DNA of 64,000 nt. Origin: Betaproteobacteria bacterium (lineage in GTDB: Bacteria > Pseudomonadota > Gammaproteobacteria > Burkholderiales > Rhodocyclaceae). The notes under the pieces were generated by a model. That model was not told where the DNA came from. It ran no database searches and saw only the letters and a program-made list of their open reading frames with translations. Position numbers and translations under genes: made by a program. The number at the start of each line of letters is the position of its first letter. Positions within the stretch are counted from its first letter, which is position 1. The DNA lies in NCBI GenBank assembly GCA_012026885.1, contig VEPL01000029.1:124001-188000 (forward strand). Reading direction: 5' to 3'. Shown here piece by piece: positions 1 through 64,000 of this stretch.

Positions 1-18
1 CGCGCCATCGGGCGCTGA
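1..18 (+). CDS. purD: 3' end of phosphoribosylamine-glycine ligase (partial)
   Basis: The first 18 bases read R-A-I-G-R-stop in frame 1. PurD proteins commonly finish with a DIGxRAI-like tail, and purD directly upstream of hemF is a common betaproteobacterial order, so this is probably the last codons of purD. Only five residues are visible, so the assignment rests mainly on context. A 52-base spacer separates the stop from hemF. Confidence 0.4.
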
Positions 19-70
19 ACCGAACCCCGGCGGGTGGCCGGCGGCCAGCCGCACCACGCAAGGAAAGCGC

Positions 71-967
71 ATGGACACAGCCAACCTCAAGAACTATTTC
101 ACCGGCCTGCAACAGCGCATCGTCGCCGAGCTGGAGTCCTTCGACGGCCAGCCCTTCCGCACCGATTCCTGGGAACGCCCGGAAGGCGGCGGCGGCATTT
201 CGCGGCTGATCGAGGAAGGGGATTTCTTCGAGCGCGGCGGCGTCAATTTCTCCCATGTCACCGGCAAGTCGCTGCCCGCCTCGGCAACTGCGGTGCGCCC
301 GCAACTGGCCGGCCGCGCCTGGGAAGCGATGGGTGTCTCGCTCGTCCTGCACCCGCGCAACCCCTATTGTCCGACGGCGCACATGAACGTGCGCTGCTTC
401 GTCGCCAGCAAGCCGGGCGAAGACGATGTCTGGTGGTTCGGCGGCGGCATGGACATGACGCCCTACTACGGTCGACGCGAAGACGTGATGCATTTCCACC
501 GCACCTGCAAGGAAGCGCTCGCCCCCTTCGGCGACGACGTCTATCCGCGCTACAAGAAGTGGTGTGACGAGTATTTCTTCCTCAAGCACCGCAAGGAGCC
601 GCGCGGCGTCGGCGGCGTCTTCTTCGACGATCTCAACGAAGGCGGCTTCGCGCGTTGCTTCGCGCTGACGCAGGCGGTCGGCGATGCCTTCACCCGTGCC
701 TACCTGCCGGTCATGGCGGCCAATCGCGACACCCCTTACGGCGAGCGCGAGCGGGATTTCCAGGCCTACCGGCGCGGCCGCTACGTCGAGTTCAACCTGG
801 TCTGGGATCGCGGCACGCTGTTCGGCCTGCAGTCGGGCGGCCGCACCGAGTCGATCCTGATGTCGCTGCCGCCGGTGGTCAAATGGCGCTACGACTGGCA
901 ACCCGCCGCGGGCACGCCGGAAGCGGAGCTCTACGAGGTCTTCCTGCAGCCGCAGGATTGGGCCTGA
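71..967 (+). CDS. hemF: Oxygen-dependent coproporphyrinogen III oxidase
   Basis: This cytoplasmic enzyme uses O2 to decarboxylate two propionates of coproporphyrinogen III, giving protoporphyrinogen IX in heme synthesis. The 298-residue product has the usual HemF length and family stretches: the VNFSHVTG region near residue 60, [12 protein letters not shown] near 97-108, [13 protein letters not shown] near 120-132, [11 protein letters not shown] near 176-186 and a [12 protein letters not shown] block near 240. The ATG at 71 is preceded by AAGGAAAG at good spacing. It lies just downstream of the end of purD and converges with hemY 3 bp beyond its stop. Oxygen-independent HemN is not in this window. 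Confidence 0.97.
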
Positions 968-970
968 CCG

Positions 971-2152
971 TCAGCGGCCGCCCAGGCGGGCGCCGGCCCG
1001 GTAGTGGCGGTTGGCCTCGTCGGGCCGTTCGAGCTGATCGCACAGCATGGCGAGGTCGAGGTGCGCCTCGCGCGTCTCGCCGACCGCCAGCGACGCCTCC
1101 AGGTAGCTCTGGGCCTTGCCCCACAGGCGCTGCCTGAAGCACATGCGGCCGAGGGCCAGCAGCAGGCCGGCATCCTCGGGGTGCTCGGGCAGCCAGTTTT
1201 CGGCCCGGGCAATGCGTGCCGTCGCTCCCGGACCGTCGAGATCCCCGTAGAGGATCACCAGCTCGGGCTGCCACGCGGCCTCATCGCCCTCGTCGAGCGC
1301 GGACTCGATCAGCTTCTGCACGTCCTCGACCGCTCCGGCTTCGGCCAGTGCCCGCGCCGCGGCAAGGGTCAGTCGGCGCCCCTGCTCGGCCGCCGGCACG
1401 CTGCGCAGGTATTCCTTGAGCCGCCCGGCGTCACCGCGCCGCCGGGCGATGTTCGCGAGGTGCGCCTGCGCCTTGACCTCGCGCGCCACCTCGGCTGGCA
1501 GCGCGGTCCGCTTGTCGAGCTGGCGGGCAATGCGCAGCACGCCATCCCAGTCGCCCGTGCCCTGCCGTGCGCGCAGTTCGAGGCGCAGGGCCGCCAGATG
1601 GCGCCCCGTCTTCTGCTGCAACTGCTCGAGGATGGCCAGCGCCTCATCGAAACGGCGCGCCTCGTTCATCATCTCGGCTTCGAGCATGAGCGCGGCCGCC
1701 TCATTGCGCGGATCGCTGCGCGCCCGTTCCAGCCAGTGCTGCTGACGACCTGTCTCGCGGATGCGCTGGGCTGCCCGCGCCGCGATCAGCGCCGAGAGGC
1801 CGGGCGCGACGCCCGCATCGTGTGACTCCTCGGCTTTCCTGAGCGCACGACTGAAGCGCCCCTCGAACAGCAGGCGCAAGGCCTCGCGGAAGAGCGCAAT
1901 GCCCGCCTCGCGCTGCCGGCGCTCGCGCCAGGCCCGGGCACGGGCCGGCAGACCGACGGTAAACGCCGCAGCACGCAGGGCAGTGTAGAGCGCGACCACC
2001 AGCAGCAGCAGGGCGATGATGAACAGGTTGAGGCTCACCTCGGCGCGCCAGGGCGGGAAGACGAGGAGCACATAGCCCTCGTTGTAGCGCACGCCGACGG
2101 CCACGGCGACCGCCAGGCCGAAGAGGGCGAGCAGCCAGAACAGTCCCTTCAC
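971..2152 (-). CDS. hemY: HemY-like inner-membrane TPR protein of the heme operon
   Basis: This is the proteobacterial HemY family, which is unrelated to Bacillus protoporphyrinogen oxidase. The 393-residue protein starts with two hydrophobic segments (about residues 1-20 and 40-65), followed by an alanine- and arginine-rich helical region consistent with tetratricopeptide repeats. It is the last gene of hemC-hemD-hemX-hemY, and its start overlaps the hemX stop by 4 bp, so it is probably translationally coupled. The family's role in tetrapyrrole metabolism is known only from association and genetics. The operon order supports the name more than any catalytic motif does. Confidence 0.9.
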   Translation of the reverse strand: MKGLFWLLALFGLAVAVAVGVRYNEGYVLLVFPPWRAEVSLNLFIIALLLLVVALYTALRAAAFTVGLPARARAWRERRQREAGIALFREALRLLFEGRFSRALRKAEESHDAGVAPGLSALIAARAAQRIRETGRQQHWLERARSDPRNEAAALMLEAEMMNEARRFDEALAILEQLQQKTGRHLAALRLELRARQGTGDWDGVLRIARQLDKRTALPAEVAREVKAQAHLANIARRRGDAGRLKEYLRSVPAAEQGRRLTLAAARALAEAGAVEDVQKLIESALDEGDEAAWQPELVILYGDLDGPGATARIARAENWLPEHPEDAGLLLALGRMCFRQRLWGKAQSYLEASLAVGETREAHLDLAMLCDQLERPDEANRHYRAGARLGGR

Positions 2153-3198
2153 TTGCCAACCTTGCCGTTGCGCAGCAGCGCAAGCGCCGCCCGCGTCTCG
2201 CGCAGGTCGGGCAGTTCGGCAGCGATCTTGACACCGGCCAGGTCGCGCAATTCACCCCGCGCCGCCTGCACCGACTTGTCCTCGCCATCGAAATGGCGGC
2301 CGAGCCAGTCACCGGCGACCGTCAGCTCGCCACGCCAGGTCACCTGGTCGCGCTGGAGCAGGGCGAGGCGCGCATTGAGCAGGCGCAGCTTGAGATTCTC
2401 GCGGAAGATGAACTCCTGGCCCGGCGCCAGCAGGGCGGGCTCCTCGCGGTCGAAGCGCTGGATACGGATGAGCCCCTTGAGCTCGCGCCAGATTTCGCCG
2501 CCGGTGCGCTGCCACCAGGTCTGCGCTGCCGCCTCCGGAGGTGCCACCGGCTGCGGACGCCCGTGGGCGCCGGGCGGCAACTTGTCCACGGCGACCAGCA
2601 GCTTTTCGAGGCGTGCATTCAGGGCCGCCAGGTCCGGGACCGGCAGCGCGGCGAGGCGCTCGAGATCGGCGCGCAGGGCCTTCTTGAGACCTGCCGCCTG
2701 CGGCCGCTCGATGCGAGCGAGGCGCACCTCCGCGAGCTGTAATGCGAGGATCGCCGACGGGACGCTTCCGGCCAATTGCAGTTGTTGCTGGGCGATCGCA
2801 ACCGCCTGCTCGACCTCGATCACGGCGGCCTCCTCACGACCGCGCGCGATGTCCTGGTAGAGCGCCTGCAACTGATCGGAGCGGGCGGCAAACTCGCCGA
2901 CCTGAGCCTCGACGGCGCCCAGCTTGCCCTGGACGGATTCGAGTTGTTCGCGCAGCGCCTGACGGGCCCCGCGTTCTTCCTTGCTGCCGGCATCGGTCGC
3001 CGCGAGGCGACGCGCCAGTTCGTCCTGCAGGGCTGCCATGTCCTGGCGGTTGCCCTGCCACTGCCAGCCGGCGAAGGCGAGGGCGACGGCAGCCACGCCC
3101 AGCGCCAATGCGGCCAGGCGGGAAGTGCCGCGGGCGGCGGGCGCCGGCACTGCGGCGGCGGGCGTCAACGTGTCGTTATCGGTCATCATGCCGGCCAA
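2149..3198 (-). CDS. hemX: HemX-like membrane-anchored protein of the heme operon
   Basis: This 349-residue protein has a short Ala/Pro-rich cytoplasmic tail, one transmembrane helix (about residues 28-47, LAALALGVAAVALAFAGW) and a long, probably coiled-coil, extracytoplasmic region rich in Glu, Gln and Ala. HemX is often annotated as a uroporphyrinogen-III methyltransferase, but no SAM-dependent methyltransferase motif is visible, so that label should not be taken as an activity. The start at 3198 overlaps hemD by 13 bp. In-frame ATGs at 3189 and 3186 are alternatives because no clear ribosome-binding site decides between them. It sits between hemD and hemY. Confidence 0.88.
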   Translation of the reverse strand: MAGMMTDNDTLTPAAAVPAPAARGTSRLAALALGVAAVALAFAGWQWQGNRQDMAALQDELARRLAATDAGSKEERGARQALREQLESVQGKLGAVEAQVGEFAARSDQLQALYQDIARGREEAAVIEVEQAVAIAQQQLQLAGSVPSAILALQLAEVRLARIERPQAAGLKKALRADLERLAALPVPDLAALNARLEKLLVAVDKLPPGAHGRPQPVAPPEAAAQTWWQRTGGEIWRELKGLIRIQRFDREEPALLAPGQEFIFRENLKLRLLNARLALLQRDQVTWRGELTVAGDWLGRHFDGEDKSVQAARGELRDLAGVKIAAELPDLRETRAALALLRNGKVGK

Positions 3199-3968
3199 TT
3201 ATAAGCGCGCAACGCCGCCAGGATGCCCTCGTCGGCGGCCGCCGTCGGGATGACCCGCTGCAACCCGAGGGCGCTTGCATTCTCGGCAATGCGGGCATGC
3301 GGAACGAAGACCGGCGTCCTCGCGAGTTGGCTGCGCCCCTCGTCGTCGAGTCCGTAGACGAGGTGGCGCAAGGCCTCGCTGCTCGACACCGCCAGTGCAT
3401 CGAGGCGACCTTCCCGCCACGCGGCGAGCAGCGGCGCGAAGCCGCCTGAGGGGGCAGAACGGCGATAGCAGGTCACGCAATCGACGGTCGCCCCGCGCTC
3501 GCGCAGGGTATCGGCAAGCAGCTCGCGCCCCCCGTCGCCGCGGAAAATGACGACGCGGCGCCCGCGCATCCGGTCCGCGGCGAGTTCCGGCAGGGCGAGC
3601 AGGGCCTCCGAGTCGAAACGAGCGCTCGGCACGAGGCACGGGCCGACCCCGTGGGCCGCCAGGGCCCGCACGGTGCCCGGACCGACCGCTGCCGGCAGCA
3701 CGCCGGCTGGCCAGGGGCCATGCGCGAAAATGGCAGGCAGCGCGTGGTCGACCGCATTCGGGCTGATAAAGACCGCCAGGGCACAACTGGCGAGGCTGGC
3801 GGCCGCCGCGGCGAGCGGTCGCGGGTCGGACACGGGCGCGATCTCGAGCAGCGGGAAGATCAACGGCGTGCCGCCTTCGGCCGCGATCGCCGCCGCCAGC
3901 GCCGCGCACTGCGCCCGCGGCCGGGTCACGACGATGGTCCTGCCGGCCAGGGGGCCGTCGCCGCTCAT
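3186..3968 (-). CDS. hemD: Uroporphyrinogen-III synthase
   Basis: HemD cyclises hydroxymethylbilane and inverts ring D to form uroporphyrinogen III. The 260-residue length is typical. The family is poorly conserved, but the N-terminal [11 protein letters not shown] stretch and the [13 protein letters not shown] stretch near residues 190-205 fit its two-domain fold. Its start codon overlaps the hemC stop by 4 bp (ATGA), a tight coupling between consecutive enzymes of the pathway. hemX follows with a 13-bp overlap. Confidence 0.93.
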
Positions 3969-4900
3969 CGGCAGTGGGCGAGCTTTTCCAAGATGGCGCC
4001 GGCGCCCTGCGCGCGCAGCGTCTCGGCAAGCTGGCGGCCGAGCGCCTCGTCGTCGGCCGGATCGCCGCGCAGTTCGCCGGCAACCATTTCGCGCCCGTCG
4101 GCGGTAGCGACGAAGCCGCGCAGCCAGAGCCGGCCGTTGTCGATCACCGCGTAGCCGCCCAGCGGCACCTGGCAGGAGCCGCCGAGCGCCCGTGAAAAGG
4201 CGCGCTCCGCCTTGACGCAGTGCGCCGTCTCGGGGTCGTTGAGCGGGGCGACCACCGCCGCCATCGCCGCGTCACCGGCGACCAGCTCGATGCCGAGCGC
4301 GCCCTGGCCGGGAGCCGGCAGCGACTGCTCCGCGGTCAACACGGATTTGATGCGGTTTTCCAGACCGAGGCGGATCAGGCCGGCGGCGGCGAGGATGATG
4401 GCGTCGTACTCGCCGGCGTCGAGCTTCTTCAGCCGGGTATCGAGGTTGCCGCGCAGGCTCTTGATCACCAGTTGCGGATATCTCGCGCGCAGGATGGATT
4501 CGCGGCGCAGGCTGGAGGTGCCGACGACGGCGCCGGCCGGCAACGCGTCGAGTCCGTCGTACTTGTTCGAAACGAAAGCGTCGCGGGGGTTCTCGCGCGC
4601 CGAGATGGCGGCCAGCACGAAGCCCTCCGGCATCACCATCGGGACATCCTTCATCGAATGCACGGCAAGGTGGGCGCGGCCCTCGTCCATCGCGACCTCG
4701 AGCTCCTTGATGAACAGGCCCTTGCCGCCGATTTCGGCGAGCGGGCGGTCAAGGATCTGGTCGCCCTTGGTCGTCATGCCTAGAATGACGACTTCGGAAC
4801 CCGGATTCAGCGCAGCCAGGCGCCCTTGGACATGAACGGCCTGCCACATGGCGAGGCGGGATTCGCGCGAGGCGATGACGATCTGGGCGGGAGCGGTCAT
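3965..4900 (-). CDS. hemC: Porphobilinogen deaminase (hydroxymethylbilane synthase)
   Basis: HemC polymerises four porphobilinogens into hydroxymethylbilane on a covalently bound dipyrromethane cofactor. The 311-residue protein shows the N-terminal [12 protein letters not shown] block, the [10 protein letters not shown] block near residue 80, the AVHSMKDVP block near 100 and [12 protein letters not shown] near 150. The cofactor-attaching cysteine lies in [12 protein letters not shown] near residue 240. It is the first gene of hemCDXY and is transcribed divergently from the TPMT-like gene across a 41-bp gap that must hold both promoters. Confidence 0.97.
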
Positions 4901-4941
4901 GGAACGGAAACCAGGCGAATTCGGAAGGCGGCAATCTTAGC

Positions 4942-5565
4942 ATGAGCACCGGCGCACCCCGGTCCGCGGCGGACAAGCCCGACCACCAGCGGCCAGAGCA
5001 TCCCGACTTCTGGTGCAAGCGCTTCGCCGAGGGCACCACGCCCTGGGACGCCGGCGGCGTCCCGCCCGAATTTGCGGCGTTCGCCGCACGCCAGCCGGCG
5101 CCGCTCGCCACCCTGATACCCGGCTGCGGTAGCGCCTGGGAAGCGGCGCACCTCGCCCGCCTCGGCTGGCAGGTCACGGCGCTCGATTTTTCGGCGGAGG
5201 CCGTCGCGCGCGCCCGAACATTGCTCGGCGACGCCGCGGTCGACCTCGCCTGTGCCGACTTTTTCACCTGGCAGCCGATCCGCACGCCGGAACTGCTTTA
5301 CGAGCGCGCCTTCCTCTGCGCGCTGCCGCGCAAGCTGTGGGACGATTGGGGGAGGCGCGTCGCCGATCTGCTTCCGCCCGGCGGCCTGCTCGCCGGCTAT
5401 TTCTTCGTCTGCGACCAGGTCAAGGGGCCGCCATTCGGCATCCTGGCGGACCAACTCGACGCGCTGCTCGCCCCGGCCTTCAAGCGCATCGAGGACGCCG
5501 CGGCAAAGGACTCCATTGCCGCGTTCGCCGGCCGCGAACGCTGGCAGGTCTGGCAGCGCCGCTAG
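4942..5565 (+). CDS. TPMT-family SAM-dependent methyltransferase
   Basis: The 207-residue product has the thiopurine S-methyltransferase layout: an N-terminal FWCKRFAEGTTPWD segment (about residues 28-41), the SAM-binding motif I LIPGCGSAWEAAHLARLGWQVTALDFS (about 57-84) and a downstream ERAFLCALP motif. Bacterial members methylate thiols, or selenium and tellurium compounds, but the substrate here cannot be read from sequence. It is divergent from hemC and monocistronic as far as can be seen. Confidence 0.85.
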   Translation: MSTGAPRSAADKPDHQRPEHPDFWCKRFAEGTTPWDAGGVPPEFAAFAARQPAPLATLIPGCGSAWEAAHLARLGWQVTALDFSAEAVARARTLLGDAAVDLACADFFTWQPIRTPELLYERAFLCALPRKLWDDWGRRVADLLPPGGLLAGYFFVCDQVKGPPFGILADQLDALLAPAFKRIEDAAAKDSIAAFAGRERWQVWQRR

Positions 5566-5611
5566 GAATCCGCGCCTCCTTCCGATTACATTCTCTTGCA
5601 ATTGGCGGCAG

Positions 5612-5637
5612 CCAAATGGCACCAAATGGGGCCAAAT
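5612..5637 (+). repeat. Three CCAAAT direct repeats at 10-bp spacing
   Basis: CCAAAT starts at 5612, 5622 and 5632, exactly one helical turn apart. The first two copies extend to CCAAATGG. An inverse half-site (ATTGG) lies just upstream near 5601. The array ends 30 bp before the start of the exported protein gene at 5668, so it could bind a regulator along one face of the helix. No known regulator is assigned. Confidence 0.5.
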
Positions 5638-5667
5638 ACTTCACCCCTGAGAATCAAGGAGCCTGCC

Positions 5668-6126
5668 ATGATGAGACGACAACTTGCCGCGCTTGCCATC
5701 TCGGCGAGCGCATTGCTCGCTCTCCCTGCCATTGCGCAGGTATCGGTGAGTATCGGCCAGCCGGGGTTCTATGGTCGCATCGACATCGGCGGCTTTCCGG
5801 CGCCGATGCTGATCTACGACGATCCGGTCATCATCCGGCCGGGAGCGATTCGCTACGAACCGGTCTACTTGCGGGTCCCGCCCGGCCACGCAAAGGACTG
5901 GCATCGCTATTGCGGCCAGTACGGCGCATGCGCCCGTCCCGTCTACTTTGTCCGGGACGACTGGTACCGGAACGAGTACGCGCCTCGTTACCGCGAGCGC
6001 CACGGATACCGCGACGACGATCGCGACAGGCATTACAAGGACAGCAAGGAATACCGCCAAAAGCACTACGACTACCATGACCACAAGCATGGCGGCGGCA
6101 AGGGAAACAAGCGCGATCGCGACTAG
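5668..6126 (+). CDS. Exported basic/charged-tail protein of unknown function
   Basis: I do not recognise a characterised family. The ATG at 5668 is chosen over the longer ORF because AAGGA lies at 5656-5660 and the product then begins with a clean Sec signal peptide (MMRRQLAALAISASALLALPAIA, cleavage probably after AIA). The mature protein of about 130 residues starts with VSVSIGQPGFYGRIDIGGFPAP, contains an RPVYFVRDDWY segment with nearby cysteines, and ends in a tail very rich in Arg, Lys, Asp, His and Tyr. The conserved-looking N-terminal half suggests an envelope protein. The tail could bind metal or polyanions, but this is speculation. Confidence 0.75.
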   Translation: MMRRQLAALAISASALLALPAIAQVSVSIGQPGFYGRIDIGGFPAPMLIYDDPVIIRPGAIRYEPVYLRVPPGHAKDWHRYCGQYGACARPVYFVRDDWYRNEYAPRYRERHGYRDDDRDRHYKDSKEYRQKHYDYHDHKHGGGKGNKRDRD

Positions 6127-6137
6127 CATTGCGGGAG

Positions 6138-6152
6138 ATTTCGTTGCGAAAT
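6138..6152. other. Perfect 6-bp dyad ATTTCG-TTG-CGAAAT
   Basis: A perfect inverted repeat begins 12 bp after the stop of the preceding gene. It has no T-tract, so it is not a convincing intrinsic terminator. It could be an operator or an RNA-stability hairpin. The rest of the 6127-6342 gap shows no gene, and its GC content is visibly lower than that of the flanking housekeeping DNA. Confidence 0.35.
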
Positions 6153-6342
6153 TGCTTGGCCGGCGTTCGCCGAAACCGCCGTGGAGCATTTGATTGCTGC
6201 CTTCGCCAGCCGTTGGCGCTGGCAGGTCTGGTGCCGACGATGATCCTGTATTTCCCGACAAAGCCATCTTCGCTCCATGCAATGCTAAAGTCATGTCATC
6301 CAACGCAGACTTCTAACATCTGCATTAGCGAAGGAGCCATTG

Positions 6343-6906
6343 ATGCGCGGGAAGGCAGCTCGGGTGATGTTATCGGCTCTTGCTCCTGCTTTGTTGTCGG
6401 GCTGCCTCGGTCTCGCAGCGGTGTACCCTACCGAATGCGTTTCGTCAGTGCCCATATGCAGCTATTCCTACGACAAGCAAAAGATCGGCCCGTGGGATCC
6501 CAAGAGGAAGGCTGCCGAAGGGTCGAAGATCCCGGTATTTCTTCCTGAAAAGGAGCGCTTTATCGAAGAATGGGGAACACCCGACGAGCGAATCGCGCTC
6601 TCTGAAGACGAGGAAATTCTCGTTTACAAGGATACGATCTGGTGCGGCATCGTGCCAATCTACATTCTCCCGGTACCACTCGTTGCCCCGGCATGCGACG
6701 GTTTTCATCGCATAACTTTCAAGGGCAAAACTGCAACCAGCATCCATTTTCGTACCGTCGCCATGGGTGGCCTAGTTATCTTCTGGCCGGGCGCAGGAGG
6801 ACCAGTTGACGGGCAAATCCGCTGTCCACAACCTTGCCCCATAGCGAATCCAACTCCAGATGCAACTTCAGTAACGACCCCACCAAAACCATTAGGCACA
6901 CAGTGA
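6343..6906 (+). CDS. Putative lipoprotein of unknown function
   Basis: The 187-residue product starts with a lipoprotein signal (MRGKAARVMLSALAPALLSGC), with lipobox LSGC near residue 21. The ORF track begins one codon earlier at a TTG, but the ATG at 6343 has AAGGAG (6331-6336) at ideal spacing. The mature part has four further cysteines and a hydrophobic GIVPIYILPVPLVAP stretch. The DEEILVYKDTIWCGIVPIYI region suggests a small beta-rich domain. GC content and codon use look different from the neighbouring heme and aminopeptidase genes, which may mean acquisition. Function unknown. Confidence 0.7.
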   Translation: MRGKAARVMLSALAPALLSGCLGLAAVYPTECVSSVPICSYSYDKQKIGPWDPKRKAAEGSKIPVFLPEKERFIEEWGTPDERIALSEDEEILVYKDTIWCGIVPIYILPVPLVAPACDGFHRITFKGKTATSIHFRTVAMGGLVIFWPGAGGPVDGQIRCPQPCPIANPTPDATSVTTPPKPLGTQ

Positions 6907-7053
6907 ATCCAAGGCAATATCTCGCAGCGAAGCCGCACCACTTCGACATGCATAGGCAATCGCCATCTGATCGCCGAACAGGATGGGCACTCATAGATAC
7001 CTTGGCTTGGCATGCGATCATCTGCTTCTGACAAACGCCCCCATAGAGTTCGC

Positions 7054-7824
7054 ATGCGTCCTTTATCTTGGATAGCCCTAGTGCTGACGACCTTACTTAT
7101 CGGCTGCACCATACCGGCTGCCACACCTACCCCCGAGAACGACCCGCTCGCCGGTAGCGCCTGGATCCTCGCCGCGCTGTCGGGGCGCAGCCTCGCCCCC
7201 GGACCGGCCGTCACGCTGCGCTTCGCCGAGGGCAGCGCCCAGGGCAGCGACGGCTGCAACCGCTACAGCGCTCCGTACAGCGCCGGCGCCGGCCGCCTGG
7301 AAGTGTCGCCACGTGGCGCCGCGACGTTGATGGCCTGCCCGCCCGAACTGATGCAGCAAGCCGCCGACTACGGGTTGGCCCTCGCCGCGGCCCGCGCCTA
7401 CCGGCTGGACGGCCGCCAGTTGCAGCTCCTCGCCGACGATGGCCGTACGCTGGCCACTTTCGCGCCGCAGGACACGGCGCTCGCCGGCACCGCCTGGCGT
7501 GTCACCGCGATCAACAATGGCCGCCAGGCTGTCGTCAGCATCACCGCCGCCAGCACCGTAACCCTGGTTTTCGCCGCCGACGGCCGGCTCTCCGGGTCAG
7601 CCGGCTGCAACAATTACACGGCCGCCTACAGCGACGAGGGCGGACGGGTGAACATCCAGCCGCCTGCCGCGACGCGCCGGATGTGCCCGGGCAAGGGCGT
7701 GATGGAGCAGGAGCAGTGGCTGCTCGCCGCCCTCGCCACCGTGGCATCCGCACGCATCGAGGGCAATCGCCTCGAACTGCGCAGCGCCGCCGGCGCCCTC
7801 GCCGTTGCCGCCGTGCGCGAATGA
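7054..7824 (+). CDS. Lipoprotein with two META (HslJ-like) domains
   Basis: Starting at the ATG at 7054 gives 256 residues with a lipoprotein signal (MRPLSWIALVLTTLLIGC). The ORF track starts 14 codons earlier, which would put a charged segment before the signal. Two tandem META domains follow, about residues 30-130 and 145-245. Each has the LAGTAW-type start, a GSAGCNNY/GSDGCNRY motif and an ATLMACP or ATRRMCPG motif. META domains occur in the heat-shock protein HslJ and in envelope lipoproteins, but a specific activity is not established. pepN begins 67 bp downstream on the same strand. Confidence 0.82.
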   Translation: MRPLSWIALVLTTLLIGCTIPAATPTPENDPLAGSAWILAALSGRSLAPGPAVTLRFAEGSAQGSDGCNRYSAPYSAGAGRLEVSPRGAATLMACPPELMQQAADYGLALAAARAYRLDGRQLQLLADDGRTLATFAPQDTALAGTAWRVTAINNGRQAVVSITAASTVTLVFAADGRLSGSAGCNNYTAAYSDEGGRVNIQPPAATRRMCPGKGVMEQEQWLLAALATVASARIEGNRLELRSAAGALAVAAVRE

Positions 7825-7891
7825 CCTCCGGCGGGAACCTCCCGCGCAGCACAGAGCCACAGCTTCACCCCCCGCAACCCCGGCCAACGAC

Positions 7892-10504
7892 ATGAAAACC
7901 GATACCCCGACCGCCATCCATCTTTCCGATTACGCCCCCCCGGCCTATCTCGTCGACACCGTCGATCTCGACATCGACATTGCTTCCGGCACAACGACCG
8001 TCACCGCGACCCTGATCATGCGCCGCAACCCGGCCGGCGGTGGCGGCCCGCTGGTTCTCGACGGCGACGGGCTGACCACGCTCTCGGTTGCGGTCGACGG
8101 CACCGCCGTGCCGTTTTCCGAAACGACTGCAAGCCTGACCATCGCCGAGGTGCCCGACAGCTTCGTGCTGACGACGGTGGTGCGTATCGACCCCGACCAC
8201 AACACCCGCCTGACCGGCCTCTACCGCTCGCAAAGCGGCTATTTCACGCAATGCGAGGCCCACGGCTTCCGCTGCATCACCTGGTTCCCGGACCGGCCCG
8301 ACGTGATGTCGACCTACACCGTCACGCTGCACGCTGACCGCGCCGCCTTCCCCGTCCTGCTCGCCAACGGCAACCCGGTGGCCACGGGAAAGGAAGCCGA
8401 CGGCCGCCACTGGGCGACCTGGGCAGACCCATTCCGCAAGCCCTGCTACCTGTTCGCCATCGTCGCCGGCAAGCTTGACGTCCTGCGCGACCGCTTCCGC
8501 ACCTTCTCCGGACGCGACGTCGAGCTCGCCATCTACGTCGAGCCGGGAAAGCTCGACCACTGCCCGCACGCCATGGACGCGCTCAAGAAATCGATGCAGT
8601 GGGACGAGGAACGCTTCGGCCTCGAATGCGACCTCGACCATTACATGATCGTCGCCGTCGGCGACTTCAACATGGGGGCGATGGAGAACAAGGGCCTCAA
8701 CATCTTCAACACCAAGTACGTGCTGGCCCGCCCGGATGTCGCCACCGACGTCGATTTCGACAATATCGACCGCGTCGTCGGCCACGAGTATTTCCACAAC
8801 TGGACCGGCAACCGCGTCACCTGCCGCGACTGGTTCCAGCTCTCCTTGAAGGAAGGCCTGACCGTCTTCCGCGACCAGGAATTCGGCGCCGACCTGCACA
8901 ACCGCCAGACCGCCCGCATCCGCGAGGTGCGCAGCCTGCGCGCCGCGCAGTTCCCGGAGGATGCCGGCCCGATGGCGCACCCGATTCGCCCGGCCAGCTT
9001 CGTCGAGATCAACAACTTCTACACGGCGACGGTCTATGAGAAGGGCGCCGAAGTCATCCGCATGATCCAGACCCTGATCGGCCGCGACGCTTTCCGCGCC
9101 GGCATGGACGAATACTTCCGCCGCCACGACGGCCAGGCCGTCACCTGCGAGGATTTCGTCGCCGCGATGAGCGCCGCCTCGGGCTTCGACTTCAGCCAGT
9201 TCATGCGCTGGTACAACCAGCCTGGCACCCCGCATGTCGCGGTCGACGGCCATTTCGATGCCGAATCCAGAAGCTACACGCTGACCTGCACGCAATCCAA
9301 CCGGCGCGCCTCCGACGATGCCCCCTACCTGATCCCGCTGCGCGTCGCCCTGTTCTCGGCGGCCGGCGACCTGCTCGCGGGCAGCGAGCGTACGCTGCAG
9401 TTGACCGCCACCACGCAATCCTTCGCCTTCAACGACATCGCCGCCGAACCGGTTCCCTCGCTGCTGCGCGATTTCTCGGCGCCGGTCTACCTCGACTTCG
9501 CCTACACGCCGGAACAACTGGCGCTGCTGCTCGGCCATGAAACCGACCCATTCAATGCCTGGGAAGCCGGCCAGCGCCTCGCCACGACCCTGATCCTCGA
9601 TGCCGCCCGCGCCATCGCCGCCGGGCAGTCACCGCTCTGGCCCGACACCTTCACCGCCGCCTGCCGCCGCCTGCTGCAGACACACGCGCGGCGCGGCACT
9701 GCCTTCGTCGCCGAAGCCCTGACCCTGCCCGGCGAAGGCACGCTGGCCGAACTGCTCGAGGTCGTCGATCCTGACGCCCTGCATGCCGCCCGCAACGGCC
9801 TGCGGCGGCATCTGGCCGAGGAACTGGAGGGCGAATTCTCCGGCCTCTACGCCGCGCTCGCCGTCACCGGGCCCTACGCCCCGAACAGTGAACAGGCCGG
9901 CCGCCGCGCCCTGCGCAACGTCTGCCTCGGCTACCTGCTCGAACTCGACACCGATGCCGCCCGCCTGCTCGCTGCCGCACAGTTCAGATCGGCCGACAAC
10001 ATGACCGACCAGTTCGCTGCGCTGACCGCGCTCGCCAACGTCAATGCCGCCGTCTGCCCGCAGCGTGACGAGGCGCTCGCCGCGTTCTACGCGCAATGGC
10101 ACGACGAGGCCCTGGTCGTCGACAAGTGGCTGCAGGTGCAGTCGACCAGCCGCCAGCCGGACACGCTGGCCACGGTCAAGGCCCTGACCGCACATCCTGC
10201 CTTCGATCCGGGCAACCCGAACAAGATCTACGCGCTGATCCGCGCCTTCGGAGCCAACCTTGTGCGCTTCAACGCCGCCGACGGCAGCGGCTATGCGTTC
10301 ATGGCCGACCGTATCCTCGACCTGCACGACAAGAACCCGCAGGTCGCGTCCCGCCTGGCGCGCAGCTTCGACCGCTGGCGGAAATTCGATGGTGGCCGCC
10401 AGGCCCACGCGCGCGCCGCTCTGGAACGCATCCGCGCGCAGGACGGCCTCGCGCGCGACGTGCTCGAGGTGGTCACCCGCACCCTCGGCGAAGCAGCCGA
10501 CTGA
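7892..10504 (+). CDS. pepN: Aminopeptidase N (M1 family zinc metallopeptidase)
   Basis: PepN removes N-terminal residues from peptides in the cytoplasm. The 870-residue product has the M1 exopeptidase motif GAMEN near residue 265 and the zinc site HEYFHNW (HExxH) near 301, with the downstream LKEGLTVFRDQEF supplying the third zinc ligand Glu. The C-terminal helical domain is complete, so it matches the full-length E. coli type. I use the ATG at 7892 (MKTDTPTAIHLSDY) rather than the ORF start at 7805, since family members begin just before this stretch. A phosphodiesterase gene starts 5 bp after the stop, suggesting co-transcription. Confidence 0.96.
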   Translation: MKTDTPTAIHLSDYAPPAYLVDTVDLDIDIASGTTTVTATLIMRRNPAGGGGPLVLDGDGLTTLSVAVDGTAVPFSETTASLTIAEVPDSFVLTTVVRIDPDHNTRLTGLYRSQSGYFTQCEAHGFRCITWFPDRPDVMSTYTVTLHADRAAFPVLLANGNPVATGKEADGRHWATWADPFRKPCYLFAIVAGKLDVLRDRFRTFSGRDVELAIYVEPGKLDHCPHAMDALKKSMQWDEERFGLECDLDHYMIVAVGDFNMGAMENKGLNIFNTKYVLARPDVATDVDFDNIDRVVGHEYFHNWTGNRVTCRDWFQLSLKEGLTVFRDQEFGADLHNRQTARIREVRSLRAAQFPEDAGPMAHPIRPASFVEINNFYTATVYEKGAEVIRMIQTLIGRDAFRAGMDEYFRRHDGQAVTCEDFVAAMSAASGFDFSQFMRWYNQPGTPHVAVDGHFDAESRSYTLTCTQSNRRASDDAPYLIPLRVALFSAAGDLLAGSERTLQLTATTQSFAFNDIAAEPVPSLLRDFSAPVYLDFAYTPEQLALLLGHETDPFNAWEAGQRLATTLILDAARAIAAGQSPLWPDTFTAACRRLLQTHARRGTAFVAEALTLPGEGTLAELLEVVDPDALHAARNGLRRHLAEELEGEFSGLYAALAVTGPYAPNSEQAGRRALRNVCLGYLLELDTDAARLLAAAQFRSADNMTDQFAALTALANVNAAVCPQRDEALAAFYAQWHDEALVVDKWLQVQSTSRQPDTLATVKALTAHPAFDPGNPNKIYALIRAFGANLVRFNAADGSGYAFMADRILDLHDKNPQVASRLARSFDRWRKFDGGRQAHARAALERIRAQDGLARDVLEVVTRTLGEAAD

Positions 10505-10509
10505 CCCCG

Positions 10510-11298
10510 ATGAAGGTCGTCCAGCTCAGCGACCTGCACCTGACCCGCGACGGCGACCTGCTCTACGGTCGCAGCCCGCGCGCGCGGCTGACACAGGCGA
10601 TCGACCGCATCCTCGCCGACGATGCCGACGCCAGCCTGTGCCTGCTCACCGGCGACCTCGCCGACGCCGGCAGCGATAATGCCTATACCGACCTGCGGGC
10701 GGCGCTCGCCCGCCTGCCCATGCCCTGTCACCTGCTGCCCGGCAACCACGATGACCGCGCCGCCCTGCGCCGTGCCTTCCCGGCGCTGCCCGACGACGGT
10801 AACGGCTTCGTGCAGCAGGCGTTGGCCACGCCGGCCGGGCGCTTCCTGCTCCTCGACACGCTGCGCGACGGCAAGCCCTGGGGGCTCCTCTGTCCGGCCC
10901 GCCTCGCCTGGCTCGCCGCCGAACTCGCTGCCGGCGGCGACCAACCGCTGTTCATCACCATGCACCACCCGCCGTTCGCCGCCGGCCTGCCGGCGATGGA
11001 CCGCTTCATGCTGCGCGGGGTCGACGCTTTCTGGGAGGTCATCGCGCCGCACCGTGCGCGCATCCGCCACCTGTTCATCGGCCACCTGCACCGGCCGATC
11101 GGCGGCAGCTGGCGCGGGATTCCCTTCTCCTGCGTCGCCTCGCCCAACCACCAGGTAGCGCTCGACACGGCCAGTTCCGGCGATGACGTGCCCGGCTGCG
11201 CGGAACCGGCCGGCTACGGGGTCATCCTCATCGACGGCGACACCATAGTCGCCCACCACCGACCGCTCGCGGGCGGCGACACCGCCTTCCTGCTCTGA
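10510..11298 (+). CDS. Calcineurin-like metallophosphoesterase, CpdA-type
   Basis: The 262-residue protein carries the class III cyclic nucleotide phosphodiesterase metal motifs in order: SDLHL (residues 7-11), GDLADAG near 45, GNHDD near 78, HHPP near 155 and GHLHRP near 195. This is the CpdA arrangement, so cAMP hydrolysis is plausible, although many family members have other or unknown substrates. The ATG lies 5 bp after pepN, giving probable co-transcription. A kinase fused to a cyclic-nucleotide-binding-type domain is encoded about 3 kb away, but nothing shows a functional link. Confidence 0.85.
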   Translation: MKVVQLSDLHLTRDGDLLYGRSPRARLTQAIDRILADDADASLCLLTGDLADAGSDNAYTDLRAALARLPMPCHLLPGNHDDRAALRRAFPALPDDGNGFVQQALATPAGRFLLLDTLRDGKPWGLLCPARLAWLAAELAAGGDQPLFITMHHPPFAAGLPAMDRFMLRGVDAFWEVIAPHRARIRHLFIGHLHRPIGGSWRGIPFSCVASPNHQVALDTASSGDDVPGCAEPAGYGVILIDGDTIVAHHRPLAGGDTAFLL

Positions 11299-11299
11299 C

Positions 11300-12079
11300 T
11301 CAGGCGGTCACTGCCGCCTTGGCCGGTGCCCACTGGCGGCGGCTGACCGGCAGTTTCTCGGGCACCCCACGCAGCAGCGCCCAGCCGTAGGCTTCGGCGT
11401 CGTCGCCGGCGGCCTTCTCGAAGCCGGCCAGCGCCGAACGCGCGACCAACACGGAACGATGCAGCCGGAGAAAACGCTCTCCGAACTCTTCCTCCAAATG
11501 GGTCAGCGCCTCGTCGAGCAGGTATTCGCGCTCGACGGTGCGGGCGGTGACGTACTTGAGGTCGGCCCGGAAGTAGAGTATCTCGGCCACCGGCACGAGC
11601 AGGAGGCGGCCGCGCTCGTGACAGGCGAGGTGGGTACGCCCGCCGCCGCGCACTACCTGGCCGATGCCGGCGAGCAAGACCGGATCGGGGCGCGGCGCCG
11701 CCTGCGCCTTGTGCAGGGCGGTCAGCAGGCGCTGGCCGCGGACCGGCTTCAACAGGTAGTCGATCGCGTTGAGGTCGAAGGCCTGCAGCGCGTAGTTATC
11801 GTAGGCGGTCGTGAAGATGACCGCCGGCGGCGCCGGCATGGCGCCGAGATGGCCGGCGAATTCGAGCCCGTCCATGCCCGGCATGCGGATGTCGGCCAGC
11901 ACGACATCGACCGGCGCTGCGCGCAATTGCTCGAGCGCCTCGAGTCCGTTCCCCGCCTCAGCGACGACGACCGTCGGCAACTGGACGGCAAGGTCGCCGA
12001 GCACGGCGCGCAGGCGCTCGCGCGCCAGCGGCTCGTCATCGACGATGAGGATCTTCAGCGATTCGGCGTCGCTCGGCAT
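11300..12079 (-). CDS. algR: LytTR-family response regulator (AlgR-like)
   Basis: The 259-residue product has an N-terminal receiver domain (ILIVDDEPLARERL at the start, phospho-acceptor Asp in VVLADIRMPGMDGLEF near residue 62, switch residues in IFTTAYDNYALQAFD) and a C-terminal LytTR DNA-binding domain from about 150 (ILYFRADLKYVTART, then FLRLHRSVLVAR). Its start overlaps the sensor gene by 25 bp. The location near argH and the hem genes resembles the Pseudomonas argH-fimS-algR-hemC region, which supports AlgR-type orthology. Its targets here are unknown. Confidence 0.85.
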   Translation of the reverse strand: MPSDAESLKILIVDDEPLARERLRAVLGDLAVQLPTVVVAEAGNGLEALEQLRAAPVDVVLADIRMPGMDGLEFAGHLGAMPAPPAVIFTTAYDNYALQAFDLNAIDYLLKPVRGQRLLTALHKAQAAPRPDPVLLAGIGQVVRGGGRTHLACHERGRLLLVPVAEILYFRADLKYVTARTVEREYLLDEALTHLEEEFGERFLRLHRSVLVARSALAGFEKAAGDDAEAYGWALLRGVPEKLPVSRRQWAPAKAAVTA

Positions 12080-13071
12080 GGCAGGATGATGCGGACCTCG
12101 TAGCGGCCCTCGCCCTCGGCGATCTCGAGGCGGGCCTCGAGGTCATAGTACAACGCCAGGCGTTCGCGGATATTGTCGACGGCCATGCGGTTGCCGGCGG
12201 CGTGGCGCCCCGCCGCACCGGCAACGGGATTGGCGATGACGATGCGCAGTTCGTCGCCGCGCCGCTCGAGAGCGATGGTGACGGTCCCGCCGGCGGGTGC
12301 CGGTTCGATGCCGTGATACACCGCATTCTCCAGCAGCGGCTGCAGCATCAGCGGCGGGATCGGCAGGTCCATGGAAACCGGGCCGATTTGCCAGTCGACC
12401 GCGAGGCGCTCGCCGAGGCGCAGGTGCTCGAGTTCGAGGTATTGCCGCGCCAGCGCCAGCTCGTCGGCGAGGCTGACCAGTCCGCCCGGGTCGCGCATCG
12501 CCGCGCGGAAGAGGTCCGACAGGGCCTCGAGGGCCGCCTCGGCCTGCTGCGGTCGGGCCCGGATCAGCGACAGCACGGCGTTCAGCGAATTGAACAGGAA
12601 ATGCGGCCGGATGCGCGCGTTCAGGGCGGCCAGGCGCGCTTCCGCCTGGGCCGGCGAAAAGGCGCGGGCGCGCAGGGCGAAGTAGAGCAGCATCGTCGCC
12701 GCTGCCAACGCGGCGAGCAAGGCTGCTCGCCCGGCGCCGGCCTCGGCGAAGCCTAACAACTGCCAGAAGCGCTGCTGGGCGACCGCCAATCCGGCGGCGA
12801 TCGCGACCACCGCGGCCTGCGCCAAGGGCTCAGGCAACCGGCGCAGCATGTCGCGCAGCAGCGCCAGGACGCCGAGGCAGAGCAACAGCAGCGGCTCGAC
12901 CACCGCCGCCAGCTCGACGTAGCGCTCCCCCCAGCCGGAAAGGCCCGGCGTCTGGACCAGCGCCGCCGCCAGGGCCAGGACGTTAACGCCAAGCAACAGG
13001 CGCAGCATGACCCCGAAGTTGCGCCAGTCAGGCAGCGGGTGGGTCGCGGGAAAGTGCCGTATACTTGCCAT
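12055..13071 (-). CDS. algZ: LytS/AlgZ-like sensor histidine kinase
   Basis: The 338-residue sensor has an N-terminal membrane domain of about four hydrophobic segments (residues 20-140) followed by a His_kinase domain. The phosphorylation site is in [23 protein letters not shown] near residue 155. A degenerate ATPase domain follows with [13 protein letters not shown] (N box) and [14 protein letters not shown]. There is no separate periplasmic sensor domain. It precedes algR and is divergent from argH, so the roughly 45 bp between their starts must hold both promoters. A TATACT hexamer at 13060-13065 could be a -10 for argH, but no good -35 accompanies it. Confidence 0.86.
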
Positions 13072-13116
13072 TATTCGAGCGCCAGATCGGCCGACCGCAC
13101 CATTCTAGACCAGAGC

Positions 13117-14502
13117 ATGACCACCGACGCTTCCCAATACACCTGGGCCGGCCGTTTCTCCGAGCCCGTCTCCGATCTCGTCAAACGCTACACCGCCTCG
13201 GTCGATTTCGACCAGCGCATGTGGCGCCAGGACATTCGCGGCTCGCTCGCCCACGCCCGCATGCTGGCCAAACAGGGCATCATCGCCGCGGCCGACCTGG
13301 CCGACATCGAACGCGGCATGGCCGTCGTCACAGAAGAAATCGAGTCGGGCAAGTTTGAATGGTCGCTCGACCTCGAAGACGTTCATCTCAACATCGAAAA
13401 GCGCCTGACCGCGCTGGTCGGCGATGCCGGCAAGCGTCTGCACACCGGTCGTTCGCGCAACGACCAGGTGGCGACCGACATCCGCCTCTACCTGCGCGAT
13501 TCGATCGACGACATCCTCGTCCTGCTCAAGGCTTTCCGTTCGGCCCTGGTCGATCTGGCCGAGAAGGAAGCAGCCACCCCGATGCCCGGCTTCACGCACC
13601 TGCAGGTCGCCCAGCCGGTCACCTTCGGCCACCACATGCTGGCCTATTTCGAAATGTTCGGCCGCGATGCCGAGCGCTTCGTCGATTGCCGCAAGCGCGT
13701 CGCCCGCCTGCCCCTCGGCGCCGCCGCGCTGGCCGGCACGACCTACCCGATCGACCGCGAATTCGTTGCCGAACAACTGGGCTTCGACGGCGTCTGCGAG
13801 AACTCGCTGGATGCCGTTTCCGACCGCGACTTCGCCATCGAATTCACCTCGACCTGCGCGCTGTTGATGATGCACATCAGCCGCCTGTCGGAAGAACTGG
13901 TGATGTGGATGAGCCCGCGCATCGGCTTCATCCAGATTGCCGACCGCTTCTGCACCGGCTCGTCGATCATGCCGCAGAAGAAGAATCCGGACGTGCCGGA
14001 ACTGGCGCGCGGCAAGACCGGCCGCGTGTACGGCCAGCTGATGAGCCTGCTGACCCTGATGAAGTCGCAGCCGCTGGCCTACAACAAGGACAACCAGGAA
14101 GACAAGGAACCGCTGTTCGACGCCGTCGACACGGTGACCGACACGCTGCGCATCTTCGCCGACATGGCGGGCGGCATCACGGTGCGCGCCGAGAACATGC
14201 AGGCCGCGCTGACCCAGGGCTTCGCCACCGCCACCGACCTCGCCGACTACCTGGTCAAGAAGGGCCTGCCCTTCCGCGACGCGCACGAAGCCGTCGGCCA
14301 CGCCGTCAAGGCCGCCGAAGCCAGGGGCATCGACCTGCCGCAACTGAACCTAGACGAACTCAAGGCCTTCTGCCCGCAGGTGGGAGACGACGTGTTTGCC
14401 GTGTTGACCGTGGCAGGCTCGCTGGCCTCGCGCAACCACATCGGCGGCACCGCCCCCGAACAAGTGCGCGCGGCAGTCGCCCGCGCCCGGACCCGCCTCT
14501 GA
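13117..14502 (+). CDS. argH: Argininosuccinate lyase
   Basis: ArgH splits argininosuccinate into arginine and fumarate, the last step of arginine synthesis. The 461-residue product has the AGRFSEP start, [13 protein letters not shown] near residue 110 and the fumarase/lyase superfamily signature [12 protein letters not shown] near residue 285, which contains the catalytic serine loop. The ATG at 13117 is chosen from family length; the ORF track starts 26 codons early. The Ser/Thr kinase gene starts 3 bp after the stop, so they are probably co-transcribed. Confidence 0.97.
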
Positions 14503-14505
14503 ACG

Positions 14506-15786
14506 ATGCAGAAGCGGCTCGGCAAGTACGAACTGCTGAGTAAGCTCGGCGACGGGGCGACAAGCACCGTCTATCTCGGTCGCGACCCTTTCGCCAAGCG
14601 CGAGGTGGCGATCAAGGTCGCCACCCCCGAAATCCTGCGCGACCCCGAGCGCGGCCGGCTGTATACCCGCCTGTTCCTCAACGAGGCGTCACTGGTCGGC
14701 AAGCTGACCCACCCACACATCGTGCAGATCTTCGATGCCGTGGTGACCGACGACCTCTGCTACATCGTCATGGAATACGTGCCGGGCGGCACGCTGGAGA
14801 CCTACACGCACGGCGACAAGCTGCTGCCGGTCGACCACGTCGTCGAACTCATATTCAAGTGCACGCGTGCGCTCGAGTTCGCTCACCGCCTGGGCATCAC
14901 CCACCGCGACATCAAGCCGGCCAATATCCTGATGTGCGACCAGCACGACATCAAGATCTCCGACTTCGGCTCCGCCATCACCAACACACCCAATCACCGG
15001 ACCGTCATCACCGGCGTCGGCTCGCCCGCCTACATGTCGCCCGAGCAGATCCGCGAGCGTCCGCTCGACCATCGTACCGACATTTACTCGCTCGGCGTCG
15101 TCATGCACCAGCTGCTGACCGGCGAACTCCCGTTCGCCGGCGACACCGATTACGCGATCATTTTCCAGGTCATCAACACGACACCGCCGCTACCCTCGGC
15201 GCGACGTCCCGACCTGCCGCCCATCCTCGACCGCATCGTGGCGCGGGCCATGGCGCGCGACACCGAAGCCCGCTACCCGACGTGGACAGCCTTCGCCCAG
15301 GACCTGGCGCAGGCGGTACGCACGGGACAGCTCAAGCGCCACCACGGCGACATGCCGGAAACCGAGAAATTCGCGACCCTGCGCATGCTGCCCTTCTTCA
15401 CCGACTTCACCGATGTCGAGATCTGGGAAGCCCTGCGCTTCGCGGGCTGGCAACGAGTCGATCCGGGCACGATCATCATGCGCGACGGCGAACCCGGAAC
15501 CGCGTTCGGCTTCGTCATCGAAGGCGAACTCGAAGTCAGCAAGAACGGGCACCGGATCGCCACGCTCGGCCCCGGCGAGAGCTTCGGCGAAATGGCGGTG
15601 ATTCGCCGCTATGGCCACGAGCGCATCGCCGACATCACCGCCGCTACCGACGCGCGCGTCGTCATTATCCGCAGCGAGGCCCTCACGGAAGCGTCAGGCG
15701 CCTGCCGGATGCATTTCTATCAGGCCTTCCTGGAAACCATGGCTGACCGCCTGAGCGGCGCGGTCCGCCACATCGCCTCCGGCTGA
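14506..15786 (+). CDS. Ser/Thr protein kinase fused to a cyclic-nucleotide-binding-type domain
   Basis: Residues about 1-270 form a Hanks-type kinase: glycine loop LGDGATSTVYLG (17-28), VAIK lysine near 37, catalytic loop HRDIKPANIL near 142, DFG near 158 and a YMSPEQ activation-loop end. Residues about 285-420 form a cNMP-binding-like domain with the phosphate-binding cassette region GESFGEMAVIRRYGHERIADITA. The conserved Glu and Arg are present, but the usual Ser/Thr after Arg is Ile, so nucleotide binding is uncertain. There is no transmembrane segment, so it should be cytosolic. It starts 3 bp after argH. The fusion suggests a kinase controlled by a small ligand. Confidence 0.9.
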   Translation: MQKRLGKYELLSKLGDGATSTVYLGRDPFAKREVAIKVATPEILRDPERGRLYTRLFLNEASLVGKLTHPHIVQIFDAVVTDDLCYIVMEYVPGGTLETYTHGDKLLPVDHVVELIFKCTRALEFAHRLGITHRDIKPANILMCDQHDIKISDFGSAITNTPNHRTVITGVGSPAYMSPEQIRERPLDHRTDIYSLGVVMHQLLTGELPFAGDTDYAIIFQVINTTPPLPSARRPDLPPILDRIVARAMARDTEARYPTWTAFAQDLAQAVRTGQLKRHHGDMPETEKFATLRMLPFFTDFTDVEIWEALRFAGWQRVDPGTIIMRDGEPGTAFGFVIEGELEVSKNGHRIATLGPGESFGEMAVIRRYGHERIADITAATDARVVIIRSEALTEASGACRMHFYQAFLETMADRLSGAVRHIASG

Positions 15787-15793
15787 CTTCCCG

Positions 15794-17800
15794 TCAGCCC
15801 GGTGCCGGCAACGAGGCAACTGCCTCGTCGGCGGATTCGTAGAGATGCGGCGCCACATGCGCCTTGGTCAAGGCTTCCCCGAGTTTAACGCGCATGAAGG
15901 TGTTGGACGTATAGCGCGTCACGTCGTGGTAGAAGCGCTCGACAACCCCTCTGACCATGCCCATGTAGGGATCGACCAGTTCCGGCGTGATCGAGAAGCG
16001 GTCGTAATTGACAATAGCGAAAACCTTGTGGCCAATCGGCGCCAGAAAGTCTTCGACGGCGTGCTGGATGCGCTCGATGTCTGCCTCGCTGCGAACCGTC
16101 AGCCCCTCGAAATTGAGGAAGAAAAGGTTCTTCTCGGGTTCGTAGGTGAGGCGCTCGGAAAGCGGAATTGCCAGCATTTCCGGGCGGATGTTCATCGGCT
16201 CTTCGTGGAAGATGCGGCTGTCCATCAGTGCCGGCTCGGCATGCATGATCGGCATGAAGTCCATCTTGTCGAGGATGTCGCGCTGCAGATCGACGCCGGG
16301 TGCAATCTCGATCAATTCGAGACCCTCGGCACACAGGCGGAAGACGCAGCGCTCGGTCACGTAGAGCACGGTCTTGCCCCACTTGGCGGCCTGCGGGCCG
16401 CTGAACGTCCGGTGCTCCACTTCCTGGACGAATTTCCTGGCCTTGCCGTCCTCCAGAATCAGTAGTTTTCCGGCGTCGACCGCAACATCCAGATTACCGG
16501 CGGTAAAGGTTCCGACGAACACCACCTTCTTGGCATTCTGTGAGATGTTGATGAATCCGCCAGCCCCGGCCAGGCGGGGACCGAACTTGGAGACATTCAG
16601 GTTGCCTTGGCGGTCAGCCTGGGCAAGCCCGAGGAAGGCGATGTCGAGGCCGCCCCCATCGTAGAAATCGAACTGGCTGGGCTGGTCGATGATCGCCTGG
16701 GCATTGGTGGCTGCCCCAAAACTGAGGCCGCCCGCGGGAACGCCACCGATGACGCCGGGTTCGGCGGTCAGCGTCATCAGGTCGATGATCTGCTCTTCTG
16801 CGGCGACATTGGCGACGCCTTCGGGCATGCCGATGCCCAGATTGACCACGGCGTTGGCTTTCAATTCGAGGGCGGCCCGACGCGCGATGATCTTGCGTTC
16901 GCTCATCGGCATAGGCGGAATCGCCGACATCGGCACCTTGATTTCGCCGGCAAAGGCGGCACTGTAGGGTTCGGCAAAGGTTTGCAGGTGGTACTCCGGC
17001 TTTTCGGCAACCACCACGCAGTCGACGAGAATCCCCGGAATCTTGACCTGCCGGGGATTCAGCGTGCCGCGCTCGGCAATGCGCTCGACCTGAACGATCA
17101 CCGTACCGCCCGAATTGCGGGTCGCCATCGCAATGGCCTGCGCTTCCAGCGTCAGCGCCTCCTTTTCCATCGTGATGTTGCCATCCGGATCCGCGGTCGT
17201 TCCGCGGATGATGCCGACGTTGATCGGGAAAGCCTTGTAGAAAAGATACTCCTGGCCATCGATTTCCATCAGACGGACCACATCGGTGGTGGTCTTCTCG
17301 TTCAGCTTTCCCCCGCCGAACCGCGGATCGACGAAGGTGCCGAGGCCGACGCGGGTTATCGTTCCCGGCTTGCCGGCGGCGATGTCGCGGAAGAGATGGG
17401 TGATGACGCCTTGCGGCAGGTTGTAGGCCTCGATCCGGTTGGCAACAGCCAGTTGCTGCAGTTTCGGTACGAGGCCCCAATGCCCGCCCAGCACGCGGGA
17501 AACCAGACCATCGTGGCCGAAGTGGTTGAGGCCGCGCTCCTTCCCGTCACCTTGGCCGGCGGCGTAGACGAGGGTCAGGTTGCGCGGACTGCCGAGGCCG
17601 TGAACATCGGCCTGTTCACCCTCAAGAAACAGCTCCTCGAGGGCCACCGCAATGTTCTCGGCAAAGCCGATCCCGACGAAGCCGCCGGTAGCGACCGTAT
17701 CGCCGTCCCGGATCAGACGCACGGCCTCACGAGCACTGACGACCTTGCCCGTGTCCGAAGCACGCAGCGAGGAGGCCATGGGATGCTTGGCAACTGGCAT
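15794..17800 (-). CDS. Acyl-CoA:carboxylate CoA-transferase (propionate/acetoacetate type, fused alpha-beta)
   Basis: This 668-residue protein joins the alpha- and beta-type halves of a class I CoA-transferase, as in YdiF and propionate CoA-transferase. The N-terminal half has [19 protein letters not shown]. The second half has [17 protein letters not shown] and the catalytic-glutamate region [19 protein letters not shown]. It would activate short-chain acids by exchanging CoA with acetyl-CoA or a similar donor. The C-terminal extension of about 100 residues is typical of the YdiF subfamily. AAGGAGA sits at proper spacing before the ATG at 17800. It follows the GntP permease gene by 34 bp, so uptake and activation are encoded together. 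Confidence 0.9.
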
Positions 17801-17834
17801 GTCTTGTCTCCTTGTTATGGTGGCCCGACGGTCG

Positions 17835-19232
17835 TCAGACCAGGCCTGTCATGTAGTAGGTCGCGATCACCACGAAAACCGCCAGCGTCTTGATACAGGT
17901 GATGGCGAAGATGTCCTTGTAGGACTGCCGGTGCGTCAGCCCGGTGACTGCAAGCAGGGTGATCACCGCACCGTTGTGCGGCAGCGTGTCCATGCCGCCC
18001 GAAGCCATCGAGGCGACCCGATGGAGGACTTCGAGCGGGATGCCTGCTGCATTCGCATTCTCGATGAACGTTTCTGCCATCGCCGCCAGGGCGATGCCCA
18101 TGCCTCCCGAGGCCGAGCCGGTAATGCCGGCCAGGGTGGTGACGGTGATCGCCTCGTTGATCAGGGGATTTGGAATTGCGCGCAGGCCGTCGGCAATGAC
18201 CAGGAAGCCCGGCAATGCCGCGATGACAGCCCCGAAGCCGTATTCGGAAGCGGTGTTCATCGTCGCCAGCAGCGCGCCCCCGATCGCCGTCTTGGTACCT
18301 TCCGCAAATTTTTCGAGCACGGTCCGGCCGGCAAAGACGAAGACCGTGGCAATGCCGAGCAACAATGCGCCCTCGACCGCCCAGATGGCAGCAATCGCCT
18401 TGGTCTGCTGGACAACCGGGGCCGCCTTGCCGATGACCGCCGGAATGAACGACACCGATTCGCCATAGACCTTCGGAATAAGCACTGTGAAGACCTTGTT
18501 CATGACGCCGACCATGACCAGCGGCAGGATGGCGATCAGCGGATGGGCCAGCTTCTCGTGCTCGAACGGCTCCGGCTCGTTCAGAAGTTCGGTGCCGTAG
18601 CCTTCATTGGCGGCCATCGCCTTGCGCCGCTGCCATTCGAGATAGGTCATGCCGACAACGAAAATGAACACGGCCCCTACGACACCGAGTATCGGCGCGG
18701 CGTAGATATTGGTCTTGAAAAAGGTAGTCGGGATGATGTTCTGGATCTGCGGGGTGCCGGGCAGCGCATCCATCGTGAAGGTGAAGGCGCCCAAGGCGAT
18801 CGTGCCGGGGATAAGCCGCTTCGGAATACCGCCGGCACGGAACATCTCGGCAGCGAAGGGATACACCGCGAAAACCACGACGAACAGTGAAACGCCGCCG
18901 TAAGTCAGGATGGCGCAGACGAGGACGATCGACAGCATTGCGCGCTCGCGGCCAATCAACTTGATCACCGACGCCACGATGGCCTTGGAGAACCCGGACA
19001 GCTCGATGACCTTGCCGAATACCGCCCCGAGCAGGAAGACCGGGAAGTAGTTCTTGACGAATGCCACCATCTTGTCCATGAACAACCCGGTGAACATCGG
19101 GGCGACCAGGGATGGGTCGAGGAAAAGTACGGCGCCGAGGGCGGCAACCGGTGCGAAGAGGATGACGCTGTAGCCCCGATAGGCCACGAACATCAGGAAT
19201 CCCAGTGAGGCAAGGACGACAATGAATTCCAC
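17835..19232 (-). CDS. GntP-family organic-acid permease
   Basis: This 465-residue protein has about 12 hydrophobic segments and matches the GntP/gluconate:H+ symporter superfamily, with motifs such as [21 protein letters not shown] and [12 protein letters not shown]-type glycine-rich loops. The partner CoA-transferase points to a short-chain hydroxy or keto acid such as 3-hydroxybutyrate or acetoacetate rather than gluconate; this is inference. The start is a GTG with AAAGGAGAG four bases upstream. A -24/-12 promoter (19266-19282) lies 34 bp upstream, and a sigma-54 activator gene is next door. Confidence 0.88.
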
Positions 19233-19265
19233 GATTCTCTCCTTTGTTATGTGACGGCGCCGCTA

Positions 19266-19282
19266 TGGCACATCGCGTGCCA
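19266..19282 (-). promoter_or_regulatory. Sigma-54 -24/-12 promoter for GntP-CoA-transferase
   Basis: On the minus strand this reads TGGCACGCGATGTGCCA. It has GG and GC dinucleotides separated by exactly 10 bases (TGGCAC-N5-GTGC against consensus TGGCAC-N5-TTGC), 34 bp upstream of the GTG of the permease. The same 17 bases form a perfect 6-bp palindrome around a 5-bp centre, so an overlapping operator is possible. The adjacent gene encodes a sigma-54 activator, which supports the reading. Confidence 0.75.
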
Positions 19283-19296
19283 CCCCTCCCAACTCA

Positions 19297-19312
19297 TTGA
19301 AAATACTTGAAA
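19297..19312. repeat. TTGAAA direct repeat with 10-bp period
   Basis: TTGAAA occurs at 19297 and 19307 (TTGAAAATACTTGAAA), 15 bp upstream of the -24 element of the sigma-54 promoter. One-turn spacing suggests a protein-binding site. It is closer to the promoter than a typical enhancer site, so a second regulator or IHF-like bending is also possible. Confidence 0.4.
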
Positions 19313-19389
19313 TCAACCGCCTTGCAACGTCAACCGCACCCGCCAAAGTGTTCGCCCGGCCGGACACCCTGTCCTTGCCGGCAGACAGT

Positions 19390-20772
19390 TCATACTGCGC
19401 CGGCCTCGACGCCCAGCAACGAGATCTTTTCGTAGAGTGCGGCCCGCGATATACCCAGCTTGCGGGCCGCCTGGACCTTGTTGCCGTGGCAGGCCCGCAA
19501 TGCGTCGACGATGGCTGATCGCTCCGCCTGCGCGACGATGCCGGCCATGCTGGCGCCAAGTTGTCGCCCCATCGGCATGACCGCGTCGAGGGTCGCGGCT
19601 TCGAGGGTATCGCCATCGACCGTGAGCAACGCCCGCTCCAGCACATTGGCCAATTCGCGGACATTGCCGGGCCAGTCGTGGCGGAGCAGGCGCTGGACAG
19701 CACCCGGCTCGAGGCCGACGACGGGCATGTCGAGGCGGTGACAGATCTGCTCGACCAGGCACTCGGCAATCTGCGGCAGGTCGCCGGCACGATCGCGCAG
19801 CGGCGGCGGCCGCAAGGTGACCACGTTGAGTCGGTAATAAAGATCGGCGCGGAATGCGCCCTCGCTGACCATTTTCTCAAGGTCCCGACTGGTTGCAGCG
19901 ATGACGCGAACGTCGACCGGAATCAGGCGGTTGGAACCCACCGGCTCCACTTCGCGCTCCTGAAGCGTACGCAGGAGTTTGGCTTGCAGGTTCAGCGACA
20001 TGTCGCCGACCTCGTCGAGGAACAGCGTGCCGCGATCCGCCAGTTTGAACTTGCCGTCGCGCCCGCGCCGGTCGGCCCCGGTGTAGGCCCCGGCCGCGAC
20101 GCCGAAGAATTCGGCCTCCAGAAGGGTTTCCGGGATTGCTGCGAGGTTGACCGCGACGAACGGGCCGTCCGCCCGCGGGCTGGCAGCATGGATCGCCTGG
20201 GCCAGGAGTTCCTTGCCGGTCCCTGTTTCGCCCACGATCAGCACTGACGATGCGGTGCGGGCGGCACGCCGGGCCGCCTGTTTGAGGTCGCTGCAGGCGA
20301 CGCCGCTGCCGATGAAACTGGACAGCGTGTACTTGGTCCGTCGCGCCGCCGCCAGCCGCCGTTCGACATCGGCCAGTTCGGCCCGCAGTTGCTGATAGCG
20401 CGACACCACTGGCGCCAGATGCCGGGGGTCGTCGAACAGCATGAAGCCGACTGCACCGACCACCTCGCCACGCTGGTCGCGCAACGGCAGGCGCGTCACG
20501 ACGAAGGCTTCGTCGGCGAATTCCATGATATCCAGCATGATCGGCTTGCCGCTCTCGACCACCTGGCGCATCAGGCTGTGCGGTATGGCTTCCTCGATCG
20601 GTCGGCCGATCGCCGCAGCCGGGTCGGTAATGCCCAGGCGCTCGGGATAGCGCTCGTTCATCCAGACAATGCGGGCCTCGGCATCGACGATGATCGCCCC
20701 TTCGCACAGATCGGCAAAGTGTTCGAGCAGGGAATGGGCGGCCAATTCGCGCAGTTCGTCGGCGGAAATCAT
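19390..20772 (-). CDS. Sigma-54-dependent activator with PAS sensor domain
   Basis: The 460-residue protein has a PAS domain (about residues 15-125, IIVDAEARIVWMNERYPERLGI), an AAA+ ATPase domain (Walker A GETGTGKE near 175, the sigma-54 contact loop as GAYTGA instead of GAFTGA, Walker B TLFLDEVGDM) and a C-terminal Fis-type helix-turn-helix (KVQAARKLGISRAALYEKI). I take the ATG at 20772 (MISADELREL) because the longer ORF adds an Arg/Ser-rich shadow segment. It lies upstream of, and on the same strand as, the GntP/CoA-transferase operon, its likely target. It probably shares a transcript with the isochorismatase and CBS genes. Confidence 0.92.
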   Translation of the reverse strand: MISADELRELAAHSLLEHFADLCEGAIIVDAEARIVWMNERYPERLGITDPAAAIGRPIEEAIPHSLMRQVVESGKPIMLDIMEFADEAFVVTRLPLRDQRGEVVGAVGFMLFDDPRHLAPVVSRYQQLRAELADVERRLAAARRTKYTLSSFIGSGVACSDLKQAARRAARTASSVLIVGETGTGKELLAQAIHAASPRADGPFVAVNLAAIPETLLEAEFFGVAAGAYTGADRRGRDGKFKLADRGTLFLDEVGDMSLNLQAKLLRTLQEREVEPVGSNRLIPVDVRVIAATSRDLEKMVSEGAFRADLYYRLNVVTLRPPPLRDRAGDLPQIAECLVEQICHRLDMPVVGLEPGAVQRLLRHDWPGNVRELANVLERALLTVDGDTLEAATLDAVMPMGRQLGASMAGIVAQAERSAIVDALRACHGNKVQAARKLGISRAALYEKISLLGVEAGAV

Positions 20773-20791
20773 GGGAACGTTCTGATCAGCC

Positions 20792-21334
20792 TCATCGGAG
20801 AAACTCCCGACTGACCTGGCGGAAGAGATCGGTGCCCGCCCGCTGCAGCCACTCGAATGCGACCATCTCGCGCGACACGATGCGGCAACCTTCCTGGCGC
20901 ATGCGCTCGAGGCCGAGGGCCTTGTCGCCGGCGCGCCGCGAACCGCATGCCTCGGCGACGACGAAGACCTCCTTGCCCTGAGCGAGCAAACCGAGCACCG
21001 TCTGCAGCACACAGACGTGCGTCTCGGTGCCGGCCAGCACCACCTGCGGCCGTGCCAGTGCCGGCAATGCCGCCAGGCAGCCGTCGGCGGCAGCCGAAAA
21101 ATGGATCTTCTCGACGATTTCGCCGGGTGCCAGGCGCCCCGCCAGTTCGGGCACGGTCGCCCCGAGCCCGGCAGGATACTGCTCGGTCGCCGTCACCGGG
21201 ACAGAGAGCCGGCGCGCCACGTCGACCAGCCAGGCATTGTGGCGCAGCACGTCGGCAATGCCGTCGATGGCCGGCGCCAGCCGCTCCTGGAGGTCGACCA
21301 GCAGGAGCGTCGAACGGGCGGGATCGATCAGCAT
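20792..21334 (-). CDS. Isochorismatase-family cysteine hydrolase
   Basis: The 180-residue protein has the isochorismatase-fold triad: Asp in LLLVDLQERL near residue 14, Lys in EIVEKIHFSA near 80 and Cys in GTETHVCVLQT near 113. Members hydrolyse isochorismate, nicotinamide or other amides, and the substrate here is not evident. The ATG at 21334 is chosen because upstream residues are an Arg-rich shadow. It starts 1 bp after the CBS gene stop and ends 19 bp before the sigma-54 activator, so a three-gene operon is likely. Confidence 0.88.
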   Translation of the reverse strand: MLIDPARSTLLLVDLQERLAPAIDGIADVLRHNAWLVDVARRLSVPVTATEQYPAGLGATVPELAGRLAPGEIVEKIHFSAAADGCLAALPALARPQVVLAGTETHVCVLQTVLGLLAQGKEVFVVAEACGSRRAGDKALGLERMRQEGCRIVSREMVAFEWLQRAGTDLFRQVSREFLR

Positions 21335-21335
21335 G

Positions 21336-21923
21336 TCAGGCCGCCAGCGCCGCCTCGATCTCGCCGAAAGTACGCGCAATGTCGAAGCTGTGCACGGGGA
21401 CGCCGAGCAGGCGACCGATGTGTGTCGCCGAGAAGACGCCGCGTACACGCGGCAACCCGGTCGCCGGATCAACGTCCTCGACCAGGATGTGCTGGCGGCC
21501 CAGCGCCTTCAATGCGTCCAGCACCTCGACCACGCGGGCGTTCATGACCTCGTTCAGGCTCAGCATGTCGATGTCGGCCACCGGACACATGAGGTCACGC
21601 ACCGTCAGTTCCCCGACCTTGCCGCCACGCCCCTGGGCGACCTGCATCGGCTTCTCGCCCATCGTGTCGCGGGCCGTGATCAGGCCCTCGAGGCTGCCGT
21701 CGTCACCGGTCACGAGCAGCAGGCGGACACCGCGCGCAATCATCTGCGAATTGGCATCGGCCAGCGTTGCATCGGGACAGATCACGGCAGCAGTGACGCG
21801 GCCGAAATCCGTCATCGCCTCGATCGCCGGCGAATCGGCGCCGACGAGATTGTAGGTACCCGAAACACACAGTCGGGCATTACGGGAAATCTTGTGCGGG
21901 CGCAGCTTGGCTGCCAGTGTCAT
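21336..21923 (-). CDS. Stand-alone CBS-domain protein
   Basis: The 195-residue protein contains two CBS modules. One has DATLADANSQMIARGVRLLLVTGDDGSLEGLITARD (about residues 50-95). The second begins at TVRDLMCP and continues DIDMLSLNEVMNARVVEVLDALKALGRQHILVEDVD. CBS pairs usually bind adenosyl nucleotides. GAGGAGA lies just before the ATG at 21923, which rejects the much longer ORF. It is the first gene of the CBS-isochorismatase-sigma-54 activator run, so it may feed an energy or nucleotide signal into that locus; this is inference only. Confidence 0.88.
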   Translation of the reverse strand: MTLAAKLRPHKISRNARLCVSGTYNLVGADSPAIEAMTDFGRVTAAVICPDATLADANSQMIARGVRLLLVTGDDGSLEGLITARDTMGEKPMQVAQGRGGKVGELTVRDLMCPVADIDMLSLNEVMNARVVEVLDALKALGRQHILVEDVDPATGLPRVRGVFSATHIGRLLGVPVHSFDIARTFGEIEAALAA

Positions 21924-22173
21924 GATCGTCTCCTCTTGTTGGCTTATCTGGCGGAGACCGGCGGCATCGCCGCCCGCTCCCCGCAGGACGCAGTATTCGC
22001 CTGCTATGCGACATTTGGCAAGAGAGATCATCCGGGAAGCAAAGCGACCATGACCAGGCTGCTTCCAGCGGACGGCGCGCTGCCTCTGACAGCGCCTCCT
22101 CCCTGGCGCGCGGGGCAGCCCAATGTCGAGCCGACACGGACTATGTCCGCTCGGGTTGCTCCTCTCGCCTGCC

Positions 22174-24495
22174 TTAGCGAGGGGCACGGTTACGGCAGAT
22201 TGTGCTAAGCCAGATGCCTGCCAGGACCAATACCCCAAGAACCATTAAAACCAGTCCCGGCGTCAGGCCGGGCGGGCGGAATCGCAGCACAATACGATGT
22301 TCACCTGACTCAATCGCGACCCCGAAAAAGCCATGGTTGACGCGAAACCTTGGGGTGTCGTTGCCGTCAACTTCAACCGACCACCCCGGTATATCGGGGA
22401 TCGAAAAGACAAGGATGCCTGGAGTTTCTGCCGTGATCGACCCAACAATCAGCACCCGGTCGAAAGATTCGATCTTCATGCCCTGTTCGCGCAATCGCTG
22501 GGCCGGCTCCGTGTAGAGCCGACTGAGTGCGTCCCGGGTCTGGATATCCAATTCCCTTGGGTCGAAATGACCAATTTTCTCAACGGGCCGATCAACAACC
22601 GCCGCTTGAAGCATCAGAACATCTCGCGCAAGGGGGGACAATGTCATCGCATCCGAACTGAGAAGCTGTTTCTGATGGAGCACGCCAAGCGGCAACGCCA
22701 ATGAATTAAGGTAGACATACATTGGATAGCCAGTGGTGACAGGCTGAAACCCCGGCCATGAAATCGGTGCCTTGCTGAGCATGTACTTGACGCCGGCAAT
22801 TGTATGGAGCGCAAAGCGTTCCCCGAATCCGGGCAGCCAGTTCGTATAGTTGATCGCCGAGTTTTCCCCGGATTTCGGAATCAGCAATGACTGTATAAAC
22901 AAATTGACAACCGCTTTTCCATGGATTCCGTAAGACTTCACGCCATAGTAGTCTTGAGCGAGTGCGTCATTCTGAGAAAATGTCATGAACGTCTTTTCGA
23001 TTCTGAAAAATGGATCCCGATCAAGATTGCGAATTGAACGCACTACCTCGGCAGAAACATCACGATAGGACGGACCTTGTTCGGTAACAATTTTCCTGTT
23101 GTTGAATGACGGGTATGTAGTCCATGCAGCACTCCCGACAACCAGGCCCAAGAGTAAAGCCTGACGCACCCTGGCACCCGCCGCTGCAAAATCAACAGAC
23201 CACATGACAGCAGTGGAGACTGTCAGTAGCAGAAGCATCTTGATGACATGCCTACCGTCTATGGCGCCAGCTGGGCTGGTAAGCCACAGGACAGTCACTA
23301 CCGAAGCCAGGGCGGACGCCGTTGTGAATAATTTTTTCCGATCCAGTCGGGCTGAAATCACGTAATCCAGGGCCTGCGCAGCCAGGAATAGCAGAAGCAT
23401 GCTTATCCACAGGCTGTTGGTTCGAAAGTAATACAATGAAAAGCCATAAGTAAGCATCCGCAATGCAGGGAACACAAGGAACAGGATAATGAATGCCGCG
23501 GCGAATATGATTTGTTTACGCTTCGCCTGGTCATTCCAAAGTTGCGTAATCAGAACCAAGGGAAGCATTCCCACATAGAACGTGGGGCCTTCAAGATAAT
23601 TGAACCACCCGCGGTAGCTGTCTCCAATTCCGAAAATATCTTTGTGAAAAAAGGCGCCGAACTGTGCGCGCAGAATATCCCCATCGTTGAATCCGAGGAG
23701 ATCTGGAAGCAGCTCCGACATCAATCCTTGATCCCCTGTTACACGCGGGTTATCCAATATCTGGACGACAGAATGGAGCACTACCGGGCCAGCCAGTGCC
23801 AATCCAATAATCGAGAGCGGAAGAATCCCCAATATCCATCGACGCAAGTCTTCCCGTGGCGAATTGGAAATCAGGAGATGGCAAATACAAGCGTAGGCAA
23901 TAAACAAACCCAAGGAAAATATGAAAGTCCCACCGTAGACCGCTAGTGCGACGAACACAGGCAAAGGCATGACCCTCCCCTGCCTGATGAAGAGAACAAT
24001 TCCGACCAGGACCAGTGGATAGTGAACCAGTTCAAATGACATCAGGTCCCACTGACCATCAACGGTAGCGAAACCACAAAAGCTGAAGGAAAGGCCCATG
24101 ACGATCGCCGTTTCCCGCCGACATCCGCAGGTGCGCAGAAGCCAATAAAAGCCCATCCCGGCCAACGCAATGCGGAAAAAGTACCACCAGATTCGCATCG
24201 GCAATACCGACTCGGCTCCCCCCAGTGCTCCCAGGAGCAAATGAATGTTAGGGAACCCGCTGTTGGCGTCACCAAGCCCGAAATTGAATGACCAAGGAGA
24301 AGGCCAGCCGGTACTCAAGTCCCTCGCAAGACTGATAGTGGCCGGGACCAACATAGCGAGCGAATCGTTCCCGATGTCAAAAAATGCGAAATAGACCTTG
24401 CCCGCAAGGAATGCGGGAAACGCAAGCGCAGAAACGGTGGCCTGCAATACGAGGAGGATGAGAAGGTCTTCGACAGTATTCCCGGACTTGCTCAT
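22174..24495 (-). CDS. Large polytopic membrane protein, YfhO-like
   Basis: The 773-residue protein has about 12-13 hydrophobic segments in its first 470 residues, an extracytoplasmic region of about 230 residues, and a last transmembrane helix near the C-terminus (GLVLMVLGVLVLAGIWL). This resembles YfhO-type proteins and GT-C glycosyltransferases, which modify cell-surface glycopolymers with lipid-linked sugars. An Asp pair typical of GT-C enzymes may lie in YFAFFDIGNDSLA near residue 38. Base composition is visibly less GC-rich than all flanking genes, suggesting horizontal acquisition. The neighbouring tRNA-Ala points its 3' end at this gene. The substrate is unknown. Confidence 0.7.
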   Translation of the reverse strand: MSKSGNTVEDLLILLVLQATVSALAFPAFLAGKVYFAFFDIGNDSLAMLVPATISLARDLSTGWPSPWSFNFGLGDANSGFPNIHLLLGALGGAESVLPMRIWWYFFRIALAGMGFYWLLRTCGCRRETAIVMGLSFSFCGFATVDGQWDLMSFELVHYPLVLVGIVLFIRQGRVMPLPVFVALAVYGGTFIFSLGLFIAYACICHLLISNSPREDLRRWILGILPLSIIGLALAGPVVLHSVVQILDNPRVTGDQGLMSELLPDLLGFNDGDILRAQFGAFFHKDIFGIGDSYRGWFNYLEGPTFYVGMLPLVLITQLWNDQAKRKQIIFAAAFIILFLVFPALRMLTYGFSLYYFRTNSLWISMLLLFLAAQALDYVISARLDRKKLFTTASALASVVTVLWLTSPAGAIDGRHVIKMLLLLTVSTAVMWSVDFAAAGARVRQALLLGLVVGSAAWTTYPSFNNRKIVTEQGPSYRDVSAEVVRSIRNLDRDPFFRIEKTFMTFSQNDALAQDYYGVKSYGIHGKAVVNLFIQSLLIPKSGENSAINYTNWLPGFGERFALHTIAGVKYMLSKAPISWPGFQPVTTGYPMYVYLNSLALPLGVLHQKQLLSSDAMTLSPLARDVLMLQAAVVDRPVEKIGHFDPRELDIQTRDALSRLYTEPAQRLREQGMKIESFDRVLIVGSITAETPGILVFSIPDIPGWSVEVDGNDTPRFRVNHGFFGVAIESGEHRIVLRFRPPGLTPGLVLMVLGVLVLAGIWLSTICRNRAPR

Positions 24496-24583
24496 CGGCA
24501 GTAGCGCTCACGGCTCAAAGACATTTGCGGATGCATGATAGCCGTCAGACTGCAAGAAACGAAACGAGACGATGCCAGAATTG

Positions 24584-24623
24584 AAAAAAGCCAAGAACCC
24601 TAACAAATAAAGGATTCTTGGCT
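24584..24623 (-). terminator. Intrinsic terminator after tRNA-Ala
   Basis: On the minus strand, AGCCAAGAATCC and GGGTTCTTGGCT form a stem of about 12 bp with one G-T pair around an AT-rich loop, followed directly by six T residues. It lies 28 bp downstream of the tRNA-Ala CCA end and upstream of the YfhO-like gene, which therefore needs its own promoter. Confidence 0.85.
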
Positions 24624-24650
24624 TCCATCAGATTTTGTGAAGCAAGTATT

Positions 24651-24726
<76 letters not shown>

Positions 24727-24736
24727 GAAGGGGCGC

Positions 24737-24742
24737 ATTATA
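24737..24742 (-). promoter_or_regulatory. -10 element of tRNA-Ala
   Basis: A perfect TATAAT on the minus strand ends 10 bp before the tRNA 5' end. At 17 bp upstream the best -35 is only CTTCCC, so the -35 is weak or the promoter relies on other contacts. Confidence 0.65.
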
Positions 24743-24824
24743 ACAACAACGGGCTGCTGGGGAAGAGCGGAACCCGGGACCGGGTGAGGCGCTCTGAAGG
24801 AGGTCACGACCCCGGAACATTGCG

Positions 24825-25163
24825 ATGAACGATACCTGCGATCTGGCCGGCAAGCGCTGCCGGCCCTGCGAGGGTGGCATACCGCCACTGGATGATGGGG
24901 CAGCAAGCGACTTGCTTGCGACCTTGCCCGGATGGACGCGCGACGGGCCGCGCATCGCCAAGACCTACCCGTTTGCCAATCATTACGAGGCCATGGCCTT
25001 CGTCAACGCCGTAGCCTGGGTATCGCATTGCGAGGATCACCATCCCGACCTCGCCGTCGGCTACCGCGACGTTCGCGTCAGCTACACGACGCACGCGATC
25101 GGCGGCCTGTCGGACAACGACTTCATCTGCGCCGCCAAGATCGAGAAATTGCTCGTTTTGTAG
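24825..25163 (+). CDS. phhB: Pterin-4-alpha-carbinolamine dehydratase
   Basis: This enzyme dehydrates 4a-hydroxytetrahydrobiopterin to recycle the pterin cofactor of aromatic amino acid hydroxylases. The 112-residue product has the family core HCEDHHPDLAVGYRDVRVSYTTHAIGGLSDNDF with the active-site His-His pair and downstream His. No phenylalanine hydroxylase gene is in this window, so the physiological partner is elsewhere or the protein has another role such as molybdopterin metabolism. It stands alone between tRNA-Ala (divergent) and tsaC (convergent, 22 bp away). Confidence 0.9.
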   Translation: MNDTCDLAGKRCRPCEGGIPPLDDGAASDLLATLPGWTRDGPRIAKTYPFANHYEAMAFVNAVAWVSHCEDHHPDLAVGYRDVRVSYTTHAIGGLSDNDFICAAKIEKLLVL

Positions 25164-25185
25164 CGTCGACCGCGACAGCGCCGGT

Positions 25186-26181
25186 TCAGCCGTGCCCGCC
25201 GCCGGCAACGGCGCGGCGCAGGCGGTCGGCGACCGCCGCCCAAGCCGGGTCGTCCGGCAAGGCCTCGACGACGATCAAGTCGGCGCCGGCATGGTCCATC
25301 TCGCGCAGTGCCACGTAGAGGTCGTGAGCATAGCCAACCGGATCGGCCGGCATCATCTGCCACGCGTGCGGCATGCCGGCCTGCGGCAGCTGGTGGCGGC
25401 TAATCACCGCACAGCGCCCGCCGCGGTGGCGCTGGGCGCTGAGGAAATCGAGAAGGCGCGCCCCGGCGACCAGCCGCAAGGGCGTAACCGGCGCATAGTG
25501 CGCTTCCAGCGAGCCGGAGACGCGTGGCGCCCCGGCAGCGGTCTCGATCGCCGGGCGGCAGCCGAGGATGGCTTCGAGGTGTTCGGGAGCGATGTGCCCC
25601 GGGCGCAAGACAACCGCCTCGCCGCGCGAGAAATCGACGATGGTCGATTCGATCCCCACGGCGCAGGGCCCGCCGTCGAGAATCAGCGGCACGCGGTCGC
25701 CCAGTTCCTCGCGCACATGGTCGGCGGTGGTCGGGCTGATACGCCCGAAGCGGTTGGCCGAAGGTGCCGCGACGCCGGCATGGTCGCCGGCAACGGCGGC
25801 GAAACGGCGCAGCAATTCGAGAGCGACCGGATGACCGGGAACGCGCAGGCCGACGGTGTCCTGGCCGCCAGTCACGGTCGACGGCACCCAGGGGCGCTTT
25901 TTCAGGATCAGCGTCAGGGGACCGGGCCAGAACATCTCCATCAATTCCCATGCTGCGTCGGGCACCTGTTCGGCCCAGTGGTCGACCGCATCATGGCCGG
26001 CGACATGGACGATCAGCGGGTGGTCGGCCGGACGCCCCTTGGCTGCGAAGATCTTCGCCACGGCAGCCGGGTTGGCGGCATCGGCGCCGAGGCCGTAAAC
26101 CGTCTCGGTGGGAAAGGCGACCAGTTCGCCGCTGCGCAGCAGGTCGACTGCGCGCCGGAAGTCGGCGTCGGTCGGCGTCAT
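25186..26181 (-). CDS. tsaC: L-threonylcarbamoyladenylate synthase (Sua5 type)
   Basis: The enzyme makes threonylcarbamoyl-AMP for the t6A37 modification of ANN-decoding tRNAs. Residues 1-210 are the YrdC domain (GELVAFPTETVYGLGADA near 17-34, KGRPADHPLIVHV, and SANRFGRISPT near 140). The remaining 120 residues match the extra C-terminal Sua5 domain, so this is the long TsaC2 form. Its start overlaps the purK stop by 4 bp, making it the last gene of folD-purE-purK-tsaC. Confidence 0.94.
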   Translation of the reverse strand: MTPTDADFRRAVDLLRSGELVAFPTETVYGLGADAANPAAVAKIFAAKGRPADHPLIVHVAGHDAVDHWAEQVPDAAWELMEMFWPGPLTLILKKRPWVPSTVTGGQDTVGLRVPGHPVALELLRRFAAVAGDHAGVAAPSANRFGRISPTTADHVREELGDRVPLILDGGPCAVGIESTIVDFSRGEAVVLRPGHIAPEHLEAILGCRPAIETAAGAPRVSGSLEAHYAPVTPLRLVAGARLLDFLSAQRHRGGRCAVISRHQLPQAGMPHAWQMMPADPVGYAHDLYVALREMDHAGADLIVVEALPDDPAWAAVADRLRRAVAGGGHG

Positions 26182-27329
26182 GCGTCCTTGATGCCGATGG
26201 CGGCGCGTGCCGCGAGCGCAACCTGCTGCACGGCGGTCGCGTCATCGCCGATCACCGTGAAGTGCCCCATCTTGCGCCCCGGACGGGCGTGGTGCTTGCC
26301 GTAGAGGTGGAGCTTGAGGTTGGGCACGGCGTGCAGCACGGACCAGTCCGGTTCGCGGTAATGGTCGCCGTCGTACCAGAGGTCGCCGAGCAGATTGACC
26401 ATGGCCGCCGCCGAGTGCGCCCGCGCCTCGCCGAGCGGCAGGCCGCACAGGGCGCGCACCTGCTGTTCGAACTGGTCGGTGACGCAGGCGTCGATCGTGT
26501 AATGCCCGCTGTTGTGCGGGCGCGGCGCCATTTCGTTGACGATCAGCCGACCGCGGCTGACGAAGAACTCGACACCCATGGTGCCGATGTAGCCGAGTTG
26601 TTCGGCGATGCGGGCGGCGACGTCTTCGGCATCGCTCCGCACGCAGGCCGTCGTCCGTGCCGGCACGATGGAGACGTCGAGGATGCCGCACGTGTGGCGG
26701 TTCTCGCCGGTCGGGAAACAGGCGACCCGGCCGTCCCCGTCGCGTGCCAGGACCACGGAGACCTCGTAGTCGAGCGGCAGGCGCTGCTCGAGAACGCAGG
26801 CTTCGCCCTTGAAATGGCCGAAGGTGACGAGCGCCTCGTCGCGGTTGTGCACCGTGGCCTGACCCTTGCCGTCGTAGCCGAAGCGGGCCACCTTGAGGAT
26901 GCCGGGGAACAACTCGGCGCCGGCATTGCGGATGTCTTCCTCGCTGCGGATGGCAGCGAACGGCCCGTGCGGGAATCCGTTGTCGCGCAGGAAGGTCTTC
27001 TCGACGATGCGGTTCTGGCAGACGGCGACGGCCGCCGCCGAAGGGCGCACCGGGACGAACTTGGCCAGGTAGTCGAGGGTGTCGGCGGGGACGTTCTCGA
27101 ATTCCGTCGTGACCGCGGCACAGCCGGCGGCGAATTCGTCGAGCGCCGCATAGTCCTCGTAGGCGGCGCAGAGGTGACGCTCGGCAAGCTGCCCGGCCGG
27201 CGAGTTGCGGTCGGGATCGAGCACCCAGACCTTGTAGCCCAGCTCGTGGGCGGCCGCGACGAAGAAGCGGCCGAGCTGGCCGCCGCCGAGCATGCCCAGC
27301 GTCGCCGGCGGCAGGATCATGGCGCTCAT
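26178..27329 (-). CDS. purK: N5-carboxyaminoimidazole ribonucleotide synthase
   Basis: PurK carboxylates AIR with ATP and bicarbonate in purine synthesis. The 383-residue ATP-grasp protein has [12 protein letters not shown] near its start (residues 11-22), RFGYDGKGQ near 150, the [12 protein letters not shown] strand and the [18 protein letters not shown] catalytic region near 265-282. It overlaps purE by 4 bp upstream and tsaC by 4 bp downstream. PurE, next door, uses its product, so two consecutive steps are coupled. Confidence 0.97.
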
Positions 27330-27823
27330 ACCTCGGGCAGCTTCATCGCCAGCACCTTGTCGGCCTGGGCCTTGCGGAAGGCCTGCAGCCGTTCGTTCAG
27401 CGCCTGGTCCGTGTTGGCCAGCATGGCGACGGCGAAGAGCGCGGCATTGGCGGCACCGGCCTCGCCGATGGCGAAGGTGGCGACCGGAATCCCCTTGGGC
27501 ATCTGCACGATCGAATGCAGCGAATCGACACCGGACAGCGCCTTCGACTGCACCGGCACGCCGAGTACCGGCACCGTCGTCTTGGCGGCCAGCATGCCCG
27601 GCAGGTGGGCGGCTCCGCCGGCCCCGGCGATGATCGCCTGAAGGCCGCGCGGACCGGCGTTCTCAGCGTACTCGAAGAGCAGGTCGGGGGTGCGGTGGGC
27701 GGACACGACGCGCGCTTCGAAGGCGACGCCGAAGTCCTTGAGGATAACGGCGGCGGCCTGCATGGTCGGCCAGTCGGAGTCGGACCCCATGACGATGCCG
27801 ACGGAAATCTTCTTGTCGCTCAT
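27326..27823 (-). CDS. purE: N5-CAIR mutase, catalytic subunit PurE
   Basis: PurE converts N5-CAIR to CAIR. The 165-residue class I PurE has [13 protein letters not shown] at its N-terminus, SAHRTPD near residue 44, [10 protein letters not shown] near 73 and [15 protein letters not shown]. The ATG at 27823 replaces the longer shadow-extended ORF. It overlaps folD by 4 bp and purK by 4 bp. Confidence 0.97.
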
Positions 27824-28692
27824 TTGCCTGCTCCTGCGGCAGCTGCCGCCTTGCGTTCGGCGGCCTCGATGGTGTTGGCCAGCAGCATGGTGATGGTCAT
27901 CGGCCCGACACCGCCGGGCACCGGGGTGATCTGGCCGGCCACCGCGAGGCAACCGGCGAAGTCGACATCGCCGCACAGCTTGCCGTCGGGCAAACGATTG
28001 ATGCCGACATCGATGACGACGGCACCCGGCTTGACCATGTCGGCGGTGACGAACCTCGGCTTGCCGACGGCAGCAACGACAATGTCGGCACGCGATGTAT
28101 GGAACTTGAGGTCCTTCGTCTTCGAATGGCAGACAGTCACTGTGGCGCCGGCGTTGATCAGGAGCAACGCCATGGGCTTGCCGACGATGTTGGAGCGGCC
28201 GATGACGACGGCTTCCTTGCCGGCCAGGTCGACCTTGCCCTTCTCGAACATCTTCATGACGCCGTACGGCGTGCACGGAATGAAACGCGGGCTGCCCTGG
28301 GCGAGCGCCCCAACGTTCTCGGCATGGAAGCCGTCAACGTCTTTCTCGGGCGATATCGCCTCGAGGACCGCCTCTTCATTGAAATGCCCAGGCAGCGGCA
28401 ACTGGACGAGGATACCGTGAATGGCCGGATCGGCGTTCAGCTCGGCGATCTTTTCGAGCACTGTTTCCGGGTCGACCGCAACATCGTAGACGATCTTTTC
28501 GGAATGCATGCCGATGGCAAGGCAGCCATTGACCTTGTTCCTCACATAAACCTGCGAGGCGGGATCTTCGCCGACCAGGATCACCACCAGTCCGGGCTTG
28601 TGCCCGCATGCCGCGAGCGCGTCCACGCGCGCCTTGAATCCCTGGCGCAGCTCCTCCGCCAGCGCCTTGCCGTCGATTACTTGTGCCGTCAT
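27820..28692 (-). CDS. folD: Methylene-THF dehydrogenase / methenyl-THF cyclohydrolase
   Basis: The bifunctional FolD interconverts 5,10-methylene-THF and 10-formyl-THF, supplying one-carbon units for purine synthesis. The 290-residue product has the N-terminal active-site region [15 protein letters not shown] (about residues 47-61, Tyr and Lys), PLPGHFNEE near 102, the NADP-binding [14 protein letters not shown] near 165 and [12 protein letters not shown] near the C-terminus. It is the first gene of folD-purE-purK-tsaC, a sensible one-carbon and purine grouping. The iorAB terminator lies just upstream. Confidence 0.96.
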
Positions 28693-28705
28693 CGTCGCAT
28701 CCAGC

Positions 28706-28739
28706 TAAAAACAAAACGGGAAAGGCGGCAGCCTTTCCC
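28706..28739 (-). terminator. Intrinsic terminator after iorAB
   Basis: On the minus strand GGGAAAGGC-TGCC-GCCTTTCCC is a perfect 9-bp hairpin followed by GTTTTGTTTTT. It lies 27 bp after the iorB stop and separates iorAB from folD, whose promoter must lie within or just after it. Confidence 0.88.
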
Positions 28740-28765
28740 CTTGAATGGACGCGTATTTTAGCAGA

Positions 28766-29377
28766 TCAGGCGAGCGCCGCCGCGGCAGCACCGACGGCCG
28801 AACGGCCGGCCTCGAAGGCACGCCGGTTGAGATCGACCATCTTCTCGCCCTTCTTCTGGAAGCGCTTGAGCACGCAGTCCATCAGCACGTCGGCCGCAAA
28901 AGGCAAATGGTCAGCGATGGCGCCGAGCATGACCGTATTGCCGAGCCGGATGTCGCCGAGGTCGAGGGCGATCGTGGTCGCGTCGAAGGCCACCACCTTG
29001 TTGCCGGTCTTGCGGATCTCGGCAAGCGGATCATCGGGATAGTCGAACAATCCCAGCTCAACCACCGGCGGCACCAGGCGGGCGGTATTCATCAGTGTGA
29101 TGCCACCAGCCTTCAGCATGTGCTGCCAGCGCATCGCCTCGGCCGACTCGAAGCCGAGAAGGACGTCAGCCGTGCCGGGCGTGATTTGCGGTGACAGCAC
29201 CTTCGGGCCGAAACGCAGGTGCGACGAGACGACGCCGCCGCGCTGGGCCATGCCGGCCACTTCGGTCTTCTTGGCGTCGTGGCCCATGGCGATGGCCGCC
29301 TCGGCCAGAATCTCGGTGGCGGTCATGACGCCCTGCCCGCCGATGCCGACGACAAGGATGTTGGTCGTCCCGTTCAT
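28766..29377 (-). CDS. iorB: Indolepyruvate:ferredoxin oxidoreductase, beta subunit
   Basis: IorB is the gamma-type subunit of the 2-oxoacid:acceptor oxidoreductase that decarboxylates aryl pyruvates to aryl acetyl-CoA. The 203-residue product opens with NILVVGIGGQGVMTATEILAEAA and KKTEVAGMAQRGGVVSSHLRFG, the CoA/TPP-interface block of the family. The ATG at 29377 overlaps the iorA stop by 4 bp, so synthesis of the two subunits is coupled. Confidence 0.94.
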   Translation of the reverse strand: MNGTTNILVVGIGGQGVMTATEILAEAAIAMGHDAKKTEVAGMAQRGGVVSSHLRFGPKVLSPQITPGTADVLLGFESAEAMRWQHMLKAGGITLMNTARLVPPVVELGLFDYPDDPLAEIRKTGNKVVAFDATTIALDLGDIRLGNTVMLGAIADHLPFAADVLMDCVLKRFQKKGEKMVDLNRRAFEAGRSAVGAAAAALA

Positions 29378-31251
29378 GCGTTGCAGCCTCCCTTGACCAG
29401 CTGGATCAGCGGCGAAACCGGCACGTGGTGCTGGATGGCATCCGGCGCGCAGGGCTGCACGCAGAGGCCGCAGCCGGTACAGACCGAGGATTCGATGCGC
29501 ACGAAGGCGAGGTCGACCTCGCGGCCGCTCGCCTTGACCTCCTTGCCGCGGCGAGTGACATGGATGGCCGGACAGCCGACGTCGAGGCAGTTGCCGCAAC
29601 CCGTGCATTTGTCCTCGATGACCGCGTAGGGCTTGAGCTTGTGGTAGTCCTCGATCAGCACGCACGGCTGGTCGGTGATGATGACCGACACCTCGGGCAC
29701 CTTGACCTCGTCGCGGATGGTCTTGAACAGCACCGGCAACTCGTACGGATTGACCTTGTGGATGCGCTCGGGCTTGACGCCCAGCGACTCGACCAGCTTC
29801 GGGAAATCGACGCGCGGTGCATCCACGCCGTGGATGTCGCGGCCGCTGCCCGGGTTGTCCTGGCCGCCGGTCATGCCGACGGTGCGGTTGTCGAGCAGCA
29901 GGACGGTGACGTTGCCCTTGTTGTAGACCATGTCGAGCAGGCCCTGCATGCCCATGTGCAGGAAGGTCGAGTCACCGATCACGGCGACGATGCGCTTGTC
30001 CTTGTCGGCCTCGCCGCGGCCCTTGTCGAGGCCGAGCGCGATGCCCATCGAGGCGCCCATCGAGATGCAGGTATCGAGCGCATTCCACGGATGGCCGGCA
30101 CCCAGCGTATAGCAGCCGATGTCGCCGGAAATGGTGAGATTACGCACCTGCGACAGCGTGTAATAGACACCGAGGTGCGGGCAGGCCACGCACATCGTCG
30201 GTGGCCGTGGAAATACCGGCATGGCAGCGGTCGACCGCGATTCCGGCAGGTTTTCGCCGAGCAGGCGGGCGATCGCCGGACGCAGGACGTTCGGCGCCAG
30301 TTCGCCCTGCTGCGGCAGGATTTCCTTGCCGACGACGGAAATACCCTGCGCCTTCAGCTCGGTCTCGACCAGCGGCTCGACTTCCTCGACGACGACGACC
30401 CGGTCGACCATTTCCCCCAGTTCGCGGCACTTGTCAAAGGGCAGCGGGCACGAAAAGCCGAGCTTGAGCACCGGTGCGTCGGGAAAGGACTCCTTGACGT
30501 GCATGTAGGCCGGACCGGAGGCGATGAAGCCGACGCGACGGTCGCTGCCCGGCTCGATGACGTTGAGGGCCGACAGCTCGGCCTCGCGGCGCAACTCGGC
30601 GTCGCGCGCGAAAATCAGGGGGATGCGCTTGCCGGCGCCGCCGGGCGTCATGACCCAGCGCGCCGGATCCTTTTTGAAGCCGGCTGCCGGCCGGGTGCTG
30701 CGCTCGCCGACGGTGACCAGCGCCTTGACGTGGTTGATGCGCGTCGTCATGCGCAGGATGACCGGCACTTGGAAACGCTCGGACAGTTCGTAGCCGTACA
30801 GGGTCATCTCGTAGGCTTCCTGCGAGTCGGCCGGCTCGAGCACCGGCACGTGGGCGAAGCGGCCCCAGTATCGCGAATCCTGCTCGTTCTGCGACGACGA
30901 CAGGCCGACGTCGTCGGCAATGGCGATGACCAGCCCGCCGATGACGCCGGTCAGCGTCAGGGTCATCAGCGCGTCCGAGGCGACGTTCATGCCGACATGC
31001 TTCATGCAGCAAAAGGAACGCGAGCCGGCATAGGCGGCACCGATGGCGACCTCGAGCGACACCTTTTCGTTGACCGACCATTCGGAGTAGATGTCGGGGT
31101 AGGACGAAATCACCTCGAGCATCTCGGTCGACGGCGTGCCGGGATAAGCCGCGGCAACCTTGACGCCGGCCTCCCAGACCGCGCGGGCAACGGCCTCGTT
31201 GCCGGACAACAGGACCCGGCTCGCGGCCGGTACGGGCATGACTGCCGCCAT
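29374..31251 (-). CDS. iorA: Indolepyruvate:ferredoxin oxidoreductase, alpha subunit
   Basis: IorA carries the thiamine pyrophosphate and Fe-S parts of an enzyme that oxidises indolepyruvate, phenylpyruvate and related acids to acyl-CoA while reducing ferredoxin. The 625-residue protein has AAYPGTPSTEML near residue 32, the C-domain TPP motif VAVIGDSTFLHMGMQGLLDMVYNKGN near 430, and two C-terminal 4Fe-4S motifs (CTGCGNCLDVGC and CTGCGLCVQPC). The ATG at 31251 has GAGGAG about six bases upstream; the ORF track starts nine codons earlier. An FNR-type box and a perfect TATAAT precede it. Confidence 0.95.
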   Translation of the reverse strand: MAAVMPVPAASRVLLSGNEAVARAVWEAGVKVAAAYPGTPSTEMLEVISSYPDIYSEWSVNEKVSLEVAIGAAYAGSRSFCCMKHVGMNVASDALMTLTLTGVIGGLVIAIADDVGLSSSQNEQDSRYWGRFAHVPVLEPADSQEAYEMTLYGYELSERFQVPVILRMTTRINHVKALVTVGERSTRPAAGFKKDPARWVMTPGGAGKRIPLIFARDAELRREAELSALNVIEPGSDRRVGFIASGPAYMHVKESFPDAPVLKLGFSCPLPFDKCRELGEMVDRVVVVEEVEPLVETELKAQGISVVGKEILPQQGELAPNVLRPAIARLLGENLPESRSTAAMPVFPRPPTMCVACPHLGVYYTLSQVRNLTISGDIGCYTLGAGHPWNALDTCISMGASMGIALGLDKGRGEADKDKRIVAVIGDSTFLHMGMQGLLDMVYNKGNVTVLLLDNRTVGMTGGQDNPGSGRDIHGVDAPRVDFPKLVESLGVKPERIHKVNPYELPVLFKTIRDEVKVPEVSVIITDQPCVLIEDYHKLKPYAVIEDKCTGCGNCLDVGCPAIHVTRRGKEVKASGREVDLAFVRIESSVCTGCGLCVQPCAPDAIQHHVPVSPLIQLVKGGCNA

Positions 31252-31286
31252 GACGACTCCTCGGAATAAGGTCAGCAAAACGAGCC

Positions 31287-31327
31287 ATTATAGGAAGCCG
31301 ATCCCAGCGGAACTTGATACAGCGCAA
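31287..31327 (-). promoter_or_regulatory. FNR-type site and -10 element for iorAB
   Basis: The minus strand carries TTGCGCTGTATCAA at 31314-31327. It matches the FNR/Anr consensus TTGAT-N4-ATCAA with a perfect downstream half and two changes in the other half. A perfect TATAAT lies at 31287-31292. The site is centred at 31320.5, about 41 bp upstream of the start predicted from that -10, which is the class II activation position. It could also serve the divergent norE-like gene, where no good -10 is seen. Confidence 0.6.
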
Positions 31328-31439
31328 GCGCCATGGCAATTGCCGAATGTAGTGCTTCAGGTCACACGACCTGCATCAAGGAACCTGATCGCACGCGCTC
31401 CCAAAATGGCGCCAGCCCCCAACCTCCACAACGGAACCC

Positions 31440-32042
31440 ATGCTCGCGGCCGCAGCAGTCACGCCCCCCGCGCCTGCCGGCGAATCCGGCCGGCGCATCC
31501 CCGGCAGCAAGGGGATCTGGGTCGGCATCACCTGCGAATTCGTTGAATTCGTCGTGCTCTTTGCCGTCTATTTCATTGCCCGCGCGCATTTCCCCGACGC
31601 CTTCCATGCCGGGGCCGAACGCCTCTCCGTCCCCGCCGGGACGGTGATCACCCTGCTGATGGTCACCAGCAGCTGGTGCATTGCCTGTTCGGTCAATGCC
31701 ATGCGCTGCGGCAACCGCCGCGGCGCCACCCTCTGGCTGGTGGCGGGACTGGTCGTCGCGCTCGGCTACCCCGTCACCAAGGTCCTCGAAATCTCCTGGA
31801 ATCTGGCGCAGGGCATCGACGGATCGTCGGGGATCTTTTTCACCGTCTATTACTACCTGACCTTCAACCATCTGGTTCATGCCTCGTGGGGCATTCTCGG
31901 CATGTTCTGGGTCCTGGCCCGCCTGCTCGCCGGCGGCTACGATGCCGCCGACCACGACGGCCTCGAGGCCCTGGGCAGTTACTGGCACGCCACCGACATC
32001 ATCTGGCTGGTCATTTTCCCGCTGTTCTACGTATTGGCATGA
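31440..32042 (+). CDS. norE: NorE-like cytochrome c oxidase subunit III family protein
   Basis: This 200-residue polytopic protein has five hydrophobic segments and the subunit III-like motifs GIWVGITCEFVEFVVLF near residue 25 and YYLTFNHLVHASWG near 136 (conserved His). NorE is an accessory to nitric oxide reductase in denitrifiers. No norCB lies within this window, so the partner oxidase could be elsewhere. Its stop overlaps the next start by 4 bp (ATGA). The upstream gap holds the FNR-type site shared with iorA. Confidence 0.75.
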   Translation: MLAAAAVTPPAPAGESGRRIPGSKGIWVGITCEFVEFVVLFAVYFIARAHFPDAFHAGAERLSVPAGTVITLLMVTSSWCIACSVNAMRCGNRRGATLWLVAGLVVALGYPVTKVLEISWNLAQGIDGSSGIFFTVYYYLTFNHLVHASWGILGMFWVLARLLAGGYDAADHDGLEALGSYWHATDIIWLVIFPLFYVLA

Positions 32043-32341
32043 CGACCGCTCCGCCCGCCGACCGTTTCCGCCGGCTCACCGCCGCCTGGCTGGTACTGGT
32101 GGCCTTGACCCTGCTTAGCCTTGTCCTCGGCGAATGGTTCCGCGCGGCGCAGTGGCTGCCGCTGCTGGTCGCCGCGATCATCTGGTTCAAGGGCGCCGTG
32201 GTCGCCACCGCCTTCATCGAGTCGCACGTCGCCCACCCCTTCGTGACCCGGCTGCTGCAGGCTTTCGTCGCGATCGCCCCACTCGCCCTCGTCGTGACCG
32301 CCTTCTTCGGCGATACCCTGGCGCGCTGGGCCATTCTCTAG
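32039..32341 (+). CDS. norF: NorF-like / prokaryotic COX subunit IV family small membrane protein
   Basis: This 100-residue protein has three transmembrane helices (about residues 15-33, 38-58 and 72-92), and the FKGAVVATAFIESHVA stretch is typical of small subunit IV or NorF proteins. The ORF track shows only a longer frame; the ATG at 32039 overlaps the norE-like stop and restores the family length. It probably stabilises the same membrane complex as its partner. Confidence 0.72.
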   Translation: MTTAPPADRFRRLTAAWLVLVALTLLSLVLGEWFRAAQWLPLLVAAIIWFKGAVVATAFIESHVAHPFVTRLLQAFVAIAPLALVVTAFFGDTLARWAIL

Positions 32342-32411
32342 GCCGACGCGGCCCGGCCGCGCATAAGGGAAATCCACAATAAATAAACAGGCAAAAAACG
32401 CTTCGGCTATA

Positions 32412-32445
32412 TTGCGCATTGCGAAGTTCGTTTTTACAATACGAA
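32412..32445 (+). promoter_or_regulatory. Sigma-70 promoter of the pyruvate dehydrogenase operon with overlapping dyad
   Basis: TTGCGC (32412-32417) and TACAAT (32435-32440) are separated by exactly 17 bp. An inverted repeat TTCGT-N9-ACGAA (32427-32431 and 32441-32445) straddles the -10, a good position for a repressor such as a PdhR-type regulator. The operator identity is inference. Confidence 0.65.
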
Positions 32446-32511
32446 ATAGCAACTAGGTGTAAACACGGGTTTGCGATCCCGGTCCGAATTGCCAGAATGT
32501 GGAACAAAGGC

Positions 32512-32530
32512 GCCCCGCTCCCGGCGGGGC
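32512..32530 (+). promoter_or_regulatory. Leader hairpin before aceE
   Basis: GCCCCGC-TCCCG-GCGGGGC is a perfect 7-bp hairpin in the 5' untranslated region of aceE, ending 17 bp before the AGGAG ribosome-binding site (32548-32552). It has no T-tract, so it is not a terminator. It could stabilise the message or affect translation. Confidence 0.45.
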
Positions 32531-32559
32531 AGTACGAGAACCGAAACAGGAGACGAATC

Positions 32560-35235
<2,676 letters not shown>

Positions 35236-35251
35236 TCGGGAGGAGACGACT

Positions 35252-36559
35252 ATGAGCCAGATCATCGAAGTCAAAGTCCCGGATATCGGCGATTTCTCGG
35301 ACGTGCCGGTCATCGACCTGTTCGTCAAGGTCGGCGACAGCATCAAGGTCGACGACGCCATCGCCACCCTCGAATCCGACAAGGCCACCATGGACGTGCC
35401 GAGCACCGTTGCCGGTGTCGTCAAGGAAGTGCTGGTCCAGCTCGGTTCCAAGGTCAGCGAAGGTTCGCTGCTGATCAAGGTGGAAACCGGCGCCGGTGCG
35501 GGCGCCGCTGTGCCGGCCGCGCAACCCGCTGCCCCGGCACCTGCTGCCGCACCAGCCCCGGCCGCCGCCCCCGCTGCCGCGCCGGTCGCTGCTGCTGCAC
35601 CGGCCGCGCTGGCCCCGGCACTGCCGATCGGTGCCAAGGTCCATGCCTCGCCGTCGGTCCGTGCCTATGCCCGCGAACTCGGCGTCGACCTGTCCAAGGT
35701 ACCGGCGACCGGTCCGAAGGGTCGCATCGTCAAGGAAGACCTGACCAAGTACGTCAAGGGCGTGATGTCCGGCGCCATTTCCGGCCCGGTCGCTACGGCT
35801 GGCGGCGGCATCAGCGGTGGGGGCACGCTCGACCTGCTGCCCTGGCCGAAGGTCGATTTCGCCAAGTTCGGCGAGATCGAGGTCAAGCCGCTGTCGCGCA
35901 TCAAGAAGATTTCCGGCCAGAACCTCTCGCGCAACTGGGTGATGATCCCGGCCGTGACCTATCACGAAGATGCTGACATCACCGATCTCGAAGCCTTCCG
36001 CGTCCAGTTGAACAAGGAAAACGAGAAGACCGGCAACAAGCTGACCATGCTCGCCTTCCTGATCAAGGCCTGCGTCAAGGCGATGCAGCGTTATCCGGAA
36101 TTCAACGCTTCGCTCGATGGCGACAACCTGGTGCTGAAGAAGTATTTCAACATTGGTTTCGCGGCTGACACGCCGAACGGCCTGGTCGTGCCGGTGGTCA
36201 AGAATGCCGACAAGAAGGGTGTCTTCGAGATCGCCAAGGAAACCGGCGAACTGGCCAAGCAAGCCCGCGACGGCAAGCTGAAGCCGGCCGACATGTCCGG
36301 CGCCTGCTTCACGATTTCCAGCCTGGGCGGCATCGGCGGCACTTACTTCGCGCCTATCGTCAATGCGCCGGAAGTCGCCATCCTCGGCGTCAACAAGTCG
36401 GCCATGAAGCCGGTGTGGGACGGCAAAGCTTTCGTGCCGCGCCTGACCCTGCCGCTGTCGCTGACCGCCGACCACCGCGTCATCGACGGTGCGCTGGCTA
36501 CCCGCTTCAACGTCTATGTCGCCGAACTGCTGGCCGACATGCGCCGCATGATCGTCTAA
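35252..36559 (+). CDS. aceF: Dihydrolipoyl acetyltransferase, PDH E2
   Basis: E2 carries acetyl groups on a lipoyl arm and transfers them to CoA. The 435-residue protein has one N-terminal lipoyl domain (residues 5-78, lipoylated Lys in ESDKATMDVP near 43), an Ala/Pro linker (about 83-125), a peripheral-subunit-binding domain (ASPSVRAYARELGVDLSKVPATGPKGRIVKEDL) and the catalytic domain ending in the active-site TADHRVIDGALATRF. E. coli has three lipoyl domains; one is common in Betaproteobacteria. It lies 16 bp after aceE. Its lipoyl domain is nearly identical to that on the next gene. Confidence 0.97.
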   Translation: MSQIIEVKVPDIGDFSDVPVIDLFVKVGDSIKVDDAIATLESDKATMDVPSTVAGVVKEVLVQLGSKVSEGSLLIKVETGAGAGAAVPAAQPAAPAPAAAPAPAAAPAAAPVAAAAPAALAPALPIGAKVHASPSVRAYARELGVDLSKVPATGPKGRIVKEDLTKYVKGVMSGAISGPVATAGGGISGGGTLDLLPWPKVDFAKFGEIEVKPLSRIKKISGQNLSRNWVMIPAVTYHEDADITDLEAFRVQLNKENEKTGNKLTMLAFLIKACVKAMQRYPEFNASLDGDNLVLKKYFNIGFAADTPNGLVVPVVKNADKKGVFEIAKETGELAKQARDGKLKPADMSGACFTISSLGGIGGTYFAPIVNAPEVAILGVNKSAMKPVWDGKAFVPRLTLPLSLTADHRVIDGALATRFNVYVAELLADMRRMIV

Positions 36560-36571
36560 GGGAGAGTGACC

Positions 36572-38344
36572 ATGAGTCTCGTTGAAGTCAAAGTCCCCGA
36601 TATCGGCGATTTCTCCGACGTGCCGGTCATAGACCTGTTCGTCAAGGCCGGCGATGCGATCAAGGTCGACGACGCGATCTGCACGCTGGAGTCGGACAAG
36701 GCGACGATGGATGTTCCCTCCACCGTTGCCGGTACCGTCAAGGAAGTGCTCGTCCAGCTCGGCTCCAAGGTCAGCGAAGGTTCGCTGCTGATCAAGGTCG
36801 AAGCCGGTGCCGCTGCCGCGGTCGACGCCGCTAGCGCGCCGAAAACCGAGACCGCCCCCGCCGCAGCACCGGTCGCCGCACCGGCGGCCGCCAGCCACGG
36901 CGGCACGGCCGACCTGGAATGCGAGATGCTCGTTCTCGGCGCCGGTCCCGGCGGCTACTCGGCCGCTTTCCGCTCAGCCGACCTCGGCATGAAGACGATC
37001 ATCGTCGAGCGTTACGCGACGCTCGGTGGCGTCTGCCTGAACGTCGGCTGCATTCCGTCCAAGGCGCTGCTCCATGTCGCCGCGGTCATGGAAGAAGCCG
37101 AGCACGCGAGCGCGCTGGGCGTCACTTTCGCGGCGCCGCAGGTCGACATTGACAAGCTGCGCGCCCACAAGGACAAGGTCGTCGGCAAGCTGACCGGCGG
37201 TCTGGCCGGCATGGCCAAGGGCCGCAAGGTCGACATCGTGCGCGGTTACGGTCACTTCCTCGACCCGAATCACATCGAGGTCGAAGTCACTGACGGCAGC
37301 GGCCAGGACAAGACCGGCAGCAAGAAAGTCATCAAGTTCTCGAAGTGCATCATCGCCGCCGGCTCGGCGGCCGTGCATCTGCCGTTCATCCCGCGCGACC
37401 CGCGCATCGTCGACTCCACCGGCGCACTCGAACTGCGCTTCGTGCCGAAGAAGATGCTGGTCATCGGCGGCGGCATCATCGGCCTGGAAATGGCCACCGT
37501 CTATTCGACGCTCGGCGCTCGCGTCGATGTCGTCGAGATGCTCGATGCCCTGATGCAGGGCCCCGACCGCGACGCCGTCAAGGTCTGGGACAAGCAGAAT
37601 GCCCACCGCTTCGACCAGGTCATGCTGAAAACCAAGACCGTGGCAGTCGACGCCAAGGAAGACGGTCTCTACGTCAAGTTCGAAGGCGAAGCCGCGCCGG
37701 CCGAACCGGTCAAGTACGACATGATCCTGCAAGCCGCCGGCCGCAGCCCGAACGGCAAGAAGATCGCCGCAGAGAAGGCGGGCGTCGTCGTCACCGACCG
37801 CGGCTTCATCCCGGTAGATGCCCAGATGCGCACCAACGTGCCGCACATCTTCGCCATCGGCGACATCGTCGGCAACCCGATGCTGGCGCACAAGGCAGTG
37901 CACGAAGCGCACGTCGCTGCGGAAGTCGCCGCCGGCCACAAGGCTGCCTTCGACGCGCAAGTGATCCCGGGCGTCGCCTACACCCATCCGGAAGTGGCCT
38001 GGGTCGGCTACACCGAGGAACAGGCGAAGAAGGAAGGCCGCAAGGTCGAGACCGCCAAGTTCCCGTGGGCCGCCTCCGGTCGCGCCATCGCCAACGGCGC
38101 CGACTACGGCTTCACCAAGCTGATCTTCGATGCCGAGACGCACCGCGTCATCGGTGGCGCCATCGTCGGCCCTTCGGCCGGCGACATGATCGGCGAGATC
38201 TGCCTGGCCATCGAGATGGGCTGCGATTCGGTCGACATCGGCAAGACCATCCACCCTCACCCGACGCTCGGCGAAACGGTCGGCATGGCCGCCGAAGTGG
38301 CGCACGGCACCTGCACCGACGTACCGCCTCCGCGCAAGAAATAG
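36572..38344 (+). CDS. lpdA: Dihydrolipoyl dehydrogenase with N-terminal lipoyl domain, PDH E3
   Basis: E3 reoxidises dihydrolipoamide with FAD and NAD+. Unusually for E3 in general, but as in Neisseria and other Betaproteobacteria, residues 3-77 form a lipoyl domain (ESDKATMDVP) joined by an Ala/Pro linker to the flavoprotein (from about residue 113). The redox disulfide is in GGVCLNVGCIPSKAL near 155, the NAD-binding glycines in MLVIGGGIIGLEMA near 298, and the catalytic HPHPTLGE near 567. The ATG at 36572 follows GGGAGAG; the ORF track starts two codons earlier at a GTG. A strong terminator follows, ending the operon. Confidence 0.97.
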   Translation: MSLVEVKVPDIGDFSDVPVIDLFVKAGDAIKVDDAICTLESDKATMDVPSTVAGTVKEVLVQLGSKVSEGSLLIKVEAGAAAAVDAASAPKTETAPAAAPVAAPAAASHGGTADLECEMLVLGAGPGGYSAAFRSADLGMKTIIVERYATLGGVCLNVGCIPSKALLHVAAVMEEAEHASALGVTFAAPQVDIDKLRAHKDKVVGKLTGGLAGMAKGRKVDIVRGYGHFLDPNHIEVEVTDGSGQDKTGSKKVIKFSKCIIAAGSAAVHLPFIPRDPRIVDSTGALELRFVPKKMLVIGGGIIGLEMATVYSTLGARVDVVEMLDALMQGPDRDAVKVWDKQNAHRFDQVMLKTKTVAVDAKEDGLYVKFEGEAAPAEPVKYDMILQAAGRSPNGKKIAAEKAGVVVTDRGFIPVDAQMRTNVPHIFAIGDIVGNPMLAHKAVHEAHVAAEVAAGHKAAFDAQVIPGVAYTHPEVAWVGYTEEQAKKEGRKVETAKFPWAASGRAIANGADYGFTKLIFDAETHRVIGGAIVGPSAGDMIGEICLAIEMGCDSVDIGKTIHPHPTLGETVGMAAEVAHGTCTDVPPPRKK

Positions 38345-38390
38345 ACAGCAAGGACTCTGCGCTACGCCGATCTGGATTGGCGTTCGGTTC

Positions 38391-38421
38391 GGGCGACGGT
38401 TGCACCGTCGCCCTTTTTTTT
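38391..38421 (+). terminator. Intrinsic terminator of aceE-aceF-lpdA
   Basis: GGGCGACGGT-TGC-ACCGTCGCCC is a perfect 10-bp hairpin followed by eight T residues, 47 bp after lpdA. The thioesterase ATG is only 14 bp beyond the T-tract. Confidence 0.93.
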
Positions 38422-38434
38422 GCTACAAGGGGGC

Positions 38435-38923
38435 ATGACCAATGCTCCTCCCCCTCGCCGCTCGGCCGCCGAGCAGCAACGCCTCGAGGCCGCGCTGCGC
38501 GACATGTTCGAACATCGCCTCGCCTTCAACGAAGTGATCGGCTTTCGCGTCGACTCCTTCGACCCTGCGGCGCCCAGTCTGTGCTTCGACATGCGTCCGG
38601 ACCTGATCGGCCACTACCTGCACGGACGCCTGCACGGCGGCGTGATCTCGACCGCGCTCGATACGGCCGGCGGCTTCGCGGCCGTGGTGGGGATCGCCGA
38701 AAAGTTCTGCGGCGATACGGCAATCGAGGTCGCGCACCGCTTCGGCCGCGTCGGCACCGTCGACCTGCGCGTCGACTACCTGCGCCAGGGACTCGGCAAA
38801 CGCTTCACCGCAACGGGACGCATCACCCGCCTGGGCGGACGCATCGCCTCGGTCCAGATGACGCTGGAGAACGAAGCCGGCGTCCTCATCGCCACCGGTG
38901 CCGGCTCCTACGTGATCAGCTGA
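38435..38923 (+). CDS. Hotdog-fold thioesterase (PaaI/YiiD-like)
   Basis: This 162-residue protein has the hotdog thioesterase signature LHGRLHGGVISTALDTAGGFAAVV near residues 65-90 and the RVDYLRQGLGKRFTATGRITRLGGRIASVQMTLENEAG strand region. This points to an acyl-CoA thioesterase of the PaaI-like superfamily. The ATG at 38435 is preceded by AAGGGGG; a TTG five codons upstream (38420) falls in the terminator T-tract and is unlikely. Substrate unknown. Any promoter must overlap the lpdA terminator, or expression depends on read-through. Confidence 0.85.
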   Translation: MTNAPPPRRSAAEQQRLEAALRDMFEHRLAFNEVIGFRVDSFDPAAPSLCFDMRPDLIGHYLHGRLHGGVISTALDTAGGFAAVVGIAEKFCGDTAIEVAHRFGRVGTVDLRVDYLRQGLGKRFTATGRITRLGGRIASVQMTLENEAGVLIATGAGSYVIS

Positions 38924-38929
38924 ATCCGC

Positions 38930-40033
38930 TCAGAGAATCGCCACGCCCTGCTGTTCGCCGCGCTCGTAGACGACGTTGGCGCGACCGACGATAAGCGGGT
39001 CGAGATGGCCGATGCGCTCGGTGTCCTTGTTGGTATAGGGCAGCTTGTGCAGGACGTAGCGCATGGCGTTCAGGCGCGCCCGCTTCTTGCAGTTCGACTT
39101 GATCACCGTCCACGGCGCATCGGCGGTGTCGGTGTGGAAGAACATTGCTTCCTTGGCTTTGGTGTAGTCATCCCACTTGTCGAGCGAGGCCATGTCGATC
39201 GGCGACAGCTTCCATTGCTTCAGCGGGTGCACCTTTCGCTCACCGAACCGGCGCCGCTGTTCCTCGCGGCTGACCGAGAACCAGAACTTGATCAGATGCG
39301 TGCCGTTGCGTGCCAGCATGCGCTCGAACTCCGGCGCCTGACGGACGAATTCGCTGTACTCCTGATCCGTACAGAAGCCCATCACTTTCTCGACGCCCGC
39401 CCGGTTGTACCAGGAGCGGTCGAAAAGCACGATCTCGCCATCGGTCGGCAAGTGCTGCACATAGCGCTGGAAGTACCACTGGCCGCGTTCGATCTCGCTC
39501 GGCTTCTCCAGGGCGACGACGCGCGCGCCACGCGGATTCAGGTGTTCCATGAAGCGCTTGATGGTGCCGCCCTTGCCCGCCGCGTCGCGCCCCTCGAAGA
39601 GGATGACCACCTTCTGCCCGGTCTCCTTGACCCAGGCCTGCAGCTTCAGCAACTCGACCTGCAGGCGGTATTTCTGCCGCTCGTAGTTCTTGCGCTGCAT
39701 GAGGTTCTTGTACGGGTAACCGCCGTCGCGCCAGTCCTTGGCCAGTTCCTCATCCGGACTGACGGGCAGTTCCTCGAGCGCCCCGCCCTGCTGCTTGAGC
39801 AGGCGCTTGAGCAGGGCGACTGACTCCTCGACCGGGATCCCTGCGACCACATCGCGCATGGCGGCCATTTTCGCCTCCTGCGAGGCGTCGACCGCAGCAC
39901 CGATCGAGAACTGCTCGATTCCGCCAGGCGTCATGTCCGGCGCCACGTCGCCTTGGGCGACGGCGCGTTGGCGCGGGACGCGCGGCTTGCGCGCTGGCGC
40001 GGGCGGTTTTCTGGCAGGGTTGTTCGTGGTCAT
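38930..40033 (-). CDS. ppk2: Polyphosphate kinase 2
   Basis: PPK2 enzymes transfer phosphate between polyphosphate and nucleoside di- or monophosphates. The 367-residue protein has a basic Pro/Ala-rich N-terminal tail, the Walker A motif EGRDAAGKGGTIKRF near residue 168, the lid Arg region KPSEIERGQWYFQRYVQHLP and the Walker B-like FDRSWYNRAGVEKVMGF near 222. It is a one-domain PPK2. Whether it prefers ADP or GDP cannot be read here. sixA lies upstream on the same strand with a gap of about 80 bp. Confidence 0.94.
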   Translation of the reverse strand: MTTNNPARKPPAPARKPRVPRQRAVAQGDVAPDMTPGGIEQFSIGAAVDASQEAKMAAMRDVVAGIPVEESVALLKRLLKQQGGALEELPVSPDEELAKDWRDGGYPYKNLMQRKNYERQKYRLQVELLKLQAWVKETGQKVVILFEGRDAAGKGGTIKRFMEHLNPRGARVVALEKPSEIERGQWYFQRYVQHLPTDGEIVLFDRSWYNRAGVEKVMGFCTDQEYSEFVRQAPEFERMLARNGTHLIKFWFSVSREEQRRRFGERKVHPLKQWKLSPIDMASLDKWDDYTKAKEAMFFHTDTADAPWTVIKSNCKKRARLNAMRYVLHKLPYTNKDTERIGHLDPLIVGRANVVYERGEQQGVAIL

Positions 40034-40111
40034 CGTCTCTCCTCCTTTGGAAAGGCGATTATTCGGGCTAAGCAGGCGCGCTGTCCACCCCTTGCAACCG
40101 GCCGGCCCCGT

Positions 40112-40567
40112 TCAGCCGGCAAATTCGGCCGGAATCACTGCACGCAGGACGGTCTGCGTTTCGCCCTTGCGCACACGGTTCGACAGCCACCACAAGGCCC
40201 CCTTCTTGATCGTCCAGTCGCTTTCGCTGCCGGCGAGCAACAGCGCGGCCAGACGCCCGAGCGCCGGCTGGTGCCCGACGACCAGGGCGGCGCCCGTCGC
40301 CGTGGGCCAGCCGACTGCCGCAATCAGTTCGGAAACACAGGCATCCGGGCCGATCTTGCGGTTGGTCTCGAAAGGGAGCATCAGCGCCCCGGCCGTCTGC
40401 TGCGTGCGCACCGCCGGGCTGACCACGATACGCAATTCCCTCGGCTGATGGTCGCGTATCCACTTCGCCATGTCGTGTGCCTGACGCTCGCCGCGCGCGG
40501 TCAGGCGCCGCTTGAGATCATCCTCGCCCTCTTCGGCTTCGGCGTGACGCCACAGGAGAAGATCCAT
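40112..40567 (-). CDS. sixA: SixA-type phosphohistidine phosphatase
   Basis: This 151-residue member of the histidine phosphatase superfamily has the catalytic RHA motif in LLLWRHAEAEEGEDD at the N-terminus and the second His in ALVVGHQPALGRL near residue 100. SixA removes phosphate from phosphohistidine, for example on Hpt domains or PTS proteins. The ATG at 40567 is chosen because GGAGG then has 8-bp spacing; the two earlier start choices place the site too close or lose it. ppk2 follows on the same strand. Confidence 0.88.
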   Translation of the reverse strand: MDLLLWRHAEAEEGEDDLKRRLTARGERQAHDMAKWIRDHQPRELRIVVSPAVRTQQTAGALMLPFETNRKIGPDACVSELIAAVGWPTATGAALVVGHQPALGRLAALLLAGSESDWTIKKGALWWLSNRVRKGETQTVLRAVIPAEFAG

Positions 40568-40705
40568 CCGCATTCCCTCCGGCAAATCCCGCCAGCCTGC
40601 CCGTCACAAATGACAGGAATATTGCATGCCGGCAGTCACGGGCCTGTTCCGGCGTCGGGCGAGCGGCTATCATGCGGGCTTGTCTTCGCCGCCCCTACGT
40701 TCGCC

Positions 40706-40903
40706 ATGATCCGGATTACCGCCATCGTCCTCGCCGCCGTCCTGCTCCCGGCCTGCACCAACAGCCGCGACGTCGCGCCCAGCAAGGAAATAGCCCAGAG
40801 CGGACCGCTCAAGGTGCATCCGGGCCTGCTCAAGGACCAGCCTGCCAAGCCTGCCCTTTCCGAGCCTGCCCCCCCTTCCGAGCCGGCAGCACCGTCCAAC
40901 TGA
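40706..40903 (+). CDS. Small Pro-rich lipoprotein
   Basis: This 65-residue ORF starts MIRITAIVLAAVLLPAC, a clear lipoprotein signal with lipobox LPAC near residue 17. A short Lys- and Pro-rich tail follows (HPGLLKDQPAKPALSEPAPPSEP). It resembles the many small proteobacterial lipoproteins without known function. It is reported only inside a longer shadow ORF in the track. No ribosome-binding site stands out, so it is moderately supported. Confidence 0.6.
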   Translation: MIRITAIVLAAVLLPACTNSRDVAPSKEIAQSGPLKVHPGLLKDQPAKPALSEPAPPSEPAAPSN

Positions 40904-40910
40904 GCCGCAG

Positions 40911-41117
40911 CTAATCCCGGCCGGGTTCCGCCTGCCGGCCCATCCGGCGCCCGCGGAACTGGCCGAGCCATTCGGCGATGCTCGCCTCGCCCACTTCGGG
41001 AAGACGGCGCTCGACAGCATGGCGGCGATCACTCCAGCCTGTTGGCGGACCGCTTTCCTGCTCGCGCCTGTCGCTTCCGGAGCGGCGGTTGCTGATCGTT
41101 CTGCCGAAGAGTTTCAT
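40911..41117 (-). CDS. Small Arg-rich protein of unknown function
   Basis: Taken from the ATG at 41117, this is a 68-residue basic protein beginning MKLFGRTISNRRSGSDRREQE and containing DRRHAVERRLPEV and a terminal WLGQFRGRR segment. The repeated DRR/ERR pattern is seen in small betaproteobacterial hypothetical proteins, but I know no function. The longer ORF in the track runs through the tRNA-Phe and is rejected. It converges with the small lipoprotein gene 7 bp away. Confidence 0.55.
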   Translation of the reverse strand: MKLFGRTISNRRSGSDRREQESGPPTGWSDRRHAVERRLPEVGEASIAEWLGQFRGRRMGRQAEPGRD

Positions 41118-41250
41118 GGTCTGGACCTGTAGCTGCCGATGATTCCGCGCCGGCCGGAAGGGCCGGTTCGCGCGATTCCAGTGTGCCCGCGTGATGCGAC
41201 CGGCGCCGCGAAAAATCTCACATTTCCCGCAACGTTGTTTACCGCACATG

Positions 41251-41276
41251 AAAACGCCGGTCGCGAAGACCGGCGT
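41251..41276 (-). terminator. Probable terminator after tRNA-Phe
   Basis: ACGCCGGTC and GACCGGCGT form a perfect 9-bp hairpin with a 5-nt loop. On the minus strand it is followed by TTTTC, a short T-tract, 12 bp downstream of the tRNA 3' end. Confidence 0.7.
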
Positions 41277-41287
41277 CATGGGCATCC

Positions 41288-41363
41288 TGGTGGCCAAGGG
41301 CGGAATCGAACCACCGACACGCGGATTTTCAATCCGCTGCTCTACCAACTGAGCTACTTGGCC
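41288..41363 (-). tRNA. tRNA-Phe (anticodon GAA)
   Basis: The minus strand reads GGCCAAGTAGCTCAGTTGGT... with anticodon stem GCGGA/TCCGC around loop TTGAAAA (anticodon GAA), T arm GGTGG TTCGATT CCGCC, acceptor CTTGGCC and encoded CCA. All 76 positions fit bacterial tRNA-Phe. Confidence 0.97.
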
Positions 41364-41375
41364 AAGAGAGGCCGA

Positions 41376-41404
41376 ATTATAGCGGCGCGACCGGCGCGCC
41401 GCAA
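41376..41404 (-). promoter_or_regulatory. Sigma-70 promoter of tRNA-Phe
   Basis: On the minus strand TTGCGG (41399-41404) and TATAAT (41376-41381) are separated by exactly 17 bp. The -10 ends 12 bp before the tRNA 5' end. Confidence 0.8.
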
Positions 41405-41429
41405 CCGGCATCGCGTCGCTGGCAATGCC

Positions 41430-42947
41430 TCAGGTGCCGATCGGCGGCGATTGCCGGTAGAGCTCGGAAAAGTCGTCGGGCACTGGTGGCGGCGGCGGTG
41501 GCGGGTACCAGGCCGGGAAAGCGACGCGGGCTATCGCGCCGCGCCCGGCCGGGTTGGGCCTCAGCGTCGCGATAGCCTCGTGCTGAGCGGCAATTTCGCG
41601 GACGATGGCGAGGCCGAGGCCGCTGCCGTCGCCGGCTGCGTCATCGACCCGGTAGAAGCGCTCGAACACCATCTCGGACTGGGCTTCGCTGATGCCGACG
41701 CCATCGTCCTCAACCTCGAGGATGATCTCGGGCGCTACCGCGCGCACCCGGCAGGTGACGCAGCCCCCGGGCGGCGTGTAGCGGAGGGCGTTATCGATCA
41801 GGTTCTTCGCGAGTTCGCGCAGCAGGACGGCATTGCCGAGGACGCGCGCATCGACGTCGGCCTCGTAGCCGAGGTCGATGCGCTTTTCCAGCGCGGGCAT
41901 GACCCAATCCTCGACCACTTCGCGCATCAGTGCCGCGAGGTCGAGCGGAACATGGCTCAGTTGGGCCGACTCGCGCCCCTCGGTGCGCGCCAGCGTGAGC
42001 AACTGGTTCACCAGGCGCCCGGCACGGTCCACGCCGGTTGCGATCTGGCGCAGCGCATGGCGCAGCGCGTCGGGATCGGCCTCGCGGATGGCGAATTGTG
42101 CCTGCGTCTTCAGCCCGGTCAGCGGTGTGCGCAACTGGTGGGCGGCATCGGCGACGAAACGGTGCTGCAGTTCGACGTTGCGCTCCATGCGCCCGAGCAT
42201 CTCGTTGAAGGCCTCGATCAGGGGTTCCAGCTCTTCCGGAACGCGGCGGGTGGCGATCGGCGAAAGGTCGGCCGGGTCGCGCCGCTCGATGGTCTTGCGC
42301 AGGCGCGTCAGCGGGCGCAAGCCGCGCGAGAGGCCGAACCAGACCAGCATGACGGCGATCGGGATGATGATGAATTGCGGCAGGATCACGCTGGCGACGA
42401 TCTTGTTGGCCAGCTGCGTGCGCTTCTCCATGGTCTCGCCGACCTCGACCAGGATCCAGCTGTCGCGCGGCATCTGGCCGTCGGCGACATAGGCGTAGGC
42501 GACCCGGACATCCTGGCCCTTGAGGTCGATGTCGCGGAAATAAACCTCGCCGGAAAGGGCATCGGCGGGCACGCCGAGATCGGGGACGGGCAATTCGCGG
42601 TCGCCCGCGAGGAGGCGGCCGTCACGGGTGACGACGTGGAAATAGATGGTATCCGTCTCGTCGGCACGCAGCAGGGCGCGGGCCGACGACGGCAGGTTGA
42701 CGAGCGGGCGCCCGTTGACCAGGCGGATCTGGCGGGCGACGGCGGTAACCTGTTCGCGCAAGGCCTGGTCGTACGGGAAATTGGCGACGTTGTTGGCGAA
42801 GTAGTGCGTGAAGGCGATGCTCAACGGCCAGACGAAGAGCAGCGGCGCCAGCATCCAGTCGAGGATCTCGCCGAACAGAGAGCGCTGGCTCTCCGGCTGC
42901 GCCGGACTATTCTGCTGCGGGTCGCTCAAGGCAATAACCCAGGCCAC
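41430..42947 (-). CDS. TctE-like sensor histidine kinase
   Basis: The 505-residue sensor has a transmembrane segment near residues 32-50, a periplasmic domain of about 130 residues resembling the 2CSK_N/TctE sensor domain, a second transmembrane helix near 185-210, then HAMP and kinase modules. The H box is HRFVADAAHQLRTPLTGLKTQ near residue 262, followed by N box NLIDNALRY, DDGVGI and GSGLGLAIVREI. It overlaps the response-regulator gene by 41 bp at the ATG used; a TTG at 42929 is an alternative start. TctE-type sensors often respond to carboxylates, which fits the acetate-type permease nearby. Confidence 0.9.
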   Translation of the reverse strand: MAWVIALSDPQQNSPAQPESQRSLFGEILDWMLAPLLFVWPLSIAFTHYFANNVANFPYDQALREQVTAVARQIRLVNGRPLVNLPSSARALLRADETDTIYFHVVTRDGRLLAGDRELPVPDLGVPADALSGEVYFRDIDLKGQDVRVAYAYVADGQMPRDSWILVEVGETMEKRTQLANKIVASVILPQFIIIPIAVMLVWFGLSRGLRPLTRLRKTIERRDPADLSPIATRRVPEELEPLIEAFNEMLGRMERNVELQHRFVADAAHQLRTPLTGLKTQAQFAIREADPDALRHALRQIATGVDRAGRLVNQLLTLARTEGRESAQLSHVPLDLAALMREVVEDWVMPALEKRIDLGYEADVDARVLGNAVLLRELAKNLIDNALRYTPPGGCVTCRVRAVAPEIILEVEDDGVGISEAQSEMVFERFYRVDDAAGDGSGLGLAIVREIAAQHEAIATLRPNPAGRGAIARVAFPAWYPPPPPPPVPDDFSELYRQSPPIGT

Positions 42948-43578
42948 GCACGGTGGTGATCCTCACCCCGCCTGCCTCGAGCTTCTTGCGCAGGCGATGG
43001 ACGTAGACCTCGATGGCATTGTGGCTGACTTCCTCGCCCCAGCCGCAGAGCTGGTCCACCAGCTGATCCTTGCTGACCAGGCGCCCCATGCGCGTCAGCA
43101 GGACCTCGAGGAGCCCGACTTCCCGGGCCGACAGGTCGAGTGGCTGGCCGTCGATCAGGGCGACGCGGCCGACCTGGTCGTAGGTCAGCGTGCCGCACTG
43201 GATGGTCGGCGTCGTGCCGGCCGAGCGCCGCGTCAGCGCCCGCACGCGCGCTTCCAGCTCGGCCAGCTCGAACGGCTTGGTCATGTAGTCGTCGGCCCCG
43301 AGATCGAGTCCCTTGACCCGATCACCAGTCCCATCGAGGGCCGTCAGGATTAGTACCGGCAGTTGGGCGTTGCGCGCACGCACCCGCTTGAGCACCTCGA
43401 GCCCGGCGAGCTTCGGCAAGCCGAGGTCGAGGATGAGCAGGTCGTAGCCGGTGGTCATCAGCGCCGAGTCGGCGTCGAGGCCGTTCGCCGCCCAATCCAC
43501 CGCGTACCCGGCCTGACGCAGGGAGCGCGACAGGCCGTCGGCAATGATGGCATCGTCTTCGGCAATCAGTATCCGCAT
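42907..43578 (-). CDS. OmpR-family response regulator (TctD/QseB-like)
   Basis: The 223-residue regulator has a receiver domain (RILIAEDDAIIADGL, phospho-Asp in DLLILDLGLPKLAGLEVL near residue 51, Lys in DDYMTKPFELAEL) and a winged-helix DNA-binding domain (LSAREVGLLEVLLTRMGRLVSKDQL and EVYVHRLRKKLEAGGVRITTVRGLGYCL). It is first in the operon with its sensor. OmpR-family proteins bind direct repeats with an 11-bp period; such repeats lie 23 bp upstream of its ATG and in the actP promoter, so it may control both. Confidence 0.95.
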   Translation of the reverse strand: MRILIAEDDAIIADGLSRSLRQAGYAVDWAANGLDADSALMTTGYDLLILDLGLPKLAGLEVLKRVRARNAQLPVLILTALDGTGDRVKGLDLGADDYMTKPFELAELEARVRALTRRSAGTTPTIQCGTLTYDQVGRVALIDGQPLDLSAREVGLLEVLLTRMGRLVSKDQLVDQLCGWGEEVSHNAIEVYVHRLRKKLEAGGVRITTVRGLGYCLERPAAE

Positions 43579-43600
43579 GAGAGTCGCCCGGCCATACCGG

Positions 43601-43633
43601 TGTAAGCGTAGTGTAAGGGCTTCATTCTATCCT
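43601..43633 (+). promoter_or_regulatory. TGTAAG-N5-TGTAAG direct repeat plus -10-like hexamer
   Basis: TGTAAG (43601-43606), five bases, TGTAAG (43612-43617), ten bases, then TATCCT (43628-43633), all on the plus strand. This is the layout of an OmpR/PhoB-type activated promoter in which the repeats replace the -35. It points away from the response-regulator gene into the candidate small RNA. It could also autoregulate the regulator gene, since it lies only 23 bp upstream of its ATG. The same geometry recurs at the actP operon. Confidence 0.6.
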
Positions 43634-43639
43634 GTTCGC

Positions 43640-43731
43640 GCTGTTCTCCTTTTATGGTCTTGGAGTCTGCGGTCACGCCGCGGCTCAGGGGGTGGCCCGA
43701 TCCTGCACTGGGCGCCCCCTACCGTTTTTTT
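43640..43731 (+). ncRNA. Candidate small RNA of about 90 nt
   Basis: The 308 bp between the response regulator (43578) and actP (43887) contain no convincing gene. On the plus strand, a start predicted about 7 bp after TATCCT (near 43640) leads to a hairpin (AGGGGGTG(G)CCC / GGGCGCCCCCT, one bulged base) and seven T residues at 43725-43731. No plus-strand gene lies upstream that would need this terminator. The 5' part contains UUCUCCUUUU, complementary to Shine-Dalgarno sequences, as in many base-pairing regulators. A 66-codon ORF at 43654 lacks a ribosome-binding site. The RNA is predicted, not known. Confidence 0.45.
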
Positions 43732-43836
43732 CTTCCCCCGCTTTTCCTGAGTCGCATGCGGCCACTCCCGCGAGCGCGGCGTCGTGCCGTGTCGCAGTCG
43801 ACCGGTCGGGCGGGCCGAAATCGCAATCGGCAGACG

Positions 43837-43866
43837 AAAAAAAGCCCGGGTTGAAACCCGGGCTTT
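43837..43866 (-). terminator. Intrinsic terminator of DUF485-actP
   Basis: On the minus strand AAAGCCCGGGTT-TC-AACCCGGGCTTT is a perfect 12-bp hairpin whose 3' arm runs into a T-tract. It lies 20 bp after the actP stop. Confidence 0.92.
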
Positions 43867-43886
43867 CTGCTTTGGTGCGAGTCGGC

Positions 43887-45563
43887 TTAGTGGCCGGATG
43901 CGCCGGCGGCACCGAGGCCGGTTTCCGAACGCAGCTGCTGTGCCGGGTAGAGGGCACGTTCCTTCTTGGCCTGCTCGGAGTTGTCCAGGATGGACACCAG
44001 CCAGATGGTCACGAAGGCCGCAGTCATCGAGAAGATGGCAGCGGAGTTGTACGGGAACCAGGCGGAACCCTTCGGGTTGCCCATGACCGCTTCCCACACC
44101 GAGGCGGAGCCGATGGTCAGCACGGCGGCCAGGATGAGGCCGACGAAGCCGCCGACGACGGCGCCCTTGGTCGTGCAGTTCCTCCACAGCACGGACATGA
44201 ACAGCACCGGGAAGTTGGACGAACAGGCGATGGTGAAGGCCAGCATGACCATGTAGGCGACGTTTTCCTTCTCGAACGCGATGCCGAGGCCGATGGCCAG
44301 AATGCCGAGGGCGATCGTGGCCATCTTGGAAACGCGCAGTTCGGCTTCGGACGAGCAGCCCTTGGCGAAGACCGAGGCGTACAGGTCATGCGACACGGCG
44401 GAAGCACCGGACAGCGTCAGACCGGCCACGACGGCGAGGATGGTCGCGAAGGCCACGGCCGAGATGAAGCCGAGGAACAGGTTGCCACCGACCGCATTGG
44501 CCAGGTGCACCGCGGCCATGTTGCCGCCGCCCTTCAGGCCCTTGGCGATTTCACCGCCGACGTAGTATTCGGCAGGGTTGGCGATCAGGTTGGTGATGGC
44601 GCCGAAGCCGATGATGAAGGTCAGGATGTAGAAGTAGCCGATCCAGGTGGTTGCCCAGGCAACCGACTTGCGGGCTTCCTTGGCGTTCGGCACGGTGAAG
44701 AAGCGCATCAGGATGTGCGGCAGGCCGGCGGTACCGAACATCAGTGCCATACCGACCGAGATGGCCGAGATCGGATCCTTGATCAGCGCGCCCGGACCCA
44801 TGATGGCATCCTTCTTGGCGTGGATTTCGGTCGCCTTGACGAACAGCGCTTCGGGCGAGAAACCGAACTGGAACAGCACCGCAAGCGCCATGAAGGTCGC
44901 GCCGCCGAGCAGCATGACGGCCTTGATGATCTGCACCCAGGTCGTCGCGGTCATGCCGCCGAAGAGCACGTAGGCCAGCATCACGACACCAACCAGGATC
45001 TCGGCGTAGATGTACTCCATGCCGAAGAGGATCTTGATCAGCTGGCCGGCACCGACCATCTGCGCGATCATGTAGAAGGCGACGATGACCAGCGAGGCGG
45101 ATGCCGCGAAGATGCGGACCGGGGTCTGCGCGAAGCGGTAGGAGGCGACGTCGGCGAAGGTGAACTTGCCAAGGTTGCGCAGGCGTTCGGCCATCAGGAA
45201 GGTGATGACGGGCCAGCCGACCAGCCAGCCGATCGAGAAGATCAGGCCGTCGAAGCCGTTGGCGAACACGAGGCCGGAAATACCCAGGAAGGACGCAGCG
45301 GACATGTAGTCGCCGGCGATCGCCAGGCCGTTCTGGAAGCCGGTGATGCCACCGCCGGCGGTGTAGAAGTCAGCAGCCGACTTGGTCTTCGAAGCGGCCC
45401 ACTTGGTGATCCAGAGGGTACCGGCGACGAAGATGCCGAACATGGCGATGGCCGTCCAGTTGGTGGCCTGCTTCTGGGCCTGGCCGAGGTCGGCACCGGC
45501 AGCAATGGCGCCGCCCGCGACAGCCAGGGCGGCAACGGCCGCGAGGATGTGCTTGATATTCAT
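43887..45563 (-). CDS. actP: ActP-like sodium:solute symporter for acetate or related acids
   Basis: The 558-residue transporter begins with a signal-like segment ([23 protein letters not shown]) and has about 13 transmembrane helices of the SSS family. Family motifs are [34 protein letters not shown] near residues 70-105 and [18 protein letters not shown] near 290. ActP imports acetate, glycolate, pyruvate or similar acids with Na+. The ATG at 45563 is taken, as the TTG at 45584 lies inside the DUF485 gene. It starts 1 bp after the DUF485 stop, the conserved partner arrangement. Confidence 0.93.
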
Positions 45564-45564
45564 G

Positions 45565-45873
45565 TTATTTCTGTGCCTCCGCAATGATGCGTGCGTTGGT
45601 CTCGTCGAACTCGCCGTTGGCGCGACGGACGTAGACCCAGGTCAGGATGATGGTGAAGACGATGACGCCGACACCCAGCGGAACGCCAACCGAAGTGGTC
45701 ATGCCCGCGCCCAGCTTCTGGGCAAGGAACTCCTTGTTGTACGCGACCAGCAGGATGAAGCCGTAGTAGGCGGCTGCACTGATGATGGCCATGATCATCG
45801 AGTAACGGTTGCGCATGGCAACGAACTCGTGGAATTTCGGATTTTTGGTAATCCGGTCCAGTACGTCTTGCAT
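45565..45873 (-). CDS. DUF485 (YjcH-like) small membrane protein
   Basis: This 102-residue protein has two transmembrane helices (about residues 25-45 and 60-82) and the DUF485 pattern [35 protein letters not shown]. It is nearly always encoded immediately before actP and is thought to help the transporter, though its role is not established. GAGGAG lies before the ATG at 45873. Its promoter carries the TGTAAG repeat module. Confidence 0.93.
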
Positions 45874-45921
45874 TGTTTGACTCCTCAGCTGTCTGTTTGT
45901 AGAGGCATTGCTGCGGAGCGT

Positions 45922-45954
45922 AATGTAGGGGGGGGTTCTTACAGAGAACTTACA
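45922..45954 (-). promoter_or_regulatory. TGTAAG-N5-TGTAAG repeat plus -10 for DUF485-actP
   Basis: On the minus strand TGTAAG-TTCTC-TGTAAG (45938-45954) is followed after exactly ten bases (mostly C) by TACATT (45922-45927). The predicted start lies about 40 bp before the DUF485 ATG. No -35 consensus is needed if an OmpR-type activator binds the repeats. The repeat unit, spacer and distance to the -10 equal those at 43601-43633. An overlapping GTTCT-N5-AGAAC dyad (45935-45949) is also present. Confidence 0.65.
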
Positions 45955-45984
45955 ATCCGTTACGAAAGGCGTAATCGCCGCAAC

Positions 45985-46013
45985 AAAGAAAAAGCCCCGC
46001 ACAAGGCGGGGCT
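45985..46013 (-). terminator. Intrinsic terminator of groESL
   Basis: On the minus strand AGCCCCGC-CTTGT-GCGGGGCT is a perfect 8-bp hairpin followed by TTTTCTTTG, 26 bp after the groEL stop. Confidence 0.9.
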
Positions 46014-46039
46014 CCGGGTGTCGCGTGCAACGGAAGGAG

Positions 46040-47695
<1,656 letters not shown>

Positions 47696-47731
47696 CTAAT
47701 GGAATGCTGTGGGTAAGGGATCCGGCGCCGC

Positions 47732-48022
47732 TCAGGCTTCCAGGACGCCCATGATGTCTTCTTCGCGCATGACCAGAACTTCCTGGCCATCGACCTTGAC
47801 CGACTGGCCGGCGTACTTGCCGAACAGGACGCGGTCGCCGACCTTGACGTCGACGGCGATGTGCTTGCCGTTTTCGTCGCGCTTGCCCGGGCCGACGGCC
47901 AGGACTTCACCCTGGTCCGGCTTCTCGCCGGCGGTATCGGGGATGACGATGCCGGAGGCGGTGGTGCGCTCGGCTTCGACGCGCTTGACGATCACACGGT
48001 CGTGCAAAGGACGGATTTTCAT
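47732..48022 (-). CDS. groS: Co-chaperonin GroES (10 kDa)
   Basis: GroES caps the GroEL ring. The 96-residue protein has the [16 protein letters not shown] start, the mobile loop [29 protein letters not shown] (residues about 16-45) and the C-terminal [10 protein letters not shown]. The ATG at 48022 has GAGGAG just upstream; the ORF track adds 30 codons that include the CIRCE region. It is the first gene of groESL. Confidence 0.98.
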
Positions 48023-48098
48023 GGAGGACTCCTCTTGGTTCACGAAATTGGAAAGGGGCCAGCAGCGCAAGGCAACTGCCGGGAACCGGGCGAGGCTG

Positions 48099-48125
48099 CT
48101 AGCACTCGCCACCGGTGAGTGCTAA
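48099..48125. promoter_or_regulatory. CIRCE element (HrcA operator)
   Basis: CTAGCACTC-N9-GAGTGCTAA matches the CIRCE consensus TTAGCACTC-N9-GAGTGCTAA except for the first base of the left arm. It lies between the groES -10 and start codon, the standard place for HrcA repression. hrcA itself is not in the window. Confidence 0.95.
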
Positions 48126-48153
48126 TAATAAGGACGCACTAGCCGGATTTCAA
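48125..48153 (-). promoter_or_regulatory. Sigma-70 promoter of groESL
   Basis: On the minus strand TTGAAA (48148-48153) and TATTAT (48125-48130) are separated by exactly 17 bp, with the CIRCE element starting at the last base of the -10. No sigma-32 consensus is obvious, so HrcA derepression may be the main heat control. Confidence 0.8.
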
Positions 48154-48195
48154 GTCGACCAAGAGAAAAATGCGCGGGGAGCCGCGCCGGCGAAA

Positions 48196-48825
48196 TCAGC
48201 CGAAGCGGCTTTGATGCGCGGCGACCGCGCGTTCGCGGGCGGCGCGCAGCCGCTCGCCGACACCGGCAGGCAGGTCGTCACCGGTATCCGGGACGCTCGC
48301 CAACAGGTGTGCCTCGACTGCCTTCATGCGGGCGAGCAGCAAGCGCAAGCGGACTTCGCCCGGCAGCGCAGCACCATCGAAATCCTGATCGTCCGACTCG
48401 TCGGCGAGGCGCGGACGGCTGAATGAACGATGGAAGGCGAGATCGTCGTCGACACCCTGGCCGTCCTCGTCCTGGAACTGCTTGCGCCACTTCCAGTCTG
48501 CCAGACGGGGCGACTGCGCGAGCAGGGCAATCTGGCGCTGCTCGGAACGGGACAGCATGGACTTCGGGAACACCTTGACCTTGGCCACCTTGGCCTTGCG
48601 CGCCGCGACCAGCTTGGCCGGATTCGGCGAGTTCAGCAGCTGTGTCACCGGCGCCGGCATCGGAATCGGCGTCACGACCACCGCGACGTCGCCCGGCAAC
48701 CCATCGGCGGCCGGCAACGGCTCGAACGCCACCGGCTCGTAAGCATGGGCGGACAGGACGAACAGCGCGACAGGAAGGGAAAACAGTTTCAAATTCAAGG
48801 TCGTGGCTCTGACAAGGGGACGCAC
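48196..48825 (-). CDS. Exported protein of unknown function
   Basis: This 209-residue ORF begins with a signal-peptide-like segment (TTLNLKLFSLPVALFVLSAHA, cleavage after AHA). The mature part has a Val/Pro-rich region (VAVVVTPIPMPAPVTQL), a basic KAKVAKVKVFPKSMLSRSEQRQIALLAQSPRLADWKWRKQF stretch and an acidic DDDxxxDESDDQDFD region. I recognise no family. It starts about 670 bp upstream of the groES promoter on the same strand and has no visible terminator before it. Confidence 0.6.
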   Translation of the reverse strand: MRPLVRATTLNLKLFSLPVALFVLSAHAYEPVAFEPLPAADGLPGDVAVVVTPIPMPAPVTQLLNSPNPAKLVAARKAKVAKVKVFPKSMLSRSEQRQIALLAQSPRLADWKWRKQFQDEDGQGVDDDLAFHRSFSRPRLADESDDQDFDGAALPGEVRLRLLLARMKAVEAHLLASVPDTGDDLPAGVGERLRAARERAVAAHQSRFG

Positions 48826-48935
48826 TCTATACCAAGGCGTCCTGAAGTTAAACGCATGACCCGGGTATTGGTTGACACGAAAGACTCAAACGAAGCCGGC
48901 CGCGCCGGTTGCCGGCACCCGGGCGCACCGCGCGA

Positions 48936-50435
48936 TCAACGCACGACCCGCCGCCAGTCCTCCTCGAAATAGCGCACCAGCACCTGGTTGTTAAGGCGAT
49001 TGGGCTCGACGGCGACGCGTGCCATGTCGGCGGGAAAGCGGAACAGATCGGCCATGGTGGCGGGGGTCAAAAACCGGGTTCTTTCGGCGTCGACCGCAAC
49101 CGGAGCGAAATCGCGCCGCCCGGCGATGATGTAGCCCCACTCGCCGAAGCTCGGCACCAGCGCGTGATACGGCGCCGTCTTCAGGCCGGCCTCCTCGAGC
49201 GTCGTCACCACGCACCAGTAGGCACGACGCGCGTAGAACGGCGAGGTCGACTGGACAACGAGCAGGCCGTTGGCCGACAGCCGCCGTTCGAGCAGGCGGT
49301 AGAAGGCGGTCGAGTAGAGCTTGCCGAGGGCGAAGTTGGCGGGGTCCGGAAAATCGATGACGATGAAGTCGAAATGCTCGCGGCTGTCTTCGAGCCACTG
49401 CAGGGCATCGGCATTGACCACGACAACGCGCCGGTCGGAAAGCGCGCCACGGTTGAGCGCGACGAGCGGCGGCGACGTCGAGAAGAGCCGGGTCATGGCC
49501 GGATCGAGGTCGACCAGCGTCACCGACTCGATCTGCGGATACTTGAGGATTTCGCGCACCGCGAGGCCGTCACCGCCACCGAGCACGAGGACACGGCGGG
49601 CCCCGGGCAGCGCCGCCAGGCCGGGATGGACCAGCGCCTCGTGGTAGCGGTATTCGTCATGCGACGAGAACTGGAGGTTGTTGTTGAGAAAAAGCCGCAG
49701 GTCGTCGCGCCAGCGCGTCACGACGATGCGCTGGTAAGACGAGGATTCCGCATGCACGATCTCGTCGGCATAGAGGTGGGTTTCGGCCAGCGAGTTGAGC
49801 TGGCCGGCTCCGGCAAAGCCGCCGGCAAGCGCCGCGAAGACCGTCCAGCTCTGGGCGAGCAGCCACCGGCGCGCGGGCAGCTGGTCGCGAAACAGGCGCA
49901 CTGCCCATAGGGCGACGGCGACGTTGAGCAGGCCGAAGAGCAGCGCCGTGCGCACCATCCCGAGTTGCGGCGCGAGCAGCAGCGGGAAGAGGATCGAGAC
50001 CGCCAGCGCACCGAGGTAATCGAAGGTCAGCACCTGCGACACGAGATCCTTGAACGCCAGCTCGCGCTTGAGGATGCGCATGACCAGGGGGATTTCCAAC
50101 CCGACGAGGACACCGACGCCGAACACGGCGAGGTAGAGCAGCAGGCGGAACGGGGCCGGCAACCAGACGAAGGCGACGAATAGCCCGATCGCCGAGAAGC
50201 CGCCGAGCAGGCCGACCATCAGTTCGATGCGGATAAAGGTACCGACGAGATCGCGGGTGACGAATTTGGAGAGCCACGAGCCGACGCCCATCGCGAACAG
50301 GTAGGTGCCGATCACCGTCGAGAACTGAGTCACCGAGTCACCGAGCAGGTAGGACGACAGCGCGCCGGCAACCAGTTCGTAGGCCAGCCCGCACGAAGCG
50401 ATGACGAAGACGGAGAAAAGCAGCGCGTGGCGCAT
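48936..50435 (-). CDS. Spermidine-synthase-like protein with N-terminal membrane domain
   Basis: The first 215 or so residues contain six or seven transmembrane helices. The rest resembles polyamine aminopropyltransferase: VLVLGGGDGLAVREILKYPQIESVTLVDLDPAMTRLF near residues 285-320 (SAM-like Gly-rich loop and acidic residue) and FDFIVIDFPDPANFALGKLYSTAFYRLL near 360. Such membrane-fused SpeE proteins exist in many Proteobacteria, and their substrate is often unproven. The 499-residue length fits. It is divergent from the YceI gene with a 98-bp gap. Confidence 0.85.
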   Translation of the reverse strand: MRHALLFSVFVIASCGLAYELVAGALSSYLLGDSVTQFSTVIGTYLFAMGVGSWLSKFVTRDLVGTFIRIELMVGLLGGFSAIGLFVAFVWLPAPFRLLLYLAVFGVGVLVGLEIPLVMRILKRELAFKDLVSQVLTFDYLGALAVSILFPLLLAPQLGMVRTALLFGLLNVAVALWAVRLFRDQLPARRWLLAQSWTVFAALAGGFAGAGQLNSLAETHLYADEIVHAESSSYQRIVVTRWRDDLRLFLNNNLQFSSHDEYRYHEALVHPGLAALPGARRVLVLGGGDGLAVREILKYPQIESVTLVDLDPAMTRLFSTSPPLVALNRGALSDRRVVVVNADALQWLEDSREHFDFIVIDFPDPANFALGKLYSTAFYRLLERRLSANGLLVVQSTSPFYARRAYWCVVTTLEEAGLKTAPYHALVPSFGEWGYIIAGRRDFAPVAVDAERTRFLTPATMADLFRFPADMARVAVEPNRLNNQVLVRYFEEDWRRVVR

Positions 50436-50533
50436 GGAACCGGATGCTACCGCGAACGCGGCCGGAACGCGCCGCCTTTGCCGTAGTCATAGAAGACACG
50501 ACAACGACAGGCCGCCGGCCGGGAGGACGCACG

Positions 50534-51097
50534 ATGGAATTCCGCCTTTTGGCGCTGTTCACCGCAGCCGTCGCCGCCTGGCCGGCGGCGGCACTCGAGT
50601 ACGTCATCGATCCGGCCCATACCTACGCCCATTTCGCCGTGGACCACCTCGGCTTCTCGACTCAGAGCGGTCGCTTCAACCGCAGCAGCGGTACCCTCGA
50701 TTTCGACCCGGAGACGGGACGCGGCGAAGTCTATATCCGCATCGATGCCACCTCGCTCGACACCGGCCTGGCGCTGCGCGACGAAGTCCTGCGCGGGCCC
50801 GACTGGTTCAACGCGACCACCTTTCCCGACATCTTCTTCCGCAGCCGGCAGCTGATCTTCGACAACGGCCGGCTGACCGCCGTCGAAGGCACCCTCGCCC
50901 TGCTCGGCAACGAACGGCCGGTTCGCCTGGACATCCAGCGCTTCAAGTGCGGCTTCAACCTGGCCAACCGCAAGCGCGGCTGCGGTGCCGACGCGACCAC
51001 GACCTTCCGCCGCTCCGATTTTGGGCTCAATAACGGTGTTCCCTTCGTCGGCGACGAAGTGCGCCTGCATATCCAGGTCGAGGCCTATACGCCCTGA
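50534..51097 (+). CDS. YceI-family periplasmic lipid-binding-type protein
   Basis: This 187-residue protein has a short signal peptide (MEFRLLALFTAAVAAWPAAA) followed by a YceI beta-barrel (YVIDPAHTYAHFAVDHLGFSTQSGRF, and DVEVRGPDWFNATTFPDIFFRS-type segments). YceI proteins bind polyisoprenoid-like lipids. A pair of cysteines (FKCGFNLANRKRGCG) could form a disulfide. The ATG at 50534 follows GGGAGGA; the ORF track starts 30 codons early. No cytochrome b561 partner is adjacent. Confidence 0.9.
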   Translation: MEFRLLALFTAAVAAWPAAALEYVIDPAHTYAHFAVDHLGFSTQSGRFNRSSGTLDFDPETGRGEVYIRIDATSLDTGLALRDEVLRGPDWFNATTFPDIFFRSRQLIFDNGRLTAVEGTLALLGNERPVRLDIQRFKCGFNLANRKRGCGADATTTFRRSDFGLNNGVPFVGDEVRLHIQVEAYTP

Positions 51098-51179
51098 CCC
51101 GCAGCGGCCGGCGCGGCCAGGCAAGCAGGCTTGGCCCGTTTCTGCGAAAATGCAGGGCTGTTCCACCGCCGAAGCCATC

Positions 51180-52292
51180 ATGCCCCCCCACCCTGCCATC
51201 GCCTCCGTCGAGGAAATCGTCGCCGAACTGCGTGCCGGCCGCATGGTCGTCCTGGTCGACGAGGAAGACCGCGAGAACGAGGGCGACCTCGTCATGGCCG
51301 CCGAGTTGGTCACGCCGGAAGCAATCAATTTCATGGCCAAGTACGGCCGCGGCCTGGTCTGCCTGACCCTGACCGAGGAGCGCTGCCGCAAACTGGGCCT
51401 GTCCCAGATGGCGCGCAACAACGGCACCCAGTACGGCACCGCCTTCACCGTCTCGATCGAGGCCGCCACCGGCGTCACCACCGGCATTTCGGCCGCCGAC
51501 CGCGCGCGCACCATCCAGGTCGCCGTTGCCCGCAATGCCGCGGCCGACGACATTGTCCAGCCCGGCCACGTGTTTCCGATCACCGCCCGCCCCGGCGGCG
51601 TGCTGGTGCGCGCCGGACACACCGAAGCCGGTTGCGACCTCGCCGGCATGGCCGGCCTCGAGCCGGCATCGGTCATCTGCGAAATCATGAACGACGACGG
51701 GACGATGGCCCGACTGCCCGAGCTGATCGACTTTGCGCAGACGCATGGTCTCAAGATCGGCACCATCGCCGACCTCATCCATTACCGCGCCGCCTCGGAA
51801 AAGCTGGTCGAGCGCGTGACCAGCAAGACCATCGCCACCGCGCACGGCGAATTCGCGCTCCACGCCTATGTCGACCGCGCCGGCGGCGCCACCCACCTGG
51901 CGCTGGTCAGGGGAAATATCCCGCCCGGCGAGGAGACACTGGTGCGGGTGCATGAGCCGCTGTCGGTGCTCGACTTCCTCGACCCCGGCAGCAAGCAGCA
52001 ATCGTTCACCATCGACGAGGCCCAGGCCGCGATGGCGCGCCACGGCCACGGTGTCATCGTCCTGATGCACCGTCCCGAGGACGGCGACGCCCTGCTTTCG
52101 CGGCTCTCCGGCCAGGGCCAGGCTGCCCCCCGGCAGAAGTGGGATCCGCGCACCTACGGTATCGGCGCCCAGATCCTGCGCGACCTCGGCGTCACCCGCA
52201 TGCGCCTGCTTTCCAGTCCGCGCCGCATGCCTTCGATGACCGGCTTCGACCTCGAAGTCACCGGCTTCGTGACTTCCCCCAGCGAGCTTTGA
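51180..52292 (+). CDS. ribBA: 3,4-dihydroxy-2-butanone-4-phosphate synthase with degenerate RibA-like domain
   Basis: Residues 1-205 form the RibB domain ([32 protein letters not shown] with the acidic metal ligands, and [24 protein letters not shown]), which makes the four-carbon unit of riboflavin. The C-terminal 165 residues resemble GTP cyclohydrolase II but lack its zinc-binding cysteine signature: where HSECLTGDxxxSxRCDCG is expected, the sequence is [15 protein letters not shown]. The product is therefore probably a RibB enzyme with a non-catalytic RibA-like domain, and a separate RibA is expected elsewhere. The start at 51180 is by family alignment. ribH follows after 4 bp. Confidence 0.92.
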
Positions 52293-52296
52293 TCCC

Positions 52297-52779
52297 ATGG
52301 CAACGAACTCCCGTTTCGACAACGTCTTCGAATACGACAACAACCTCGCCGGCGCCGGTCTGCGCGTCGGCATCGTCATGAGCCGCTTCAACCTGCCGGT
52401 TTGCGAGGGCCTGCTCTCGGCCTGCGTCACTGAGCTCAAGCGCCTCGGCGTCGCCGACGCCGACATGGCGATCGCCACCGTTCCCGGTGCGCTGGAGATC
52501 CCGCTCGTGCTGCAGTCGATGGCCAACAGCCGCCGCTACGACGCGCTGGTCGCGCTCGGCGCAGTGATCCGCGGCGAGACCTACCACTTCGAGGTGGTTT
52601 CCAACGATGCCTGCCGCGCCATCATGGAAGTCCAGCTCGACACCGGAATCCCGGTCGCCAACGGCATCCTGACCTGCGAAACGGACGAACAGGCGGAAGT
52701 GCGCATGCTGCCCAAGGGCACCGACTGCGCCCAGGCCGCGGTCGAGATGGCCAACCTGCAGAAGGCGCTCGCGCAATGA
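52297..52779 (+). CDS. ribH: 6,7-dimethyl-8-ribityllumazine synthase
   Basis: RibH condenses the RibB product with the pyrimidine intermediate to give lumazine. The 160-residue protein has [17 protein letters not shown] near its start, [12 protein letters not shown] near residue 67 and [24 protein letters not shown] with the catalytic His near 98. It starts 4 bp after ribBA and overlaps nusB by 4 bp, so ribBA-ribH-nusB-thiL is a tight operon. Confidence 0.97.
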
Positions 52780-53252
52780 GCGCCGCCGACAACGCCCCCG
52801 CCGCCAGGCCGGCCCCGCGCTCGGCCCGCCGCCGCGCCCGCGAATTTGTCCTGCAGGGACTCTACCAGTGGCGCGTCGGCGGCGCCGACGAAGCCGCCAT
52901 CGAAGCCTATGCGCCGGAGATGGAGGATTTCGACAAGGCCGACCGCGAATTCTTCACCGCCACGCTGCGCGGGGTCATCGCCCAGCACGAGGCACTGTCC
53001 GGGCGGATCAAGGCGCACATCGACCGTCCCTTCGGCGAGCTGTCGCCGGTCGAGGCCAGCGTGCTGCTGATGGGCGCCTACGAGCTGGCCAACCACCCCG
53101 AAACCCCCTACCGCGTCATCATCAATGAGGCGATCGAGCTGACCAAGGCCTTCGGCGGCACCGACGGGCACAAGTACGTCAACGGCGTCCTCGACAAGGT
53201 GGCTGCCGGCACGCGCCCGGACGAGGTCGCCGCCCGGCGCGCACCGCGCTGA
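52776..53252 (+). CDS. nusB: Transcription antitermination factor NusB
   Basis: NusB binds boxA RNA with NusE to support rRNA antitermination. The 158-residue helical protein begins with an Arg-rich [18 protein letters not shown] segment and has [15 protein letters not shown] near residue 85 and [31 protein letters not shown] near 105-135. ribH-nusB linkage is common in Proteobacteria. The start overlaps the ribH stop by 4 bp. Confidence 0.96.
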
Positions 53253-53256
53253 TCCA

Positions 53257-54237
53257 ATGCCCGGCGAATTCGCGCTGATCGACCGTTACTTCGCGCGGCC
53301 GACCCCTTCGGCCGTGCTCGGCCCCGGCGACGATTGCGCGCTGCTGCAGCCGACTCCCGGCATGCAACTGGCGGTGACCACCGACATGCTGGTCGCCGGC
53401 ACCCACTTCCTGCCCGACACCGATCCTGAACGTCTCGGCTGGAAGGCCTTGGCCGTAAACCTCTCCGACCTCGCCGCGATGGGTGCCACGCCGCGCTGGG
53501 CGCTGCTCGCCGGGGCGCTGCCTGCGGTCGACGAGGGCTGGATCGCGAAATTCGCCGCAGGCTTCTTCGCCTGCGCCGGCGAATACGGTGTCGACGTGGT
53601 CGGCGGCGATACCACGCGCGGACCGCTCAACCTCTGCGTCACCGCCTTCGGCGAAGTGGCGCCGGGCCAGGCGCTGCGCCGTGACGGCGCCCATGCTGGC
53701 GACCTCGTCTGGGTCTCCGGGCGCCCGGGGCTCGCCGCCCTCGGCCTCGCCCACCTGCAGGGCCGGATCACCCTGCCCGGCCCGTGGCCGCGCCTGTGCA
53801 CCGGTGCGCTGGAAAAGCCGCGGCCGCGCATCGCCCTCGGCTGTGCCCTGGCCGGCATCGCCACCGCCGCCATCGACGTCTCCGACGGCCTGCTCGCCGA
53901 CCTCGGCCACATCGGCGAACGTTCCGGCCTCGCCGCCGCCGTTCACCTCGTCCAGCTGCCGCACCTGCGCGATCTGGCCGGAAGCGGCGAGGAATACGAC
54001 GCGGACCTGCGCCGCATCGCCCTCGAATGCCAGCTGGCCGGCGGCGACGACTACGAGTTGTGCTTCACCACCCCGCCTGCGGCGACGCAGGCCATTGCCG
54101 CCATCGCCGCCCGCCTCGAGCTGCCGCTCTGGTGCATCGGCACCATGGTTACCGGCATGGCCGGCGCGGTGACCGTGTATGACCCCGATGCCCAGCCTGT
54201 CGACTTCGCCCGCCGCGGCTACGACCACTTTGCCTGA
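53257..54237 (+). CDS. thiL: Thiamine-monophosphate kinase
   Basis: ThiL phosphorylates thiamine monophosphate to the active cofactor thiamine pyrophosphate. The 326-residue protein has GPGDDCALLQPTPG near residue 21, the TTDMLVAGTHF metal-binding region near 40, KALAVNLSDLAAMGATPRWALL near 63, VVGGDTTRG near 115 and IDVSDGLLADLGHI near 205. It lies 4 bp after nusB. The pgpA start overlaps its 3' end. Confidence 0.97.
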   Translation: MPGEFALIDRYFARPTPSAVLGPGDDCALLQPTPGMQLAVTTDMLVAGTHFLPDTDPERLGWKALAVNLSDLAAMGATPRWALLAGALPAVDEGWIAKFAAGFFACAGEYGVDVVGGDTTRGPLNLCVTAFGEVAPGQALRRDGAHAGDLVWVSGRPGLAALGLAHLQGRITLPGPWPRLCTGALEKPRPRIALGCALAGIATAAIDVSDGLLADLGHIGERSGLAAAVHLVQLPHLRDLAGSGEEYDADLRRIALECQLAGGDDYELCFTTPPAATQAIAAIAARLELPLWCIGTMVTGMAGAVTVYDPDAQPVDFARRGYDHFA

Positions 54238-54727
54238 CACCGACCGCCCCCGCCCCGACCGGGCCTTCCTGCTCGCCCATCCGGCGCACTTCTTCGCGCT
54301 CGGCTGCGGCAGCGGGCTGGCGCCCAAGGCGCCGGGCACCTTCGGCACGCTGTTCGCGTGGGTTTCCTTTGCGCTCCTGAGCGACCGCTTCAGCGACGGC
54401 GAAATGCTGGCGATCATCGCGCTCGCCTACCTTGCCGGCATCTGGTTCATCGACGTGACCGGACGCGCCCTCGGCGACCCCGACCACGGCAGCATCGTCT
54501 GGGACGAGATCGTCCCCTTCTGGCTCGTCCTCCTGATGACACCGGCCGGATTCCTCTGGCAGGTCACCGCCTTTTCGTTGTTCCGCTTCTATGACATCAC
54601 CAAGCCGCAGCCGGCAAAGTATTTCGATGTCCATGTCAAGAACGGCTTCGGCGTCATGGCCGATGACCTCGTCGCCGCCGGCTACACGCTGCTTTCGCTG
54701 GCCGCGCTGAAATTCGTGCTTTCCTGA
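54179..54727 (+). CDS. pgpA: Phosphatidylglycerophosphatase A
   Basis: PgpA dephosphorylates phosphatidylglycerol phosphate in the inner membrane. The product has LGCGSGLAPKAPGTFGTLFAW near residue 41, FIDVTGRALGDPDHGSIVWDEIVPFW near 90 with the conserved acidic residues, and about four hydrophobic segments. The ORF start (182 residues) overlaps thiL by 59 bp. ATG 54188 and TTG 54230 are alternatives, and the last would leave only an 8-bp overlap and a more typical length of 165. Confidence 0.9.
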   Translation: MTPMPSLSTSPAAATTTLPDTDRPRPDRAFLLAHPAHFFALGCGSGLAPKAPGTFGTLFAWVSFALLSDRFSDGEMLAIIALAYLAGIWFIDVTGRALGDPDHGSIVWDEIVPFWLVLLMTPAGFLWQVTAFSLFRFYDITKPQPAKYFDVHVKNGFGVMADDLVAAGYTLLSLAALKFVLS

Positions 54728-54752
54728 CCGTCGACCGCAACCGGCATAGAAT
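54724..54752 (+). promoter_or_regulatory. Candidate sigma-70 promoter before the HicA-like gene
   Basis: CTGACC (54724-54729) and TAGAAT (54747-54752) are 17 bp apart, 30 bp before the ATG at 54783. The -35 begins inside the pgpA stop region, so the small gene could be expressed separately from the rib-thiL-pgpA operon. Confidence 0.45.
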
Positions 54753-54782
54753 GACGGCATAACGCCACGCCGGAGTCACGCC

Positions 54783-55061
54783 ATGAGCCACAAGCACGCC
54801 AACCTGATGCGCAGCATCTTCCAGGATCCGCCCTCGGCCAACATTCACTGGCGCGAAATCGAGTCCCTGCTCCATCACCTCGGGGCCGATGTCGAATCGG
54901 CGCACGGCGCCCGCTTCAAGGTGACGCTGAACCGGGTCGAGACTTTCCTGCATCACCCGCACAACAGCAATACCTGCGGCCGCAACGACATCAAGCAGCT
55001 GCGCGAATTCCTCGCCCACGCCGGCGTGACGCTGGCCGCCTACGAGTCGGGCGATTTCTGA
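54783..55061 (+). CDS. HicA-like small protein without a HicB partner
   Basis: This 92-residue protein resembles the double-stranded-RNA-binding-like fold of HicA: an N-terminal helix, then IHWREIESLLHHLGADVESAHGARFKVTLNRVETFLHHPH, with His in the position of the HicA catalytic His (AHGARF). HicA toxins cleave mRNA and pair with HicB, but no HicB gene is next to it, so a solo housekeeping-type member is more likely than an active toxin. Its 3' end overlaps the convergent TetR gene by 22 bp. Confidence 0.6.
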   Translation: MSHKHANLMRSIFQDPPSANIHWREIESLLHHLGADVESAHGARFKVTLNRVETFLHHPHNSNTCGRNDIKQLREFLAHAGVTLAAYESGDF

Positions 55062-55651
55062 TTCGCGCCGCCGCCGAGGAGGAGACCCGCGGCGGCATCG
55101 GCGATCTGGTCGACGGACAGCGTCCCGCCGGGGCGGAACCAGTGGCTGCAGCCGTTGAGCATGCCGAACATCAGGAGCCGCAGCGGCGGCGCTGCCGAAG
55201 CAATGCGACCGCCGGCCGCAAGCGCGTCGAGCGTCGCCTGCCAGGGCGCCTGATAGCGGTCGAAGGCGGCGGCTACCTCGGCCCGGTCGGCGGGCTCGAG
55301 TGCACGGCTTTCGTAGATCAGCATCGGCGAGCGGCAGTCGTCCTCGAGCAGGTTGCCGAGGTGGGTTCGCACCAGGCGCCGCAACCGCATTTCCGGGTCA
55401 GCGACGCCGTCGACCGCGGCAAGGAGACGGACGAGGCCGGAATCCAGCCCCTCGATCATCGCCGCCTTGAGCAGCTCCTGCTTGCTGCGGAAATGGTAGA
55501 ACGGGCTGCCGGCGCGCATGCCCACCGCCTCGGCGATGTCGCGCGTGGTCGTCGCGGCGAAGCCCTTGTCGACGAACAGGCGGGCCGCCGCGCGCAGCAG
55601 TTCGCGGCGCCGGTTGGGCTCGAGACCGGGTTCGACCTTCGGCCGGGCCAT
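55040..55651 (-). CDS. TetR-family transcriptional regulator of fatty-acid type locus
   Basis: The 203-residue regulator has an N-terminal TetR helix-turn-helix (RRELLRAAARLFVDKGFAATTTRDIAEAVGMRAGSPFYHFRSKQELL, residues about 13-58) and a helical ligand domain. It starts 2 bp after fadH on the same strand. A TetR-type operator overlaps the fadH promoter, so the two genes probably form an autoregulated operon responding to an acyl-CoA or a related lipid. Confidence 0.9.
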   Translation of the reverse strand: MARPKVEPGLEPNRRRELLRAAARLFVDKGFAATTTRDIAEAVGMRAGSPFYHFRSKQELLKAAMIEGLDSGLVRLLAAVDGVADPEMRLRRLVRTHLGNLLEDDCRSPMLIYESRALEPADRAEVAAAFDRYQAPWQATLDALAAGGRIASAAPPLRLLMFGMLNGCSHWFRPGGTLSVDQIADAAAGLLLGGGANQKSPDS

Positions 55652-55653
55652 GC

Positions 55654-57708
<2,055 letters not shown>

Positions 57709-57711
57709 TCA

Positions 57712-57733
57712 TAACAAAGCAATCGCTTGGTTA
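57712..57733. promoter_or_regulatory. TetR-type operator at fadH
   Basis: TAACAAAGC-AATC-GCTTGGTTA is a near-perfect 9-bp inverted repeat (one mismatch per arm) located 25 bp upstream of the fadH ATG, over the likely promoter. The AAGCNNNNGCTT core is of the kind bound by TetR regulators of fatty-acid genes, and a TetR gene is in the operon. Confidence 0.65.
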
Positions 57734-57840
57734 ATTGTTCCACAGTACCGCTGGTCCGCGCAAGATCCCTTTCGCCTCCCCTGCATTGACGGCGCGGACG
57801 CGTGCGTGCTCTCATTTGCGTTTTTCTCCCGGGATCGCGC

Positions 57841-59481
57841 ATGCTGCAAAAACTCGATTCGTTCGCCGGAATCGCCGGCCCCGTCGTCGTCATCGTCCTC
57901 GACGGTTACGGCCTGCCGGCCAATGACGCCGGCAGCGCCATTGCGGCCGCGCGCAAGCCGAATCTCGACCGCCTTTTCGCGACTTGCCCCAATGTCCGCC
58001 TGCGAGCGCACGGTACGGCCGTCGGCATGCCATCGGATGACGACATGGGCAACTCGGAAGTCGGTCACAATGCCATCGGCGCCGGGCAGGTCTATGCGCA
58101 AGGGGCGGCGCTCGTCGCCGACGCCATCGCTGATGGCTCCATCTGGTCCGGCAGTGCCTGGCGCGAGATCGTGGCGGGCGCCCGGGCGGGCCGCGGGGTC
58201 ATCCATTTCGTCGGCCTGTTCTCCGACGGCAACGTGCACAGCCACATCGACCACCTCAAGGCGATGGTCGTGCGCGTCAGGGAAGAAGGCGTGCCGACCG
58301 TACGCATCCACGCCCTGCTCGACGGCCGCGACGTCCCGGAGACCAGCGCGCTCGACTATGTCGAGCCGTTCGAGGCTTTCCTGCGCGACATCTCGAGCGG
58401 CGGCTTCGACGCCCGCATCGCCTCGGGCGGCGGCCGCCAGCACATCACCATGGACCGCTACGACGCCAATTGGCCGATGGTCGAGAAGGGCTGGCGCACG
58501 CACGTCCTCGGCGAAGGGACGCAGTACGCGAACGCGACGGCTGCGGTCAACGGCCTGCGCGCTGCCAATCCGGGAACCATCGACCAGGACCTCCCCGAAT
58601 TCGTCGTCGCCGAGAACGGCCGGCCGGTCGGGACCATCGAGGATGGCGATGCGGTCGTCTTCTTCAATTTCCGTGGCGACCGCGCCATCGAGATCACGCG
58701 CGCCTTCGAGGAGGAGGATTTCGACCTGTTCGACCGCGTGCGGGCACCTAAGGTTACCTACGCCGGCATGCTGCAGTACGACGGCGACCTGCAATTGCCC
58801 AAGCGCTTCCTCGTGTCGCCGCCGGCCATCCGCGACACCTCGGCCGAGTGGTTCAGCAAGCTGGGCCTCGCCCAGTTCGCCTGCTCGGAAACCCAGAAGT
58901 TCGGACACGTCACTTACTTCTGGAACGGCAACCGGTCCGGCAAGTTCGCCAGCGAAACCTGGCAGGAAGTCCCGAGCGACGTCGTCCCCTTCGAGCAGCG
59001 GCCGTGGATGAAGGCCGCCGAGATTGCCGACGCCATGGTTGCGGCCGTCCGCTCCGGCAAGCACAAGGTATTGCGCTGCAATTTCGCCAATGGCGACATG
59101 GTCGGCCATACCGGCAACTTCCGCGCCGCGACGATGGCCGTCGAAGCGGTCGACCTCGCGCTCGGACGACTGCTGCAAGCCGTTGCCGCCGCCGGCGGGG
59201 TGGCGCTGATCACCGCCGACCACGGCAACGCCGACGAAATGTTCGAGCTGGACAAGAAAACCCGCGAGCCGGCGCGCAACCCCGACGGTTCGTTCAAGGC
59301 AAAAACCGCACACACGTTGAATCCGGTGCCGCTGATCCTCGTCGACCACGCCACCGGCGGCCGCCTCGGTTTGCGCCAGGATGCCAGCGCGGGACTGTCG
59401 AACATCGCCGCGACTGTCGCCGGCATTCTCGGCTATGCCGGCCACCCGCGCTGGGACGCCAGCCTGCTGGAAATCCGTTAG
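57841..59481 (+). CDS. gpmI: 2,3-bisphosphoglycerate-independent phosphoglycerate mutase
   Basis: GpmI interconverts 3- and 2-phosphoglycerate through a phosphoserine intermediate and two manganese ions. The 546-residue protein has IVLDGYGLP with a metal-binding Asp near residue 22, the phospho-Ser region DDDMGNSEVGHNAIGAGQVYAQG near 62-84, DGRDVPETSA near 162 and ITADHGNADEM near 458. It is about 35 residues longer than the common 510-residue bacterial form, with an insert before AHTLNPVPLI, a feature of the plant-like subgroup. The ATG at 57841 fits the family start. Confidence 0.95.
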   Translation: MLQKLDSFAGIAGPVVVIVLDGYGLPANDAGSAIAAARKPNLDRLFATCPNVRLRAHGTAVGMPSDDDMGNSEVGHNAIGAGQVYAQGAALVADAIADGSIWSGSAWREIVAGARAGRGVIHFVGLFSDGNVHSHIDHLKAMVVRVREEGVPTVRIHALLDGRDVPETSALDYVEPFEAFLRDISSGGFDARIASGGGRQHITMDRYDANWPMVEKGWRTHVLGEGTQYANATAAVNGLRAANPGTIDQDLPEFVVAENGRPVGTIEDGDAVVFFNFRGDRAIEITRAFEEEDFDLFDRVRAPKVTYAGMLQYDGDLQLPKRFLVSPPAIRDTSAEWFSKLGLAQFACSETQKFGHVTYFWNGNRSGKFASETWQEVPSDVVPFEQRPWMKAAEIADAMVAAVRSGKHKVLRCNFANGDMVGHTGNFRAATMAVEAVDLALGRLLQAVAAAGGVALITADHGNADEMFELDKKTREPARNPDGSFKAKTAHTLNPVPLILVDHATGGRLGLRQDASAGLSNIAATVAGILGYAGHPRWDASLLEIR

Positions 59482-59496
59482 CCGCCGTCAGCGCCC

Positions 59497-60087
59497 TCAG
59501 GCAGGTGCGATGCCGGCTGCGGCGAGCGCCCGCAGGATCCCGTCCGCCATGACCCGGTAGCCGGCGGCATTGGGATGAATGGCGTCTGCGCACAACTCGG
59601 GACGCCCGAGCACTTCGGCAAAGACGTCTTCGACCAGCGGGATGTCGTTCGCCGCGGCGAGTTCGCGGTAAAGCGGCGCATCAGACGGACGCCGGGCGAC
59701 CACACCGAGCAGGGACAATTCCGGCACTGCGACGAGCACCGCTTGTGCCCCGGCAGCCCGGGCCTCGCCAATGATGGCCTGAAGCGACGCCTTCACCGTG
59801 GCAACCGCCTTTCGCTTCAGGAAGTCGTTGCCACCGAGCTCGATGATGACCAGCGCCGGACGATGGGCGGCGAGCAAAGGCCCGAGGCGCGCCACGGCGG
59901 CCTCGGCGGTATCGCCGGGGACGCCGGCGTTGACGACCTGCCAGCCGGTACGGGCGGCCAGCAGCGTGGGCCAGTCCTCGCCGGGGACGGCACCGGTACC
60001 GAAGGTCACGCTATCGCCAAAGGCGAGCACTGCAGCACCGGCAGGCACCGGCGCCCAGCGCCGCTTGCGGCCGCAGGCGGCGGCCAA
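59497..60087 (-). CDS. SGNH-fold esterase (arylesterase/TesA-like), probable lipoprotein
   Basis: The product has the GDS block (AFGDSVTFGTG), the Gly and Asn blocks (GVPGDTAEA and LGGNDFLK) and the Asp-His block (CADAIHPNAAGY), so it is an SGNH hydrolase like TesA or arylesterases. The ORF start used here is a TTG at 60087. Translation in frame further upstream gives RRRILVAGLCAALAAAC, a clear lipoprotein signal, but no ATG, GTG or TTG precedes it; a CTG at 60165 overlapping the previous stop is the only plausible start. The true N-terminus is therefore uncertain. Confidence 0.85.
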   Translation of the reverse strand: MAAACGRKRRWAPVPAGAAVLAFGDSVTFGTGAVPGEDWPTLLAARTGWQVVNAGVPGDTAEAAVARLGPLLAAHRPALVIIELGGNDFLKRKAVATVKASLQAIIGEARAAGAQAVLVAVPELSLLGVVARRPSDAPLYRELAAANDIPLVEDVFAEVLGRPELCADAIHPNAAGYRVMADGILRALAAAGIAPA

Positions 60088-60161
60088 CGCGGCGCACAGG
60101 CCGGCAACCAGGATGCGGCGGCGGGCAGGAAAGGCGGGAATACCTGGTAACCGTGGCTGCG

Positions 60162-60380
60162 TCAGTCGAACAACCCCGGCTGCATCGGCGCGAGGTTCTC
60201 GCGCTTGACGGTGAACTGGACGGGGAGCCCCTTGCGGCCGATCGCCTCGACGAGCATGCGGCCGGCGGATGCTTCGGCCACGATGCGGACGTTGCGCCGT
60301 CCCGCCGCCGTGCGCCCGGCATAGGTCGCCATCGCCCCGACCGCCGGCACCCAGCGACTCTTAGCAACCCGCGTCACCAT
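60162..60380 (-). CDS. Small basic protein of unknown function
   Basis: This 72-residue ORF begins MVTRVAKSRWVPAVGAMATYAGRTAAGRRNVRIVAEA, ends QPGLFD and has an excellent GGAGGG ribosome-binding site. No signal peptide or known family is evident. The basic N-terminal half and short beta-rich pattern could suit a small nucleic-acid- or cofactor-binding domain, but this is speculation. It lies directly upstream of the SGNH esterase, with a possible CTGA stop-start overlap. Confidence 0.65.
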   Translation of the reverse strand: MVTRVAKSRWVPAVGAMATYAGRTAAGRRNVRIVAEASAGRMLVEAIGRKGLPVQFTVKRENLAPMQPGLFD

Positions 60381-60450
60381 CTCTTCCCTCCGTCAGCGGC
60401 AACGACGCAAGGCTAACCGCCGGCGGAGGCGGTGACAAGCGTGCCGAAGG

Positions 60451-60966
60451 TCAGTGATGAGCGGATGTGCGCCGCTTGAGGCCGGCGCCGTGGACGCCCC
60501 AGCTGTCATGAACGAACTCGGGATGGCCGAGCGCCGCCTGGTCGCCCTTGGCGATCATTGTGCAGGCCTCGGCGAAAGACACGCCCAGCAGCGGCGCGGC
60601 GGCCTCGGCGCGGATGATCAGGTTCATCTTGGCCAGCAGCATCAACTCGTTGGCAGCATCGATCGGAAACCCTTGGCGGCCGCCATCACGCGAGTCGAGG
60701 AGGACTTCATGCAACAGCGTGTTCAGTTCGCGCGTTCCCCACATGCGCGCGATCTTTTCGGCCAGATGCGGCATGGACTCGATGGCAGCTGGCTTCGACT
60801 CGAGCCGGACCGGCCCGCCTTCGGGCACGGGGGGTGCCGAAACGAAGTCATCATCGAGCGCATCGAAACGGATTTCCGGCAACGGCGTGCGCGTAGTCGC
60901 ACTATGCGCTTCGGCGTCCCGATGGGCGGAAAGAGTGTCAAAGGCAAAAACAGTCGCGGATTTCAT
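60451..60966 (-). CDS. Cytoplasmic protein of unknown function
   Basis: This 171-residue ORF has no signal peptide. The first half is low-complexity and acidic (EIRFDALDDDFVSAPPVPEGG), while the second half looks like a compact helical domain (MPHLAEKIARMWGTRELNTLLHEVLLDSRDGGRQGFPIDAANELMLLAKMNLII). GGGAGGG precedes the ATG at 60966. I do not recognise the family. The upstream region has unusual alternating GGGAA/TTCCC blocks. Confidence 0.65.
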   Translation of the reverse strand: MKSATVFAFDTLSAHRDAEAHSATTRTPLPEIRFDALDDDFVSAPPVPEGGPVRLESKPAAIESMPHLAEKIARMWGTRELNTLLHEVLLDSRDGGRQGFPIDAANELMLLAKMNLIIRAEAAAPLLGVSFAEACTMIAKGDQAALGHPEFVHDSWGVHGAGLKRRTSAHH

Positions 60967-61083
60967 CGCGGCCCTCCCTAACGAAAGGACAAGATGTCAA
61001 TATCCAAGCATCAGCGATGCCAGCTCAAATTTCCTCACAAACCCTGAGGATTAGGAGGCCTCCAAAAAAGCTCTGGCCGACAA

Positions 61084-61120
61084 TTTCCCGCCAATGGGAA
61101 AATCTTCCCGAAATTTTCCC
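61084..61120. other. Alternating TTCCC/GGGAA blocks able to form competing hairpins
   Basis: TTTCCC, GGGAAAAT, CTTCCC and ATTTTCCC follow in a row. GGGAAAAT pairs perfectly with ATTTTCCC (8 bp), GGGAAA with the preceding TTTCCC (6 bp) and GGGAA with the middle TTCCC (5 bp), so three mutually exclusive hairpins are possible. The block lies in the 213-bp gap between HiPIP and the gene at 60966. The same gap also contains the palindrome GGAGGCCTCC near 61055-61064. Confidence 0.5.
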
Positions 61121-61128
61121 CAGACTGA

Positions 61129-61157
61129 AAAAGAAAAAGGGCGCCGGAGCGCCCTTT
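61129..61157 (-). terminator. Intrinsic terminator of HiPIP gene
   Basis: On the minus strand AAAGGGCGC-TCCG-GCGCCCTTT is a perfect 9-bp hairpin running into TTTTTCTTTTTC. It lies 22 bp after the HiPIP stop. Confidence 0.93.
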
Positions 61158-61179
61158 CGTGAAACCCGACAGGAATCGA

Positions 61180-61443
61180 TCAGCCCTTCTTGGCCCAGGC
61201 CACGCAGTAGCCCTTCGGGGAAACTTCGGTATCGCCCGGGAAGATCTTGCAGCCGCCGAGGTCGGTCGGGGACTTGCCCGGCACGAACTGGACGCAGGTG
61301 GCGCAGCTCTTGTCGCCTTCCGGGCTGTCCTTGTACTTCATGCTGGCGCGCATGGCGTCGTTCTTGGCGGCCATGGCGACGACCGGGATCATCGCGAGGG
61401 TCAGGCCACCGGCCTTCAGCATCTTGCGGCGTGAGGGATTCAT
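61180..61443 (-). CDS. High-potential iron-sulfur protein (HiPIP), Tat-exported
   Basis: This 87-residue protein has a twin-arginine signal (SRRKMLKAGGLTLAMIPVVAMA) and the four-cysteine HiPIP pattern CATCVQFVPGKSPTDLGGCKIFPGDTEVSPKGYCVAWAKKG. HiPIPs carry one 4Fe-4S cluster and ferry electrons in the periplasm, for example between the bc1 complex and oxidases or reaction centres. It ends in a strong terminator, so it is probably monocistronic. Its closeness to the beta-propeller and cytochrome-like genes may be functional, but this is inference. Confidence 0.95.
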   Translation of the reverse strand: MNPSRRKMLKAGGLTLAMIPVVAMAAKNDAMRASMKYKDSPEGDKSCATCVQFVPGKSPTDLGGCKIFPGDTEVSPKGYCVAWAKKG

Positions 61444-61605
61444 GTGCTTTTAGCTCCTTGTTGATTGTGCCCCGTCGAGGGGGCCGGATTTCTTGCTTGT
61501 GGCCCGCCTTGCGGGGACCGCTAACCCACTGTCGCGCCCGAACCGTTTCCGGCCGGGCACAGCGCGTATCATGCAATCATCACGCCAGAAGTCAAGCCTT
61601 GGCGC

Positions 61606-62832
61606 TCACTTGCCCGGGCGGATATGGGCCACGCCGCCGAAACTGCCGACCCACAGATCGCCCTCCTTTCCGGAGGTCAGGGCAAAGATGTTATTGGCAA
61701 ACAGTCCTTCAGCGGTCGTCAGCGGTTTGGCGAACTTGCCGTCCACCCAGCGCGTGAGTCCATTGTTGGTGCCAATCCAGAGCACACCCTTCTCATCCTT
61801 CTGCAGCATGAAGACGTGGTTACCTGGCAAACCCTCGGTTGTCGTGTAGCTGATCCACTTCTTGCCATCGAAACGTGATAGACCGCCGCCCCATGTGCCG
61901 GCCCAGACGGTGCCATCGCGGTCCACCTCGAGGGAGACCACGTAATTCGGGTTGTAAGCGACATTGACGTCGGTCAGACCCATCTCCTGTTTCTGCTTGG
62001 CATGGTGGGTGGACTGCTTGCCGGGGTCGTTCTTGAAGGCGATATCTGCCTTGACCCGATCATAGACGGCGCCCAGTCCCTTGGCATGATTCCAGTTTTC
62101 CCAGCGACCATTGACCCAGCGCGCCATGCCCCCTTCGGTCGCCAGCCAGATCTCGCCATTGCGGCCCTCCGCCAGGCCATAGATCCAGTCGTTGGGAATC
62201 CCGCCCTTGGTGTTCTCGACCGTATAGAGATCCCACTTGGAACGGTCATCGAGGGCACCCCCACGCACCCGGTTGACCCCAGACCATGTCGCGATCCAGA
62301 TATCACCGTTGGCGGCCGTGATCACGTCGTAGACGAACGCGTCACCCAGCCCCTGCGGAATGTTGTAGGTCTTCCACTTGCCGGTCTTCTCGTCGAGCAT
62401 CGACATGCCGCCGCCGTAGGTACCGACGGTAATCTGACCCTTGACCCGGCCGACGTAGAACATGCCGTTGGAAAGCAGGCCGTTGCGCGCATCGAAGAGC
62501 TTGAAGCTGTCGTCGCGCGTATCGTAGCGGACCAGTCCGCCCGAGGTACCGACCCAGAGGACCTTGCCGTCGAGGTACATCGACTTGACGTTCTTGTTGC
62601 CGACGCGGAAATGGGTGAACTTGGCATTGGGATCGACAGTCACCTTGCCTTCGCGCTCGACCGGCCCCTGCGGGATGGGCGGGTGCTGTGACGCACCGGG
62701 CACCGGTGGATGCGGCGTTGCCTGGGCGAGCAACTGCGCGCCGGCTTCTCCGGCCTGAACGAAAGCCGCGACGCCTAACGCCAGGGCGAAGGAAACGATG
62801 CCATGGCGGAAAACCCTGTTTTTGTCTTGCAT
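61606..62832 (-). CDS. Secreted beta-propeller (Reg_prop) protein B
   Basis: The 408-residue product has a signal peptide (about residues 1-35, HGIVSFALALGVAAFVQAGEAGA), a Pro-rich linker (HPPVPGASQHPPIPQGP) and then about seven blades resembling the two-component-regulator propeller repeat, each with a WxGTxxGLxRxDG-type core. No kinase or receiver domain is attached, so it is not a two-component sensor by itself. I prefer the ATG at 62832 (AGGA eight bases upstream) to the one at 62841. It follows propeller A by 29 bp, and the two are paralogues. Confidence 0.85.
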   Translation of the reverse strand: MQDKNRVFRHGIVSFALALGVAAFVQAGEAGAQLLAQATPHPPVPGASQHPPIPQGPVEREGKVTVDPNAKFTHFRVGNKNVKSMYLDGKVLWVGTSGGLVRYDTRDDSFKLFDARNGLLSNGMFYVGRVKGQITVGTYGGGMSMLDEKTGKWKTYNIPQGLGDAFVYDVITAANGDIWIATWSGVNRVRGGALDDRSKWDLYTVENTKGGIPNDWIYGLAEGRNGEIWLATEGGMARWVNGRWENWNHAKGLGAVYDRVKADIAFKNDPGKQSTHHAKQKQEMGLTDVNVAYNPNYVVSLEVDRDGTVWAGTWGGGLSRFDGKKWISYTTTEGLPGNHVFMLQKDEKGVLWIGTNNGLTRWVDGKFAKPLTTAEGLFANNIFALTSGKEGDLWVGSFGGVAHIRPGK

Positions 62833-62861
62833 GGAATTCATCCTGATGATTCGACCAGCCG

Positions 62862-63944
62862 TTACTGCGGCGCGATGCGGACAACGCCGCGCCTGGTCCC
62901 GGCCCAGATATCGCCGCTGGGTGCCACTGCGAGCGCATAGACATTCGGCTCGAGCAGGCCTTCCGCCTGACCGATCGTCTTCCAGGTCTTGCCGTCGTAA
63001 CGGGAAACGCCGCGGTTGGTGCCGAACCAGAAGACCCCCTTGGCATCCTGGGCCATCGAATAGACGATGTTGCCGGCCAGGCCATCCTTGGTCGTCAGGT
63101 TCGTCCATTTCTTGCCGTCGTAGCGGCTGACACCGCCACCCCAGGTACCTGCCCAGATGCCGCCATCCGGCGCCGCAAGGATGGAGAACACGTAGTTCGG
63201 ATTATACGAGGCCATACCGTCAACCTGGATGTTGAGGTCATGGCGGGAACGCGTACCGAGGCCGGTATTGGTACTGGCCTGCAGTTGCTCGACATTCTCC
63301 GCACCAAGGCCGTCCTTGTGGGTCCATGAACGCCACTTCTTGCCGTCGTACATCGAGACGCCGCCTTCGGTACCGAACCAGACTCTCCCGTCCTTGTCCA
63401 CGCCCAGCCCGTACACCCACTCATTGATCAGTTCCTTGACGTAGGTCTTGAACTTGCCGGTCTTGACGTTGTAGTGATTGACGCCAGCCCAGGTGCCGAT
63501 CCACAGGTTGCCATCCCGGTCATTGGCAAAAGAGTAAATCCAGTAGTCGGCGAGGCCGTGCATCGGGAAAAAGGTCTTCCACTTGCCGTCCTTGTAGCGG
63601 GACGCGCCACCGGCGTTGGTGCCGAACCACTTGTAGCCTTGCGTATCGATGCCGATTGCGAAGACATATTCGTTGGCCAGCCCCTCGTTGCGGGTAAATG
63701 TATTGCGCGGCTTGCTCGATTTGAGGTCGATCTCCATTGCACCTACCGACGTCCCGACCCAGAGCGTCCCGGTATCCTTCTCGACGGTCAGGGCACGGAC
63801 ATAGGTGTTCTGGCCAACCTCGAAGGAATCGACAACCTTGGCGCCACCGACTGCCGGCAGCGAAGCATCAGCCGCCAGCGCGGCCAATGCAAAGGAAACG
63901 CCGAGGACGCCGGCAAGGCGCCGGCAAAGAATCGAAACAGTCAT
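62862..63944 (-). CDS. Secreted beta-propeller (Reg_prop) protein A
   Basis: The 360-residue product starts with a signal peptide (MTVSILCRRLAGVLGVSFALAALAA). It contains about seven repeats such as DGNLWIGTWAGVNHY, DGRVWFGTEGGVSMYDGKKW and KGVFWFGTNRGVSRYDGKTWKTI, spaced about 45 residues apart, enough for one closed propeller. It probably resides in the periplasm or on the surface. Its ATG overlaps the stop of an upstream cytochrome-like gene (ATGA), which implies coupled synthesis. No enzymatic motif is visible. Ligand or partner unknown. Confidence 0.87.
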   Translation of the reverse strand: MTVSILCRRLAGVLGVSFALAALAADASLPAVGGAKVVDSFEVGQNTYVRALTVEKDTGTLWVGTSVGAMEIDLKSSKPRNTFTRNEGLANEYVFAIGIDTQGYKWFGTNAGGASRYKDGKWKTFFPMHGLADYWIYSFANDRDGNLWIGTWAGVNHYNVKTGKFKTYVKELINEWVYGLGVDKDGRVWFGTEGGVSMYDGKKWRSWTHKDGLGAENVEQLQASTNTGLGTRSRHDLNIQVDGMASYNPNYVFSILAAPDGGIWAGTWGGGVSRYDGKKWTNLTTKDGLAGNIVYSMAQDAKGVFWFGTNRGVSRYDGKTWKTIGQAEGLLEPNVYALAVAPSGDIWAGTRRGVVRIAPQ

Positions 63945-64000
63945 CGCAGCATTCTCACGTAACTCAAAATATCCAGAATATCATTGTCCTTCAGGACGCC
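63941..64000 (-). CDS. 3' end of a probable c-type cytochrome (partial)
   Basis: The last 20 codons entering from the window edge read GVLKDNDILDILSYVRMLR-stop. A helix ending in DILDILSYVRML is typical of the C-terminal helix of small c-type cytochromes, which pack such a helix against the heme. Only 19 residues are visible, and the CxxCH motif would be outside the window. The stop overlaps the propeller A start (ATGA). Confidence 0.45.
   Translation of the reverse strand, partial: GVLKDNDILDILSYVRMLR

Follow-up and report, generated by a model that had tools for sequence, protein, structure and literature searches.

Within the window, i.e., the whole 64,000-nucleotide stretch of betaproteobacterial DNA that was analysed, a forward-strand open reading frame starts with an ATG at 14506 and closes with a stop codon ending at 15786, exactly where an earlier note on this DNA had placed it. 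Its product of 426 residues joins a Ser/Thr kinase to a cyclic-nucleotide-binding (CNB) domain, an assignment based on the ORF itself, Pfam, AlphaFold2 and the orthologues. The Hanks-type kinase domain (residues 8–253, 14527..15264, forward strand) was identified by Pfam Pkinase (E=3e-50, 171.4 bits for a cut-off of 31.7), PDB sequence match and Foldseek, and the CNB domain (residues 316–395, 15451..15690, forward strand) by Pfam cNMP_binding (E=8e-16, 58.2 bits for a cut-off of 27.5), sequence matches and Foldseek. With both domains above the Pfam cut-offs and with Lys37, Glu60, HRD (133–135) and DFG (153–155) in place, the complete Hanks kinase and the CRP-like sensor domain read by the earlier note are borne out. 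So is the lack of a membrane anchor, since the highest Kyte-Doolittle mean over 19 residues is only 1.26. The phosphate-binding cassette FGEMAVIRRYGHERIADI (residues 360–377, 15583..15636, forward strand; column counts and residue census) carries Glu362 and Arg373 followed by Ile374, again as first described. The AlphaFold2 model of the full protein (with 45 relatives) reached a mean pLDDT of 87.9 and a pTM of 0.84, while being silent on ligand and gating, and the CNB domain modelled alone reached a pLDDT of 87.2. One long predicted helix (398–425) closes the protein, and Pfam found no helix-turn-helix family in it. Note that the full-length fusion recurs in ~ 100 genomes, and therefore it is no assembly accident. 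Judged by its sequence, the ORF product is thus a soluble kinase-CNB fusion with both domains and with intact catalytic and ligand-contact residues.

Immediately upstream on the forward strand lies argH (13117..14502), the argininosuccinate lyase gene, identified by TIGR00838 (621.8 bits for a cut-off of 279.5) and by its adjacency to the kinase gene in 97 loci. Its TGA (14500–14502) is separated from the kinase ATG by the 3 bp reported earlier, and the close tie to argH was retained on a large scale: in the 97 measurable loci, mostly from Rhodocyclales, the median gap is 11 bp, it does not exceed 100 bp in 96 of them, and the two genes overlap in eight. A contig scan returned 80 loci at 55–70% identity (Dechloromonas, Azonexus, Accumulibacter, Propionivibrio, Sulfuritalea, Rugosibacter, Sterolibacterium, Rhodocyclus and others), all 80 with argH upstream of the kinase gene, and cultured species such as Dechloromonas denitrificans and Rhodocyclus tenuis carry the fusion. 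The search for the same fusion and neighbourhood, which the earlier note had proposed as a check, therefore points to a conserved family. The two genes form a predicted operon in which the kinase is probably made from the argH mRNA, so that the kinase level would track argH expression. A promoter and terminator scan of 13000–15900 gave nothing above chance.

Such a constant gene order raises the question of whether the kinase controls ArgH or arginine synthesis, an explanation compatible with any ligand and suggested by the 97 loci, by the eight overlaps and by the tree, which unites the argH-linked proteins in a single clade with an SH-aLRT support of 94. The same clade, however, implies that the kinase gene probably joined the argH operon once, and consequently the 97 loci are not independent cases. 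Moreover, argH was kept without the kinase in 14/14 genus members tested, and many members of the window's own genus lack the argH-linked copy with argH intact. Beyond the argH-linked clade, further families of the order and of the class encode full-length kinase-CNB proteins, and the genes lie in unrelated contexts, beside moaC-like or rhodanese-like genes (named by eye) or grpE-dnaK. We consider a functional link to arginine synthesis quite unlikely; the tie to argH may do no more than secure expression.

The other side of argH is flanked in most loci by a divergent histidine kinase/LytTR pair, which in the window (11300–13071, minus strand) comprises a response regulator of the LytTR type with a sensor of the His_kinase family and resembles the AlgR/AlgZ arrangement of Pseudomonas. 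This pair lies between argH and a metallophosphatase gene (10513–11298), which is hence nearby but outside the kinase operon. The earlier note had pointed to a neighbouring CpdA-like phosphodiesterase: the proximity stands, but the CpdA likeness does not, as the NCBIfam score was 95 bits for a cut-off of 225. The protein scored higher for SpdA, a 2',3'-cNMP enzyme (225 bits for a cut-off of 400), both values being below their cut-offs. Because the CpdA cut-off was missed and the gene is kept near the kinase locus in close relatives only, it lends little support to a cAMP circuit, and we set it aside as a circuit partner. Convergent to the kinase gene (15794–21012) are a FadX-like CoA-transferase (under the curated cut-off), a membrane-transporter-like gene without any NCBIfam match and a sigma-54-type activator, a set suggestive of a cluster for short-chain fatty-acid catabolism; the closest relatives retain the first two beside the kinase. 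Plasmid carriage was rejected, since no full-length relative was found on plasmid records. An anti-phage role was also rejected, as the PADLOC matches (PD-T4-6, mad6) span only the generic kinase part (~ residues 2–293) and the context is housekeeping.

Residue conservation provided information about the cassette. Among 102 relatives, the kinase residues G17, K37, E60, H133-R134-D135, D153 and G155 were invariant (102/102) and G15 nearly so (100/102), as were G361, E362 and R373 (102/102) and A375 (101/102) in the cassette, and this invariance holds in the dnaK-linked and distant paralogues too. The resulting pattern, Gly-Glu...Arg-(small)-Ala, has a small residue after the Arg in most relatives and Ile in the window. 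Indeed, among 111 sequences this position is mainly Gly (63) or Ser (26), rarely Asn, Thr, Val, Cys, His, Leu or Ala, and Ile in the window sequence only; the closest relatives carry Ser, the canonical residue. The window copy also sits on a long branch and differs at 5 of 46 conserved CNB positions, versus none in its close siblings (L007–L010, L036–L037). Its pairwise pN/pS against sibling L036 is 0.31 for the kinase and 0.44 for the CNB domain, compared to 0.05–0.29 among relatives, and its identity to L036 is 75% in the kinase and 63% in the CNB domain, while L036 and L007 share 96% and 98%, respectively. By these sequence comparisons, the window copy is one that evolved faster than its siblings, and the Ile, unique to it, is therefore better seen as a peculiarity of one copy than as a family trait. 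A family-wide change of ligand signalled by Ile374 was thus rejected, and the suggestion drawn from this residue that the ligand may not be cAMP loses its ground, given the invariant Gly, Glu and Arg. Still, should the family bind cAMP, the window copy itself may do so with lower affinity, given its unusual pocket residue and its faster evolution.

The same observations bear on the idea that, in the window copy or family-wide, the CNB fold has lost its ligand sensing and acts in dimerisation or docking for a constitutively active kinase. The stronger divergence of the window CNB compared to its kinase and the Ile374 in its pocket would fit such a loss. However, few CNB columns are invariant and the ligand contacts are among them, which fits poorly with a purely structural role, and pN/pS of the window copy remains ~ 0.5 or lower. 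We therefore regard the loss of sensing as improbable.

Alternatively, the CNB domain could gate the kinase with a different small ligand, be it cGMP, a cyclic dinucleotide or a nucleoside. The position following the cassette Arg is variable (Gly, Ser, Asn, Val, Thr, Ile), and its most frequent state, Gly, is non-classical, being uncommon in proven cAMP receptors. In addition, the top PDB sequence matches of the domain include cGMP-dependent kinases, and one Clr pocket accepts both cAMP and cGMP (PMC10127613). Against this, the invariant Glu and Arg read the ribose and phosphate of a 3',5'-cNMP, and a second CNB protein of the genome, a Crp-like regulator, has the canonical R-S-A cassette, consistent with cAMP use. 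The co-occurring cyclase described below, with its ATP-type specificity residues, likewise speaks for cAMP, and a different ligand appears unlikely.

Genome searches found three genes for class III cyclases but none for a class I adenylate cyclase. One of the three, away from the kinase locus, encodes a 423-residue protein with hydrophobic segments towards its N-terminus; its catalytic domain is strong, and the motifs KIKTIG and YDLWGD there look ATP- rather than GTP-type in specificity. In 240 genomes of the order, with the kinase-CNB scored as present at E<=1e-105, 34 contained both the kinase and a cyclase of this type, 22 the kinase only, 10 the cyclase only and 174 neither, i.e., an odds ratio of 27 (p=7e-18) in a statistic that ignores common descent. 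The count by genus (17/14/4/85 in the same order, p=5e-9) ignores it as well, and within the genus, across which kinase and cyclase are both patchily distributed, the supported branches give only 2 independent pairs, which leaves no power. Note that 22/56 kinase-bearing genomes are without the 423-residue type, in which other cyclases may serve. The second class III cyclase (CHASE2-like) displayed no association with the kinase (p=0.7-1.0), but it is rarer and therefore a weak control. We take the association as a lead favouring cAMP, short of proof, and the membrane class III cyclase as better evidence for a cAMP circuit than the neighbouring phosphodiesterase.

Altogether, we lean, by somewhat more than an even chance, towards a soluble cytoplasmic Ser/Thr kinase whose activity is set by its C-terminal CNB domain, with 3',5'-cAMP as the most likely ligand. 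The cAMP would come from the membrane class III cyclase, the gene of which lies at another place in the genome. In the ligand-free state, the CNB domain would hold the PknB-like kinase in check; cAMP, bound through Gly361/Glu362 and Arg373, would shift the C-terminal helix (398–425) and thus release the kinase, which could then phosphorylate protein substrates. The binding, the gating and its direction are our inference. In Sinorhizobium Clr, the equivalent Gly, Glu, Arg and Ser touch the phosphate and sugar of cAMP/cGMP (PMC10127613).

Compared to known systems, the nearest solved kinase is Mycobacterium tuberculosis PknB, a Hanks-type PASTA kinase, with 37% identity over 275 columns (PDB sequence match E=1e-51; Foldseek E=5e-25 with 6i2p). 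Unlike PknB, the fusion has neither a transmembrane segment nor PASTA repeats, and carries the CNB domain instead. Its features are those expected of a Hanks-type Ser/Thr kinase, while the score for NCBIfam PknB_PASTA (278 bits for a cut-off of 450) and the lack of PASTA in Pfam place it outside the PASTA kinase (Stk1/PknB) family. For the CNB domain, PDB sequence matches were PKG, PKA-R and MlotiK1, and Foldseek with the model returned MlotiK1, PKG, PKA-R, HCN/CNG channels and a Geobacter CNB protein (3mdp). As in eukaryotic PKG, kinase and CNB share a single chain, and the CNB domain matches those of PKG and the PKA regulatory subunit in sequence and fold. In PKA and PKG, tandem regulatory CNBs stand N-terminal to an AGC kinase or on a separate chain, whereas here the kinase comes first, a single CNB domain is C-terminal and the kinase is PknB-like; the fusion is probably independent. 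The bacterial receptors MlotiK1 and Crp/Clr/Vfr share the CNB fold and the Gly-Glu...Arg cassette, but their output is a channel or a helix-turn-helix instead of a kinase, and the protein is not a Crp/Fnr regulator. A survey listed CNB among the domains common to planctomycete and eukaryotic kinases (PMC11032199); the planctomycete CNB-bearing kinases belong to another phylum and are likened here by domain content alone.

The earlier note had described soluble ligand-gated kinases of this layout as little studied, which is consistent with our literature search: covering domain surveys and reviews, with most subscription journals and preprints outside its reach, it returned no functional study of the architecture. 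The parts, and the principle from eukaryotes, are known, in a bacterial family that seems uncharacterised; a cAMP-controlled protein kinase is known in eukaryotes and, as far as found in the literature searched, has no bacterial demonstration. It is a tentative proposal, at slightly less than even, that betaproteobacteria possess a widespread single-chain cAMP-dependent kinase, co-inherited with a membrane adenylate cyclase, as a PKA/PKG counterpart that arose by independent fusion of a PknB-type kinase and a CNB domain. If true, bacterial cAMP signalling would, through a conserved family of cAMP-gated kinases, also include direct protein phosphorylation, and the PKA/PKG principle would have evolved convergently. 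Since the proteins are soluble, small (~ 430 residues) and present in cultured species, they are amenable to direct in vitro testing.

The family extends over the class, where 38 of 185 genomes had a match (E<=1e-60), in some cases to the kinase only. In two genomes, argH is followed by two tandem kinase-CNB genes (L148:5440-7997 and L149:5982-8565). In the tree, the first and the second copies fall into different sets of relatives, the window belonging to that of the second copies, a pattern consistent with an old duplication after which one copy was lost. More distant class members (L151, L152 and L153) have pairs of kinase-CNB genes ~ 0.1–3 kb apart. The genome of the window also holds a second kinase-CNB gene (G000:C1:349654-350919; L119:7634-9010), 42% identical, which is divergent beside grpE-dnaK-dnaJ and adjoins hemH; genus members retain it at the same position, even some without the argH-linked copy. 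Finally, a separate kinase-like gene (G000:C11:262286-263775; L121:7239-9118) directly precedes a gene for a PP2C-type phosphatase, a possible partner phosphatase.

Follow-up and report, generated by a model that had tools for sequence, protein, structure and literature searches.

Organization of the locus

The window, by which we mean the whole 64,000-nucleotide (64 kb) stretch of DNA that was analysed, comes from Betaproteobacteria bacterium, a member of the Rhodocyclaceae, and contains a gap of 308 bp between a response-regulator gene and actP. The initial annotation had proposed an undescribed small RNA (sRNA) in this gap. The coordinates that it gave for the elements of the locus are accurate (Table 1); the gap is free of genes, as it had stated, and there is no plus-strand gene upstream that would need a terminator. 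Read from the sequence, the predicted RNA start lies at about 43639–43640. The plus strand from 43640 reads GCTGTTCTCCTTTTATGGTC, and the anti-Shine–Dalgarno (anti-SD) stretch at 43640–43653 reads GCTGTTCTCCTTTT.

The output domain of the regulator is Trans_reg_C, and the kinase has 2CSK_N, HAMP, HisKA and HATPase domains. The box in front of the actP operon is the second exact GTAAG-N6-GTAAG of the 64 kb window. The DUF485/YjcH-type name of the small gene heading this operon is our assumption, as no NCBIfam model matched it. A strong inverted repeat, AAGCCCGGGTT/AACCCGGGCTT, is found at 43836–43869, flanked by A and T runs; it is taken as the terminator on the actP side and may be bidirectional.

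Table 1. Features of the locus, with positions in the window
Feature	Position	Strand	Remarks
Predicted small RNA gene, ~92 nt	43640..43731	+	Covariance-model match 43639-43730; conserved family-wide
Putative response-regulator box TGTAAG-CGTAG-TGTAAG	43601..43617	+	Direct repeat, 11-bp period
-10 element TATCCT	43628..43633	+	10-bp gap after box
5' single-stranded anti-SD segment GCUGUUCUCCUUUU	43640..43653	+	Nearly invariant; at or adjoining +1; alignments A1, A4
Closing helix P1, 5' strand AUGGU	43654..43658	+	Pairs with 43721-43725 (ACCGU); UG/UA/CG variation keeps pairing
Hairpin P2 (GAG...CTC)	43663..43686	+	Sequence varies, pairing kept
GC-rich hairpin P3 (AGGGGG...CCCCCT, loop GATCCTGCACT)	43687..43720	+	Internal bulges
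ACCG + T7 (T at 43725-43731), P1 end and U-tract	43721..43731	+	Intrinsic-terminator-like; kept in homologues
OmpR-family response regulator, TctD-like	42907..43578	-	Divergent from sRNA; proposed activator; Pfam Response_reg, Trans_reg_C
Cognate histidine kinase, 2CSK_N (TctE-type) sensor domain	41430..42947	-	PF08521, E 1.2e-38
actP, cation/acetate symporter	43887..45584	-	NF006903, 880 bits, above its cut-off
Small gene heading the actP operon, presumably DUF485/YjcH-type	45565..45873	-	
Second exact box TGTAAG-TTCTC-TGTAAG, DUF485-actP promoter	45938..45954	-	Followed by 10 bp and TACATT

Conservation and structure of the RNA

A search of the intergenic DNA of the window against 41 relatives showed that the segment 43628–43732 is kept, beside the same response regulator, in about 20 of 24 genus members, mostly at 81–90% identity, and that the intergenic DNA flanking it is not conserved in these genomes. 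An exact scan of 85,462 species genomes for CTGTTCTCCTTTTATGGTC gave 79 stretches, mostly from Dechloromonas, Azonexus, Accumulibacter, Azospira, Oryzomicrobium and other Rhodocyclaceae. The covariance model R1 matches 76 of the 79 as well as the window, where the copy scores 98.1 bits (79.2 bits with the broader model R2, E = 1.7e-15) and is the sole match. Across 151 sampled Rhodocyclaceae genomes R1 matches 65 and R2 matches 74 (38 of 68 genera), nearly always in a single copy; about half of these genomes have no match. An order-wide sample of 250 genomes yielded only one match outside the family.

This single outlier (L169, in G345 from another family of the order) has the same regulator adjoining the RNA; it may reflect either transfer or wrong binning of the contig. 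The RNA is present twice in a few genomes (L144/L145 in G091, L152/L153 in G169, and G123), and no recognised regulator gene lies beside the RNA at L151 and L152.

The fold comprises three helices, of which P1 closes P2 and P3; P1 is AUGGU/ACCGU, or CGGU/GCCG in distant members. In the genus alignment 96.8% of the cells are paired and 9 of 26 pairs show two-sided change, and in the family alignment of 40 sequences the corresponding values are 95.2% and 10 of 15. The number of cells with two-sided change is 22 in the genus alignment (6.1 when shuffled) and 91 in the family alignment (26 when shuffled), and none of 500 shuffles reached the observed covariation values. The covariation signal collapses in control structures with slid partners, which correct for relatedness as the shuffles do not. 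The same alignments helped to define the structure; this benefits the percentage paired more than it does the two-sided counts. Compensatory change affects 5 of 10 P2 pairs genus-wide and 3 of 4 family-wide, and 6 of the 7 counted P3 pairs family-wide. The single-sequence folding energy of the window copy is unremarkable (z = −1.6); the weight of the evidence is thus comparative.

A protein-coding reading was rejected because relatives carry 1 nt insertions and deletions immediately 3' of the invariant segment, and the absence of an open reading frame noted in the initial annotation is thereby confirmed for any conserved frame. Rfam 15 at the gathering score found only two tRNAs in the window and nothing at the RNA, and there was likewise no Rfam match at the RNA in six further homologous loci; relaxed thresholds produced chance matches only, mostly to the terminator-like repeat at 43836–43869. 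Simple σ70 promoter and terminator scanners flagged neither the promoter nor the terminator of the sRNA. The former was missed because the putative activator box occupies the −35 position, and the latter because the U-tract follows the closing helix (AUGGU/ACCGU) and not the hairpin itself. Our literature searches, which left most subscription journals uncovered, yielded no account of the RNA, and none of an sRNA belonging to an acetate regulon in Dechloromonas, Azonexus, Accumulibacter or Azospira, and searches combining sRNA with TctD, or Rhodocyclaceae with Azoarcus, with the same limitation, did not return a description of the RNA either.

With its own promoter, no conserved open reading frame, an intrinsic terminator and a conserved structure, the locus has the gene layout required of base-pairing, trans-acting sRNAs. 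We are highly confident that it encodes a real RNA family, a prediction made in the absence of transcript data. As neither an Rfam family nor, in the literature searched, a report was found, the evidence supports a previously uncatalogued family that is conserved in Rhodocyclaceae, and the proposal of an undescribed sRNA stands on firmer ground than when it was made, with family-wide covariation, promoter and U-tract behind it. Lack of conservation of the hairpin and promoter in relatives, which had been named in advance as refuting the proposal, was looked for and was not the case.

The 5' end, GCUGUUCUCCUUU, is nearly invariant among the homologues, and in the family alignment GCTGTTCTCCTTT is almost fixed while the hairpin sequences vary freely. 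This end and AAAGGAGAACAGC, a Shine–Dalgarno sequence with its downstream spacer, are reverse complements, so the complementarity pointed out in the initial annotation is correct as anatomy; repression of targets remains an inference. An invariant 5' end together with variable hairpins is the pattern expected of a trans-acting sRNA. It is left unexplained by cis-antisense feedback, in which the leader of the regulator mRNA is complementary to the whole RNA and the RNA mainly silences its own regulator, since such a pair stays fully complementary whatever its sequence. What speaks for this feedback is an extended −10 element on the minus strand (TGnTAnAnT) that faces the regulator gene just 3' of the RNA (∼43735–43760 in window terms) in 49 of 52 distinct genus-type loci, with similar motifs (TGnGATAAT, TGCTAGACT) seen by eye in many distant loci; in the window genome, however, the element is degenerate. 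We regard cis-antisense feedback as unlikely to be the main action, but it could add to action in trans.

Promoter and response regulator

We collected 111 distinct sRNA loci under the condition that one or more GTAAG preceded the RNA start, and this slightly favours the box count. The exact box (TGTAAG-N5-TGTAAG or GTAAG-N6-GTAAG) is present in 108 of them. By eye, the box is recognisable in all of the 40 distant loci that were found by structure alone, either exact or with a single base changed. The −10 element begins 10 bp after the box in 97 of 107 sRNA promoters, and the same offset is found in 36 of 51 acs-type promoters; in all but one of the promoters with a box the RNA start is 22–23 nt past it.

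A homologue of the regulator in the window (66–100% identity) is divergent from and adjacent to the RNA in 108 of the 111 loci, and a kinase lies behind the response regulator in 102. The next recognised gene downstream is ActP in only 54 loci and GroEL in 25, the remainder being other or unresolved. The constant partner of the sRNA is the response regulator and not actP, the gene that the initial annotation had proposed as co-activated with the RNA. This constancy, while the other neighbour changes, also weighs against the view that another regulator binds the box, with the adjacent two-component system as a passenger. OmpR-family boxes look alike and there are no binding data, so this view retains some ground; an 11 bp direct repeat is nevertheless the type of site expected for an OmpR-family protein, and we consider a passenger system improbable. 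The adjacent response regulator remains the preferred candidate for the activator.

The proposed acetate regulon

The strict box CGTAAG-N5-TGTAAG occurs in one to three copies in 25 of 26 genus genomes, in which the reversed control is nearly empty, and its recurrent site apart from the sRNA precedes acs. A stricter pattern, which adds the fixed T of the −10 element to the box, was run on six genus genomes and gave 23 hits (three or four per genome) versus one for the reversed pattern. From their sequence context these sites are the sRNA, DUF485–actP, acs and gltA only. The gltA promoter carries the box in all six genomes, and among the six only G008 has no hit at DUF485–actP. In the window genome the sRNA, actP, acs and gltA are the only four sites; NCBIfam confirmed the acs and citrate synthase genes at the box sites, which are at L335 (G000:C1:513468) for acs and L341 (G000:C7:84962) for gltA.

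The same box, with the same spacing, is found in 36 of 46 DUF485–actP promoters in the fetched loci. At acs it is exact in 25 of 29 R1-positive Rhodocyclaceae genomes and differs by one base in three others. It is exact, too, in 14 of 19 R1-negative ones, so that the regulon can exist in the absence of the RNA; outside Rhodocyclaceae it was found in one of nine genomes. As judged from these promoter sequences, the acetate regulon has a broader distribution than the RNA, which is one of its putative outputs. Co-activation with an acetate-type permease, suggested in the initial annotation from proximity, thus gains independent support from the shared box at DUF485–actP, acs and gltA.

Functional membership of the regulon, defined by the same regulator site at the actP, acs and gltA promoters, is met. 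We consider it very likely, without binding data, that the sRNA belongs to the acetate regulon and is under the control of the adjacent two-component system. Both the identity of the predicted RNA and its place in the regulon are well supported, on evidence that is entirely comparative.

Candidate targets and proposed mechanism

Candidate mRNAs have 9–18 bp of pairing to the seed over the ribosome-binding site, each in more than one species. By our own reading of the proteins, we take them to encode an SSADH/gabD-type enzyme, a dctQ-type TRAP permease, a CoA-transferase, and ahpF-type and nifE-type proteins; the ahpF-type pairing is about 18 bp in G019 and about 16 bp in the window genome. Duplex energies of the candidates are −20 to −29 kcal/mol, compared with −14.4 ± 3.0 kcal/mol at open reading frame starts in the window. 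Selection of the candidates relied on the seed pattern itself, with no conservation statistics at the level of orthologues, and the energies are therefore not an independent test. The pattern AGGAGAACAGN{0,6}ATG had no match in the window genome. The pattern GGAGAACAGN{0,6}ATG had many, some of them inside genes or antisense, and for this reason we name only candidates; much of the excess of the seed pattern over its reversed control is expected from ordinary Shine–Dalgarno sites. The leaders of acs, the actP operon and gltA give −16 to −18 kcal/mol; such values are not unusual and would be expected of an RNA that spares its own regulon.

The body of the RNA allows another reading, that it acts mainly by binding protein, for example by sequestering Hfq or a CsrA-type regulator: three helices form a compact unit with a U-tail, and there is a GGA motif near P2. 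The best-conserved part is, however, the single-stranded 5' anti-SD stretch, and the alignment contains no repeated GGA-loop array as in CsrB-type RNAs, so that we give this reading little credence. A terminator-like structure downstream of a regulated promoter might also suggest a 5' leader or attenuator belonging to a gene on the plus strand. Gene order contradicts this: no conserved plus-strand gene lies downstream, and the next recognised gene has convergent orientation in the window, as it has in 78 of the 79 loci with an identified actP or GroEL.

We hold with good, if not full, confidence that the RNA is a stand-alone base-pairing sRNA of the acetate regulon, for which there are no expression data. 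In the mechanism that we propose, the TctD/TctE-like two-component system would sense acetate or a related carboxylate (the signal is inferred), and the phosphorylated regulator would bind TGTAAG-N5-TGTAAG at the −35 position (the binding is likewise inferred). It would then activate four transcription units, the sRNA gene and three others: DUF485–actP for uptake, acs for activation to acetyl-CoA, and gltA for entry into the TCA cycle. The sRNA would present its exposed, unchanging 5' end, and the compact body and U-tail may be suited to Hfq, whose involvement is an inference. The 5' end is predicted to pair with the Shine–Dalgarno regions of mRNAs holding a AAAGGAGAACAGC-like sequence and so would block translation; both the targets and the direction of regulation are inferred. 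The genes most plausibly repressed would be other carbon routes that compete with acetate. The sRNA thus probably adjusts other metabolism during acetate use, and trans anti-SD repression, with its targets inferred, seems reasonably likely to be its main action.

Comparison with known systems

CbrA/CbrB with CrcZ/CrcY of Pseudomonas is a carbon-responsive two-component system coupled to small RNA. CrcZ sequesters the Hfq–Crc complex through A-rich motifs and is σ54-dependent, whereas the present RNA lacks A-rich motifs and its promoter consists of the box plus a −10 element. The TctD/TctE tricarboxylate system is similar in that TctD is the best-matching model for the regulator and 2CSK_N is present in the kinase. 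The regulator scores 251.9 bits with the TctD equivalog NF012023, which is below the curated cut-off of 337 bits and does not meet it, and the present regulon is that of acetate assimilation. The regulator works like an OmpR-family activator and is not filed as TctD.

Pseudomonas and Vibrio have an acetate two-component system, CrbS/CrbR (MxtR/ErdR) (PMC5715377, PMC8402216), and the likeness is that of a two-component system that activates acs and actP via a shared promoter motif. The regulator CrbR belongs to the LuxR family and uses an inverted-repeat ACTU motif, and the kinase CrbS is of the SLC5–STAC hybrid type (PMC5715377); the Rhodocyclaceae system, in contrast, combines an OmpR-family regulator with a 2CSK_N kinase and has a direct repeat, and here gltA and an sRNA also carry the box. 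Membership of CrbS/CrbR, defined by a LuxR-family regulator and an SLC5–STAC hybrid kinase, is not met at the locus. We favour, with modest confidence, a further type of two-component system for acetate control, unrelated to CrbS/CrbR (TctD/TctE-like, with a direct-repeat box), that runs acetate assimilation in Rhodocyclaceae through a regulon of about four units, including a new anti-SD sRNA family that shuts off competing carbon routes and perhaps its own regulator by antisense.

Acetate uptake is an early step in biological phosphorus removal and in much of the denitrification and perchlorate reduction by these bacteria. If the proposal is true, acetate control in the wastewater phosphorus accumulators Accumulibacter and Dechloromonas/Azonexus runs via this system. 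The finding names a regulator, a DNA site, target promoters and an RNA output, which can be tested directly in cultured strains such as Dechloromonas agitata or Azospira oryzae, and the sRNA is conserved in a large family of water-treatment bacteria.

The sibling sRNAs NmsRA/B (NgncR_162/163) of Neisseria are anti-SD RNAs that tune TCA-cycle genes at ribosome-binding sites (PMC5362039, PMC9973317); they are connected to the stringent response and have their anti-SD sites between and within stem-loops (PMC5362039). The present RNA is predicted to pair at ribosome-binding sites in a similar way; in the portions of the reports consulted, no two-component acetate regulon is noted for the Neisseria RNAs. 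The `Betaproteobacteria toxic sRNA' family RF02278 (bdhR1, NcS27) and Bordetella S17 are short RNAs with a CU-rich anti-SD 5' region, and for S17 repression of transporter and other genes has been reported (PMC5688073, PMC11722255). The present RNA is likewise a short betaproteobacterial RNA with such a region, but it has a different seed, promoter and context, and RF02278 has a two-hairpin form. RF02278 gave no match at the sRNA locus at its 50-bit gathering score, the only nearby match (12.7 bits) being to another element. Failure to belong to RF02278, NmsR or CrbS/CrbR does not lessen the claim that the RNA works like them.

Elsewhere in the window genome there is a true RF02278 RNA (L166, G000:C11:4317-4380; 64.8 bits), together with a second, weak RF02278 match (C11:307196-307257).
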